DNA from: Lachnospiraceae bacterium
GTDB lineage: Bacteria > Bacillota > Clostridia > Lachnospirales > Lachnospiraceae
Length of the DNA: 39,117 nucleotides
Direction of reading: 5' to 3'
NCBI GenBank assembly: GCA_017503735.1
Contig: JAFVSN010000022.1
Coordinates: forward strand, 1 to 39,117
Under the pieces are notes generated by a model, which saw nothing but the letters and a program-made list of their open reading frames with translations, had not been told where the DNA came from and made no database searches. Position numbers and translations under genes: made by a program. How positions within the stretch are numbered: the stretch's first letter is position 1; each line of letters begins with the position of its first letter. Positions 1 through 39,117 of the stretch are shown piece after piece.

Positions 1-551
1 CTACCCTTAGTCTGCGAAAGTGTAAGCAGGGAAGTAATGTTTGACCATAAAACATATACACTCATCATAGGCACAATATCTTGACGAACAATTCCGTCTA
101 CTTTTCCCTTTTCAATAAAAGTTGCAAGCAATTCATTTATTTCAGTTCCCAAAACCAAAATATGTTTTACTGTGTCAGAAAGGGTACTGTAATCAAAATT
201 GTGCGATTTAGCATTATTTACATTCTCTACTGAATGAGGACATTCCTCATGGTATTTTTTCATGGCATTAAAGACCGCTTTATATTGCATAACAAAATCA
301 CCATTGAGATTTAACGCATTTTCAAGGTCAGCCTTTAGATCAACCAGTCCTTTCTCAATAATGTGGTGAAGAATATCGTCTTTGCTTTCAAAGTAAGTAT
401 AGATTGTACGACGACTATATTCAGAAATCTTTGAAATATCTTCAATCGTCGTTTGTACATATCCTTTCTCTGAAAAAAGCGTTTCGGCCGCTTTCATGAT
501 CTGCTCTCTGTGTAATGCAGCGATCGCTTCTTTTTTATTTCCTCTCCCCAT
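1..551 (-). CDS. TetR/AcrR family transcriptional regulator, 3' end cut by the window
   Basis: About 183 codons are visible, reading from an ATG at 551 and running off the left edge without a stop. A GGAGG lies 6 bases before the ATG. The N-terminal 60 residues are typical of TetR DNA-binding domains: an opening helix (QIMKAAETLFSEKGY), then TTIEDIS and the recognition helix region YSRRTIYTYFESKDDIL. The C-terminal part is helical and would bind ligand and dimerise. TetR proteins are usually repressors of adjacent exporter genes, and the target here may lie left of the window. A near-palindrome overlaps its own -10 box (572-590), so autoregulation is likely. The family call is secure; the ligand is unknown. 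Confidence 0.9.
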   Translation of the reverse strand, partial: MGRGNKKEAIAALHREQIMKAAETLFSEKGYVQTTIEDISKISEYSRRTIYTYFESKDDILHHIIEKGLVDLKADLENALNLNGDFVMQYKAVFNAMKKYHEECPHSVENVNNAKSHNFDYSTLSDTVKHILVLGTEINELLATFIEKGKVDGIVRQDIVPMMSVYVLWSNITSLLTLSQTKG

Positions 552-571
552 GATATACCTCCATTCTATTT

Positions 572-611
572 AGTACACTGACAGTATACTATAATTGAGA
601 GCATTTTTCAA
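572..611 (-). promoter_or_regulatory. Promoter and probable operator of the TetR gene
   Basis: On the minus strand TTGAAA (606-611) and TATACT (583-588) are separated by exactly 17 bases. The sequence AGTACACTG-A-CAGTATACT at 572-590 is an inverted repeat with one mismatch per arm and covers the -10 box. That is the classic place for a TetR dimer to block transcription. The binding role is inference. Confidence 0.6.
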
Positions 612-732
612 TAGCGTACACAGAAAAGTTACATTTTTCTTCATTTTATTTGCAAAGCAACACTTCTTGCCATTGTTTTTCTTTACATGGTTGATTGAAA
701 CTAAAAATTAGAAACATATTGGCTAACAATCA

Positions 733-762
733 CACTCCTTCGTCAAATTCAAATCTTCTGTT
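733..762 (-). repeat. Shared leader repeat, short copy downstream of the toxin gene
   Basis: On the minus strand this reads GAACAGAAGATTTGAATTTG followed by ACGAAGGAG. The same TTTGAATTT core with a purine-rich ribosome-binding stretch recurs at 6136-6202, 6765-6832 and 7631-7660. Here it directly follows the toxin stop codon and precedes no gene, as if the gene that used it had been lost. Confidence 0.45.
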
Positions 763-1110
763 CTATTCATTCCAATAATCTATTGTCTCCTGTGGTGTGG
801 TATCTACCCCAAACAAATGCCACATAAAATCTTCTTTCTCATGATAAAGATTGATTATTCGAATACACTTATCTTCGATTCTATAAAACACATAATTTCC
901 AGACACAAATATGTATCGATAATCCGACACTACATCAAACATTTTTGATACTTCAGGTCCTTTTTCTTCATAATCACAAAGTCCTCTTATCGCATCCGTT
1001 ATTCTCTTGACAATCTTTTTAGCACTATCGGCACCATATTCTTGCGATATTGTCGTTTTTATTTCACGTAGCTTATCCGCCGCATCAGGAGTATATTTTA
1101 TCTTTTTCAA
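763..1110 (-). CDS. RelE/ParE-family toxin of a type II toxin-antitoxin pair
   Basis: The 115-residue protein has the compact ParE/RelE layout: an N-terminal YTPDAADKLREIKTTISQ helix pair, a middle region MFDVVSDYRYIFVSGNYVFYRIE forming the beta sheet, and RIINLYHEKEDF near the C terminus. RelE members cleave mRNA on the ribosome and ParE members poison gyrase; the sequence alone does not decide which. The ATG overlaps the antitoxin stop by 4 bases, so the two are translationally coupled, antitoxin first as usual. It sits in the accessory island and probably stabilises it. Confidence 0.88.
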   Translation of the reverse strand: MKKIKYTPDAADKLREIKTTISQEYGADSAKKIVKRITDAIRGLCDYEEKGPEVSKMFDVVSDYRYIFVSGNYVFYRIEDKCIRIINLYHEKEDFMWHLFGVDTTPQETIDYWNE

Positions 1111-1427
1111 TCAAGTACCCCCAATTCCCGTTCTAAATCATCTGCATCAATCCATCCTTCTGCATCAGCTCTTTCCTCAGCCCGTTTTAAGTCAAGCATA
1201 AGCATTGCGACTGCCTGTTCCCTCAACGCTTCTTTGCTATTCTTTGTAACAATAAATGGAAGCCCTTCAACGTTTAAAGACTGTTGAATAAAGATGTTAA
1301 ATGCATCCGTTAATGTCATTCCGGTTTTTGCATAAATATCCTCAACCGCTCTCTTGATTTCTGAATTTATCCTTACCTGAAAAGTTGAATCCTTTGGTGC
1401 AATAGCAACATTCAAATTTGTATCCAT
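1107..1427 (-). CDS. RelB/DinJ-family antitoxin
   Basis: The 106-residue protein starts at an ATG with AGGAGG 8 bases upstream. Residues about 16-60 (FQVRINSEIKRAVEDIYAKTG, then MTLTDAFNIFIQQS) match the ribbon-helix-helix DNA-binding domain of RelB/DinJ antitoxins. The acidic C-terminal half (RAEERADAEGWIDADDLERELG) would wrap and neutralise the toxin encoded downstream with a 4-base overlap. RelB-type proteins repress their own operon as a complex with the toxin, so the promoter at 1454-1482 should be self-controlled. Confidence 0.9.
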   Translation of the reverse strand: MDTNLNVAIAPKDSTFQVRINSEIKRAVEDIYAKTGMTLTDAFNIFIQQSLNVEGLPFIVTKNSKEALREQAVAMLMLDLKRAEERADAEGWIDADDLERELGVLD

Positions 1428-1453
1428 AAGACATACCTCCTCACTTTTTCTAT

Positions 1454-1482
1454 ATCATAGCACTTCTTTTGTTGTGCGTCAA
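1454..1482 (-). promoter_or_regulatory. Promoter of the toxin-antitoxin operon
   Basis: The minus strand carries TTGACG (1477-1482) and TATGAT (1454-1459) with a 17-base spacer, placed 27 bases before the antitoxin ATG. This is close to the housekeeping sigma consensus. Confidence 0.65.
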
Positions 1483-1504
1483 TACATTGTCATTACACCC
1501 GTTT

Positions 1505-1945
1505 TTATGATATATACTTTCTATGCGACAATTTCACATTGTTTTGATTTACCATAGTCCTTCTAAACTTATGTGGCTTATTTAAAGAAACAAATAATGC
1601 ACTATTATTATCTGCCCTTGATTCAATATAATTCATTAAATGAATTTTAGTCTTTGCATCAAAGTATGCTTTCCGCTCTTTATCTCCTTTTCCATAGACA
1701 ACACACTCTCGTTCAGAAAAATCTATATCATCAATATTCAGTCTAACTAATTCACCCACACGAATACCTGTTGAAAGCAGAAAATCAATCATCGCCCTAT
1801 CGCGCAAATTATTACAATTATCTCTTAAAATCTCAACCTTTTCATCCAGAATAGTATCTTTTACAATAATCGCAGTCTTTACCTTGTGGATTCTTTTCAT
1901 AGGACTTTTTATTATATAATCTTCTTCCTCCAACCAAGACCTGAA
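1505..1945 (-). pseudogene. Tyrosine recombinase/integrase remnant, internally deleted
   Basis: The readable frame begins around FRSWLEEEDYIIKSP, the usual start of the catalytic domain after the arm domain. It continues through MIDFLLSTGIRVGELVRLN, which carries the first catalytic arginine, then VVYGKGDKERKAYF with the catalytic lysine region. The end is damaged. FVSLNKPHKFRRT keeps the HxxR box, but it is followed at once by MVNQNNVKLSHRKYIS, the tail of the family. The stretch that should lie between, with the GH motif and the nucleophilic tyrosine, is missing. The arm and core-binding domains are also gone: at about 1941-1945 the homology stops where an opposite-strand mobilization fragment begins. 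It cannot be an active recombinase. The deletions are judged from memory of the family, not from an alignment. Confidence 0.7.
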
Positions 1946-2325
1946 ATGCCACCGGATGCAGCAGTATATCTGAAATATGCTAAGGTTAAGGATGAACTTG
2001 ACAGGCAGAATAAGCAGATATTTGAAGCCGAGCGTGAAAGGGGCAATCTGGTAATACAGCTTAGTGACCTTCGAGCAATTGCAAGAATTACCCAAAAAGG
2101 CAGCTTAGAGCGACAGATAGCCGACAAAGAGGAGGAAATCAACATCCGTAAGACTGGATTATCCAACACCGTCAGGAAGTACGGGAACGGGAAGAAACTT
2201 ATGGAGAAAAGCCACAAAAAAGAGAAACTCTCACAGAACGCTTACAGCGATATGATAAAGAAAAGGTTAATCGACTGCAGACGGAGCAGCATTACCATCA
2301 GCAAAAGGATAGAGGGGCAAGATAA
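1941..2325 (+). pseudogene. C-terminal remnant of a mobilization (relaxase-type) protein, frameshifted
   Basis: From about 1941 the plus strand reads PEMPPDAAVYLKYAKVKDEL and then a charged coiled coil, FEAERERGNLVIQLSDLRAI, resembling the C-terminal part of mobilization proteins from Clostridia elements. Near 2160-2175 sensible coding moves to the next frame, QEVREREETYGEKPQKRE through QRYDKEKVNRLQTEQHYHQQ and KDRGAR, with a stop at 2323-2325. So there is a frameshift or a small deletion. No start codon or catalytic domain is present. The relaxase assignment is a recollection of similar proteins; the fragmentary state is clear from the sequence. Confidence 0.5.
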
Positions 2326-2337
2326 ATAAATCCCTTA

Positions 2338-2372
2338 AAAATTGCCCTATCCTATTCATATGGATAGGGCGA
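2338..2372 (-). terminator. Probable terminator for the ABC exporter operon
   Basis: GCCCTATCC (2344-2352) pairs perfectly with GGATAGGGC (2362-2370) around a 9-base loop. On the minus strand the stem is followed by AATTTTTAAG. It lies about 190 bases past the permease stop and also just after the plus-strand mobilization remnant, so it could serve either side. Confidence 0.5.
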
Positions 2373-2556
2373 TTCTATAAAATGCAGAATATGCATAAAA
2401 CTGAAAGAATTTACACCTTATTCATAAATGTGGGGCACTTCATATTGTCCTATAAAAATATCATAAACACAGAACTTATATTTACCACCTATGCAAAGTA
2501 GAGAAACAACTCAAATTTCTCTTATTTAAAATCAGAAAGCTGCTAAAATCTAAGCA

Positions 2557-3348
2557 TTATGAAGCCAGATCCCTTTTTGCGTAAATCATACCGGCTCCCA
2601 CAGTCATAGCCACAATCATTATCGTCCCTAAAATCAAAGCCACACAATCCTTTGATTCTCCGGCAAAAATAGATGTCGCATTTGAATAGGAAAACGGAGA
2701 AATAAAGATAGCTTCCTTTAAATCAGGAACAACTCTCGCCATCAAATCATACACATACAGCAGCATTGCAACTGAAATTCCAATTCCCAACCTGTTCTTT
2801 TTACTTACCCCAGAGATAACAAAGCAAATAGCCGCAATTTCGATATTCATCATTAACTGGAAAAGCATATATTCTGCGAATGTGCTTCTAAAATCCGTTC
2901 CCCCAAGAAAAACAAACCCGACTTCATAAAGCAAGCCACAAATTAATGTAAAACAAATAAGATTTATCAACACTGCCAAAAACTTCATTGCTATGACCTT
3001 GCCCCTTGAAACCGGAAGCGTAAACGTATATTCTGCAGTATGCCCATCCTCTTCCTTTGAAAGAATTACTGTGGCAATGGAAGCCGCAAACATACTGCTT
3101 CCAAGTGCATGAATCGTGCCAATCTCTGTGGAAAAATATCCCTTTAATGTTGCTATGCTGAGTGTACTAGTTCCAAAAGCATCCGAAAACGCGCCCATTG
3201 TTGCAAAACTCTCTGCCATATCTGCCATGCTATCTTCCATGCCCTTATATAAAATGATGCAGATGAGCCCCATTCCGCCCACGGAAAGCGCCCATATCAA
3301 AAGACTTTTCCAACCTGATTTCCATTCGTTTTTCAATATTGCCGGCAT
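2557..3348 (-). CDS. ABC-2 type transporter permease
   Basis: The 263-residue protein has six hydrophobic segments. The first, at about residues 14-34, is followed by a loop typical of ABC-2 export permeases, and the central motif EDGHTAEYTFTLPVSRGKV is the conserved cytoplasmic stretch seen after the second segment. It ends with a pair of segments before YAKRDLAS. It follows the ATPase gene without a gap, so the two form one exporter unit. Pairing with a LytTR-DUF3021 operon upstream suggests export of a peptide or toxic compound sensed by the cell; no substrate can be read from the sequence. Confidence 0.88.
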   Translation of the reverse strand: MPAILKNEWKSGWKSLLIWALSVGGMGLICIILYKGMEDSMADMAESFATMGAFSDAFGTSTLSIATLKGYFSTEIGTIHALGSSMFAASIATVILSKEEDGHTAEYTFTLPVSRGKVIAMKFLAVLINLICFTLICGLLYEVGFVFLGGTDFRSTFAEYMLFQLMMNIEIAAICFVISGVSKKNRLGIGISVAMLLYVYDLMARVVPDLKEAIFISPFSYSNATSIFAGESKDCVALILGTIMIVAMTVGAGMIYAKRDLAS

Positions 3349-4182
3349 TTACTTTTCCTCCTTCAAATAATAGTGCATAAATACTTCTTCTATGGACGGT
3401 TCCTCGATGATAATATCCTCGATATGATGTCCTTCCAGTTCCTTATATAAATTGTTCAGGTTATCCTTGTAGATATAATCAAGCTTTTCGCCATCCCGTA
3501 TCATTTTGATTCTCTTTGATCGACTGCTCAGAAGATTATCGACGGTATCTGTGACAACCAGCCTGCCTTCCTTCATAATTGCCACACGAGTACAGTGATT
3601 TCTTACTTCCGATAAAACGTGAGTGGAAAGCATACAGGTCGCACCCTCATCCACATACTCCTGAATCAACTCAAAGAAAACATTTTGCATCAGAGGATCA
3701 AGTCCGCTGGTCGGTTCATCAAAAACAAAAAGCTTTGGTCTGTGCTGCATTGCACAGATGATGCTGACCTTTTTCCTGTTTCCAAGTGAGAGCTCATTGA
3801 TTTTTCTTTTTACGTCCACCTGAAGTCTGTCGCAAAGTTTTTCTGCTTCATCGGTACAATCAACCTTTCTGACATCTGCCGAATGCTTCAGCATTTCCCT
3901 GATTGTCATGCCTGAATAAAACCACGCTTCACTTGGCATATAGCCAATGTCTGCAAGGATTTTTTCTCTGTCCTTTACGCTGTCAAGACCATTGATTCTT
4001 ATTTCTCCTTGGTCATACTTTATCAATCCAAGCATTGAGCGTATAGTCGTTGATTTTCCGGCACCATTCGGTCCAAGGAAACCAAAAATTTCACCTTCCC
4101 GAACTGAGAATGTTATATCCTCCACACCTCTGTTTTTTCCATAATTTTTTGTTAAATTTTGAATCGTTATCATATCTTTCAT
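3349..4182 (-). CDS. ABC transporter ATP-binding protein
   Basis: The 277-residue protein has Walker A GPNGAGKST near residue 40, a signature LSLGNRKK in place of LSGGQ, Walker B LFVFDEPTSGLD and an H-loop STH. The usual Q-loop glutamine is replaced (IGYMPSEAW), a variation common in this exporter subfamily. The C-terminal 70 residues are the regulatory extension typical of CcmA/NatA-type exporters. The ATG has GGAGG 10 bases upstream. An intrinsic terminator (4218-4250) stands between it and the upstream regulator operon, so it may have its own promoter or depend on read-through. Confidence 0.92.
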   Translation of the reverse strand: MKDMITIQNLTKNYGKNRGVEDITFSVREGEIFGFLGPNGAGKSTTIRSMLGLIKYDQGEIRINGLDSVKDREKILADIGYMPSEAWFYSGMTIREMLKHSADVRKVDCTDEAEKLCDRLQVDVKRKINELSLGNRKKVSIICAMQHRPKLFVFDEPTSGLDPLMQNVFFELIQEYVDEGATCMLSTHVLSEVRNHCTRVAIMKEGRLVVTDTVDNLLSSRSKRIKMIRDGEKLDYIYKDNLNNLYKELEGHHIEDIIIEEPSIEEVFMHYYLKEEK

Positions 4183-4217
4183 TTCTCATGTACCTCCGTC
4201 TGATGATAGAATAGTAC

Positions 4218-4250
4218 AAAAAAAAGATGGGCACAATAGCTGTACCCATC
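4218..4250 (-). terminator. Intercistronic intrinsic terminator
   Basis: On the minus strand GATGGGTAC pairs with GTGCCCATC over 9 bp (one G-T pair) around the loop AGCTATT and is followed by eight T. It sits 28 bases after the DUF3021 stop and about 35 bases before the ATPase start. It should end most LytTR-DUF3021 transcripts. TTGTGC and TATTCT, 17 bases apart, overlap it and could start the ABC transcript. Confidence 0.8.
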
Positions 4251-4278
4251 AGTGACACTTTTTCAACTCTAAGTTGCA

Positions 4279-4749
4279 CTATTTATTATCTGTCCTTGTT
4301 TTAAATACTTTCAAATCAGAATTCAATATTTTATCATCAATTCTGCGCCTGCATTTATATACCAAATAAACACAAAAATATATGAATACAATATAGGCGG
4401 CGAACCCAAAAGTCACATAAGGATTTTTATCAAACCAGTTTCCTATGTATGACACTACCGTATATATTATTGTGCAGATTATTATACCTATCAGTTCCTT
4501 CTTGCTCATTGCGTCTGCCTCATCAAAATTCCAAAGCACATAAACCTGAAGATACCCAACTGCATAGGTCAAAAAAATCATTTCCGCCATATGCAGTATT
4601 TCTGCCACAGTCACACCAATGCAGAGCCGATATGTACAGTAGTAAAAAAGAACCCCGAAAAAATAAAGACATGCCTTAAACTCGATTCCAATTTCCTTTG
4701 TAAGATACCTTTCCCAGAGGGATACTTTTTTCTTATCACTTTTTTTCAT
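4279..4749 (-). CDS. DUF3021 family membrane protein
   Basis: The 156-residue protein has four predicted membrane segments at about residues 25-45, 55-78, 85-105 and 112-135, and charged ends. Size, four-helix plan and direct coupling to a LytTR regulator (4-base ATGA overlap) match DUF3021 proteins. In characterised LytTR regulatory systems the membrane partner holds the DNA-binding protein inactive. It probably senses a membrane signal and controls the LytTR protein and the ABC pair downstream. The family call rests on context and topology more than on residues. Confidence 0.75.
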   Translation of the reverse strand: MKKSDKKKVSLWERYLTKEIGIEFKACLYFFGVLFYYCTYRLCIGVTVAEILHMAEMIFLTYAVGYLQVYVLWNFDEADAMSKKELIGIIICTIIYTVVSYIGNWFDKNPYVTFGFAAYIVFIYFCVYLVYKCRRRIDDKILNSDLKVFKTRTDNK

Positions 4750-5189
4750 GCCCTTTCTCCTTTCAGAAGCTTCCTAAAATCCGATGCGTATGTACGGGAA
4801 ATAATGATATGCTCACCGCTGACAAGTGTTGCATCAATCCTATTCGACGGCATACTTTTTAGCTTTTCCACCTTGTTGACATTGATAATCATCGACTTGC
4901 TACAGCGGAAATAACTCTCATCGTCTAAAAATAATTCGATTGAATATAATGACATGTCTACTTGAATTTCATTATCGTCTGTGTAGACAAATGTCTTATT
5001 ATCCACCTTTTCTACATACAGAATTTCCTCCGGTGTAACAACAATTGTCTCGTCGTTTTTTCGTCCTATTAGTTTTCTTTGACGTTTGTCCATAAAAAGC
5101 AACACCGCCTCAACCTCAGGATTTTTCTCCTTATAATTTAAAATCAGCTCATCTTCGCCTTTATTAGTCTGATTAATCGTGTATCGCAT
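4746..5189 (-). CDS. LytTR domain DNA-binding regulator
   Basis: The 147-residue protein starts at an ATG with AAAGGAG before it. Residues about 45-145 are a LytTR domain: VVTPEEILYVEKVDNKTFVY, the strand QVDMSLYSIELFLDD, and the DNA-contacting FRCSKSMIINVNKVEKLKS followed by LVSGEHIIISRTYASDFRK. There is no receiver domain, so it is the stand-alone type that works with DUF3021. It heads the operon and probably regulates itself and the ABC exporter at 2557-4182. Confidence 0.92.
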   Translation of the reverse strand: MRYTINQTNKGEDELILNYKEKNPEVEAVLLFMDKRQRKLIGRKNDETIVVTPEEILYVEKVDNKTFVYTDDNEIQVDMSLYSIELFLDDESYFRCSKSMIINVNKVEKLKSMPSNRIDATLVSGEHIIISRTYASDFRKLLKGERA

Positions 5190-5221
5190 AGAACTCCTTT
5201 CTTAGCAATCCTCCTGTATAA

Positions 5222-5440
5222 TTACCACAATTCTAAACTGTCCTCTGCATCAATCCACATTTGCATAGTCCCATCAAGGTAAAGTCGTGCATACTCCAAA
5301 GGGTTGTCTATGGCAAGAGCATTCAATGCACATTCAGACCCGGGAGTTGTTTTTAAATTCTTTTCTGCCTCCCAGCAGTCAATCCTCTTTCTTGAAAATG
5401 TATTATAAGCATCTCATCCAGTTCCAACTGCCATTTTCAT
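5222..5440 (-). pseudogene. Small DUF6061-like ORF interrupted by a UGA
   Basis: An ATG at 5440 opens a 73-codon frame with an in-frame TGA at codon 9. After it the frame stays open: DAYNTFSRKRIDCWEAEKN, then ECALNALAIDNPLEYARLYL and DGTMQMWIDAEDSLELW to the stop. The pattern of N-D/N-P, a YA motif, a leucine-gly pair and a short acidic tail recalls small DUF6061-type proteins of Clostridia mobile elements. The N-terminal beta-strand part of such proteins is missing, so it is probably a decayed remnant. The family name is tentative. Confidence 0.35.
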
Positions 5441-5655
5441 AATTTATTATAAGTTGTTACCAGATTTTCTTTCCCTTATTTTTTCCCTTATCAGCGGTCA
5501 TAATCAAGGGTAAAACGATATAACACGATACAAGATGTGACAGAGACGACACCCACGAAAACTTTAGTATTTTCAAGGGTTTAACGAGATTTTTATAACA
5601 AAATATAACAGTTATTAAATCCTTAAAAATACCTCAAGTGAGAATTCAAAGTTTC
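5441..5655. other. Intergenic stretch without a recognisable gene
   Basis: No open frame, RNA gene or strong hairpin could be supported here. The right edge, next to the acetyltransferase stop, carries GAAACTTTGAATTC (minus strand), a degenerate piece of the leader repeat found between the following genes. Confidence 0.5.
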
Positions 5656-6108
5656 TTAACATTTTTCCAAATATACAAATTGCAGTTCCTCAGATACTGC
5701 TTCCTCTTTAAAAATTTTATATCCCAATCTTTCATATAATCTTATGTTGCTAATACTTTTGGTACTGGTAAACAACTCATACCTGAAATTTGGAAATTCA
5801 TTCTCCATTGCCAATAAAAGTTGCGTACCGATTCCCTGCTTTTGCATTTTAGGATGTACCATCAATTTGCCAATATAAACGGTTCCGTTCTCTTCATACG
5901 CCCTGACAGAACCAATAATATCTCCGCTGTCATCCACTACTTTTAAAACAGTACCCTGTGTAAATTCTTCGCCCACTTCCTCTATCGTTTGCTTTAAAGG
6001 CGGAATATCCGTATTTCCAAAGAGTTTAGCTTCGCTTTGATAAGCCAAATATTGCAATTCAAGTATTTCCTTTAAATCTTCTTTCTGTGCCTTCTGTATC
6101 AAAATCAC
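5656..6108 (-). CDS. GNAT family N-acetyltransferase
   Basis: The 150-residue protein has the full GNAT fold. It opens with IQKAQKEDLKEILELQYLAY, has the strand pair GDIIGSVRAYEENGTVYIGK, and the acetyl-CoA pyrophosphate loop HPKMQKQGIGTQLLLAMENE (Q/R-x-x-G-x-G type). It closes with SNIRLYERLGYKIF, the usual last helix and strand. It would move an acetyl group from acetyl-CoA to an amine on a small molecule or protein; the substrate is unknown. The start is uncertain: GTG at 6108 lies only 3 bases from AGGAGG, while TTG at 6102 has better spacing. It is preceded by a full copy of the leader repeat. Confidence 0.9.
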   Translation of the reverse strand: MILIQKAQKEDLKEILELQYLAYQSEAKLFGNTDIPPLKQTIEEVGEEFTQGTVLKVVDDSGDIIGSVRAYEENGTVYIGKLMVHPKMQKQGIGTQLLLAMENEFPNFRYELFTSTKSISNIRLYERLGYKIFKEEAVSEELQFVYLEKC

Positions 6109-6135
6109 TTTCCTCCTAACGCAACATCATAACAG

Positions 6136-6202
6136 CAAATTCAAATCTTTAAGTGCTTTCAATCTCTCCTCAAGCTTGAAAGTTTCTGTTCCATACAAAT
6201 TG
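6136..6202 (-). repeat. Leader repeat, full copy B (before the acetyltransferase)
   Basis: On the minus strand it runs from CAATTTGTATGGAACAG through GAAACTTTCAAGCTT and GAGAGATTGAAAG to GATTTGAATTTG. By eye about three quarters of positions match copy A at 6765-6832. CTTTCAA and TTGAAAG inside it form an inverted repeat that could fold as a stem. Confidence 0.6.
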
Positions 6203-6214
6203 GAATTCGTATAA

Positions 6215-6748
6215 TCAGTGCTGATTTATATAATCAAAAAATTCTTGTGTTTTTGACCAATATTTAATTCCCCAATTTTCAAAATTCCATTCTTCCATAT
6301 AATTATTACATTCGTAGTCAATGTAATATATCAGTTCATCTTGTACAACAAAATTGGTTGGAAAGTAATCAATATTTAATCCAACAGAATATACCTTTTT
6401 TGCCATCTCTTTTATTTGACTTAAATATGACTCTTTCATCGCATCATCTTTAACTAGGTCATATATTGTTGGTCCATCAATATACTCTTTTAGTATTCTT
6501 TCATTTTGAATATCGATATCCAACATTTTAGGAAGTCTAATTCCTGTTTCTACTAATCGGTTGTAGTCGTTTCTTTCTGCTTCTATTTTATTTCCGAAGG
6601 AATAATATTCACAAGGTTCATGATGTATCTGTTTTAACACATATCGTTTACCATCTTTTTCTGCTAAATAAGAATATCCTCCCTTTCCTCGCCCTAGCAA
6701 TTTAATAACAGTGTATTCTGTTTGATTAACAGTCATTGTATTCTGCAT
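6215..6748 (-). CDS. Protein-kinase-fold protein (phosphotransferase-like)
   Basis: The 177-residue protein is a minimal kinase fold. LLGRGKGGYSYLAEKDGKRY is the glycine-rich loop, VLKQI carries the ATP-binding lysine, and ILKEYIDGPTIYDLV is the hinge. LNIDYFPTNFVV is the catalytic loop with D and N in the right places but N-I in place of the usual H-G/R. IYYIDYE is the metal-binding DFG equivalent. Small one-domain kinases of this shape resemble the Bud32/RIO and aminoglycoside/choline phosphotransferase group; the substrate is unknown. The ATG at 6748 has GAGGAG 6 bases upstream and is preferred over an in-frame TTG at 6766 inside the leader. It lies between an acetyltransferase and a nucleotidyltransferase gene. 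Confidence 0.75.
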   Translation of the reverse strand: MQNTMTVNQTEYTVIKLLGRGKGGYSYLAEKDGKRYVLKQIHHEPCEYYSFGNKIEAERNDYNRLVETGIRLPKMLDIDIQNERILKEYIDGPTIYDLVKDDAMKESYLSQIKEMAKKVYSVGLNIDYFPTNFVVQDELIYYIDYECNNYMEEWNFENWGIKYWSKTQEFFDYINQH

Positions 6749-6764
6749 GATAATCTCCTCGCCC

Positions 6765-6832
6765 AAAATTCAAATTCTCTGTCGATTTCACTCTCTCTGT
6801 AAGCCTGAAAGTTTCACGTCCTCGATAAATTG
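6765..6832 (-). repeat. Leader repeat, full copy A (before the kinase-like gene)
   Basis: On the minus strand it reads CAATTTATCGAGGACG, then GTGAAACTTTCAGGCTT, GAGAGAGTGAAAT and GAATTTGAATTTT, followed by GGGCGAGGAG, the ribosome binding site of the kinase-like gene. It aligns along its whole length with copy B at 6136-6202. Confidence 0.6.
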
Positions 6833-6840
6833 AGTTTTGC

Positions 6841-7623
6841 CTACATCTTACTTATTATTTTTATTTCATCTACCATATCTTTTATTACTGGTGATATTTT
6901 ATCACAGAACATTCCATTAAAAAGTTTATTTAAATTCTCATCAAAATTATTTGGCAAAATCTTACATTCCTTAGCGCAAATGCTTTGCATTCTTTTTTCA
7001 CCAGGATGTGTCATTTCATTTAGTGCAAATATAATATCAAAATAACTAGCTAAAAATTCTGCAACTCTGTGATTTACACTTACGAAATCGTTTCTATTCT
7101 CTGCTTTTTCTATTTGTGTATCAAACGAGGGTAACATTCCACTAAGCAATTTCATATTATTTGATATAATATTTTCCTTTAATTTTTTTGGATATGGTAT
7201 CTGATATTTTGTTTGTAACTCCTGCAACTTACCATTCTTGTCATATACAATCTTTGATGTTATAAGATTATGCCACATACATGTCGTATATCCATTCCAT
7301 GCAACACAATCATTCACAACAGACGAAACCATGTTCTCAAAATCTGTCATATTCCTATATATAATATCCATATCTATTCCATCATTTAGTGTAACATCAT
7401 CCTCTAGTTCCCAAAAAGAATTTCCTATTTCCATGTATTTGCAATACTTTTCTAATATATTTCTTCGCATACTCTTATCAACACTATCTGATAAATACAC
7501 ATATACATCATAATCCGATTTCTCATCATTTCTTCCAGTAGCTCGTGAACCTCCAAGCGCAATTGCTTCAACCTGTAAAATATGACTAAATTCATCAAAT
7601 AATTTCTGAACATCAACTTTCAT
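6841..7623 (-). CDS. Nucleotidyltransferase (ANT-like, DUF4037-type)
   Basis: The 260-residue protein has a polymerase-beta-type nucleotidyltransferase core: AIALGGSRATGRNDEKSDYD carries GGS-x(9-10)-D-x-D, and NDGIDMDIIY supplies the third acidic residue. All catalytic positions are present, so it should be active in moving a nucleotide (usually AMP) onto a small molecule. The helical C-terminal half (residues 130-260) would bind the substrate, as in aminoglycoside nucleotidyltransferases and DUF4037 proteins. The ATG has GGAGG 7 bases upstream, in a partial copy of the leader repeat. No substrate can be assigned. Confidence 0.85.
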   Translation of the reverse strand: MKVDVQKLFDEFSHILQVEAIALGGSRATGRNDEKSDYDVYVYLSDSVDKSMRRNILEKYCKYMEIGNSFWELEDDVTLNDGIDMDIIYRNMTDFENMVSSVVNDCVAWNGYTTCMWHNLITSKIVYDKNGKLQELQTKYQIPYPKKLKENIISNNMKLLSGMLPSFDTQIEKAENRNDFVSVNHRVAEFLASYFDIIFALNEMTHPGEKRMQSICAKECKILPNNFDENLNKLFNGMFCDKISPVIKDMVDEIKIISKM

Positions 7624-7630
7624 AGATTCC

Positions 7631-7660
7631 CTCCGTAAAATTCAAATTTTCGCTCTCTTT
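7631..7660 (-). repeat. Leader repeat, partial copy C (before the nucleotidyltransferase)
   Basis: On the minus strand AAAGAGAGCGAAAATTTG leads into AATTTTACGGAG, matching the last 30 bases of copies A and B. An ATTATA box (TATAAT on the minus strand, 7671-7676) just upstream could be a -10 element. Confidence 0.5.
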
Positions 7661-7787
7661 AAACACAACAATTATACTATGATATATACAATTCTTCTAC
7701 ATGCTTTTTTACCTATGTAATATACCGTAATGTCTAAACACCACATTTTTATCACAATATAGCCCTTTAGTCAGTCTTCACTTTTTG

Positions 7788-7814
7788 ATCTTTTGGACAC
7801 GATGACCAAAAGAT
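7788..7814. other. Candidate parS centromere site, copy 2
   Basis: ATCTTTTGG and CCAAAAGAT form a perfect 9-bp inverted repeat around ACACGATGA. The central 23 bases (7790-7812) match the palindrome inside parB (11461-11485, minus-strand reading) at 22 positions. A palindrome this long recurring near ParA/ParB genes is how ParB binding sites usually appear. ParB binding is inferred. Confidence 0.6.
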
Positions 7815-7831
7815 AATAGAATTATAACCGT

Positions 7832-7877
7832 ACTAAACTTTGCGTTTAGCCAGTAAACAGCCAACTAAACTTTACGT
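7832..7877 (+). promoter_or_regulatory. Direct repeats upstream of the XRE promoter (possible operator)
   Basis: ACTAAACTTTGCGT (7832-7845) and ACTAAACTTTACGT (7864-7877) differ at one base and start 32 bases apart, about three helical turns. The first is also part of a palindrome, CTAAAC-TTTGC-GTTTAG. They lie just upstream of the -35 box. A regulator, perhaps the XRE protein itself, could bind here. Confidence 0.45.
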
Positions 7878-7880
7878 CGG

Positions 7881-7909
7881 TTGCTGTATTCTGTTATAAC
7901 CTCTATAAT
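7881..7909 (+). promoter_or_regulatory. Promoter of the XRE-membrane regulator gene
   Basis: TTGCTG (7881-7886) and TATAAT (7904-7909) are 17 bases apart, 33 bases before the ATG at 7942. Confidence 0.7.
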
Positions 7910-7941
7910 ATGAACCAGAAAAAAGAAAGGAGTACTTGATT

Positions 7942-8517
7942 ATGGATGCCAAAAAATTCGGAACATTCATCGCATCCTTGCGAAAAGAAAATAATATGAC
8001 ACAAGCTGACTTAGCAAAAAAACTGCAAGTAACCGATAAGGCTATTAGTAAATGGGAACGTGGGTTGGGATTTCCTGATATAAATTCTATTGAACCATTA
8101 GCAGATGCTTTAGGTGTAAGTATACTGGAAATTATGCGTTCTGAAAAACTAGATGAATCGGTAATAACACAAGATACTATCTCCGCTGCTTTGACCGATA
8201 CCTTTGAACTTGTAAAGCTCCAACGTAAAGCAGAACGTAAATCTATCGCCAAAATTATTGGGATTGTTGCTTCTATTTTATTTTTGATTTTTTTGATTGA
8301 TGGAATGGGATGGCTCATCTTTGTAATGACATATTTTCCTGTTATTTGTCTCTTGGGCAGTTTAACCCTCATATTCTATGGTATATGGCGAAAGCGAAAT
8401 AAACTTCCTTGTTTGCAGACTTTTGTTCTTGCCATCATACTATTATTAGTCCCTATTGCTTTTGTTATTTTTCTCTTCTTAATCGGAGCTTTAGGGCTAG
8501 GTCCGGTGCCAACTTAA
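7942..8517 (+). CDS. XRE-family regulator with C-terminal membrane segments
   Basis: The 191-residue protein has an N-terminal helix-turn-helix: FIASLRKENNMTQADLAKKL, then VTDKAISKWERGLGFPDIN, the recognition helix motif of XRE/Cro proteins. SIEPLADALGVSILEIM follows. After a short linker come three hydrophobic segments at about residues 112-130, 132-150 and 160-185, so the DNA-binding domain is tethered to the membrane. The ATG at 7942 has AAAGGAG 8 bases upstream and is preferred over the in-frame TTG at 7936. Such proteins are common in Clostridia and their signals are unknown. It is the only intact plus-strand gene in the island. Confidence 0.87.
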   Translation: MDAKKFGTFIASLRKENNMTQADLAKKLQVTDKAISKWERGLGFPDINSIEPLADALGVSILEIMRSEKLDESVITQDTISAALTDTFELVKLQRKAERKSIAKIIGIVASILFLIFLIDGMGWLIFVMTYFPVICLLGSLTLIFYGIWRKRNKLPCLQTFVLAIILLLVPIAFVIFLFLIGALGLGPVPT

Positions 8518-8527
8518 CCATAAAACA

Positions 8528-8558
8528 AAGAAGCGAAGCTATATCGGCCTCGCTTCTT
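8528..8558. terminator. Bidirectional terminator between convergent genes
   Basis: AAGAAGCGA (8528-8536) pairs with TCGCTTCTT (8550-8558). A T-rich tail follows on both strands. It sits between the stop codons of the XRE gene and the convergent small gene at 8565. Confidence 0.75.
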
Positions 8559-8564
8559 CTTAAT

Positions 8565-8837
8565 TTACGCTGTTAATCTTTCATACTTCTCTTCCGGAGT
8601 AAGTTCAGTATCATTAAGGATGCCCGAAAACATTTCATATCTCTCTGTATCATCCTCAAACTCATCACTGTACCAGAACTTTTCCGAAGCATTTCTTCTT
8701 AGGATTTCCCATAAATAATATACGGAAACTCCCTCTCCCTCCTCAAAGCTCTTGCCGGATAATATTTCAACCCCCTTCTCAAGTTTGATAATACCCTCCG
8801 TCACTTTGATTAAATCAATGTAATCCCTTTTGTCCAT
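8565..8837 (-). CDS. Small acidic protein of unknown function
   Basis: This 90-residue, strongly acidic protein begins MDKRDYIDLIKVTEGIIKLE and ends in NDTELTPEEKYERLTA. It is mostly helical, without membrane segments or known catalytic motifs. The ATG at 8837 has GAGG 5 bases before it; a GTG at 8843 overlaps that site and is less likely. It follows a small membrane protein gene by 12 bases, so they are probably co-transcribed. I do not recognise the family. Confidence 0.65.
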   Translation of the reverse strand: MDKRDYIDLIKVTEGIIKLEKGVEILSGKSFEEGEGVSVYYLWEILRRNASEKFWYSDEFEDDTERYEMFSGILNDTELTPEEKYERLTA

Positions 8838-8849
8838 ACACACCTCATG

Positions 8850-9269
8850 TTATTTCTCTACTCGTATAATCTTGGTTCTATTCATTTCTTTCTTCTGCAA
8901 CCAAGGAACAATCGCATTGGAGAATATACCAAGTTCCAAAAACACTGCAATCGCAAGAATAACTACCTTGAGCAAAATTCGTATGAAGTTATTTCCAATG
9001 CCATCCACTAATGCCCAAAACATTGCAGTAAGCATAATCACACTTGCAACGCATGGAACCGCTGCTATTATCGGCAACATACTTAATACCACATATCCTA
9101 TTACAAAAATTCCACAAAGTAAAAGAGTCATCCAAAAGTTTGCATCCGGGAAAAGTTTCTGATGCATGGGAATACTCCATACCACTGCCGGAATAATGTT
9201 GATTAAAGGCAGACCATAATTCTTCTGATACTTCTCGGTCTCCTTCGTCTGTACTATGTATGTTGCCAT
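8850..9269 (-). CDS. Small multi-pass membrane protein of unknown function
   Basis: The 139-residue protein begins MATYIVQTKETEKYQKNYGL after AGGAGG with 6 bases spacing; a longer reading upstream overlaps the nucleotidyltransferase gene and lacks a ribosome binding site. Hydrophobic segments lie at about residues 22-38, 48-68, 70-95 and 100-122, followed by a basic tail (WLQKKEMNRTKIIRVEK). The spacing to both neighbours suggests one operon from parA down to 8565. Function unknown. Confidence 0.65.
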   Translation of the reverse strand: MATYIVQTKETEKYQKNYGLPLINIIPAVVWSIPMHQKLFPDANFWMTLLLCGIFVIGYVVLSMLPIIAAVPCVASVIMLTAMFWALVDGIGNNFIRILLKVVILAIAVFLELGIFSNAIVPWLQKKEMNRTKIIRVEK

Positions 9270-9288
9270 ATCTGCTCCTCCTAAATTT

Positions 9289-9657
9289 TTATCGTCCTCT
9301 ATGTGCTCTTCTTGTTTGCTCTTTCCAGTTATCATCGCACCTTTGCAAGTAATCCTCAATCGTCCCGGAACACTCCGCTTTGATAGGGTTGACATCTATC
9401 AGAACACCATTCATCCGTTGCTCCTCTTCGTGTAAAATATTGAAAATGGTATCCTCTCTTGCAGACCCTTCATATTCCACCAAAACGTCCAAATCCGAAT
9501 CTTCTGTTGCCTTACCGCTTACCCTGCTTCCATACGCCCGAATCCCCACATAAGAAAATTCTGTAGCATCATACCCGGCATCTTCAACGGTATCAAGAAT
9601 CCAGTCCCTTACTTTGTCAATATCTACGCCTACATCCAATTTCTCAACTCCTTTCAT
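9289..9657 (-). CDS. MNT-type minimal nucleotidyltransferase
   Basis: The 122-residue protein carries VGIRAYGSRVSGKATEDSDL with DVLVEY, the GS-x(9)-D-x-D core of minimal nucleotidyltransferases, and VLIDVNPI for the third acidic residue. MNT proteins often act with a HEPN partner as toxin-antitoxin modules or modify tRNA or proteins, but no HEPN-like Rx4-6H protein is seen next to it. It lies 14 bases after repA. The ATG at 9657 has no good ribosome binding site; AAAGGAG inside the frame favours a TTG start at 9642. Confidence 0.82.
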   Translation of the reverse strand: MKGVEKLDVGVDIDKVRDWILDTVEDAGYDATEFSYVGIRAYGSRVSGKATEDSDLDVLVEYEGSAREDTIFNILHEEEQRMNGVLIDVNPIKAECSGTIEDYLQRCDDNWKEQTRRAHRGR

Positions 9658-9671
9658 TATACATCATCCGT

Positions 9672-10652
9672 TCATCCTACTCCATACAAATCATGATTCA
9701 CTTCTGCATTGTAATAATGATTCATGGTATTAGGAGCGTTATACAAAGCAGTAATCAAATATGCCTTAATATTGCTAACCTTGGTTGTATTACGTTCCAT
9801 GCATCCAATCACATATTGCAGGTGAGAAGAATTAAGCTTAAGGAATTTACTCTTCACAAGTGCATAAGGGTAATCCTCTCCTGCTATACGAATTGTCTTT
9901 CTTGGAACACATACCACTTCACAAATCAACTGATACAATTCTTCATAATACTCTCTGTCTCTCCAAGTAGGACAGCTCATCAAAGCATCATACTCTATAT
10001 TTTCTCTGATAAGTTCCATGTAAGCTTCTGCCTCATCCATCTCATCTGCATCACCGGATTGAATGATATGATTAGTCTTATTCATATTAGTATTATTAAA
10101 ATCATTATTATTAGGGTCTAAATTTTTGACTGGTGGCAGTCCACTTTCCGTACTGGTTCCGGTATGAATATCAACCTCGTCCTCTTTTTGCACCAGTTCA
10201 CTTTCTGTACCGGTTAAAATATCAGACTGGTCTTCCACCTGCGGTACAGATTTCTTACTGGTCTGTTTTTTAGACCGGTCTACCTGCTCTGACTTGTCTT
10301 GTGATACAAAGTTTTTCACATAAATAATATTTGCCTTACCGTTTTGTTGAATCATATCTATAAGCCCTATATCGTTTAAATCTTTTACTGCCCCAACTGC
10401 AGTCTGTTTGCTGCAGTTGAGGTCTTCCATAATACTTGCGATAGAATATTTGATATAGACTCTGTTTGCTTCGTCAAACCATCCACTTCTAGCTGACAAA
10501 GACATACGGTCAAGCATAAGTCCGTAGAGAAGCTTTGCATTATTGGAAACATCCTTAAAACGAGCATCACTAATCAGAGCTTTCGGCAAACGATAAAATG
10601 TAAACTGCTCTGCTTCTTGCCCATAATAAAATTCTAAATCCAATCTACTCAC
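9672..10652 (-). CDS. repA: Replication initiator RepA (RepA_N family with DUF6017-like C terminus)
   Basis: The opening VSRLDLEFYYGQEAEQFTFY-RLPKAL and the following KDVSNNAKLLYGLMLDRMSL match the RepA_N domain of plasmid and conjugative-element initiators, with a winged helix (YSIASIMEDLNCSKQTAVGA). A low-complexity linker (residues about 120-190) contains repeated peptides, and the C-terminal 110 residues, ending in NHYYNAEVNHDLYGVG, look like DUF6017. The start is taken as GTG at 10652, 12 bases from AGGAGG; an ATG at 10682 lies inside parB and has no ribosome binding site. With ParA and ParB it makes a full replication and partition block, so this part of the island replicates or once replicated as a plasmid or ICE. 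Origin-like repeats lie within the gene. Confidence 0.88.
   Translation of the reverse strand: MSRLDLEFYYGQEAEQFTFYRLPKALISDARFKDVSNNAKLLYGLMLDRMSLSARSGWFDEANRVYIKYSIASIMEDLNCSKQTAVGAVKDLNDIGLIDMIQQNGKANIIYVKNFVSQDKSEQVDRSKKQTSKKSVPQVEDQSDILTGTESELVQKEDEVDIHTGTSTESGLPPVKNLDPNNNDFNNTNMNKTNHIIQSGDADEMDEAEAYMELIRENIEYDALMSCPTWRDREYYEELYQLICEVVCVPRKTIRIAGEDYPYALVKSKFLKLNSSHLQYVIGCMERNTTKVSNIKAYLITALYNAPNTMNHYYNAEVNHDLYGVG
10087..10300. other. Candidate replication origin within repA
   Basis: RepA_N plasmids often carry their origin inside repA. Here CACTTTCCGTACTGGT (10142-10157) recurs as CACTTTCTGTACCGGT (10199-10214), a 57-base (19-codon) period. Further ACTGGT/ACCGGT elements follow to 10280. 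An AT-rich run lies beside them at 10087-10115. In the protein the repeats read TGTESEL and TGTSTESGL. Origin function is inferred. Confidence 0.4.
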
Positions 10653-10654
10653 GT

Positions 10655-11551
10655 TTATACTTGACCTCCTTTCTTCTTCCATTCATCAAGAAGCTTTACA
10701 ATAAGCTCCTCAATATCACTGTTGCTCATGTTCGGCTCAAAGTAAGAATCCAATTTTTTCTGATTGAATACCACCTTACGCACTGGTTGCTTAACGTAGG
10801 TAAGCATATCTTTGATATACGCCTCGTTTAAGTAACCCTTTTTATCCGCTTCTCTAATACGTGAAGCCTGCTCAACGCTAATTACGCATCCAAGTTCTTC
10901 TATAACCTTGTACACGATACTCTGCTGAGTTTCATCCAAATATGAAATTTCCAGACCTTGCATAACACCAAGTTTCTTATTGTCTACAAGTTCAAGCAGT
11001 TCATCACTTAATCGTGCCAAACAGATATATCGCTGAATAGTCTTTCTGCTCTCGCCGGATTCCTCACTCATCTTCTCCAAACTGATTCCTCCTGCGGCTC
11101 CCTGATGCTTCATAGCCTCATATTTCATGCTGTATGCTTTTGCTTTCTCACTGATGGAAATATCCTCACGCTGAATGTTTGAATCTACCATGATAATAGT
11201 TGCTTCATCATCCGTATATTCACGAACCATAAAAGGCATTTCCGTCTTTCCTGCAATCTCCGAAGCACGTCTTCTACGATGGCCGGAAATAATCTCGTAC
11301 CCACCGCCTTTTCTTGGTCTTGCAATACCCGGCACTAATACACCATGGGCTTTTACACTTTCAACGGTTTCTTCCATCTTTTCATCATCCAAAACCTTAA
11401 ACGGATGATTCTTAAATGTATACAGTTCACTCAGAGGGACATTGATAATCTGCCCCTCCGACTTTTGGTCATCGTGACCAAAAGTGTCCGTTCCAAACAT
11501 TTCATCATAAGTCGATAACTTAATTTTCTCTCCCAAATTTCTTTTAGCCAT
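10655..11551 (-). CDS. parB: ParB-family chromosome/plasmid partition protein
   Basis: The 298-residue protein has a ParB N-terminal domain: NVPLSELYTFKNHPFKVLDD, ESVKAHGVLVPGIARPR, and ISGHRRRRASEIAGKTEMPF (the GERRxRA motif, with H for E), then the arginine-rich DSNIQRE patch. A helix-turn-helix follows (EKMSEESGESRKTIQRYICL) that would read a parS site. The C-terminal helix, ending in ELIVKLLDEWKKKGG, would dimerise. It overlaps parA by 8 bases and its 3' end carries the ribosome binding site for repA. Codons 16-25 contain a perfect 11-bp-arm palindrome that is likely its own binding site. Confidence 0.93.
   Translation of the reverse strand: MAKRNLGEKIKLSTYDEMFGTDTFGHDDQKSEGQIINVPLSELYTFKNHPFKVLDDEKMEETVESVKAHGVLVPGIARPRKGGGYEIISGHRRRRASEIAGKTEMPFMVREYTDDEATIIMVDSNIQREDISISEKAKAYSMKYEAMKHQGAAGGISLEKMSEESGESRKTIQRYICLARLSDELLELVDNKKLGVMQGLEISYLDETQQSIVYKVIEELGCVISVEQASRIREADKKGYLNEAYIKDMLTYVKQPVRKVVFNQKKLDSYFEPNMSNSDIEELIVKLLDEWKKKGGQV
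11461..11485. other. Candidate parS centromere site, copy 1 (inside parB)
   Basis: ACTTTTGGTCA and TGACCAAAAGT form a perfect 11-bp inverted repeat around TCG. It encodes TFGHDDQKS of ParB, so the palindrome is kept within coding sequence. A near-identical copy lies at 7788-7814. Confidence 0.65.
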
Positions 11552-12326
11552 TATTCGCCACCTCCTCTGTCAATGCTTCATATGCCGCAGCTACCTTTCC
11601 TTTTGCATCATGCTTATAAATACTCACACCCATTGCAGGAGTCTCTGCCGCCCTAACTGACATCGGAATTGACGTATCAAAGATATGGATGCTTGAACCG
11701 TACACACTATATAAAACATCTGTAATCTCACTTGCGTAATTGGTTCTGTAGTCCACCATTGTCAATAAAATGCCCATAATATGCAATTTAGGATTCATCT
11801 TACGTTTTACCCTACTAATTGTCTTTAAGAGCTGTTCTAAGCCCTTAATCGGCAAATATGCGGCTTGTACCGGGATAATAACCTCATCTGCCGCTACAAG
11901 TGCATTTAATGTAAGCTGACCTAAGTTTGGTGAGCAGTCAATGAGGATATAATCATACTTCGCACCAATCAATGCGATATAATCCTTTAATACTGTTTCA
12001 CTGCTCATAATCCCAATAAGGGAAGTTTCTACACCGGACAATTCAATATTTGCAGGCATAAGGTCTACTCCCTCTTCATGATGAAGAATTCCTGCTTCCA
12101 AATCGAAATCCTCTTCGTTCAATACCCATTCCATAATCTGAGCCATGGTTGTCTCTAATCTGTCCGGTTCTTGATATCCTAACGCCTCAGTGAGTGACCC
12201 CTGAGGATCGTTGTCTATCAACAATACTTTCTTGCCTAATCTGGCAAGTCCAATTCCTAAATTTAATGTTGTGGTGGTCTTTGCTACGCCACCTTTCTGA
12301 TTTGCACAAATAATAACTTTACTCAT
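11544..12326 (-). CDS. parA: ParA-family partition ATPase
   Basis: The 260-residue protein has the deviant Walker A box ANQKGGVAKTTTTLNLG at residues 8-24, the Walker A' stretch VLLIDNDPQGSLTEALGY, and Walker B YDYILIDCSPNLGQLTLNAL. These are the marks of ParA/Soj ATPases that move ParB-bound DNA. Residues 150-260 (VKRKMNPKLHIMGILLTMVD, then VRAAETPAMGVSIYKHD) are the normal C-terminal half. The ATG has AAAAGGAG upstream. It is the second gene of the partition-replication operon. Confidence 0.95.
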   Translation of the reverse strand: MSKVIICANQKGGVAKTTTTLNLGIGLARLGKKVLLIDNDPQGSLTEALGYQEPDRLETTMAQIMEWVLNEEDFDLEAGILHHEEGVDLMPANIELSGVETSLIGIMSSETVLKDYIALIGAKYDYILIDCSPNLGQLTLNALVAADEVIIPVQAAYLPIKGLEQLLKTISRVKRKMNPKLHIMGILLTMVDYRTNYASEITDVLYSVYGSSIHIFDTSIPMSVRAAETPAMGVSIYKHDAKGKVAAAYEALTEEVANNG

Positions 12327-12346
12327 ATGGTTTAATCTCCTTTTCT

Positions 12347-12589
12347 CTACTCTTTTACTGTTGCTGTTTTCTCAATTTCTAAATACTTACGGAAATACTT
12401 GTTGGTTCCCTTGTTGCTAAATAACTCTGAGGATTCTGTGATTTGTACATTTGGAATTTGTTCCATCTGCTTCTCTAACCACTCCATATCCTCTTTGGTT
12501 CCCTGCAATCTCACTTTAACCATGTCGCCACCTCCCAAACCTTCTGGATAAATGACCATATGAGCTGCACTTAACGCTGTGTTTCTCAT
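12347..12589 (-). CDS. Small protein leading the par-rep operon (DUF3970-like)
   Basis: The frame gives 80 residues from an ATG at 12589 with AAAGGAGG 9 bases upstream. A second ATG at 12523 with its own GGGAGG gives the 58-residue core MVKVRLQGTKEDMEWLEKQM onward, which looks like the short DUF3970-type proteins of Firmicutes mobile elements (one helix between strands, ending YFRKYLEIEK). The 22-residue extension is of unclear value. It ends 20 bases before parA, so it is the first gene of the operon. Function unknown; a partition accessory role is guesswork. Confidence 0.6.
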   Translation of the reverse strand: MRNTALSAAHMVIYPEGLGGGDMVKVRLQGTKEDMEWLEKQMEQIPNVQITESSELFSNKGTNKYFRKYLEIEKTATVKE

Positions 12590-12650
12590 TCGAGCTTGCC
12601 TCCTTTCTTTATTCGCTTACTGTTCCATATCGCATACAGAAACGTAAAAA

Positions 12651-12688
12651 AAGGACCTTCCCTTAGATTTCTCTAAAGGAAAGTCCTT
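12651..12688 (-). terminator. Strong hairpin terminator between lysS and the par-rep operon
   Basis: On the minus strand a 17-bp stem (two G-U pairs) starting AAGGACTTTCC closes on a GAAA tetraloop and is followed by seven T. It lies about 150 bases past the lysS stop and 60 bases before the first par-rep gene. It either ends lysS transcripts or acts as an attenuator in the operon leader. Confidence 0.75.
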
Positions 12689-12717
12689 CATTTTACTTCT
12701 TTTTTATCCTATTGAAT

Positions 12718-12837
12718 TTAGACTCTATTCGTCAGTTGAGACCATATTTCTTCATATCTCGTTACGAATTTGTTGTAGTAAGCGTTGTACCTAGGTACTT
12801 TTGAAAGCCCGCAAACCCGCATAAATACTGGGTTTTT
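12718..12837 (-). other. Possible element end or attachment region at the lysS 3' end
   Basis: Just past the lysS stop the minus strand has a short inverted repeat (AACCC..GGGTT), a GCGGGTTTGCGGG run and the palindrome GTACCTAGGTAC (12787-12798). It also has a 34-codon open frame (12718-12822) with KVPRYNAYYNKF in it and no ribosome binding site. Gene content changes here from core to plasmid-type. No second copy was found in the window, so an att role is conjecture. Confidence 0.25.
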
Positions 12838-14344
12838 ACTTATCAAAACTCTTCATTGTCGGGAACAATAACACATCTCTGATCGCCGGGCTGTTGGTTA
12901 ACAACATTACCAATCTGTCGATACCGTAACCGATACCACCGGTCGGCGGCATACCGATTTCAAGGGCATTCATGAAGTCCTCATCGGTGGTGTTTGCTTC
13001 CTCATCGCCTGCGGCGAGGGCAGCTTCCTGTGCTTTGAAACGCTCTCTCTGGTCGATCGGGTCATTGAGCTCGGAGTATGCGTTACACATCTCCCAGGTG
13101 TTGATAAACAACTCGAAACGCTCTACATAATCCGGCTTGTCCGGCTTTCTCTTCGTAAGAGGAGAAACCTCTACCGGATGATCCATAATGAAGGTCGGCT
13201 GAATCAAATGCTCTTCTACAAACTCCTCGAAGAAAAGATTTAAGATGTCGCCCTTCTCGTGACGTGCCTCGTAGTGTACATCCTTTTCATCCGCAATCTT
13301 CTTTGCTTCTGCGGTATCCTTTACCTGATCAAAGTCCACACCGGTGTACTTCTTAACCGCTTCAATCATGGTCATACGCTCAAACGGCTTACCGAGGTCG
13401 ATGGTGTGCTCACCGTAGGTAATGGTGGTGGTGCCGCAAACCTCTTCCGCAAGATAACGGAACAGATTCTCGGTCAAATCCATCATGCCATAGTAGTCGG
13501 TGTATGCTTGGTACAGTTCCATAAGGGTGAACTCCGGGTTGTGTCTGGTATCCAAACCTTCGTTACGGAATACACGGCCAATTTCGTATACACGCTCCAG
13601 ACCGCCTACAATTAATCTCTTTAAGTAAAGCTCTAAGGAAATACGAAGCTTTACATCCTCATCAAGTGCATTATAATGCGTTTCAAACGGTCTTGCGGAA
13701 GCACCGCCTGCATTTGCCACCAGCATCGGAGTCTCAACTTCCATAAAGCCCTGTCCGTCCAAATAATGACGAATGGAACTGATGATTTTGGAACGCTTTA
13801 CAAAGGTTTCCTTTACTTCTGCGTTCATAATAAGATCCGTATATCTCTGACGATAACGGATATCCGTATTGGTCAGACCGTGGTACTTCTCCGGAAGCAC
13901 CTGTAAGCTCTTGCTGAGCAGGGTCACATTCGTAGCGTGTACGGAAATCTCGCCGGTCTTCGTCTTAAATACTTCACCTTCGATACCTACGATATCGCCC
14001 ACGTCAAACTTCTTGAAATCCGCATACGGTGCCTCACCGATGCTGTCTCTTGCCACATAAGACTGAATATTTCCCTTTAAATCCTGCACATTACAGAAGG
14101 AAGCCTTACCCATAACACGTTTTGACATCACACGGCCTGCGATGCGTACGGTTTTGCCTTCCATCTCCTCGAAATTATCCTTAATCTCGGTGCTGTGATG
14201 GGTTACGTCATACTTTGTAATCTGGAACGGGTCTTTCCCGTCTGCCTGCAACTGTGCAAGCTTTTCTCTGCGGACACGCAAAAGTTCATTCAAGTCCTGC
14301 TGCGGTGCCGCCTGTGCAGTCTTCTGCATATTTTCTTCTGCCAC
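12836..14344 (-). CDS. lysS: Lysine--tRNA ligase, class II
   Basis: The 502-residue protein has the bacterial LysRS layout: a helical start, an anticodon-binding OB fold at about 65-155 ([20 protein letters not shown]), and the class II catalytic core. Motif 1 lies near [20 protein letters not shown], motif 2 is [20 protein letters not shown], and motif 3 is [18 protein letters not shown]. It charges tRNA-Lys in the cytoplasm. The start is GTG at 14344 with GGAGG 8 bases upstream. It lies downstream of greA in the same orientation, with a hairpin between, a common pairing in Clostridia. The gene is complete, although the accessory island begins right after its stop. Confidence 0.98.
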
Positions 14345-14379
14345 TGGTCTTTCCTCCGAAACTTCTTTTTATCAAACAA

Positions 14380-14412
14380 AACCGGTACTGTAGGTCAAAC
14401 CACGTACCGGTT
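14380..14412 (-). terminator. Hairpin between greA and lysS
   Basis: AACCGGTAC (14380-14388) and GTACCGGTT (14404-14412) form a perfect 9-bp stem. On the minus strand TTTTGTTTG follows. It could partly terminate greA transcripts and so set the lysS level. Confidence 0.6.
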
Positions 14413-14429
14413 GTTTCTGCGCCGTTATA

Positions 14430-14915
14430 CTAGTTAGACTTCTGAATCTCTAAAATCTTGTACTCAATCACACCGGCCTGGGTCTCAACCTCAACCACAT
14501 CGCCTACCTTGTGACGAAGCAATGCCTTTCCTACCGGAGACTCATTGGAAATCTTGCCCTGAAGACTGCTCGCCTCGGTAGAACCTACGATACGGAACTC
14601 AAGCTCCTCGTCAAATTCCATATCCAGTACCTTTACCTTACAACCGATGTTGATGGTATCTACATCTACTTCATCCTCATCTACCACTTCGGCATTCTTT
14701 AAAATCTTCTCAAGCTCTTCGATACGTGCTTCGATTTCGCGCTGCTCGTCCTTTGCTGCGTCATATTCCGCATTCTCGGATAAATCACCCTGTTCTCTTG
14801 CTTCCTTAATTTTATCCGCAACTTCTTTACGACGAACCACCTTTAAATCTTCCAGTTCATCCTCAAGTTTCTTCAAACCCTCATAAGTCAGTATGTTTTT
14901 CTTTTCAGCCGCCAT
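14430..14915 (-). CDS. greA: Transcription elongation factor GreA
   Basis: The 161-residue protein starts at the ATG at 14915, 10 bases after AAAGGAGG; an upstream in-frame ATG overlaps that site. Residues 1-75 form the antiparallel coiled coil ([20 protein letters not shown], then [20 protein letters not shown] with the conserved acidic tip DLSENAEY). The C-terminal FKBP-like domain contains [19 protein letters not shown]. GreA restarts backtracked RNA polymerase by stimulating transcript cleavage. A consensus promoter (14960-14988) drives it, probably together with lysS. Confidence 0.98.
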
Positions 14916-14959
14916 GTCGCAAAATCCTCCTTTATCCATACTTCTCCAGTATTCCTAAG

Positions 14960-14988
14960 ATTATAGCGTATCTTCCGATATTTGTCAA
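14960..14988 (-). promoter_or_regulatory. Consensus promoter of greA
   Basis: TTGACA (14983-14988) and TATAAT (14960-14965) on the minus strand match the housekeeping consensus exactly, with a 17-base spacer, about 45 bases before the greA ATG. Confidence 0.9.
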
Positions 14989-15113
14989 TGTTTTTCTGGA
15001 ATGCGCATCTCTTTCCTCCTTGTTACGCCGGGAGGCACGGAACTTTCCCCGAAAACCCTCTCTCGCTCATGCACCGGCATAACGGTACTAGGCTCGACAA
15101 AACCTTTTTCTAC

Positions 15114-15980
15114 CTACTCCTTAACCTCTTTTTCCTGCCCCACTCTCCACTTCCATACTGCCGTTCCGATAATTATTGCGTACCCAACAAAGCTCCATAC
15201 ATCCGGCAGGTCACGGAAGAAGATAAAGCTTAAGATTGCCGCAAAGATAACCTGAGTGTAATCGAAAACCGAGATTTCTTTTGCCGGTGCATGGAAGTAG
15301 GCGGCGGTGATGGAGAATTGTCCTCCGGCTGCCGAAGCTCCCGCCAGCAACAGGCAAACAAGTTGCATCGTTGTCATCGGTTCATAAGTGAAAAGCATTC
15401 CCGGAATCACCGATACGCAGGAAAATACCGCAAAGCAAAAAACGATAATGTCACCTTTCATACCGTTTTTACTCATTTTCCGCACGCAGGTATAGGCAAG
15501 GCCCGCGCCAAGTCCGCCCAACACACCGAAGACCGCCGGAATGCATTCCATTTGAAATGACGGTTTCACTACAAACAATGCTCCGGTGAATGCCAGTATA
15601 ACCGCAATGACCTCTTTTCTGTTCGGACGCTCCTTTAATACGAAGATAGACAGAATAATACAAAAGAACGGCGACAGTTTATTTAACATGGAAGCATCTG
15701 CGATATTCATTTGCCCGATGGCATAGAAGTTGCAGAGAATTCCAAGGGTCCCTCCGACGCAGCGAAGTAACAGCGGCCAAAAATTTCCCTTCGGAATCAC
15801 GATGCGTTCCTTCTTTTTTATAAGCATTCCCACAGCGATAAAGCCCGCCACCAGATTCCGGAAAAAGCACTTTTGCCACACCGGCAAATCCCCCGCCATC
15901 TTTACAAACAAATTCATAGAGGCAAAGAAAAACGCCGCACAAAGGATATATTGTATTCCGCGGAATTTCTGTTTATTCAT
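15114..15980 (-). CDS. DMT-superfamily transporter (EamA family)
   Basis: The 288-residue protein has ten hydrophobic segments arranged as two EamA repeats of about 140 residues. The first repeat contains NLFVKMAGDLPVWQKCFFRN, typical of EamA proteins, and ends each half with a conserved P or E near a GALFVVKPS or GYAIIIGTA segment. The short basic C terminus faces the cytoplasm. Members export amino acids, nucleosides or other metabolites; the substrate is not evident. It stands alone between greA and nifJ, with a weak AAGGAAATAGG ribosome binding site. Confidence 0.9.
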   Translation of the reverse strand: MNKQKFRGIQYILCAAFFFASMNLFVKMAGDLPVWQKCFFRNLVAGFIAVGMLIKKKERIVIPKGNFWPLLLRCVGGTLGILCNFYAIGQMNIADASMLNKLSPFFCIILSIFVLKERPNRKEVIAVILAFTGALFVVKPSFQMECIPAVFGVLGGLGAGLAYTCVRKMSKNGMKGDIIVFCFAVFSCVSVIPGMLFTYEPMTTMQLVCLLLAGASAAGGQFSITAAYFHAPAKEISVFDYTQVIFAAILSFIFFRDLPDVWSFVGYAIIIGTAVWKWRVGQEKEVKE

Positions 15981-16343
15981 CCTATTTCCTTCTTTCCTAT
16001 CGTTCTTTTCAATTTTATATGTCTGTTCTTCCCATTCACATTATCTTCTTCATTTTCGTTCTTTTTATGTACTGCCCGGTTCCACGGGTTTCTTGCTATG
16101 CTTTTACATCCATCGGAAGTTCATCTTAAAATATTACTTCCATATTATATAGCCGGCACCGCGTCTTTTCAAGAATGAATTTGGCATAGTTGGCGCAGTA
16201 TCATACTTTCCGTCCCGCGTCAGACCAGATGATTGGTGGTAGGCTACACATGGCTTCTTTCAACGTATCCTCTCTCTTACTCCTCAAATTAAACTCCCCT
16301 CATCAGTTTGACAATTTTTTCACTATTTTTACGCAAGAAACAC
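15981..16343. other. Divergent intergenic region upstream of nifJ
   Basis: No gene, tRNA or known riboswitch is recognisable here. It must hold the promoter of the minus-strand DMT gene, but no clear -35/-10 pair is visible for it. A TTGACA at 16308-16313 lacks a matching -10 box. Confidence 0.5.
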
Positions 16344-16372
16344 TTTACACTTGTCGGTTTTCGTGGTATTCT
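16344..16372 (+). promoter_or_regulatory. Promoter of nifJ
   Basis: TTTACA (16344-16349) and TATTCT (16367-16372) are 17 bases apart, about 100 bases before the start codon. The long untranslated leader contains an inverted repeat at 16427-16444. Confidence 0.55.
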
Positions 16373-16426
16373 ATATGTTAGGTATTTTTGTGTTCTTTCA
16401 AAAAATACAATTATTACAATCCGTGT

Positions 16427-16444
16427 CGGAATTCCAAAATTCCG
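16427..16444 (+). promoter_or_regulatory. Inverted repeat in the nifJ leader
   Basis: CGGAATT-CCAA-AATTCCG is a perfect 7-bp-arm palindrome about 30 bases before the start codon. It could be an operator or an mRNA-stabilising hairpin for this strongly expressed gene. It does not match the Rex or CcpA consensus. Confidence 0.4.
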
Positions 16445-16472
16445 CACTAAACTTACAAGGAGGATATGTAAC

Positions 16473-19400
16473 ATGGCAAGAAAAATGAAAACCATGGATG
16501 GTAACACCGCTGCGGCTCACGTGTCTTACGCGTTCACCGATGTGGCTGCTATCTATCCGATCACCCCTTCTTCTCCGATGGCAGACTACACTGATATGTG
16601 GGCTACCCAGGGAAGAAAGAACATCTTCGGTCACGAAGTTATGTTGTCCGAGATGCAGTCCGAGGCAGGTGCTGCAGGTGCCGTTCACGGTTCCTTACAG
16701 GCTGGTGCTTTAACCACCACCTACACCGCTTCTCAGGGCTTACTTTTGATGATCCCGAACATGTACAAGATTGCCGGTGAGCTTCTTCCGGGCGTAATTC
16801 ACGTTACCGCTCGTGCTCTTGCAAGCCACGCACTCTCCATCTTCGGTGACCACTCCGACGTTTACGCATGTCGTCAGACCGGTTTTGCTATGCTTTGTGC
16901 TAGCAACGTTCAGGAAGTTATGGACCTCGGTGCAGTTGCTCACTTAACCGCAATTGAGAGCCGCGTTCCGTTCTTACACTTCTTCGACGGTTTCCGTACT
17001 TCCCACGAGATCCAGAAGATTGAGATCTGGGATTACGATGACTTAAAGGATATGTGCAACATGGAGGCTGTTGAAGCTTTCCGTAATCGCGCTTTGAATC
17101 CGGAGCATCCGATTCAGCGTGGTACCGCTCAGAACCCGGATGTATTCTTCCAGGCTAGAGAAGCTTGTAACCCGTACTATGATGCTGTTCCGGAAATCGC
17201 TCAGCAGTACATGGATAAGGTTAACGCAAAGATCGGTACCGACTACAAGTTGTTCAACTACCACGGTGCTGCAGACGCTGAGTCTGTTATCGTTTGTATG
17301 GGTTCCGCTTGTGACACCATCGACGAGACCGTTGATTTCTTAACCGCTCGCGGTGAGAAGGTTGGTGTTGTAAAGGTTCGTCTTTACAGACCGTTCTCCG
17401 CTAAGCACTTAATCGACGCTATTCCGGATACTGTTAAGCGCATCAGCGTTCTTGACAGAACCAAGGAGCCGGGTGCTCTCGGCGAGCCGCTCTACCTTGA
17501 TGTAGTTGCAGCTTTAAAGGGTACCAAGTTCAATGATATTCCGGTATTCTGCGGCCGTTACGGTTTAGGTTCCAAGGACACCACCCCGGCTCAGATTATT
17601 TCCGTATTCAAGAACACCGAGAAGAAGACCTTCACCATCGGTATCGTTGATGACGTTACCAATCTTTCTCTCGAAATTACCGAAAATCCGGTTACCGCTC
17701 CGGCAGGCACCACTGCTTGTAAGTTCTGGGGTCTCGGCGCAGACGGTACTGTAGGTGCAAATAAGAACTCCATCAAGATCATCGGTGACCACACCGACAA
17801 GTTTGCTCAGGCATACTTCGATTACGACTCCAAGAAGTCCGGTGGTGTTACGATTTCCCACTTACGTTTCGGTGACAAGAAGATTCAGTCTACCTACTTA
17901 ATCAACCAGGCAAACTTCGTAGCATGTCATACTCCGGCTTACGTTCGTAAGTACAACATGGTACAGGATTTGGTTGACGGCGGTACTTTCCTTCTTAACT
18001 GCTCCTGGAACATGGATGAGTTAGAAGAGCATTTACCGGGTCAGGTAAAGAGATACATTGCTGAGCACAACATTAAGTTCTACACCATCGATGGTATCAA
18101 CATCGGTAAGGAAGTAGGTCTCGGCGGACGTATCAACACCATTTTACAGGCTGCATTCTTCAAGCTTGCTAACATCATCCCGATTGAGGATGCTGTGAAG
18201 TACATGAAGGACGCTGCTACCGCTTCTTATTCCAAGAAGGGTGATGACGTTGTTAAGATGAACCATGAGGCAATTGACCGTGGTGTTCAGGGTATCGTTG
18301 AGATTCAGGTTCCGGCTTCCTGGAAGGATGCTAAGGATGAGGACCTCACCGAAAAGGCTACCTGCGGCGGTGCTGATGTTCTTAAGTATGTTAACTCTGT
18401 TCAGGCTAAGATCAACGCTCAGGATGGTAACAGCCTTCCGGTATCTGCATTCGTAGATTACGCAGACGGTTCCACCCCGACCGGTTCCGCAGCTTACGAG
18501 AAGCGCGGTATCGCAGTTGACGTTCCGGTTTGGAATCCGGAGAGCTGCTTACAGTGTAACCTTTGTTCCTATGTATGTCCGCACGCTGTTATCCGTCCGG
18601 TAGTTATGGACGCTGACGCTGCTGCAAAGGCTCCGGCTGGTGCAGCTATGGCTGACATGAAGGGTATGGAAGGTAAGAAGTTTGCTATGTCCATCTCCGT
18701 ACTTGACTGTACCGGATGTGGTTCCTGTGTAAATGTATGTCCGGAAGTTAAGGGCAACAAGGCACTTTCCATGGCAAATCTTGAGACTCAGCTTGAGGCT
18801 CAGAAGATGTTCGATTACGGTACTACCTTAGAGACCCCGGCAGATGTACTTGAGAAGTTCAAGGTAACCACTCCGAAGGGATCCCAGTTCAAGCAGCCGT
18901 TACTTGAGTTCTCCGGTGCTTGTGCAGGTTGTGGTGAGACCCCGTATGCGAAGTTAATTACCCAGTTGTTCGGTGATAGAATGTATATCTCCAACGCAAC
19001 CGGTTGTTCCTCTATCTGGGGCGGTTCTTCCCCGTCCTGTCCGTACACTGTAAATAAGGAAGGCAAGGGTCCGGCTTGGGCTAACTCCTTATTCGAGGAT
19101 AACGCAGAGTACGGTTTCGGTATGCAGCTTGCACAGAAGGCTCTCAGAAAGCGCGTTGTAGCAGCAGCTGAGAACTTACTTGCAGTAGCAGAGAAGGATG
19201 ATGTTAAGGCAGCACTTCAGGGTTACCTTGATACCATTAACTCCTCCACCGAGAATGGTCCGGCTACCAAGAAGATGATCGCAGCTTTAGAGGCTTGCGG
19301 TTGTGACAACGAAGATCGCAAGTACATCCTTGCAAACAAGGATTTCGCTGCTAAGAAGTCCCAGTGGATCTTCGGTGGTGACGGTTGGGCATACGACATC

Positions 19401-20003
19401 GGTTTCGGCGGCGTTGACCATGTTCTCGCAGCTAACCAGGATGTAAACATCTTCGTATTCGATACCGAAGTTTACTCCAATACCGGTGGTCAGTCCTCCA
19501 AGGCTACTCCGACCGGTGCTATCGCACAGTTCGCAGCAGCAGGTAAGGACGTTAAGAAGAAAGACCTTGCAGCAATCGCAATGAGCTACGGTTACGTATA
19601 TGTTGCACAGATCGCTCAGGGTGCTGACTACAATCAGTGTGTAAAGGCAATCGCAGAGGCTGAGGCATATCCGGGTCCGTCCCTCATCATCGCTTACGCT
19701 CCGTGTATCAACCACGGTATCAAGGGCGGTATGAAGAACGCACAGACCGAGGAGAAGAACGCAGTAGCAGCAGGTTACTGGCACCTCTTCCGCTTCGATC
19801 CGCGTCTTGCAGAGGAAGGCAAGAATCCGTTCCAGCTTGACTCCAAGGCACCGACCGCTGATTACAAGGCATTCATCGAAAGCGAAGTACGTTACAACAG
19901 ACTTTCCAGAACCAATCCGGAGAGAGCAGAAGCCCTCTTCACCAAGGCTGCAAAGGATGCTGCTGACAAGTACGCTAAGCTTGCAAAGATGGCAGAGAAC
20001 TAA
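16473..20003 (+). CDS. nifJ: Pyruvate:ferredoxin (flavodoxin) oxidoreductase
   Basis: The 1176-residue protein is the one-chain homodimeric PFOR that turns pyruvate and CoA into acetyl-CoA, CO2 and reduced ferredoxin. Domains appear in order: the N-terminal MKTMDGNTAAAHVSYAFTDV-AAIYPITPSSPM pyruvate-binding domain, the CoA-binding and gamma domains, and two 4Fe-4S motifs at about residues 690-710 (CLQCNLCSYVCP) and 744-755 (CTGCGSCVNVCP). The proximal cluster begins CAGCGE near 815, and the thiamine diphosphate site is GDGWAYDIG near 968 with YSNTGGQSSK near 1000. Length is normal. The ATG at 16473 has AAGGAGG 9 bases upstream. Codon choice is extremely biased (GGT, AAG, TTC, CCG), which marks one of the most expressed genes of a fermenting anaerobe. 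A strong terminator follows. Confidence 0.98.
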   Translation: MARKMKTMDGNTAAAHVSYAFTDVAAIYPITPSSPMADYTDMWATQGRKNIFGHEVMLSEMQSEAGAAGAVHGSLQAGALTTTYTASQGLLLMIPNMYKIAGELLPGVIHVTARALASHALSIFGDHSDVYACRQTGFAMLCASNVQEVMDLGAVAHLTAIESRVPFLHFFDGFRTSHEIQKIEIWDYDDLKDMCNMEAVEAFRNRALNPEHPIQRGTAQNPDVFFQAREACNPYYDAVPEIAQQYMDKVNAKIGTDYKLFNYHGAADAESVIVCMGSACDTIDETVDFLTARGEKVGVVKVRLYRPFSAKHLIDAIPDTVKRISVLDRTKEPGALGEPLYLDVVAALKGTKFNDIPVFCGRYGLGSKDTTPAQIISVFKNTEKKTFTIGIVDDVTNLSLEITENPVTAPAGTTACKFWGLGADGTVGANKNSIKIIGDHTDKFAQAYFDYDSKKSGGVTISHLRFGDKKIQSTYLINQANFVACHTPAYVRKYNMVQDLVDGGTFLLNCSWNMDELEEHLPGQVKRYIAEHNIKFYTIDGINIGKEVGLGGRINTILQAAFFKLANIIPIEDAVKYMKDAATASYSKKGDDVVKMNHEAIDRGVQGIVEIQVPASWKDAKDEDLTEKATCGGADVLKYVNSVQAKINAQDGNSLPVSAFVDYADGSTPTGSAAYEKRGIAVDVPVWNPESCLQCNLCSYVCPHAVIRPVVMDADAAAKAPAGAAMADMKGMEGKKFAMSISVLDCTGCGSCVNVCPEVKGNKALSMANLETQLEAQKMFDYGTTLETPADVLEKFKVTTPKGSQFKQPLLEFSGACAGCGETPYAKLITQLFGDRMYISNATGCSSIWGGSSPSCPYTVNKEGKGPAWANSLFEDNAEYGFGMQLAQKALRKRVVAAAENLLAVAEKDDVKAALQGYLDTINSSTENGPATKKMIAALEACGCDNEDRKYILANKDFAAKKSQWIFGGDGWAYDIGFGGVDHVLAANQDVNIFVFDTEVYSNTGGQSSKATPTGAIAQFAAAGKDVKKKDLAAIAMSYGYVYVAQIAQGADYNQCVKAIAEAEAYPGPSLIIAYAPCINHGIKGGMKNAQTEEKNAVAAGYWHLFRFDPRLAEEGKNPFQLDSKAPTADYKAFIESEVRYNRLSRTNPERAEALFTKAAKDAADKYAKLAKMAEN

Positions 20004-20032
20004 GATCGCGAAAGCCTTAAGTAAGAATTAAT

Positions 20033-20075
20033 AAAGAGCTCCGTTGGAAGTTTACTTCCGAACGGGGCTCTTTTT
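20033..20075 (+). terminator. Intrinsic terminator of nifJ
   Basis: AAAGAGCTCCGTT (20033-20045) pairs with AACGGGGCTCTTT (20060-20072), extended by GGAAG/CTTCC, and is followed by a T run. Confidence 0.88.
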
Positions 20076-20076
20076 A

Positions 20077-20539
20077 ATTCGCAACGCGGCACGCGTGTTG
20101 GCGGGTGCGTAGCAAAATACGAGCATTTACTTTTGGGTCATTTTTCTTATCTTCATATCATCTGACCCGCTACTCGTCTCCATACCATCATTTTCAATAT
20201 TCTTTTGTCTGATTTTCAGGCATCTGCTGCCGGCATTTTCTCAAATCCTACTAGAAATCAAAATTTGAGAAAATTTTTCTTGATTTCTTGGGTATAAACA
20301 ACAGAAATGAACATTTCTGAGAAAATTCATGCCCGGAAACTTCAAAAACTTCTTCTCCCTCACGATTTGACCATGCCTTTTGGGTCAAATCATCATGAAA
20401 TCTATTTTTTGAGAAACACAGTTCCGAAACCGGCTTTTATATATTCTTATAGGCACGGTAGGCACAGAACAAAGTCTCTCTCTTGCGAAATTATCCGCCC
20501 CGGGTGGATTGCTTCACGCGCAACACCCCTTTATCCTCT
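20077..20539. other. Long intergenic region with several inverted repeats
   Basis: No gene is supported. It holds TTTTCTCAAAT/ATTTGAGAAAA (about 20237-20273, followed by T residues on the plus strand, a possible second terminator). It also has GATTTGACC (20364-20372) with GGTCAAATC (20383-20391). Other GGGTCA and TGACCC pieces lie near 20135-20170, and GAGAAA motifs recur. Confidence 0.5.
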
Positions 20540-20896
20540 CTAATCCACTCTTGCTCCAAACGGTGCCAGCGACAGCGTTGCCATCTTAAAGCACTGTTTC
20601 CCGAACGGAATTCCGATCATCGTAATACAGCAAATAACACCGCCTACAACATAAGCAATTGCCAGTTCCAATCCTCCAAAAATAATCCAGATCAGATTTG
20701 CAATCGGATGGGCTCCGAAATTTCCGTTCACATTCTTTTTAAACGGCCAGAATACAAGCCCTGCAATTTTAAATGCCTGCAATCCGAAAGGAATTCCGAT
20801 AATGGTAATGCACCACAGAACCCCCAAACAAAACCATACAACTGCAGACCATAACCCAAAAAACAACATCCATAAAATATTCCCGATTGTTCGCAT
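20540..20896 (-). CDS. yccF: YccF-family inner membrane protein
   Basis: The 118-residue protein starts at the ATG at 20896 after AAGGAGG. It is made of two similar halves, each with a hydrophobic hairpin ending in a cysteine-rich turn and GIPFG: VLWCITIIGIPFGLQAFKIA near 35-55 and GVICCITMIGIPFGKQCFKM near 85-105. This internal duplication with LxPFG and AxxPF elements is the YccF domain. The role is not established in general; it is a small integral membrane protein. It stands alone, with no operon partner. Confidence 0.9.
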   Translation of the reverse strand: MRTIGNILWMLFFGLWSAVVWFCLGVLWCITIIGIPFGLQAFKIAGLVFWPFKKNVNGNFGAHPIANLIWIIFGGLELAIAYVVGGVICCITMIGIPFGKQCFKMATLSLAPFGARVD

Positions 20897-21102
20897 AATA
20901 CCCTCCTTATCTCTTGTACCCACTCTTTTTACCCTGGTTTGGTACACATATCAGCTTCCGCTGTTTATAAGAATCCAAAAACAGTGTCAGTCGGCTACGG
21001 TCCCATCGTTTCGAAACCGCACCCGACTGCCAACATTGCCAAACACGCATTAACATCAATAATACCTTGTTTCCTCATCTCTCCCAACACCATTGTAAAC
21101 GC

Positions 21103-21933
21103 CTATAACTGCTTAATATAAGACTCGATTACCTTCACATTTGCGTTCAAATTCTCAATCGTTGCCGCAATTTCCTGCAAGGAAGCCGCCTGTTGCGTAA
21201 ATGCATCCGTTGTCTCTTTCGACTTCTCACTGATATCATTGACCTGCAATTCGATACCGCCAAGCATATCTCCGATTTCTCTTGCGGACTGGGTTGTATT
21301 TCCGGACAAACGCTCAATCTCCTGAGCAACTACGGAAAAGCCTTTACCTGCCGCACCGGCTCTTGCCGCTTCGATAGAAGCATTCAAACCTAAAATCTTC
21401 GTAGAATTACTGAACTTGTTAATTACCGCCAGAATATCATTCATCTTCTGCGTCTCGGTCAATAAGTTCCCCATAAGTCCGAATACCATCTGGTTGTTCT
21501 CCGATGCCAAATGCACACCATCCGTAATCTCATTGACTGCTTCCATTACCTGCTCTACTTCCTCGGACAAACTGGCAATGGCATCCTTCACACTTCGAAT
21601 GGTTTCGATACTCTTGGCAATCATAAGACATCCCACCACTTCGTTTCCGTCACGAAGCGGAATCGCATAGGACTTGAACGGAACACCGTACACCTTTGCC
21701 GGCACTTCACGGGCAGTACGCTCTCCCGACTGAATCACCATAAGAGGAGTCGCTCCTTCCGGGAACGGTGCACCCAGTTCACAAGCCAACGGAATCTCCT
21801 TACACGGCTGGTTATAAATAAAACCGACTGTATTTGTAATCGCCACCGACACCGGTTCATCAATAAACAACGGAATATACGGCGCCACCTGAACTACCGC
21901 CTGCAACACCTTATTTTCATTTGAAATATCCAT
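21103..21933 (-). CDS. Soluble methyl-accepting chemotaxis-type protein
   Basis: The 276-residue protein starts at the ATG at 21933 after AAAGGAG. Residues 1-125 form a cytoplasmic sensor-like domain (VLQAVVQVAPYIPLFIDEPV, SYAIPLRDGNEVVGCLMIAK) with a PAS/GAF-like alternation of strands. Residues 130-276 are a shortened MCP signalling hairpin with the tip region [20 protein letters not shown] followed by SVVAQEIERLSGNTT. There are no membrane segments or HAMP domain, and the hairpin is much shorter than normal, so it probably senses a soluble cytoplasmic signal. Whether it couples to CheA or serves another control path cannot be told. It is transcribed away from yccF's end and follows asnA by 56 bases. 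Confidence 0.85.
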   Translation of the reverse strand: MDISNENKVLQAVVQVAPYIPLFIDEPVSVAITNTVGFIYNQPCKEIPLACELGAPFPEGATPLMVIQSGERTAREVPAKVYGVPFKSYAIPLRDGNEVVGCLMIAKSIETIRSVKDAIASLSEEVEQVMEAVNEITDGVHLASENNQMVFGLMGNLLTETQKMNDILAVINKFSNSTKILGLNASIEAARAGAAGKGFSVVAQEIERLSGNTTQSAREIGDMLGGIELQVNDISEKSKETTDAFTQQAASLQEIAATIENLNANVKVIESYIKQL

Positions 21934-21989
21934 TCTGCTTCTCCTTTCCAATACAACCGTAACACAACTGTGCACCATCCCACAGTATC

Positions 21990-23000
21990 TTATAACAACA
22001 TAACACCCTTTTTCTCTGCTTCTTCTCTTATGTCATCCGGCCAAATGGATGCTTGCACTTCACCGATATGGGCTTTCCTTAAAAAGAACATGCAAATACG
22101 GGACTGACCGATACCGCCGCCTACCGTATACGGAAGCTCTTTCTTTAACACTGCTTTCTGGAACGCAAGCTCTGCCCTGTCCTGACAATTTGCCTTCTCA
22201 AGCTGCTCCGCGAGAGAAACCTCATCCACGCGGATTCCCATGGAAGACAACTCCAATGCCATATCAAGCACCGGATAATATACCATAATATCGCCGTTCA
22301 ACTGCCAATCGTCATAGTCCGGTGCTCTACCGTCGTGACGTTCGCCGGAAGCCAGCTTATCACCGATTTGCATAATAAACACCGCACCCTTTAAACGGGT
22401 AATCTTGTTCTCACGTTCTTTTGCCGTATCGTTCGGATACATATTTTCCAGTTCCTGTGTTGTCACAAAGGTAATCTCTTCCGGCAAAATCTCTTCTATG
22501 TATTCGTATTTGTCCGCGATATAGTGCTCGGTCTCACGAAGTGCCGCATAGACACTGCGTACCGTTGATTTTAAATTCTCGATGTTACGCTCATCGTGAA
22601 GAATTACCTTCTCCCAGTCCCATTGGTCTACAAAGATAGAATGAATATTATCCGTATCTTCATCCCGGCGAATTGCATTCATGTCGGTATAAAGACCCTC
22701 GCCATACACAAAACCGTATTTTTTCAGTGCCATACGCTTCCATTTTGCAAGGGAATGTACAATCTCTACTATCGCATCGTTCTGTTCCTTGATTCCAAAA
22801 GCAACCGGACGCTCTACACCGTTTAAGTTATCATTCAAACCGGACTCCGGCTTTACAAAAAGCGGAGCGGACACGCGAGTCAGATTTAACTGCTTCGCCA
22901 ACTGACGCTCAAAATAGTCCTTCACATGTTTGATAGCTCCCTGTGTCTCCTTAATAGACAGAGCCGAATGATACCCTTCCGGGACATAAAAACGTTCCAT
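21990..23000 (-). CDS. asnA: Aspartate--ammonia ligase (asparagine synthetase A)
   Basis: The 336-residue protein is full-length AsnA, which makes asparagine from aspartate, ammonia and ATP. Diagnostic parts are IKETQGAIKHVKDYFERQLA at the start, LFVKPESGLNDNLNGVERPV, the catalytic GLYTDMNAIRRDEDTDNIHS (class II synthetase-like), SGERHDGRAPDYDDWQLNGD, and GGGIGQSRICMFFLRKAHIG near the end. AsnA is often regulated by nitrogen status. Here the 5' leader has a 7-bp inverted repeat (23023-23050) and a candidate promoter (23078-23106). Confidence 0.97.
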   Translation of the reverse strand: MERFYVPEGYHSALSIKETQGAIKHVKDYFERQLAKQLNLTRVSAPLFVKPESGLNDNLNGVERPVAFGIKEQNDAIVEIVHSLAKWKRMALKKYGFVYGEGLYTDMNAIRRDEDTDNIHSIFVDQWDWEKVILHDERNIENLKSTVRSVYAALRETEHYIADKYEYIEEILPEEITFVTTQELENMYPNDTAKERENKITRLKGAVFIMQIGDKLASGERHDGRAPDYDDWQLNGDIMVYYPVLDMALELSSMGIRVDEVSLAEQLEKANCQDRAELAFQKAVLKKELPYTVGGGIGQSRICMFFLRKAHIGEVQASIWPDDIREEAEKKGVMLL

Positions 23001-23022
23001 AACAACCTCTTTCCGCGCTGCT

Positions 23023-23050
23023 TATGCCAAAACGGATTCCCCGTGGCATA
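23023..23050 (-). promoter_or_regulatory. Inverted repeat in the asnA leader
   Basis: TATGCCA (23023-23029) pairs with TGGCATA (23044-23050) between the candidate promoter and the asnA ribosome binding site. It could be an operator or an RNA hairpin. Confidence 0.4.
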
Positions 23051-23077
23051 ATATTGCTAGCATACTATATACGAGAT

Positions 23078-23106
23078 AGTTTACCATCTTTTTTTGAAAA
23101 ATACAA
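23078..23106 (-). promoter_or_regulatory. Candidate promoter of asnA
   Basis: TTGTAT (23101-23106) and TAAACT (23078-23083) on the minus strand have a 17-base AT-rich spacer, about 80 bases before the asnA ATG. Confidence 0.5.
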
Positions 23107-23130
23107 GACAAAAAAACCATTTCGCAAAGA

Positions 23131-23167
23131 ATGCGTTGCTCTGTCTTTTTTCGACAAAGCAACGCAT
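23131..23167 (-). terminator. Terminator after the ABC permease operon
   Basis: ATGCGTTGCTCTGTC (23131-23145) pairs with GACAAAGCAACGCAT (23153-23167) with one mismatch. It lies 50 bases past the permease stop, and a T-rich stretch follows on the minus strand after a short gap. Confidence 0.7.
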
Positions 23168-23219
23168 CCGCATAACAAACTCAATTTACTTTTCCGACTT
23201 TTTCTTTCACGTCTTTTCC

Positions 23220-25427
23220 CTACTCAAAAAGGAACGATAAGTCCGCATCCCGCGGGACAATGAAGCAATAGGTTTCATATATATTGTATCCGTCCCGCGG
23301 TACATCCAGACACACTCTGTAATTTTCGTATCGTTCAAAGCCCGGTCTTCCGTAATAATACAGTTCTTCCCAAGTACAGAGCGCATACAATCGCTCGTAA
23401 TCCTCCGGCTCCACCGGAATCGTATTGTACCCGTAATCCCAGTCTTCCGGATAAGCAATTTTCACATCCCCAAACTGTTCCCCGATTCCTACCTTAACAT
23501 ACTCCGTCAATTCCACGGAAGCATCTTTGGTATATACCTCACCTGTATACAACTCCGGTTCCTTGATTGCGATTTCCGGAAGCTCCAACCGCATCATCTC
23601 CTTCCCGGTCCACTCATACTCCCCGGTTGCCGCAAAGCCCCGTTCTTTCATAAACCGAAGCGTTTCCGTAAAGGATGGGTACACCGGAAGTTCCGTAGAA
23701 TAATCATAAATATGATCCACCGGCATTCCGTCGGAATCATACCGGGGTGTTCTTTCCACTACTTTCATGTTTAATACAGCCACCGGTAACGTTTCGATTT
23801 TCTCCTTTAAGGTCTGGGCGGAAAGCTCTCTCCGTAATGTCGCCATAAACTCCGCTCCTTCTGCCGCACTCAGATTCATTTGCAACTCATTCATGGCATG
23901 CACCGCAGTAATGGAAGTGACAAAGGAATCCGGTATAGTATAGATATCACTGTAGTGTGCTTCTTTGTATTCCATGCTTTCAAAAATCGGTGCAAACAAA
24001 TCTTCCCGGAGTCCGTTTGCCCGGTATTCACGATATACCGTCTTTCCGTTCTCCAAGCGATAAGCCACATTCACCCGCGTAAAATCCGATGTCCTTCCGT
24101 TTTCCCTTAAGTCCCAGTAAGCCTCGTTATCCGAAACCAGAGACTCCAAATACGGATACACTGCCGGAACATTCGTTAATTCCATCTCCTCCAGTTCTTC
24201 GGTCCAAATAATTGAACTTCCCGTATACGTAAAGTTATTACGATACCGGTCAAGCCCGGTTACTTCCACCGCAACAGATTCGATTTTCTTCTCTTTCGGA
24301 AGATACTTGTCGTATCCGAAGGTGTCATACCGCATCACCAGTACAAACAAAACAGCCACCACCGCACATACACCCATAGACCACTTCCCGGCAAAGCACT
24401 TTCTGATATCGAAGTGGAAAATACTCTGAATCAACATATGACTTAACACCACTCCGAGAATCACACCGAACATCATCCAGCCCGGCACTCCGGTGCTTCG
24501 GTCTGCCATACTGTAAAACATCATTCCCATCAACGCCCCCGCCAGAAGCTCCACGGAAACACGAATCACCGGTTTTAACACAGCAAACGCAATAGCCTTG
24601 CCTGCACCGTCGGACGGTCTTGCCCGATACACAAGCAACGTGATTACGGTAAGCACCACTACAAAAGCCAGCTCCTGTAACAGCAGACTCACCGTACTGA
24701 CTGCAAGCCCGCTTGCATCTACGGAATAGATGTAAAAATATCCCGGGAACAAAAAACGCAACGAATACAGCCATTCATTAAAAGAATCACCTAAATAGCT
24801 GTAGGTATTGAAGAACGTTTCCTCAAACCAGTTGAACACCAATAAGGTAATCGGGGTAATGCCGAATACCCATCCGCTGACCGCAAAAAATACCACAATA
24901 TTTCCTACAAAAACCACACATAAAATACATGTCGTATAAATTGCCAGATATCCAAGCAGATGCACTGCCAATCCTTTCAACACAATCGAAAATACAACCG
25001 CTCTCATATTCCCGGTGAAAGCAATAATCAAGACACTTACCAGCACCATTGCCAGATACGGCACCAGATAAATTAATACGCCATTGATATAACGTACCGC
25101 AAACAACGTCTCACGCTTTACCGGCAACGAATGGAAAAAGTCTACCTTCTTTTTGGAAAACAAATATCCGAAACCGCTGACCGCACAAATCAGGGCTCCC
25201 ACTATCGTCACCAACACCAGCCAGACACTGTTCCGCGCCATAGGCTCCGCCAGATTCCTTGCAAAATTATCTATTAGTCCTGTCCCGAACCCTCTGGAAC
25301 CGGAAATCTCCATGGCAATATAAATCGGCACCGGCAAAATAAATACAATGGCTGCCAAAACAATGGTCCAAAGACGCTGTCTTACATCTTCTTTTATCAA
25401 TTTAAAGAATGAGCTTCTTGAAATCAT
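23220..25427 (-). CDS. Large ABC transporter permease with extracytoplasmic C terminus (DUF6449-like)
   Basis: The 735-residue protein starts at the ATG at 25427, 9 bases after GGAGG, and overlaps the ATPase gene by 26 bases. Residues 1-385 contain about ten membrane segments, with KKKVDFFHSLPVKRETLFAV between the second and third, a motif of ABC-2 permeases in Clostridia. After the last segment (VCAVVAVLFVLVMRYDTFGY) about 340 residues form a soluble, probably extracellular domain rich in aromatic residues and acidic patches. This fits the Lachnospiraceae permeases whose tail is called DUF6449. With the YtrA-type GntR repressor it resembles operons that respond to cell-envelope stress or antimicrobial peptides. 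Confidence 0.88.
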   Translation of the reverse strand: MISRSSFFKLIKEDVRQRLWTIVLAAIVFILPVPIYIAMEISGSRGFGTGLIDNFARNLAEPMARNSVWLVLVTIVGALICAVSGFGYLFSKKKVDFFHSLPVKRETLFAVRYINGVLIYLVPYLAMVLVSVLIIAFTGNMRAVVFSIVLKGLAVHLLGYLAIYTTCILCVVFVGNIVVFFAVSGWVFGITPITLLVFNWFEETFFNTYSYLGDSFNEWLYSLRFLFPGYFYIYSVDASGLAVSTVSLLLQELAFVVVLTVITLLVYRARPSDGAGKAIAFAVLKPVIRVSVELLAGALMGMMFYSMADRSTGVPGWMMFGVILGVVLSHMLIQSIFHFDIRKCFAGKWSMGVCAVVAVLFVLVMRYDTFGYDKYLPKEKKIESVAVEVTGLDRYRNNFTYTGSSIIWTEELEEMELTNVPAVYPYLESLVSDNEAYWDLRENGRTSDFTRVNVAYRLENGKTVYREYRANGLREDLFAPIFESMEYKEAHYSDIYTIPDSFVTSITAVHAMNELQMNLSAAEGAEFMATLRRELSAQTLKEKIETLPVAVLNMKVVERTPRYDSDGMPVDHIYDYSTELPVYPSFTETLRFMKERGFAATGEYEWTGKEMMRLELPEIAIKEPELYTGEVYTKDASVELTEYVKVGIGEQFGDVKIAYPEDWDYGYNTIPVEPEDYERLYALCTWEELYYYGRPGFERYENYRVCLDVPRDGYNIYETYCFIVPRDADLSFLFE

Positions 25428-26304
25428 ATCCTGCCACCTCCGTCTCACTAATAAAGATTTCTTCCAAGGTTAACGGAAGCATCTCAAAAAATACCGGTTC
25501 CGCCGCTGCCACGCGGTTTGCGATTTCATCCCGGGTTCCCCGCACCGTAAGGGTCTTTAATCGGCCGCGCTGTTCCTTATTGACTACCTCCAAGCCCATG
25601 AGAACTCTTGCTTCCTGCTCCTCATCCGCAAATACACACTGAATCTTGTGAATCCCGGTACGCATCTCTTCCAAATCTCTGGAAAGCAAAACGCCACCCT
25701 TATGAAGCAGTCCCACATGGTCACAGATATCCTCCAACTCACGAAGGTTGTGGGATGCCAGCACCGGCGTCAAACCGCGTTCCGTAATCTCCTTCGCAAA
25801 AATGCTCTTGACTGCCTGACGCATCACCGGGTCCAGACCGTCAAAGGTCTCGTCACAAAGTAAATACTTTGTGCCCGCACAAACCCCAAGTAAAATCGAT
25901 ACCTGCTTCTTCATACCCTTGGAAAAGGTACTGATTTTACGGGAAAGCGGCAATCCCAACTGACTTAAAAGTTCCAGATAACGCTTTCTGTTAAACTTTT
26001 CATACACGGCGCCGTAATAATCCGCCATATCCACCGGCGTACCGTTATTTAAGTAATACGCATCATCGGAAATATAAAATACTTCCTTCTTTGCTACCGG
26101 ATTCTCAAACACCGGCTCACCGTCCACCGTAATAGTCCCTTCGTCTGCCTTTAATACACCCGCTATCATACGAAGCAGGGTAGATTTACCGGCACCGTTG
26201 GTTCCCACCATGCCGAACACAACACCTTCTTTTATCTCAACGGAAACCCGGTCCACCGCCGAAATTCCGTCAAAACGCTTTATCACATTTTCCGCTTTAA
26301 TCAT
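25402..26304 (-). CDS. ABC transporter ATP-binding protein (YtrB-like)
   Basis: The 300-residue protein has Walker A GTNGAGKST near 35-43, signature FSKGMKKQVSILL (an LSGGQ variant), Walker B YLLCDETFDGLDP and the H-loop ASHNLRELED. Its degenerate signature and C-terminal extension of about 90 residues are typical of the ABC ATPases that follow GntR/YtrA regulators. The start is the ATG at 26304; a GTG at 26313 is possible. It overlaps the regulator gene by 8 bases and the permease gene by 26, so all three are co-translated. Confidence 0.92.
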   Translation of the reverse strand: MIKAENVIKRFDGISAVDRVSVEIKEGVVFGMVGTNGAGKSTLLRMIAGVLKADEGTITVDGEPVFENPVAKKEVFYISDDAYYLNNGTPVDMADYYGAVYEKFNRKRYLELLSQLGLPLSRKISTFSKGMKKQVSILLGVCAGTKYLLCDETFDGLDPVMRQAVKSIFAKEITERGLTPVLASHNLRELEDICDHVGLLHKGGVLLSRDLEEMRTGIHKIQCVFADEEQEARVLMGLEVVNKEQRGRLKTLTVRGTRDEIANRVAAAEPVFFEMLPLTLEEIFISETEVAGYDFKKLIL

Positions 26305-26758
26305 CCGCTTCACCTCCTACACCTTGTTCCGACGCAGCCTGTTGCGCCGGTTCCGTCCCATCCGCCTGCGGTAGCCGGGAAACCACCTGTTTTCCGGTCT
26401 CCTTCCATGCTGCATCCAGCAATACGCCCAGCGTCTCTCTTGTCATTCCGGCCTCTTTTGCCTTTTGCACCAGACGTCCGGCCTCTTCCTTCACTTCCTT
26501 TTCCCGAAGTTTAAGCAAGGCCTGAATATCCGCCACAAAATTACCTTTCCCTTTTACCGCATAAATCACACCCCGACGTTCTAACTCCGTGTAAGCCCGT
26601 TGAATCGTATTCGGATTAATGGAAAGCTCCATGGCAAGATTCCGCACACTGGGAAGCGACGCATCCTTTTCCAGAACACCGCACAGCACCAAACTTTGAA
26701 ACCGTTCCACAATTTGCTCGTAAATCGGTCTGCGGTCCGTGTAATCAATGATAATCAC
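26297..26758 (-). CDS. GntR-family regulator, YtrA type
   Basis: The 153-residue protein begins at a GTG 9 bases after AAGGAGG. Residues 1-75 are a GntR winged helix: IDYTDRRPIYEQIVERFQSL, then SLPSVRNLAMELSINPNTIQ-RAYTELERRGVIYAVKGKGN. The C-terminal part is a short helical dimer domain instead of a ligand-binding one, the mark of the YtrA group. The last 30 residues are a low-complexity acidic tail (QADGTEPAQQAASEQG). YtrA proteins repress their own operon of ABC exporters. A perfect palindrome lies right after the promoter. Confidence 0.93.
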   Translation of the reverse strand: MIIIDYTDRRPIYEQIVERFQSLVLCGVLEKDASLPSVRNLAMELSINPNTIQRAYTELERRGVIYAVKGKGNFVADIQALLKLREKEVKEEAGRLVQKAKEAGMTRETLGVLLDAAWKETGKQVVSRLPQADGTEPAQQAASEQGVGGEADD

Positions 26759-26844
26759 GCAACATCTCCTCCTTTCCTTCCCCCGCCTCACTCCGGGGCA
26801 AAATGATCCTATCGATTCCCATTCCCTGTTATTCTATGCATATT

Positions 26845-26871
26845 AACTGTACTAATATCCTCAGTACAGTT
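26845..26871 (-). promoter_or_regulatory. Operator palindrome of the GntR-ABC operon
   Basis: AACTGTACT (26845-26853) and AGTACAGTT (26863-26871) form a perfect inverted repeat with a 9-base centre. It sits immediately downstream of the -10 box, where the GntR protein would block transcription. Confidence 0.75.
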
Positions 26872-26873
26872 TG

Positions 26874-26902
26874 AGTATAGCACGGCGCAGGTCACCTGTC
26901 AA
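26874..26902 (-). promoter_or_regulatory. Promoter of the GntR-ABC operon
   Basis: TTGACA (26897-26902) and TATACT (26874-26879) on the minus strand are separated by 17 bases. A second inverted repeat, GGCGCAGG (26884-26891) and CCTGCGCC (26909-26916), encloses the -35 box. Confidence 0.85.
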
Positions 26903-26935
26903 TGATTTCCTGCGCCGAAAAGTTTTAATTATTTC

Positions 26936-28177
26936 TTAAGTGTTCTTTTGTTCTCTTTTCCGCTGTTCTATACACTCTACAACTAAAAATGCTACGATGA
27001 TAAGCAACGCCCAACCCAGACCTTTATAAATCAATCCGGTATTCCAATAGTCATATTTTTCGTAAAACATCGATCCTCTCTCATCATAACCGATTCCCAC
27101 ACCGTATGCCGACCCGATCATCAACACTGTAGGAAGCAGCAATACATTACGTAAACCGTGAAACAGTACCTTTTGCTTCTCCTTCTTTTCCAAAACAAGA
27201 AACAAAATCAAAAGTCCCGGTACTATTGTAAAAAACATCAGTGGAACCATAGGTCCTAACGCAAACGTATTTTGAATACGATCCATTACCGGATCATACT
27301 CATTAAAGCGCGGTACAATCAGCATAAAAGCCAATGCAAGAGCCAAAACACCTAACTGGATTGCATTCATAATCACGCAATTCCGGTTCATCGTCTTATC
27401 CCGCTCTCTGCCGGTAATCCACCGTAGATACGGTCCTCTTACCAACTGACAAAGCAAAATCAATGCAAGGGCAATTCCCACAAAACACAGGAGATAGCTT
27501 CGAAATGCCAAAACACTTTCGATATAATCCGAACGAATCAGCACCAAAGGAAGCGATACCGCCACTGCCGACAATGCCGTGTAAAATCCTGCAAAAGAGT
27601 GCGTTCCAAGGCAGTCACCCACCCGCTTCACGTCTTTTTCGTCCGCATCCTCGAATAGCTCGTTATCCGTCAGTTCCTTTAACTTATTTACTGCAATTAC
27701 CGCAAGTACCACCGCCGCCGCTTCCAATAAAAGAAGCACCGCAAAGCCGATAACCGGCCGGTAAAAACCGTAGGAAATTCCGAACATAAAAATCAGGCCT
27801 ACTGCCGACAATGCGATGGAAATCAATATTTTGATTTTAAAACCCGACAAAGCACGGCCGATCAGCGCTTTTCGTTGCCGTTCCGCTCTCTTGTCCGTTC
27901 TTCCTTTTTCCGCAGCTTCCCTTTCCGTACCATCTTCTCCCGGTGTCTGCACCACAGGGCTCTGGGAGATACGTTCCCCCCGGAGAAGCTCATCACAGGT
28001 CACCCCGTACATCTCCGCAATTGCCGGTATCAACGTAATGTCCGGTGCACATTCATCCCGCTCCCATCGGCTCACCGCCTTATTGGACACACTCAGACGG
28101 TTAGCCACCTCCTGTTGTGTCATACCGTTTGCCTTTCGTAAGGCCGCCATAAACTGGCCCATAGAATTTCTTGTCAT
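26936..28177 (-). CDS. XRE-family regulator fused to a multi-pass membrane domain
   Basis: The 413-residue protein starts at the ATG at 28177 with GGGAGG 7 bases upstream. Residues 5-60 are an XRE helix-turn-helix (MAALRKANGMTQQEVANRLS, VSNKAVSRWERDECAPDITL, then AEMYGVTCDELLRG). A charged linker (residues 70-105) leads to a membrane domain with about eight segments between residues 115 and 405, grouped as pairs. It resembles the smaller island protein at 7942-8517 in plan but is much longer. Such proteins presumably sense the membrane state; no target is known. It ends 35 bases before the GntR promoter region and may share regulation with that operon. Confidence 0.88.
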   Translation of the reverse strand: MTRNSMGQFMAALRKANGMTQQEVANRLSVSNKAVSRWERDECAPDITLIPAIAEMYGVTCDELLRGERISQSPVVQTPGEDGTEREAAEKGRTDKRAERQRKALIGRALSGFKIKILISIALSAVGLIFMFGISYGFYRPVIGFAVLLLLEAAAVVLAVIAVNKLKELTDNELFEDADEKDVKRVGDCLGTHSFAGFYTALSAVAVSLPLVLIRSDYIESVLAFRSYLLCFVGIALALILLCQLVRGPYLRWITGRERDKTMNRNCVIMNAIQLGVLALALAFMLIVPRFNEYDPVMDRIQNTFALGPMVPLMFFTIVPGLLILFLVLEKKEKQKVLFHGLRNVLLLPTVLMIGSAYGVGIGYDERGSMFYEKYDYWNTGLIYKGLGWALLIIVAFLVVECIEQRKREQKNT

Positions 28178-28255
28178 AAAAAAACCTCCCGTTGAATTTA
28201 TTTTCAACCCAATTCTACAAAATCGGTACAGGAAATCACAGCCCACAGACCGAAA

Positions 28256-28280
28256 ATGAGTCTCGCAAAGCGAGACTCAT
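28256..28280 (-). terminator. Terminator of the PNPOx-family gene
   Basis: ATGAGTCTCGC-AAA-GCGAGACTCAT is a perfect 11-bp hairpin. TTTTCGG follows on the minus strand. It lies 43 bases past the stop codon at 28323. Confidence 0.8.
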
Positions 28281-28322
28281 CCGTCATCCTGCTTCTTCTC
28301 ACTTAATATGTGACTTTTCCTG

Positions 28323-28715
28323 TTAAAACTTCACTTCTCTCGGTGCACCGCCAAAAGATGCAAAGGTGGCCGTAGCATCCTTAAAATAGAGTACCTGGGT
28401 ATTTCCGTCGTCCGCAGAGTACATGGCCTGCAAATGCGGATAAGCATCAAGCATCGCCTGACGTGCTTCTCGTCTGTCATCCTCAATCAGCTCCCCAGCC
28501 ACACGAAGCCAGGTTCCTTCCATAAACGCACAAACCTCTGCCTTCGGATTCTTCTGTAACTGCTGCGACACCGGCTTTACCTTACCGGTCTGAATGTAAA
28601 GCTTGTCCTCAAAAATATGTACCGTACCAAACGGCCTTACTCTCGGCTGGTCGCCCTCCACCGTTGCTAAATAGTAGGTTCCCGCCTTCTTTAAAAACTC
28701 ATAAACTTCCTGCAT
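28323..28715 (-). CDS. Pyridoxamine 5'-phosphate oxidase family protein
   Basis: The 130-residue protein starts at the ATG at 28715 with AGGAGG 8 bases upstream. The split-barrel flavin-binding fold is seen in YYLATVEGDQPRVRPFGTVH, then KLYIQTGKVKPVSQQLQKNP and AEVCAFMEGTWLRVAGELIE. The ending ATFASFGGAPREVKF is typical of the short FMN-binding members found in Clostridia. These small flavoproteins probably act as reductases or bind FMN/F420; true PNPOx activity is not implied. It follows the large membrane protein gene by 16 bases and may be co-transcribed. Confidence 0.9.
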   Translation of the reverse strand: MQEVYEFLKKAGTYYLATVEGDQPRVRPFGTVHIFEDKLYIQTGKVKPVSQQLQKNPKAEVCAFMEGTWLRVAGELIEDDRREARQAMLDAYPHLQAMYSADDGNTQVLYFKDATATFASFGGAPREVKF

Positions 28716-28731
28716 GTTTCTTACCTCCTCC

Positions 28732-31700
28732 TTATTTAAAAGTAACTGTAAACTCTCCCGCACCGATTCCTATACAATCATAATATATTCTACCGGTCAA
28801 TTTTCCGTCCTTATAACTAAGGGATGGTGTAACATCAAAGGTTAGATCTGCCTTCGAATTAAAAATAAATTGATAAGCTACATATACTTTTTGCTGATAC
28901 GAGTTAATGGATATGTCATTCTCCGGATATTCCATTCTACCGTTCAACTGCAAATAGAGATTCCCCACATAGCCGTTAATTGTAACTGTTCTGTCGGTAC
29001 GAATCGTCATGCTTAACTCAGCAGTCCCCGCAGACGGCATCCCCACAGGAGTTGCATTGTTACAGCTTAGGCTGTATTCTACCGGAATCACTGCCTTGCT
29101 CTCCTCCGGAATCGTCGCTAGAATCGTCGTATCTTTTAACCAGCTATAGTTACGCGTTCCATCGGATGCAGTTCCCAACAATGTAAGTTCCACGCTCCGA
29201 TTTACCACAAAATATCCTTCTACACAATCGTAAGTCATATTCAATACGATTCCGCCGGCGGTATAACTTACCCCCGTAATCGCGACATTATCCACATTCT
29301 TTTTATTCTCATACTCTGTGGCAACCGTTACAAAATCGGAAATCAGGCCTTCACGTTTATCTTCTTTAAAGGTTGTTAAGGTTGTGGTTTCTTCCGTCAG
29401 TTCCTGAAATACATATCCCTGAAGAATCGTTTCGTCAAAGTAAGCCCGAATCTTATTCTCGAGATAAAAGTACTCACTCTCCGAGTTATAAACCGCCTCA
29501 ACATACATACCTTCCCGTGTAACTGTCGTACCGGTAATCTGAACATCGGTTACATTTGTCTTCTCCGTGCATTTTTCCAAAATACTTCTCTTTATCATTG
29601 TAAAAAGTTCCGTATCGGTTACTTCCTTATATCTGGTCTTTGTAGTATTTACCAATGTTACGGAAGAAAGCACCCATGTTCTGCCTCTGTACTCAAACGT
29701 TGCCTCAAAATCTCCGTCAAGGCGCACATCGGCATTGTCCCAAGCGGCATCACATCGTAATGTGGCTTTTGTATATGCTTCCGAATAGGACGGCTCGAAG
29801 CTTTCCGGTTTCAAAAACTGCCCCGGAAGTTTTTCTCCCATATATGTAATAGAAGAATTTGCCAACAAACCGGTAATGATATCACGATTTAAAATCGTTT
29901 CCTTCGGTGATAACTGAACCTCCAGATAAGTATCGACACTCCATTGACCGTCCCGAATATACGTATACGGCACTTCCACTACTGTTTCCGTAGCCCCGTT
30001 CCGATACTCTATCCGTAACGTCACCGGAACCGTTGCCTTTGTCTTCTTTACGCGAACATCGGAATAATCAATCTCATATTCCACCGTAAGACTTCCGGAA
30101 TCCGATTCATCACCGTCCACAAAAACCGAACCGCCTTCATAATACAAGTACATGTCCGGACGTGGGAAACTATCCTTTTTTGTAATCTCATGCTTCGGAA
30201 TAAACGTATACTCCCTACAATTTCCGCTGACACACCTAAATTTCCCGCTCCGTTTGAGAAAATTAAGAGCTACTGTTACCTCCGTCTCATCCCCGTTTTC
30301 AAGCTTCGACGTAATCTCTACTACCGCTTGAATCCTGGACCCTTCTTTTTCCTTCTCAATCTCAAATTCGATTATCTCGTACTCTTCCCCTATGCACTCC
30401 AGCATATATTCTTCCGCCTCTGCGAGAATCTTCTTATCACTCGGCGGTAGCCCGATTACAATCTTAACCGCAACGACTGCCACTGCAATCACGGCAACCG
30501 CGCTAAGCGCAAGAATCGTAATCTTCTTCGCTTTTTTCTTTGTCTGCGCAGCCTTTAATCCAAATTCGGTTAAGCCGGTCTCAATCTCCTCTAACATTGC
30601 CTTACAACGATCTAACGATTCCTCACTGACTTTCGTTGCTTCCAACAATTGAACCGTCCGCTCTACCCTGCTCTTTAATCCTCTCAACATGCCGGCATTT
30701 TTACAAGCATCCTTTTCCGCCAACAGCCGGGTTACATTGTCTGTTATTCTTCGAACCACAGCCTCATCCGTGTTTTTCAGAGATTGGGTGTTGTCCCTTC
30801 CGCAATTGGTACATACATGATATCCCACATGTCCGCAGGTACAAATCCAAAGCCCTTCTTCTAACGGTTGATACCAATAGTTCTCATCAAATCCCAGTCC
30901 CAATAATTCCATCAAATCTGCATCCATACCGTCGCAAAGAGGTGTCAGTTCCGGAAACTTTTTCGTATCTTCCTCCTCCAGTTTTGTCACTTCAAAGTTT
31001 CCGTTTACCGTTTGTGTCAGATAGACTTCTACTTTTCGAACCATCGGGTCAAACAGCTCCAACCGTCCGGAACAAAATCCGGTATTCGGAGCAACATTCA
31101 AATCAATCAGTGTGTACTCCTTCTCTCCCAGGTCTTCTCCCGCCACACCGTAGCCTTTTATCGTAAAATAAACAGCAGCCAGATTCACATCACCGATATT
31201 TCGGAATTCCAATGTGACATATGCTTTATTCGTATCATCCTTCGATATTGCGATGGAATCAATTAACACCTTACCCTTTGCGCAATAATATTCGGCCGCC
31301 GTTTTGGATAATTCCGTGTATGTCGTTTGTGTCTTCACCGGCTCCGTAGCATTTGTCCCCATAGCCGCCGGCTGATTCTCATACACATGATGCACCGTTA
31401 CATTCGCCGGAATCGTACCTGCATTGTTTCCCTGCATCGCATCCGGCTTCCGTTTCTTTTCCATAGCAAACTGTACAATCATTCCTAATATAGACAGGAA
31501 TACTCCCATGGCAATACAGATGGCAATTTCCAACTCCATCGTCATCCCCAGCATTACTCCGCCGGTCATACCGCCGGAGAAAGAGGTCGTAATAATGACA
31601 AAGCCCTTATGGAGCACCACTGCCAGCACGCCGATTACCAAACCGATGATAACCGAAACACCGATTAAATCCCAGTTTCCGGCCATAATAAACACGACTG

Positions 31701-32004
31701 CGAATATCACCGTCCCCAAAAACCAGAAATGAAGAAAAATACCAAGCTTGTACAACTTAAATGCCAAAAAGCCGAACAATAACATAAACAGCACGCCAAG
31801 CACGACTATCATGGCTTCTTCCCCACTTAAAACACCCAAAAGAGCGCCAACCACCGCTCCCACAAGCGCACCGCCTAATGTTATCATGATTTTCAAAATC
31901 TTATACCCGAAAAAACAATTCAATAACATGGGAACCAGAAGAACTACCGTCAATCCCTCGATCAAATCTCTCAAATTCCCAAGCATATCAGCTATTTCGC
32001 CCAT
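28732..32004 (-). CDS. Large membrane protein with zinc ribbon and extracytoplasmic beta-rich domains
   Basis: The 1090-residue protein starts at an ATG after GAGGAGG. Residues 10-185 hold about seven membrane helices rich in glycine (TLGGALVGAVVGALLGVLSG), similar in plan to TMEM198/DUF4203 proteins. A beta-rich cytoplasmic section (230-370) is followed by a zinc ribbon at about 384-402 (WICTCGHVGYHVCTNCGRD). A coiled coil at about 410-485 leads to a single membrane helix at about 493-518. The remaining 570 residues are polar, beta-rich and appear to hold several repeated modules, each with a short FxxxK start (ILNRDIITGLLANSSITYMG, FTMIKRSILEKCTEKTN). It would join an internal zinc ribbon to an external sensor. 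No function can be given. Confidence 0.8.
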   Translation of the reverse strand: MGEIADMLGNLRDLIEGLTVVLLVPMLLNCFFGYKILKIMITLGGALVGAVVGALLGVLSGEEAMIVVLGVLFMLLFGFLAFKLYKLGIFLHFWFLGTVIFAVVFIMAGNWDLIGVSVIIGLVIGVLAVVLHKGFVIITTSFSGGMTGGVMLGMTMELEIAICIAMGVFLSILGMIVQFAMEKKRKPDAMQGNNAGTIPANVTVHHVYENQPAAMGTNATEPVKTQTTYTELSKTAAEYYCAKGKVLIDSIAISKDDTNKAYVTLEFRNIGDVNLAAVYFTIKGYGVAGEDLGEKEYTLIDLNVAPNTGFCSGRLELFDPMVRKVEVYLTQTVNGNFEVTKLEEEDTKKFPELTPLCDGMDADLMELLGLGFDENYWYQPLEEGLWICTCGHVGYHVCTNCGRDNTQSLKNTDEAVVRRITDNVTRLLAEKDACKNAGMLRGLKSRVERTVQLLEATKVSEESLDRCKAMLEEIETGLTEFGLKAAQTKKKAKKITILALSAVAVIAVAVVAVKIVIGLPPSDKKILAEAEEYMLECIGEEYEIIEFEIEKEKEGSRIQAVVEITSKLENGDETEVTVALNFLKRSGKFRCVSGNCREYTFIPKHEITKKDSFPRPDMYLYYEGGSVFVDGDESDSGSLTVEYEIDYSDVRVKKTKATVPVTLRIEYRNGATETVVEVPYTYIRDGQWSVDTYLEVQLSPKETILNRDIITGLLANSSITYMGEKLPGQFLKPESFEPSYSEAYTKATLRCDAAWDNADVRLDGDFEATFEYRGRTWVLSSVTLVNTTKTRYKEVTDTELFTMIKRSILEKCTEKTNVTDVQITGTTVTREGMYVEAVYNSESEYFYLENKIRAYFDETILQGYVFQELTEETTTLTTFKEDKREGLISDFVTVATEYENKKNVDNVAITGVSYTAGGIVLNMTYDCVEGYFVVNRSVELTLLGTASDGTRNYSWLKDTTILATIPEESKAVIPVEYSLSCNNATPVGMPSAGTAELSMTIRTDRTVTINGYVGNLYLQLNGRMEYPENDISINSYQQKVYVAYQFIFNSKADLTFDVTPSLSYKDGKLTGRIYYDCIGIGAGEFTVTFK

Positions 32005-32041
32005 TTTATGCCTCCTCTTTTGTATTTCCTATCTTAATAGA

Positions 32042-32070
32042 AGAATACCATACGCCGAGAAAATACGCAA
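32042..32070 (-). promoter_or_regulatory. Candidate promoter of the large membrane protein gene
   Basis: TTGCGT (32065-32070) and TATTCT (32042-32047) on the minus strand, 17 bases apart, 38 bases before the ATG. Confidence 0.5.
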
Positions 32071-32077
32071 GACAAAA

Positions 32078-32104
32078 GAAAAAGCACCGCATATATGCGA
32101 TGCT
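32078..32104 (-). terminator. Terminator of tRNA-Gln
   Basis: AGCATCGCATA and TATGCGGTGCT (minus strand) form an 11-bp stem with one G-U pair, followed by five T. It starts 6 bases after the tRNA end. Confidence 0.8.
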
Positions 32105-32109
32105 CTAAG

Positions 32110-32181
32110 CTGGGGTACAAGGATTCGAACCTTGAGATGACGGAGTCAGAGTCCGTTGCCTTACCGTTTGGCGATACCCCA
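32110..32181 (-). tRNA. tRNA-Gln (anticodon CTG)
   Basis: The 72-base minus-strand sequence folds as a cloverleaf. The acceptor stem is TGGGGTA/TACCCCA with discriminator G. The anticodon stem ACGGA/TCCGT has the loop CTCTGAC, anticodon CTG (reads CAG). The T arm is AAGG-TTCGAAT-CCTT. The T at the 5' end and G discriminator are usual for tRNA-Gln. CCA is not encoded. Confidence 0.96.
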
Positions 32182-32218
32182 AAAATATTCCGCTGTGCTT
32201 GTCACAGCCACGAATGAT

Positions 32219-32247
32219 ATTATATCCAATCTTTTTAAAAAATGCAA
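32219..32247 (-). promoter_or_regulatory. Promoter of tRNA-Gln
   Basis: TTGCAT (32242-32247) and TATAAT (32219-32224) on the minus strand, 17-base spacer, about 37 bases before the tRNA. Confidence 0.8.
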
Positions 32248-32419
32248 GTACTTTTTTAATTTTTTTCAATTTTTCTGTTTGACAACATTTTTTACAGCGA
32301 ATCACATCTGCTTTTACCCCATTTCTGTCGGTGTATCTACACACTCATTGCCATCTTTCGCCGACTGTTCTCAAAAATTTCCCTTTCACCACATTTTTCC
32401 TACCATCCACATCTTTTTA

Positions 32420-32448
32420 TTGTTTTTGCATCATTCCTATGCTATACT
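32420..32448 (+). promoter_or_regulatory. Promoter of the 496-residue protein gene
   Basis: TTGTTT (32420-32425) and TATACT (32443-32448), 17-base spacer. The 100-base leader to the ATG at 32552 contains short GC-rich stretches but no riboswitch that I recognise. Between this promoter and the divergent tRNA promoter lie about 170 bases with nothing recognised. Confidence 0.65.
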
Positions 32449-32551
32449 CTACTTGTAAGCCAAACAACCGCTTACACCTGCGGCTCGGGGACGGCACCCA
32501 TAGCAAAAAACAGCACCGCACACAAATCTTCTGTGAGAGGGGAAGACACCC

Positions 32552-34042
32552 ATGACAAAAAACGTAACGGTAACAGATGCACAAGGAAACATTATCGGCA
32601 CCACTTACCCCAAACGGGCAAGTGGGCTCATTAAGAATGGACGGGCGATTTTCGTGGACGACTGTACCATTCGTTTGTCCGGAAAACCGGAGCCGTCCGA
32701 TACATACAACACATCGGAGGTAAATCAAATGAATTATATCTTTTTTAATCCACGGAATTGGTCTTTTGATCAGATGCAGAACAGCAATCAAAACAACTTC
32801 GGCTACGGCAGAAACAACGGGTTTTCACAGTCTTTCCCTGCGGAGCGCAGCTTTATCAACGACTTCGACGGCAGCCTGATAGAAAGCCTTATGTTCGGCG
32901 ACTGGAACACATCCTATGCCCGTGCTGTCTCTAAGGAGCTTTTGCTTCTTCCGGATACGGAATACTGCTTCATATTTTGGTTAAACGGCGGCGAGAATGA
33001 CACAAGCACCGAACTATGCCGGTTACAGATTTCTTTCGGCGGTAACTGGGACGATTGTTATACCTACAAGTTAAACCGGAACTACATCAAGCCGGTTCTG
33101 CACAAGGACGGTTGGGAATTGTATTCCATCCCGTTCCGCACACCGGTAGCGTATGCTTCCGCAAACTCCGGTTTTGGTACAACATCAACAGGTTCTGTTG
33201 CAGGTTCCGCAGCTTCTGCCACCGCGCAGTCCGGCAATAGCGACACCGCTCCTACGGTAGCCACCCACCTTGCATTTGTAGTAGGGGTTGCCCCGATGGC
33301 AGTAAAACCCGCCAAGGAGCTTGCATTTTATGCCGATTGGGAAGACGCACCTGACGAGTTTGCAAGTGAGCGTCCGCAACGTCACAATCTGGTTTTTGCA
33401 GACGGTTGGCCGAGCATCAGCCAGTATGGCGGCGATCAGTATTCTACGGAAGCTTTACAAGCAAAGAAAGCCCGGCGAATGGCAGAAGAAGCAGGCAAAT
33501 CAAACAGCCATCAGAAAACTGCTACACAAGGCACGAATTCCTTTCATACCGGAATCGACCTCAACGCTGTTGACTTAAGTAAGCCGGCAGAAGTTCAAAA
33601 AGCACTTAGTACCCTTCCCGACAGTATCAGAGAACAGGCAGCCCACTTAGAGGAATACTCCGACGAAGTATTCGATTTCATCGACGATTTGCAGGCACGC
33701 TGTGATGAGCTTCGGAGCAAAGCAGAGACGGTGGGAGAGCAAATCGGTGTTACGTCAAAGTCCTTCGGCAAAACCGTGGACCTTTCCGTACGTGTTTCCG
33801 TATTAAAGGATGAGTTGTGTGCCCTGAAAGACAATTCGGAACCGTTATTTGTTCGTTCCTGTCAGGCCGACCTTGAGGTTCTTACACAGAGAATGTCCGG
33901 CGATGCCGGAGAAGCTTACATGGATTCCTTGGAAGCCGGTCTGGATGCTTTGGAATGTCAGGCGGATGACATTGAAGGAAAGCTGGATGACATCGAGGAG
34001 ATGTTGGACTCTATCGAAGATGCGATGAATGACGAAGAATAG
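32552..34042 (+). CDS. Uncharacterised protein with beta-sandwich-like middle and coiled-coil tail
   Basis: The 496-residue protein has no signal peptide or membrane helix, so it is probably cytoplasmic. Residues 1-45 (VTVTDAQGNIIGTTYPKRAS-GLIKNGRAIFVDDCTIRL) form a small domain ending in a K-x-GRA motif. Residues 60-200 look like a beta sandwich (SKELLLLPDTEYCFIFWLNG, LQISFGGNWDDCYTYKLN, KDGWELYSIPFRTP), as in carbohydrate-binding jelly rolls. A serine/threonine/alanine-rich linker (205-235) interrupts it before FYADWEDAPDEFASERPQRH. The C-terminal 150 residues are a long coiled coil with acidic heptads (DDIEGKLDDIEEMLDSIEDA). It stands alone between tRNA-Gln and a TSUP gene, with its own promoter and terminator. 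I do not know its function. Confidence 0.8.
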   Translation: MTKNVTVTDAQGNIIGTTYPKRASGLIKNGRAIFVDDCTIRLSGKPEPSDTYNTSEVNQMNYIFFNPRNWSFDQMQNSNQNNFGYGRNNGFSQSFPAERSFINDFDGSLIESLMFGDWNTSYARAVSKELLLLPDTEYCFIFWLNGGENDTSTELCRLQISFGGNWDDCYTYKLNRNYIKPVLHKDGWELYSIPFRTPVAYASANSGFGTTSTGSVAGSAASATAQSGNSDTAPTVATHLAFVVGVAPMAVKPAKELAFYADWEDAPDEFASERPQRHNLVFADGWPSISQYGGDQYSTEALQAKKARRMAEEAGKSNSHQKTATQGTNSFHTGIDLNAVDLSKPAEVQKALSTLPDSIREQAAHLEEYSDEVFDFIDDLQARCDELRSKAETVGEQIGVTSKSFGKTVDLSVRVSVLKDELCALKDNSEPLFVRSCQADLEVLTQRMSGDAGEAYMDSLEAGLDALECQADDIEGKLDDIEEMLDSIEDAMNDEE

Positions 34043-34118
34043 TTTTCATCATTTATTCGGTAAAAGACCGATTTTTGCGGATGATAGACCGATCCATTGA
34101 TATTATTTAACGCACAAT

Positions 34119-34151
34119 AACGGCAGAGCCTTTTACGGACTCTGCCGTTTT
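34119..34151 (+). terminator. Intrinsic terminator after the 496-residue protein gene
   Basis: ACGGCAGAG (34120-34128) and CTCTGCCGT (34140-34148) form a 9-bp stem, followed by TTTC. Confidence 0.85.
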
Positions 34152-34239
34152 CAAGTTTCCTCAAAATTTAAAGATTTGCCCCCCAAAAAGGGAACAGAAA
34201 CCAAACCTCTAAAAAAGGTTCGCAGAAAGGGGCGTTCCT

Positions 34240-35010
34240 CTACACCATCCCCACAAGCAACACTGCTGCTCCCAACACCACCAGAATCACACCCGTTACA
34301 CGATTTAGGGTGGCAGGCTTTGCCTTATTGGCGAATTTTGCCGCAATCCGAGCCCACACAAGGGTAGACACGATACAGCATACCAGGCAGAACCAGTCCG
34401 GAGCCCCACCGATGGCAAAATGGCTGAGGGCACCGGTAAGTGCCGTAAACGTCATAATAAATACACTGGTTCCCACTGCAGTCTTTAATTCATAGCCAAG
34501 CACACCGGTTAATATGAGAAGCATCATCATTCCGCCGCCGGCGCCGATAAATCCGCATATAAATCCAATCAATACACCGCAGACAACCGATTGCTGAAAA
34601 CGCTTCTTTTCCGAAGTTTCCGCCATCTTTTCCTTTGTTGTCATGACCGGCCTTACGATAAACTTCACCCCGAGGAACATCGTCATTACCACCGAAAAAC
34701 TTCCCATGGTTGTATTCGGCACCAGACTGGCAACGAAGCTTCCCACCATGGTAAACACAAGCACGGCTGCCATCATTACAAGACCGTTTTTTACATCCAA
34801 ATTCTTATTTTTCCCGTAGGTATATGCACTGACTGCACTGGCAAGCACGTCGCTGGCAAGAGCAATCCCCACCGCCTCATAAGCAGGCATTCCAAGAAAC
34901 GCCACCAGCATCGGCGTAATCACCGCGGCTGCACTCATTCCGGCAAATCCGGTACCGAGTCCTGCGCCCATCCCCGCAATAAAACAAATCAATAATTCAA
35001 ACCAATCCAT
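34240..35010 (-). CDS. TSUP (TauE/SafE) family transporter
   Basis: The 256-residue protein has eight hydrophobic segments in two repeats. The first repeat begins LLICFIAGMGAGLGTGFAGM and the second VVCGVLIGFICGFIGAGGGM, the characteristic G-x(3)-GxxGxGGG signature of the TauE/SafE family. Members export or import sulfonates, sulfite, sulfoacetate or other organic anions. No sulfur-metabolism gene is adjacent, so the substrate is open. The ATG at 35010 has GGGAAGG before it. Confidence 0.92.
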   Translation of the reverse strand: MDWFELLICFIAGMGAGLGTGFAGMSAAAVITPMLVAFLGMPAYEAVGIALASDVLASAVSAYTYGKNKNLDVKNGLVMMAAVLVFTMVGSFVASLVPNTTMGSFSVVMTMFLGVKFIVRPVMTTKEKMAETSEKKRFQQSVVCGVLIGFICGFIGAGGGMMMLLILTGVLGYELKTAVGTSVFIMTFTALTGALSHFAIGGAPDWFCLVCCIVSTLVWARIAAKFANKAKPATLNRVTGVILVVLGAAVLLVGMV

Positions 35011-35358
35011 AACCTTCCCTGCTTTCTGCCATACGAAACAGGTCCTCCGGATGCACTGTCGTCGTACTCTTTTGTCAAAGAATTATTTTACGGAAGCAAA
35101 CACAAAAAGTCAATTAAATAAGTATAAATTATCTTACACTCTCTCGTACTACACGAACGCCCTGTCTGCTCGCAAAAAATGTTCTCTTTTTCTCATTGCG
35201 TTCATACATATAGTATCGAAGGCTTGTCATCGGTTCATGTTTTTATAGTTTCCGGCACAAGGATTTCAGACAAAAACTGCAACAGATTTCTTGCAAAATT
35301 GCTGAAATGTGTCTTAAAATATTATAACAAAAAATATCTTGGAACACCATGCCGATTA
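35011..35358. other. Intergenic region without a recognised gene
   Basis: Between the divergent TSUP and isomerase-family genes there is an AT-rich stretch with only short random frames. No RNA gene or strong hairpin could be supported. Confidence 0.5.
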
Positions 35359-35387
35359 TTGACAGAAAGCCTAAAAACAACTATAAT
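35359..35387 (+). promoter_or_regulatory. Near-consensus promoter of the isomerase-family gene
   Basis: TTGACA (35359-35364) and TATAAT (35382-35387) match the consensus with a 17-base spacer, about 60 bases before the ATG. Confidence 0.9.
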
Positions 35388-35448
35388 AGAGGGTAGCGTA
35401 ACTGTATCGTTACAAAACAAATTTTAAAGAAAAGAAAGGAAGACTAAA

Positions 35449-36927
35449 ATGAACAATATGCCAAAAGTTAAAATCGGTATTGTTGCTGTTAGCCGTGACT
35501 GCTTCCCGGAAAGCCTGTCCGTTAACAGAAGAAAAGCAGTCGTTGCTGCTTACGCTGCAAAGTACGGTATGGATGACATCTATGAGTGTCCGGTATGTAT
35601 CGTAGAGAGCGAAATTCAGATGTTAGAAGCTGTTGAAGATTTAAAGAAGAACGGATGTAACGCACTTTGCGTATATCTCGGAAACTTCGGTCCGGAAATC
35701 GCTGAGACCTTGCTTGTAAAGCACTTCGACGGTCCGGCCATGATTTGTGCAGCTGCTGAGGAGTCCCAGAACGACCTTATGGACGGCCGTGGCGACGCTT
35801 ACTGTGGCGTACTTAACGCAAGCTACAACTTAAAGCTTCGTAACTTAAAGGCATACATTCCGGAGTACCCGGTTGGTACCGCTGAAGAGTGTGCTGATAT
35901 GATTAAGGAATTCGTTCCGATTGCAAAGGCTATCGTTGGTCTTCGCAACTTAAAGATTATTTCCTTCGGTCCGAGACCGCTCAACTTCCTTGCTTGTAAC
36001 GCTCCGATTAAGCAGCTTTACAACCTTGGTGTTGAAATCGAGGAGAACTCCGAGCTCGACCTTTTCGAAGCATTCAACAACCATGCAGGCGATGCAAGAA
36101 TCCCGGGCGTTGTTAAGGAAATGGAAGCAGAGCTTGGCGCAGGCAACAAGAGACCGGAAGTTCTCGAGAAGCTTGCTCAGTATGAGCTTACCTTACTTGA
36201 CTGGGTTGAGGCACACAAAGGTAGCCGTGAGTACGTTGCTATCGCTGGTAAGTGCTGGCCGGCATTCCAGACTCAGTTCAAGTTCGTTCCGTGTTATGTT
36301 AACAGCCGTCTGACCGCAAAGGGTATTCCGGTATCTTGTGAAGTAGATATCTACGGTGCTCTTTCCGAGTTCATCGGTACTGTTGTATCTGAGGATGTTG
36401 TTACCTTACTTGATATCAACAACTCCGTTCCGGCTGATATGTACAAGGAAGCAATCGAGGGCAAGTTCCCGTACACCCACAAGGATACCTTCATGGGCTT
36501 CCACTGTGGTAACACCGCTTCCTCTAAGCTTGCATTCTGCGAGATGAAGTATCAGAAGATTATGGCTAGAAACCTTCCGATCGAGTGCACCAACGGTACC
36601 CTCGAAGGTGATATCGCTCCGGGCAAGATTACGTTCTTCCGTCTTCAGTCTACTGCTGATGCACAGATTCGTGCATACATCGCAGAAGGTGAAGTTCTCG
36701 ATGTTCGTACCAAGTCCTTCGGTGCAATCGGCGTATTTGCTATTCCGGAAATGGGACGTTTCTACCGTCACGTATTGATCGAGAGAAACTACCCGCACCA
36801 CGGCGCAGTAGCATTCGGTCACTTCGGAAAGGCTCTTTACGAGGTATTCAAGTATCTCGGTGTTGAAGAAGTTAAGTTCAACCAGCCGAAGGGTATGCTT
36901 TACCCGACCGAGAATCCGTTTGCTTAA
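35449..36927 (+). CDS. L-fucose/L-arabinose isomerase family protein
   Basis: The 492-residue protein has the FucI/AraA two-domain layout. The N-terminal Rossmann-like half contains VKIGIVAVSRDCFPESLSVN and ALCVYLGNFGPEIAETLL. The C-terminal catalytic half has candidate metal ligands in GIPVSCEVDIYGALSEFIGT (Glu), VTLLDINNSVPADM (Asp) and RNYPHHGAVAFGHFGKALYE (His). This fits an aldose-ketose isomerase acting on a deoxy or pentose sugar, but no kinase, aldolase or transporter of such a pathway is adjacent. Codon bias is as extreme as in nifJ and the promoter is near consensus, so the protein must be abundant. Its real substrate is open. Confidence 0.85.
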   Translation: MNNMPKVKIGIVAVSRDCFPESLSVNRRKAVVAAYAAKYGMDDIYECPVCIVESEIQMLEAVEDLKKNGCNALCVYLGNFGPEIAETLLVKHFDGPAMICAAAEESQNDLMDGRGDAYCGVLNASYNLKLRNLKAYIPEYPVGTAEECADMIKEFVPIAKAIVGLRNLKIISFGPRPLNFLACNAPIKQLYNLGVEIEENSELDLFEAFNNHAGDARIPGVVKEMEAELGAGNKRPEVLEKLAQYELTLLDWVEAHKGSREYVAIAGKCWPAFQTQFKFVPCYVNSRLTAKGIPVSCEVDIYGALSEFIGTVVSEDVVTLLDINNSVPADMYKEAIEGKFPYTHKDTFMGFHCGNTASSKLAFCEMKYQKIMARNLPIECTNGTLEGDIAPGKITFFRLQSTADAQIRAYIAEGEVLDVRTKSFGAIGVFAIPEMGRFYRHVLIERNYPHHGAVAFGHFGKALYEVFKYLGVEEVKFNQPKGMLYPTENPFA

Positions 36928-36947
36928 ACCTTAATACGGTATCTTAC

Positions 36948-36976
36948 AAGGCCGTCCCAAAAGGGGCGGCCTTTTG
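36948..36976 (+). terminator. Intrinsic terminator of the isomerase-family gene
   Basis: AAGGCCGTCCC and GGGGCGGCCTT form a GC-rich stem with a short A-rich loop, followed by TTGTTG. Confidence 0.88.
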
Positions 36977-37064
36977 TTGTCGTGCGCGGGCTTTTCGATA
37001 TTCACACCATAACAAGAGCGGGGATGCTCATTCACATACGCACCCCCGCTCACCATCTTACTTA

Positions 37065-38771
37065 TTATACTCGGAACGCACCCAGTTTCTTGTTAATCTC
37101 AGCTGCAATAGACTTTAAGACTACCGACTGCTTCGAGATTCCCTTTACCACATCATTTACTAACGAAATCGATGCTAAGGTTTCTTCCGTACCTGCCGCA
37201 TTCTCTTCCGATATAGCGGTAAGGCTCTGTACAATATCAATTACATTGATACGCGCTTCATCCATCTGTTCCGTCTGCTTTGTTACCTTATTTACCATCA
37301 CAAAGGAATCTTCGATTCCCTGTAATACTTCGGTAATCTTCACATTCGTTTCACGCATATCATTATCCTGCATCTCCACGATATCACGCACATGCTGCAT
37401 GGTCTCTACCGCCTCGGTGGAATCCGTTACCAGCATCTCCGCAATTTCCGATATCTGCAATGCAGATTCATTACTTTGCTCCGCAAGCTTTTGTATCTGG
37501 GATGCAACCACCGCAAAGCCCTTGCCTTGTTCACCTGCTCTGGCTGCTTCAATGGAAGCATTTAAAGCAAGCAAGTTGGTTTCTTCCGCAATCGATGTTA
37601 TAAATGCCGTTGCCTCTTGAATCTTCTGTGCCGACTCATTGGTAACATTGGTCTGCTCATGAATCTTTCCGATGGACTGCATTACCTTCTTGTTGGTCTT
37701 ATTCAAAGCTTCAAATGTTTGTACCGCAGCACGTCCTGCCTCCTGCATCTTTGTTGCGTTTACATTCAGAGCTTCCGTATCCTCCAGATTTCCGCTGATC
37801 ATGTTTCCGATGGTTACGACATTTTCTGTAGCAACCTGAGTCTCTTCCGCCTGATTTCCGGCACCTTCCGCAATCTCACCCACCGCATTTTCTACCTGAG
37901 TAATACTGTCCGCCGTTTCTCTTGTCTGGAGCTTTAACTGATTTGCCAAATCATCCATGGTCTCACACTGGACTTTAATCTCGGTCACAATTCCGTACAA
38001 CTCCGTCTTCAACTTATCAATCGCACGACCGATATTTCCGATTTCGTCTCCTCTCTTTAACAGTTTCGGAGACACCTCTACACCCAGATTTCCGTCCGAC
38101 AATTCCTCCAATGCCGTAACACCTCTGCGTAATGCACGAATCAGACTGGAAATAATCAAACAACCCGCAACAATCGCAAATACCAATACGACAAAAATAA
38201 TCGTTGAAATGTTATAAGAAATTATTTTACCGCCTTCGGCCACATGGTCTGTACTGAGTCCGGCAAACACCATGCCCACCGGCACGCTTCCGCCTTCGTT
38301 ATAAAGCGGTATATAATATGCCAGGTAATCCTTTCCGGCTATGTCCATGGCTTCATTGAAATAATTTTCTCCGCCCTTTAATACGCATTCCGCAATCTCG
38401 GCTCCTGCTTTCCCTCCTAGCGCAAGTGCTCCCGTTTCATCGGTTACCGTAGTAAGATAGCGGGTATCTCCGAAAAACACCGATACTTCAACACCGGATT
38501 CCTTTTTTATGTCGTCTACAATGTTTGGATTCTTTGAAATATTGAAGTCCCCTTTTACCAGTTCCCCCGCATCATTCAACCGAAAATCACCATCTCCGAT
38601 ATACAACAACGTATTTCTGACCGAAGTTGCTGTTGCACTCAGAGAAGTCTCCAACTTATCTTCCAATACATTTGTAACGGTAGTTTTGCTTAATTGCATT
38701 ACCGCAATACCCAAGAGTAGTAACGGAAACAAAATTGTACTAATTAATTTTCCGCGTAACTTCATCTTCAT
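37065..38771 (-). CDS. Methyl-accepting chemotaxis protein (Cache-HAMP-MCP)
   Basis: The 568-residue protein has a first membrane helix at 8-27 and an extracellular single-Cache domain at about 30-185 ([40 protein letters not shown]). A second helix lies at about 188-210, HAMP follows at 210-265, and a full signalling hairpin runs to the end. The conserved tip reads [20 protein letters not shown], then [20 protein letters not shown]. Methylation-site glutamate pairs occur in [10 protein letters not shown] and [13 protein letters not shown]. It would sense a small extracellular ligand and signal to CheA. The ATG at 38771 follows AGGAGG by 7 bases. No chemotaxis gene is adjacent, so this is an orphan receptor. 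Confidence 0.95.
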
Positions 38772-38822
38772 TTGTACACCTCCTCAACATACTACAAGAC
38801 ATAGTTTGCCTGTACGTCACTC

Positions 38823-38828
38823 ATTATA
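38823..38828 (-). promoter_or_regulatory. Extended -10 element before the chemoreceptor gene
   Basis: TATGCTATAAT on the minus strand gives TATAAT with an upstream TGC, about 50 bases before the start codon. No good -35 box is seen, which an extended -10 can offset. No sigma-D type motif was found. Confidence 0.5.
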
Positions 38829-38924
38829 GCATACTTCCCTTAAATTTTCCATATCTTTTTAAAAATGTTTACATTTTATTAAAAAATAAATATTTTTCAC
38901 CGTTAAATGCATGAATATTGTGTA

Positions 38925-38960
38925 AAAAAGGGCGCGAACAATAAATGTCGCGCCCTTTTC
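38925..38960. terminator. Bidirectional terminator upstream of the chemoreceptor gene
   Basis: GGGCGCGA (38930-38937) and TCGCGCCC (38948-38955) form an 8-bp GC stem, flanked by A residues on the left and T residues on the right. It follows the catalase-like gene stop on the minus strand. Confidence 0.85.
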
Positions 38961-38976
38961 CATATTCTGTTCCTTT

Positions 38977-39117
38977 TTATCTTGCCTTATCCGCCAAAAA
39001 AGCCGGATTGATTGCATAAAAATTCTTGGAATCCAGATTATCCTGTACAATCCGCAGGCTTTCACCAAACCGCTGGAAATGCACGATTTCCCGCTCACGC
39101 AGATAACGAATCGGATC
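38977..39117 (-). CDS. Manganese catalase family protein, C-terminal end only
   Basis: The last 46 codons of a minus-strand gene enter from the right edge and stop at 38977. They read DPIRYLREREIVHFQRFGES, then LRIVQDNLDSKNFYAINPAF and a short basic tail. The RExxHFQRFGE element with its metal-binding glutamate and histidine is typical of manganese catalases and the related spore coat proteins (CotJC type). Too little is present to choose between them. Confidence 0.75.
   Translation of the reverse strand, partial: DPIRYLREREIVHFQRFGESLRIVQDNLDSKNFYAINPAFLADKAR

Follow-up and report, generated by a model that had tools for sequence, protein, structure and literature searches.

The window, i.e., the whole 39,117-nt stretch analyzed here (Lachnospiraceae bacterium, contig JAFVSN010000022.1), contains a parB gene with a long palindrome in its reading frame and a near copy in non-coding DNA (Table 1). 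A sequence-only reading had taken both as candidate parS sites. The in-gene palindrome proved as perfect as described, with 11-base arms without any mismatch around a 3-base spacer; on the parB strand it reads ACT TTT GGT CAC GAT GAC CAA AAG T, encoding T-F-G-H-D-D-Q-K. The second copy (7790-7812, CTTTTGGACACGATGACCAAAAG) indeed lies in non-coding DNA, between ORF starts at 7623 (-) and 7942 (+); its claimed 22 of 23 identical bases hold against the reverse complement of 11462-11484 but not in the same direction, where 19 of 23 match. Scanning for 25-bp palindromes with an odd centre, we found three with at least 10 of 11 pairs in the window, whereas dinucleotide-preserving shuffles averaged 0.275 each; two of the three are perfect, and 40 shuffles yielded no perfect palindrome. 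The third (28256-28280) is unrelated in sequence to the other two.

Table 1. Coordinates of the partition module, its palindromes and the adjoining lysS in the window
Feature	Position	Strand	Remarks
parS-type palindrome inside parB	11461-11485	.	ACTTTTGGTCA-TCG-TGACCAAAAGT; codons 23-31, nt 67-91 of gene
Second parS-type palindrome	7789-7813	.	Intergenic; 1.86 kb past repA 3' end; inner arms with one break
parB, P0001, 298 aa	10655-11551	-	ParB_N + HTH_ParB; best solved chains by sequence are Spo0J, ParB, Noc
ParB helix-turn-helix segment	11027-11086	-	aa 156-175, ISLEKMSEESGESRKTIQRY
K170 codon	11042-11044	-	Recognition-helix residue tracking site letters -5/-4
parA, P0002, 260 aa	11544-12326	-	AAA_31/CbiA; AAA_31 6.3e-56; adjoins parB
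repA, P0003, 336 aa	9672-10682	-	RepA_N + DUF6017; PF06970 4.1e-25
lysS	12836-14344	-	Flanks module, adjoins greA; name is a reading of the sequence
TTCCCGACAATGA in lysS 3' end	12853-12865	-	Same as one form of the 13-bp repeat of Enterococcus lysS islands

A genome search for the palindrome core, proposed with the sequence-only reading as a check, retrieved CTTTTGGNNANNNTNNCCAAAAG at exactly two places in the draft genome (3.08 Mb, 58 contigs, 94.63% complete), 11461-11485 and 7789-7813, both at the parA-parB-repA module; the reversed pattern, used as a control, had no match there. The stated difference from the chromosomal, Spo0J-type parS was also correct: the window palindromes do not fit the TGTTTCACGTGAAACA consensus, which has three sites in the genome, all on contig C58.

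The locus has the parts expected of a ParABS system, namely ParB domains (PF02195 at 4.8e-18 and PF17762 at 3.3e-06, both passing the cut-off), an adjoining ParA ATPase and a rare palindrome near parAB. In an alignment of 26 proteins, the P0001 motif residues G90 H91 R92 R93, N125, Q127, and R128 are invariant, and these putative nucleotide-binding residues align with GERR and ENLQRED of Spo0J. We read the parA-parB-repA module beside lysS as part of a mobile element. In several other genera, too, the module has DNA resembling lysS next to it, and an ORF at 1505-2095 (196 aa) has an integrase domain; no conjugation domain was found among the 20 window ORFs scanned. Some ORFs of related stretches are, by reading of the sequences, of conjugation type. 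The lysS islands Tn6711-Tn6713 carry a 13-bp direct repeat, TTCCC[AGC]ACAATGA, near the lysS 3' end (PMC8301612); TTCCCGACAATGA, an attachment-like core, occurs in one exact copy in the window with no second exact repeat, and a match of only 13 bases is weak evidence. In contrast, the main text of PMC8301612 contains neither ParA nor RepA as a term.

A palindrome inside the parB frame had been called unusual. We found it to be common in this ParB family: among 82 parB genes, 35 contain an in-gene palindrome with at least 10 of 11 pairs, compared to 0.78 in synonymous-codon shuffles, and 18 palindromes are perfect, compared to 0.04. These genes come from stretches fetched for their ParB match alone and cover part of the listed matches; we rely on them because a larger set of 127 genes includes 33 from stretches selected by the pattern. 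In 34 of the 35 genes, the palindrome occupies an additional loop directly preceding the helix-turn-helix. A second sample from other families of the order gave the same picture (15 of 23 genes versus 0.4 in shuffles, 14 of the 15 in the loop; of 30 loci, one was too short and six belonged to the same family), although one of the 15, L303, is an A/T-rich chance palindrome. Records from plasmid and phage collections had an in-loop palindrome with at least 10 of 11 pairs in 7 of the 11 examined, out of 67 with a match. Where the loop stretch measures at least 44 aa, 55 of 68 genes have at least 9 of 11 pairs there and 13 have no palindrome, versus 2 of 59 genes with a shorter loop. The letters of the loop site vary between genes while the palindrome persists; the sites span 25-27 bp and typically read A[CA]TTY-NNN-N-CA-centre plus complement, with variable triplets. 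In most long-loop relatives examined, the putative parS would lie within parB itself, on a loop insert that directly precedes the helix. Outside this family, Bacillus subtilis has a parS within spo0J. For repABC replicons, passages of PMC9040568 place parS near the module genes, also at the repB 5' end or inside ORFs, which likewise speaks against "unusual".

The window parB itself we read as a short-loop variant, with an in-gene site at the 5' end and a copy downstream of repA. Among its near relatives, the parB of G055 keeps the in-gene palindrome but is uninformative on its conservation because this gene is identical at every base. G096 has the palindrome at the same place (24 of 25 bases), with third codon positions kept at 8 of 8 in the site compared to 196 of 298 across the whole gene, and its second site likewise lies downstream of repA (L095:6451-6473). 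The downstream sites of the window and of G096 both adjoin XRE-type genes, though different ones (in G096 by reading). At the 5' in-parB position, G082 retains 8 of 11 pairs and G026 has no palindrome of this build. Absence of the palindrome from related parB loci had been named as a finding that would speak against parS; it applies to G082 and G026, not to G055 and G096, and only in part, to the exact sequence and the 5' position, whereas the site family itself is kept.

We compared the letters of the sites with residues of the ParB recognition helix, where K170 was placed by alignment with Spo0J and the residue numbers named in PMC7383237. With K or R at position 170, the site has G at -5 in 24 of 24 cases; with other residues, 29 of 30 sites lack this G (Fisher 1.8e-14). 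The 54 sites are those among the 127 genes that lie in nt 40-140 or 380-540, have at least 9 of 11 pairs and start an arm with AC or AA. The rule held for 18 of 18 in the second sample. Among these 18, L300 probably has its palindrome by chance, L305 and L306 have the same site, L282 and L299 belong to the same family as the window, and L277 and L278 match the query at 95% and 88% identity. A finer rule pairing S with C at -4 has an exception in L304. The window ParB and both window sites obey the residue-170 rule, as do 28 of 28 external sites, although these provide no contrast because all come from K/R ParBs. That set comprises 33 rows minus five that fall within another parB of their locus (L097, L248, L250, L251, L265); two of the five break the rule if matched to the wrong ParB. 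As site and helix share a single gene, common descent contributes to the correlation; a pair test, which lowers this effect without eliminating it, gave 0.33 for column 170 and 0.08 for the next best of 253 columns. In a mutual-information screen, D279 and Y85 also score, for single site positions each, whereas loop columns were set aside as trivial because the site encodes them. The signals of I156 and L158, which border the loop, may come from the alignment.

Site and reader thus appear to change together in many relatives. The proposal that the palindromes are parS is borne out by their restriction to two copies, by sites of this kind at related parA-parB-repA modules and, above all, by the co-variation of site and recognition helix; very probably, they are the predicted parS of the mobile element's own ParB. 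ParB dimers would read the palindrome via the helix-turn-helix, with the residue at P0001 position 170 going with letters -5/-4 of each arm. By analogy with known ParABS systems, ParB would load at the palindrome and spread, and ParA would then part replicated, excised copies of the element at division. Both the binding of ParB and the partition of the replicon are predictions from the co-variation, and the in-gene site might possibly control parB transcription, letting ParB silence or cap its own gene as the sequence-only reading proposed.

How could site and reader change together? Some near-identical elements differ mainly in one block of about 140-200 bp that contains both site and helix. 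L248 and L251 are 95.8% identical over 4.9 kb, with all 100-nt windows at 91-100% except two at 69-73%; L267 and L268 (94.8% over 4.1 kb) show one dip to 67-86%. The L288 and L293 proteins are identical outside the block and 53% identical inside, and block length often differs too. We infer from these comparisons that site-plus-reader cassettes are exchanged between elements, probably driven by incompatibility between co-resident elements. Alternatively, the sites are parS, yet rapid point mutation under selection produced the divergent block, without cassette exchange. Selection by incompatibility could make site and helix residues diverge together, some pairs are moderately divergent throughout (L243/L247, L221/L227, L223/L221), no exact donor block was found, and a similar block in clearly different ParBs occurs in only two pairs (0.85-0.87 inside versus 0.56-0.60 outside). 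Identity also drops outside the block in L228/L239 and L228/L223, two of four locus pairs compared. Dips confined within near-identical DNA, the L288/L293 proteins and the differing block lengths argue against this alternative, which we regard as possible but unlikely. On balance, we think it probable that this large mobile-element ParB family carries parS as an in-frame parB insert by the reading helix, so that one event could replace a site-plus-reader block and thereby change partition specificity, and with it incompatibility, while the match is kept. The loop amino acids would be a side effect of the DNA site, and two letters would largely be set by a single helix residue (K/R: G at -5; N: CC; D: G at -4; E or M: CA).

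A different reader is conceivable, namely RepA, if the palindromes were origin or iteron-like binding sites of the RepA_N protein that lie close to parB through a shared operon. Searching 200 genomes of the family for CTTYTGGWCANNNTGWCCARAAG with at most one mismatch, we found 70 places in 35 genomes (control: 3); 34 have a ParB relative on the same fetched stretch, within about 12 kb, and 36 have none on it. Around 118 stretches found by the pattern alone, the commonest ORF family was ParB (34), followed by RepA (29) and ParA (23); 84 of these stretches, at most 8 kb long, lack a ParB-family ORF. In tblastn, 28 of the 80 stretches listed matched ParA, ParB or RepA. The absence of ParB near pattern places is due in part to short contigs. 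Five genomes with nearly one common sequence near a RepA-like gene were counted against the ParB reading, and no ParB was detected at three IME-like loci whose arms are those of the window. Families read as conjugation genes also appear in the ORF clustering. Scattered element-wide regulatory sites were set aside, as ParB came first in this clustering around blind matches. RepA is thus the second commonest neighbour, and L043, L045, L051, L057, L080, and L103 combine a RepA-like gene and a site without a ParB relative. Conversely, sites lie in or beside parB without a P0003 relative on the stretch in L071, L097, L111, L133, L137, L159, L164, and L165, and the letters of the site vary in step with the recognition helix of ParB, both changing jointly between near-identical genes. 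We therefore consider RepA a highly improbable reader.

Still more improbable is a hairpin formed by the parB mRNA and acting in translation control or attenuation. Arms of 11 bases with a 3-base loop would pair in RNA, and the window site lies early in parB. However, the mismatches in 40 loop sites (14 A-C, 9 G-T, 8 T-T, 4 others) show no excess of G-U-compatible pairs, indicating that DNA and not RNA pairing is constrained; moreover, the second window copy is intergenic with one arm pair broken, copies occur at several positions and outside parB, and co-variation with the helix would not be expected of a hairpin. Equally remote is a role as operators for the XRE-type regulator (7942-8517) or another local repressor: the second site lies about 130 bp upstream of this gene in a divergent intergenic region and a small XRE-like ORF (by reading) adjoins the G096 second site, but no relative of the window XRE protein occurs in the G096 stretch and only five other searched stretches gave weak matches (L084, L245, L271, L043, L057; 44 of 101 places searched, leaving out the G038, G127, and G144 arrays (47), one duplicate and 9 unlisted places), the other copy lies inside parB, and the helix co-variation points to ParB.

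Taken together, we are confident in the account of two parS of the element's ParABS beside lysS, with site and reader that co-vary and an inferred cassette exchange in long-loop relatives. Chromosomal ParABS (Spo0J/ParB with a 16-bp parS) and Noc/NBS share the ParB_N plus HTH fold and a palindromic site, and recognition-helix residues set specificity in chromosomal ParB and Noc, as passages of PMC7383237 describe. The system described here differs in its 25-27 bp palindrome with variable triplets and its location on a mobile element, and the main co-varying residue, K170, is one after the residue aligned with Caulobacter R173. The repABC replicons of Alphaproteobacteria likewise combine partition and replication genes in one module with parS nearby. 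In contrast, the gene after parB here encodes RepA_N/DUF6017, no RepC match was found among ten window proteins scanned, which places the module outside repABC, and in long-loop relatives the site occupies a loop insert ahead of the helix that reads it, with joint site and helix change. SGI1, a mobilizable element, mimics IncC parS and carries sites for its helper's ParB, according to PMC10954446; this is a possible analogy only for L088, L103, and L154, loci without a detected ParB. No description of a site-plus-reader block was found in the open-access titles and abstract openings listed, which is not proof of absence.

It is a long-standing question how a DNA-binding protein and its site switch specificity together without a broken intermediate. 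The ParB family provides dozens of candidate ParB-parS pairs with an in-gene site, including near-identical pairs that differ mainly in site and helix. Together with a simple residue-to-letter rule, such pairs make the question of specificity testable with oligonucleotides and purified proteins. The rule would allow the partition groups of gut mobile elements to be predicted from one gene, and candidate orthogonal ParB-parS pairs for labelling DNA could be drawn from the family.

The window, which is the complete contig C28 (39,117 bases) of a 3.08-Mb draft genome, contains three palindromes with at least 10 of 11 pairs, against 0.275 expected. Two of these lie within and beyond the parAB-repA module (see table) and show 22/23 identity when compared as reverse complements. 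The sequence-only reading took the pair as recurring only near parAB; a pattern search of the draft genome revealed no further copy. Canonical-sequence parS of the host genome is present in three copies, all on contig C58. The third palindrome of the window is unrelated in sequence and is possibly a terminator.

Features of the window discussed here
Feature	Position	Location and remarks
80-aa ORF, parA (P0002), parB (P0001), repA (P0003, RepA_N + DUF6017)		minus strand, in this order leftwards from lysS
In-gene palindrome	11461-11485	parB nt 67-91
Second palindrome	7789-7813	intergenic, 1.86 kb past repA
TTCCCGACAATGA	12853-12865	within lysS 3' end
Third palindrome, ATGAGTCTCGCAAAGCGAGACTCAT	28256-28280	perfect; between two minus-strand ORFs
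ParE/RelB-type toxin-antitoxin pair and 196-aa integrase-domain ORF	763-2095	near contig end

Among near relatives, parB of genome G055 (different genus; L052 = G055:C123) is the same as the window's at 894/894 bases, which indicates very recent transfer and is uninformative on conservation. In G096 (93% protein identity), the in-parB site is kept with one change (24/25), and third codon positions are kept at 8/8 within the site versus 196/298 over the full gene; a second site lies downstream of repA (L095:6451-6473). At the same 5' place in parB, we found 10/11 pairs in L137 (49% identity; a locus chosen by pattern), 8/11 pairs in L059 (G082, 65% identity) and no palindrome of this build in L054 (G026, 62% identity).

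In more distant ParBs (~38-47% identical to P0001, the window ParB), a search for 25-bp palindromes around 103 ParB matches very often revealed an in-gene site at nt ~440-510. The palindromic constraint acts at the DNA level. Among 127 distinct parB genes, 33 of them from stretches selected by the pattern itself, 46 have at least 10/11 pairs (25 perfect) versus 1.55 (0 perfect) in synonymous-codon shuffles. Among 82 genes from stretches picked solely by ParB match, the numbers are 35 (18 perfect) versus 0.78 (0.04 perfect), and one common place holds 34 of the 35. All 40 mid-gene sites are centred at the same codon position, and 39 of them are distinct in sequence. Their usual, though not strict, build is ACTTC-NNN-CCA flanking a short centre, with AATT replacing ACTT in 10/40, C or T at arm position -8 in 35/40 and at -4 in 29/40, and 13 versions of the triplet -7 to -5. 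The encoded peptide is typically T-S-x-Q-V-x-x-K, its variable residues being set by the palindrome. Mismatches within these sites are A-C in 14 cases and G-T in 9; since A-C is no rarer than G-T, pairing in the message is not the conserved property.

The mid-gene site lies in a loop just before the helix-turn-helix. The stretch that runs from a KYEAMKHQ-type motif through the helix region measures 48-54 aa in 39/40 ParBs with a mid-gene palindrome, whereas 51/83 ParBs without a counted palindrome have 39-40 aa, so that the insert is roughly site-sized. At least 9/11 pairs are found there in 55/68 genes with a stretch of at least 44 aa and in 2/59 with a shorter one. A second sample from other families of the order, retrieved with the long-loop ParB L223, gave at least 10/11 pairs in 15/23 genes (14 in the loop, 6 perfect) versus 0.4 and 0. 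The palindrome is also in the loop in 7 of 11 named records, including Cohnella herbarum NZ_CP051681.1 (Bacilli) and the Enterococcus faecalis plasmid LR962508.1.

Site letters covary with the ParB helix. Outside the loop, the columns scoring highest on average across five site positions (54 in-gene sites) are K170, I156, L158, Q173 and R169 of P0001, which all belong to the helix-turn-helix; D279 comes close behind. By alignment, P0001 GESR 166-169 corresponds to GKAR of Spo0J, placing K170 one residue beyond G170, K171, S172 and R173, the parS contacts named in Caulobacter ParB (PMC7383237). The site has G at -5 when residue 170 is K (13/13) or R (11/11), CC at -5/-4 when it is N (9/9), G at -4 when it is D (6/6), C at -4 when it is S (5/5) or T (3/3), and CA when it is E (2/2). 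Thus, G is at -5 in 24/24 sites of K/R proteins and absent in 29/30 of the others (Fisher 1.8e-14). The rule holds for 18/18 in the second sample, counting weak rows: L300 (probably a chance palindrome), L305/L306 (same site), L282/L299 (the window's own family), and L277 and L278 (95% and 88% identical to the query). In the seven named-record sites, 0/7 ParBs have K/R and 0/7 sites G at -5. In a pair test meant to limit shared ancestry (1,712 pairs, 38-60% identity), agreement at column 170 raised the chance of sharing the two letters by +0.33, against +0.08 for the next best of 253 columns. In the window, ParB carries K170 and G occupies -5 in each arm of both sites; 28 external sites obey the K/R rule, every ParB concerned having K or R.

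Site and helix also change jointly between otherwise near-identical genes. In the parB pairs L248/L251 and L228/L239, 45-nt windows are 82-100% identical save three consecutive ones at 42-62%, which contain palindrome and helix; the dip is less sharp in L228/L223 (49-84%) and L267/L268 (53-78%). At locus level, L248 and L251 share 95.8% over 4.9 kb (100-nt windows 91-100%, two at 69-73%), and L267 and L268 94.8% over 4.1 kb with a single dip (86, 67, 83%); the L228/L239 and L228/L223 loci are 87-90% identical over 3.7 kb and dip elsewhere as well. Among 92 long-loop ParBs, 62 non-independent pairs (they have members in common) show at least 88% identity outside the block (P0001 columns 30-262); inside it, identity is at most 55% in 30 of the 62. 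We infer that the block is exchanged by recombination.

Related sites cluster with the module. The relaxed pattern CTTYTGGWCANNNTGWCCARAAG (at most 1 mismatch) occurs at 70 places in 35/200 family genomes, against 3 for the reversed control; in the fetched stretches, 34/70, typically situated downstream of repA, have a ParB relative within ~12 kb, and 36/70 have none on the stretch. An exact-match scan over single genomes of 84,980 species returned at least 118 stretches, nearly all titled Clostridia or other Bacillota; the exceptions among the matches listed are one planctomycete MAG (L106) and one Synergistales MAG (L173). Of the 80 listed stretches, 28 carry a ParA, ParB or RepA relative (tblastn), and clustering all ORFs of the 118 stretches returned, without ParB as bait, ranked ParB first (34), then RepA (29) and ParA (23). 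The pattern ACTTYNNNYCANNNTGRNNNRAAGT, in which the triplets are unconstrained, is found in 43/200 genomes versus 3 control matches; for 44 typed places of 101 counted, the triplets are fully complementary in 34 and at two of three positions in 8, full complementarity having a chance of ~1/64.

Some loci carry arrays. ACTTCGGGYCANNTTGGCCCGAAGT-type sites number 15 in G038:C12:12163-47146, 14 in G127:C3:504952-527001 and 18 in G144:C5:623534-646784, those listed spreading across 22-35 kb of a single contig each. In L082:5249-5919, one and the same site occurs four times at intervals of exactly 216 bp. Repeated motifs like ACTTCCAGAAGT in L015, L020 and L024, ~1.3-1.4 kb past the parB start, are perhaps RepA_N iterons.

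The window's own arms (CTTTTGGTCA) recur in palindromes at L088:10121-10202, L103:3667-3837 and L154:5575-5597, loci where no ParB relative was detected. Near those of L103 and L154, the two tested, are small proteins without Pfam match, and L103 also carries RepA_N and a Tn916-type integrase. These IME-like loci are possibly satellites that borrow the ParB of another element, by analogy with the parS mimicry known from SGI1 (PMC10954446), or the site may have another reader. Separately, a near-single sequence (CCTCTGGACAAAGTGTCCAGAAG type) occurs ~0.7-0.8 kb from a RepA-like gene in five genomes (L043:9058, L045:9546, L051:9093, L057:9487, L080:9368), on stretches without a ParB relative; in four, another, weaker palindrome, its arms of the GGGAC or GGGTC type, lies 26 bp away.

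In several other genera, lysS-greA DNA adjoins the module (L038, L041, L060, L086 and L095 among others), and TTCCCGACAATGA is one form of the 13-bp repeat described for islands that have inserted into lysS of Enterococcus (PMC8301612). We did not locate the element's far end within the 39,117-base window. We propose that ParB binds the palindromes as its parS, loading and spreading from them, and that ParA would segregate the excised element. Incompatibility would then be the driver of site diversity, and the in-gene site may allow ParB to dampen its own operon.
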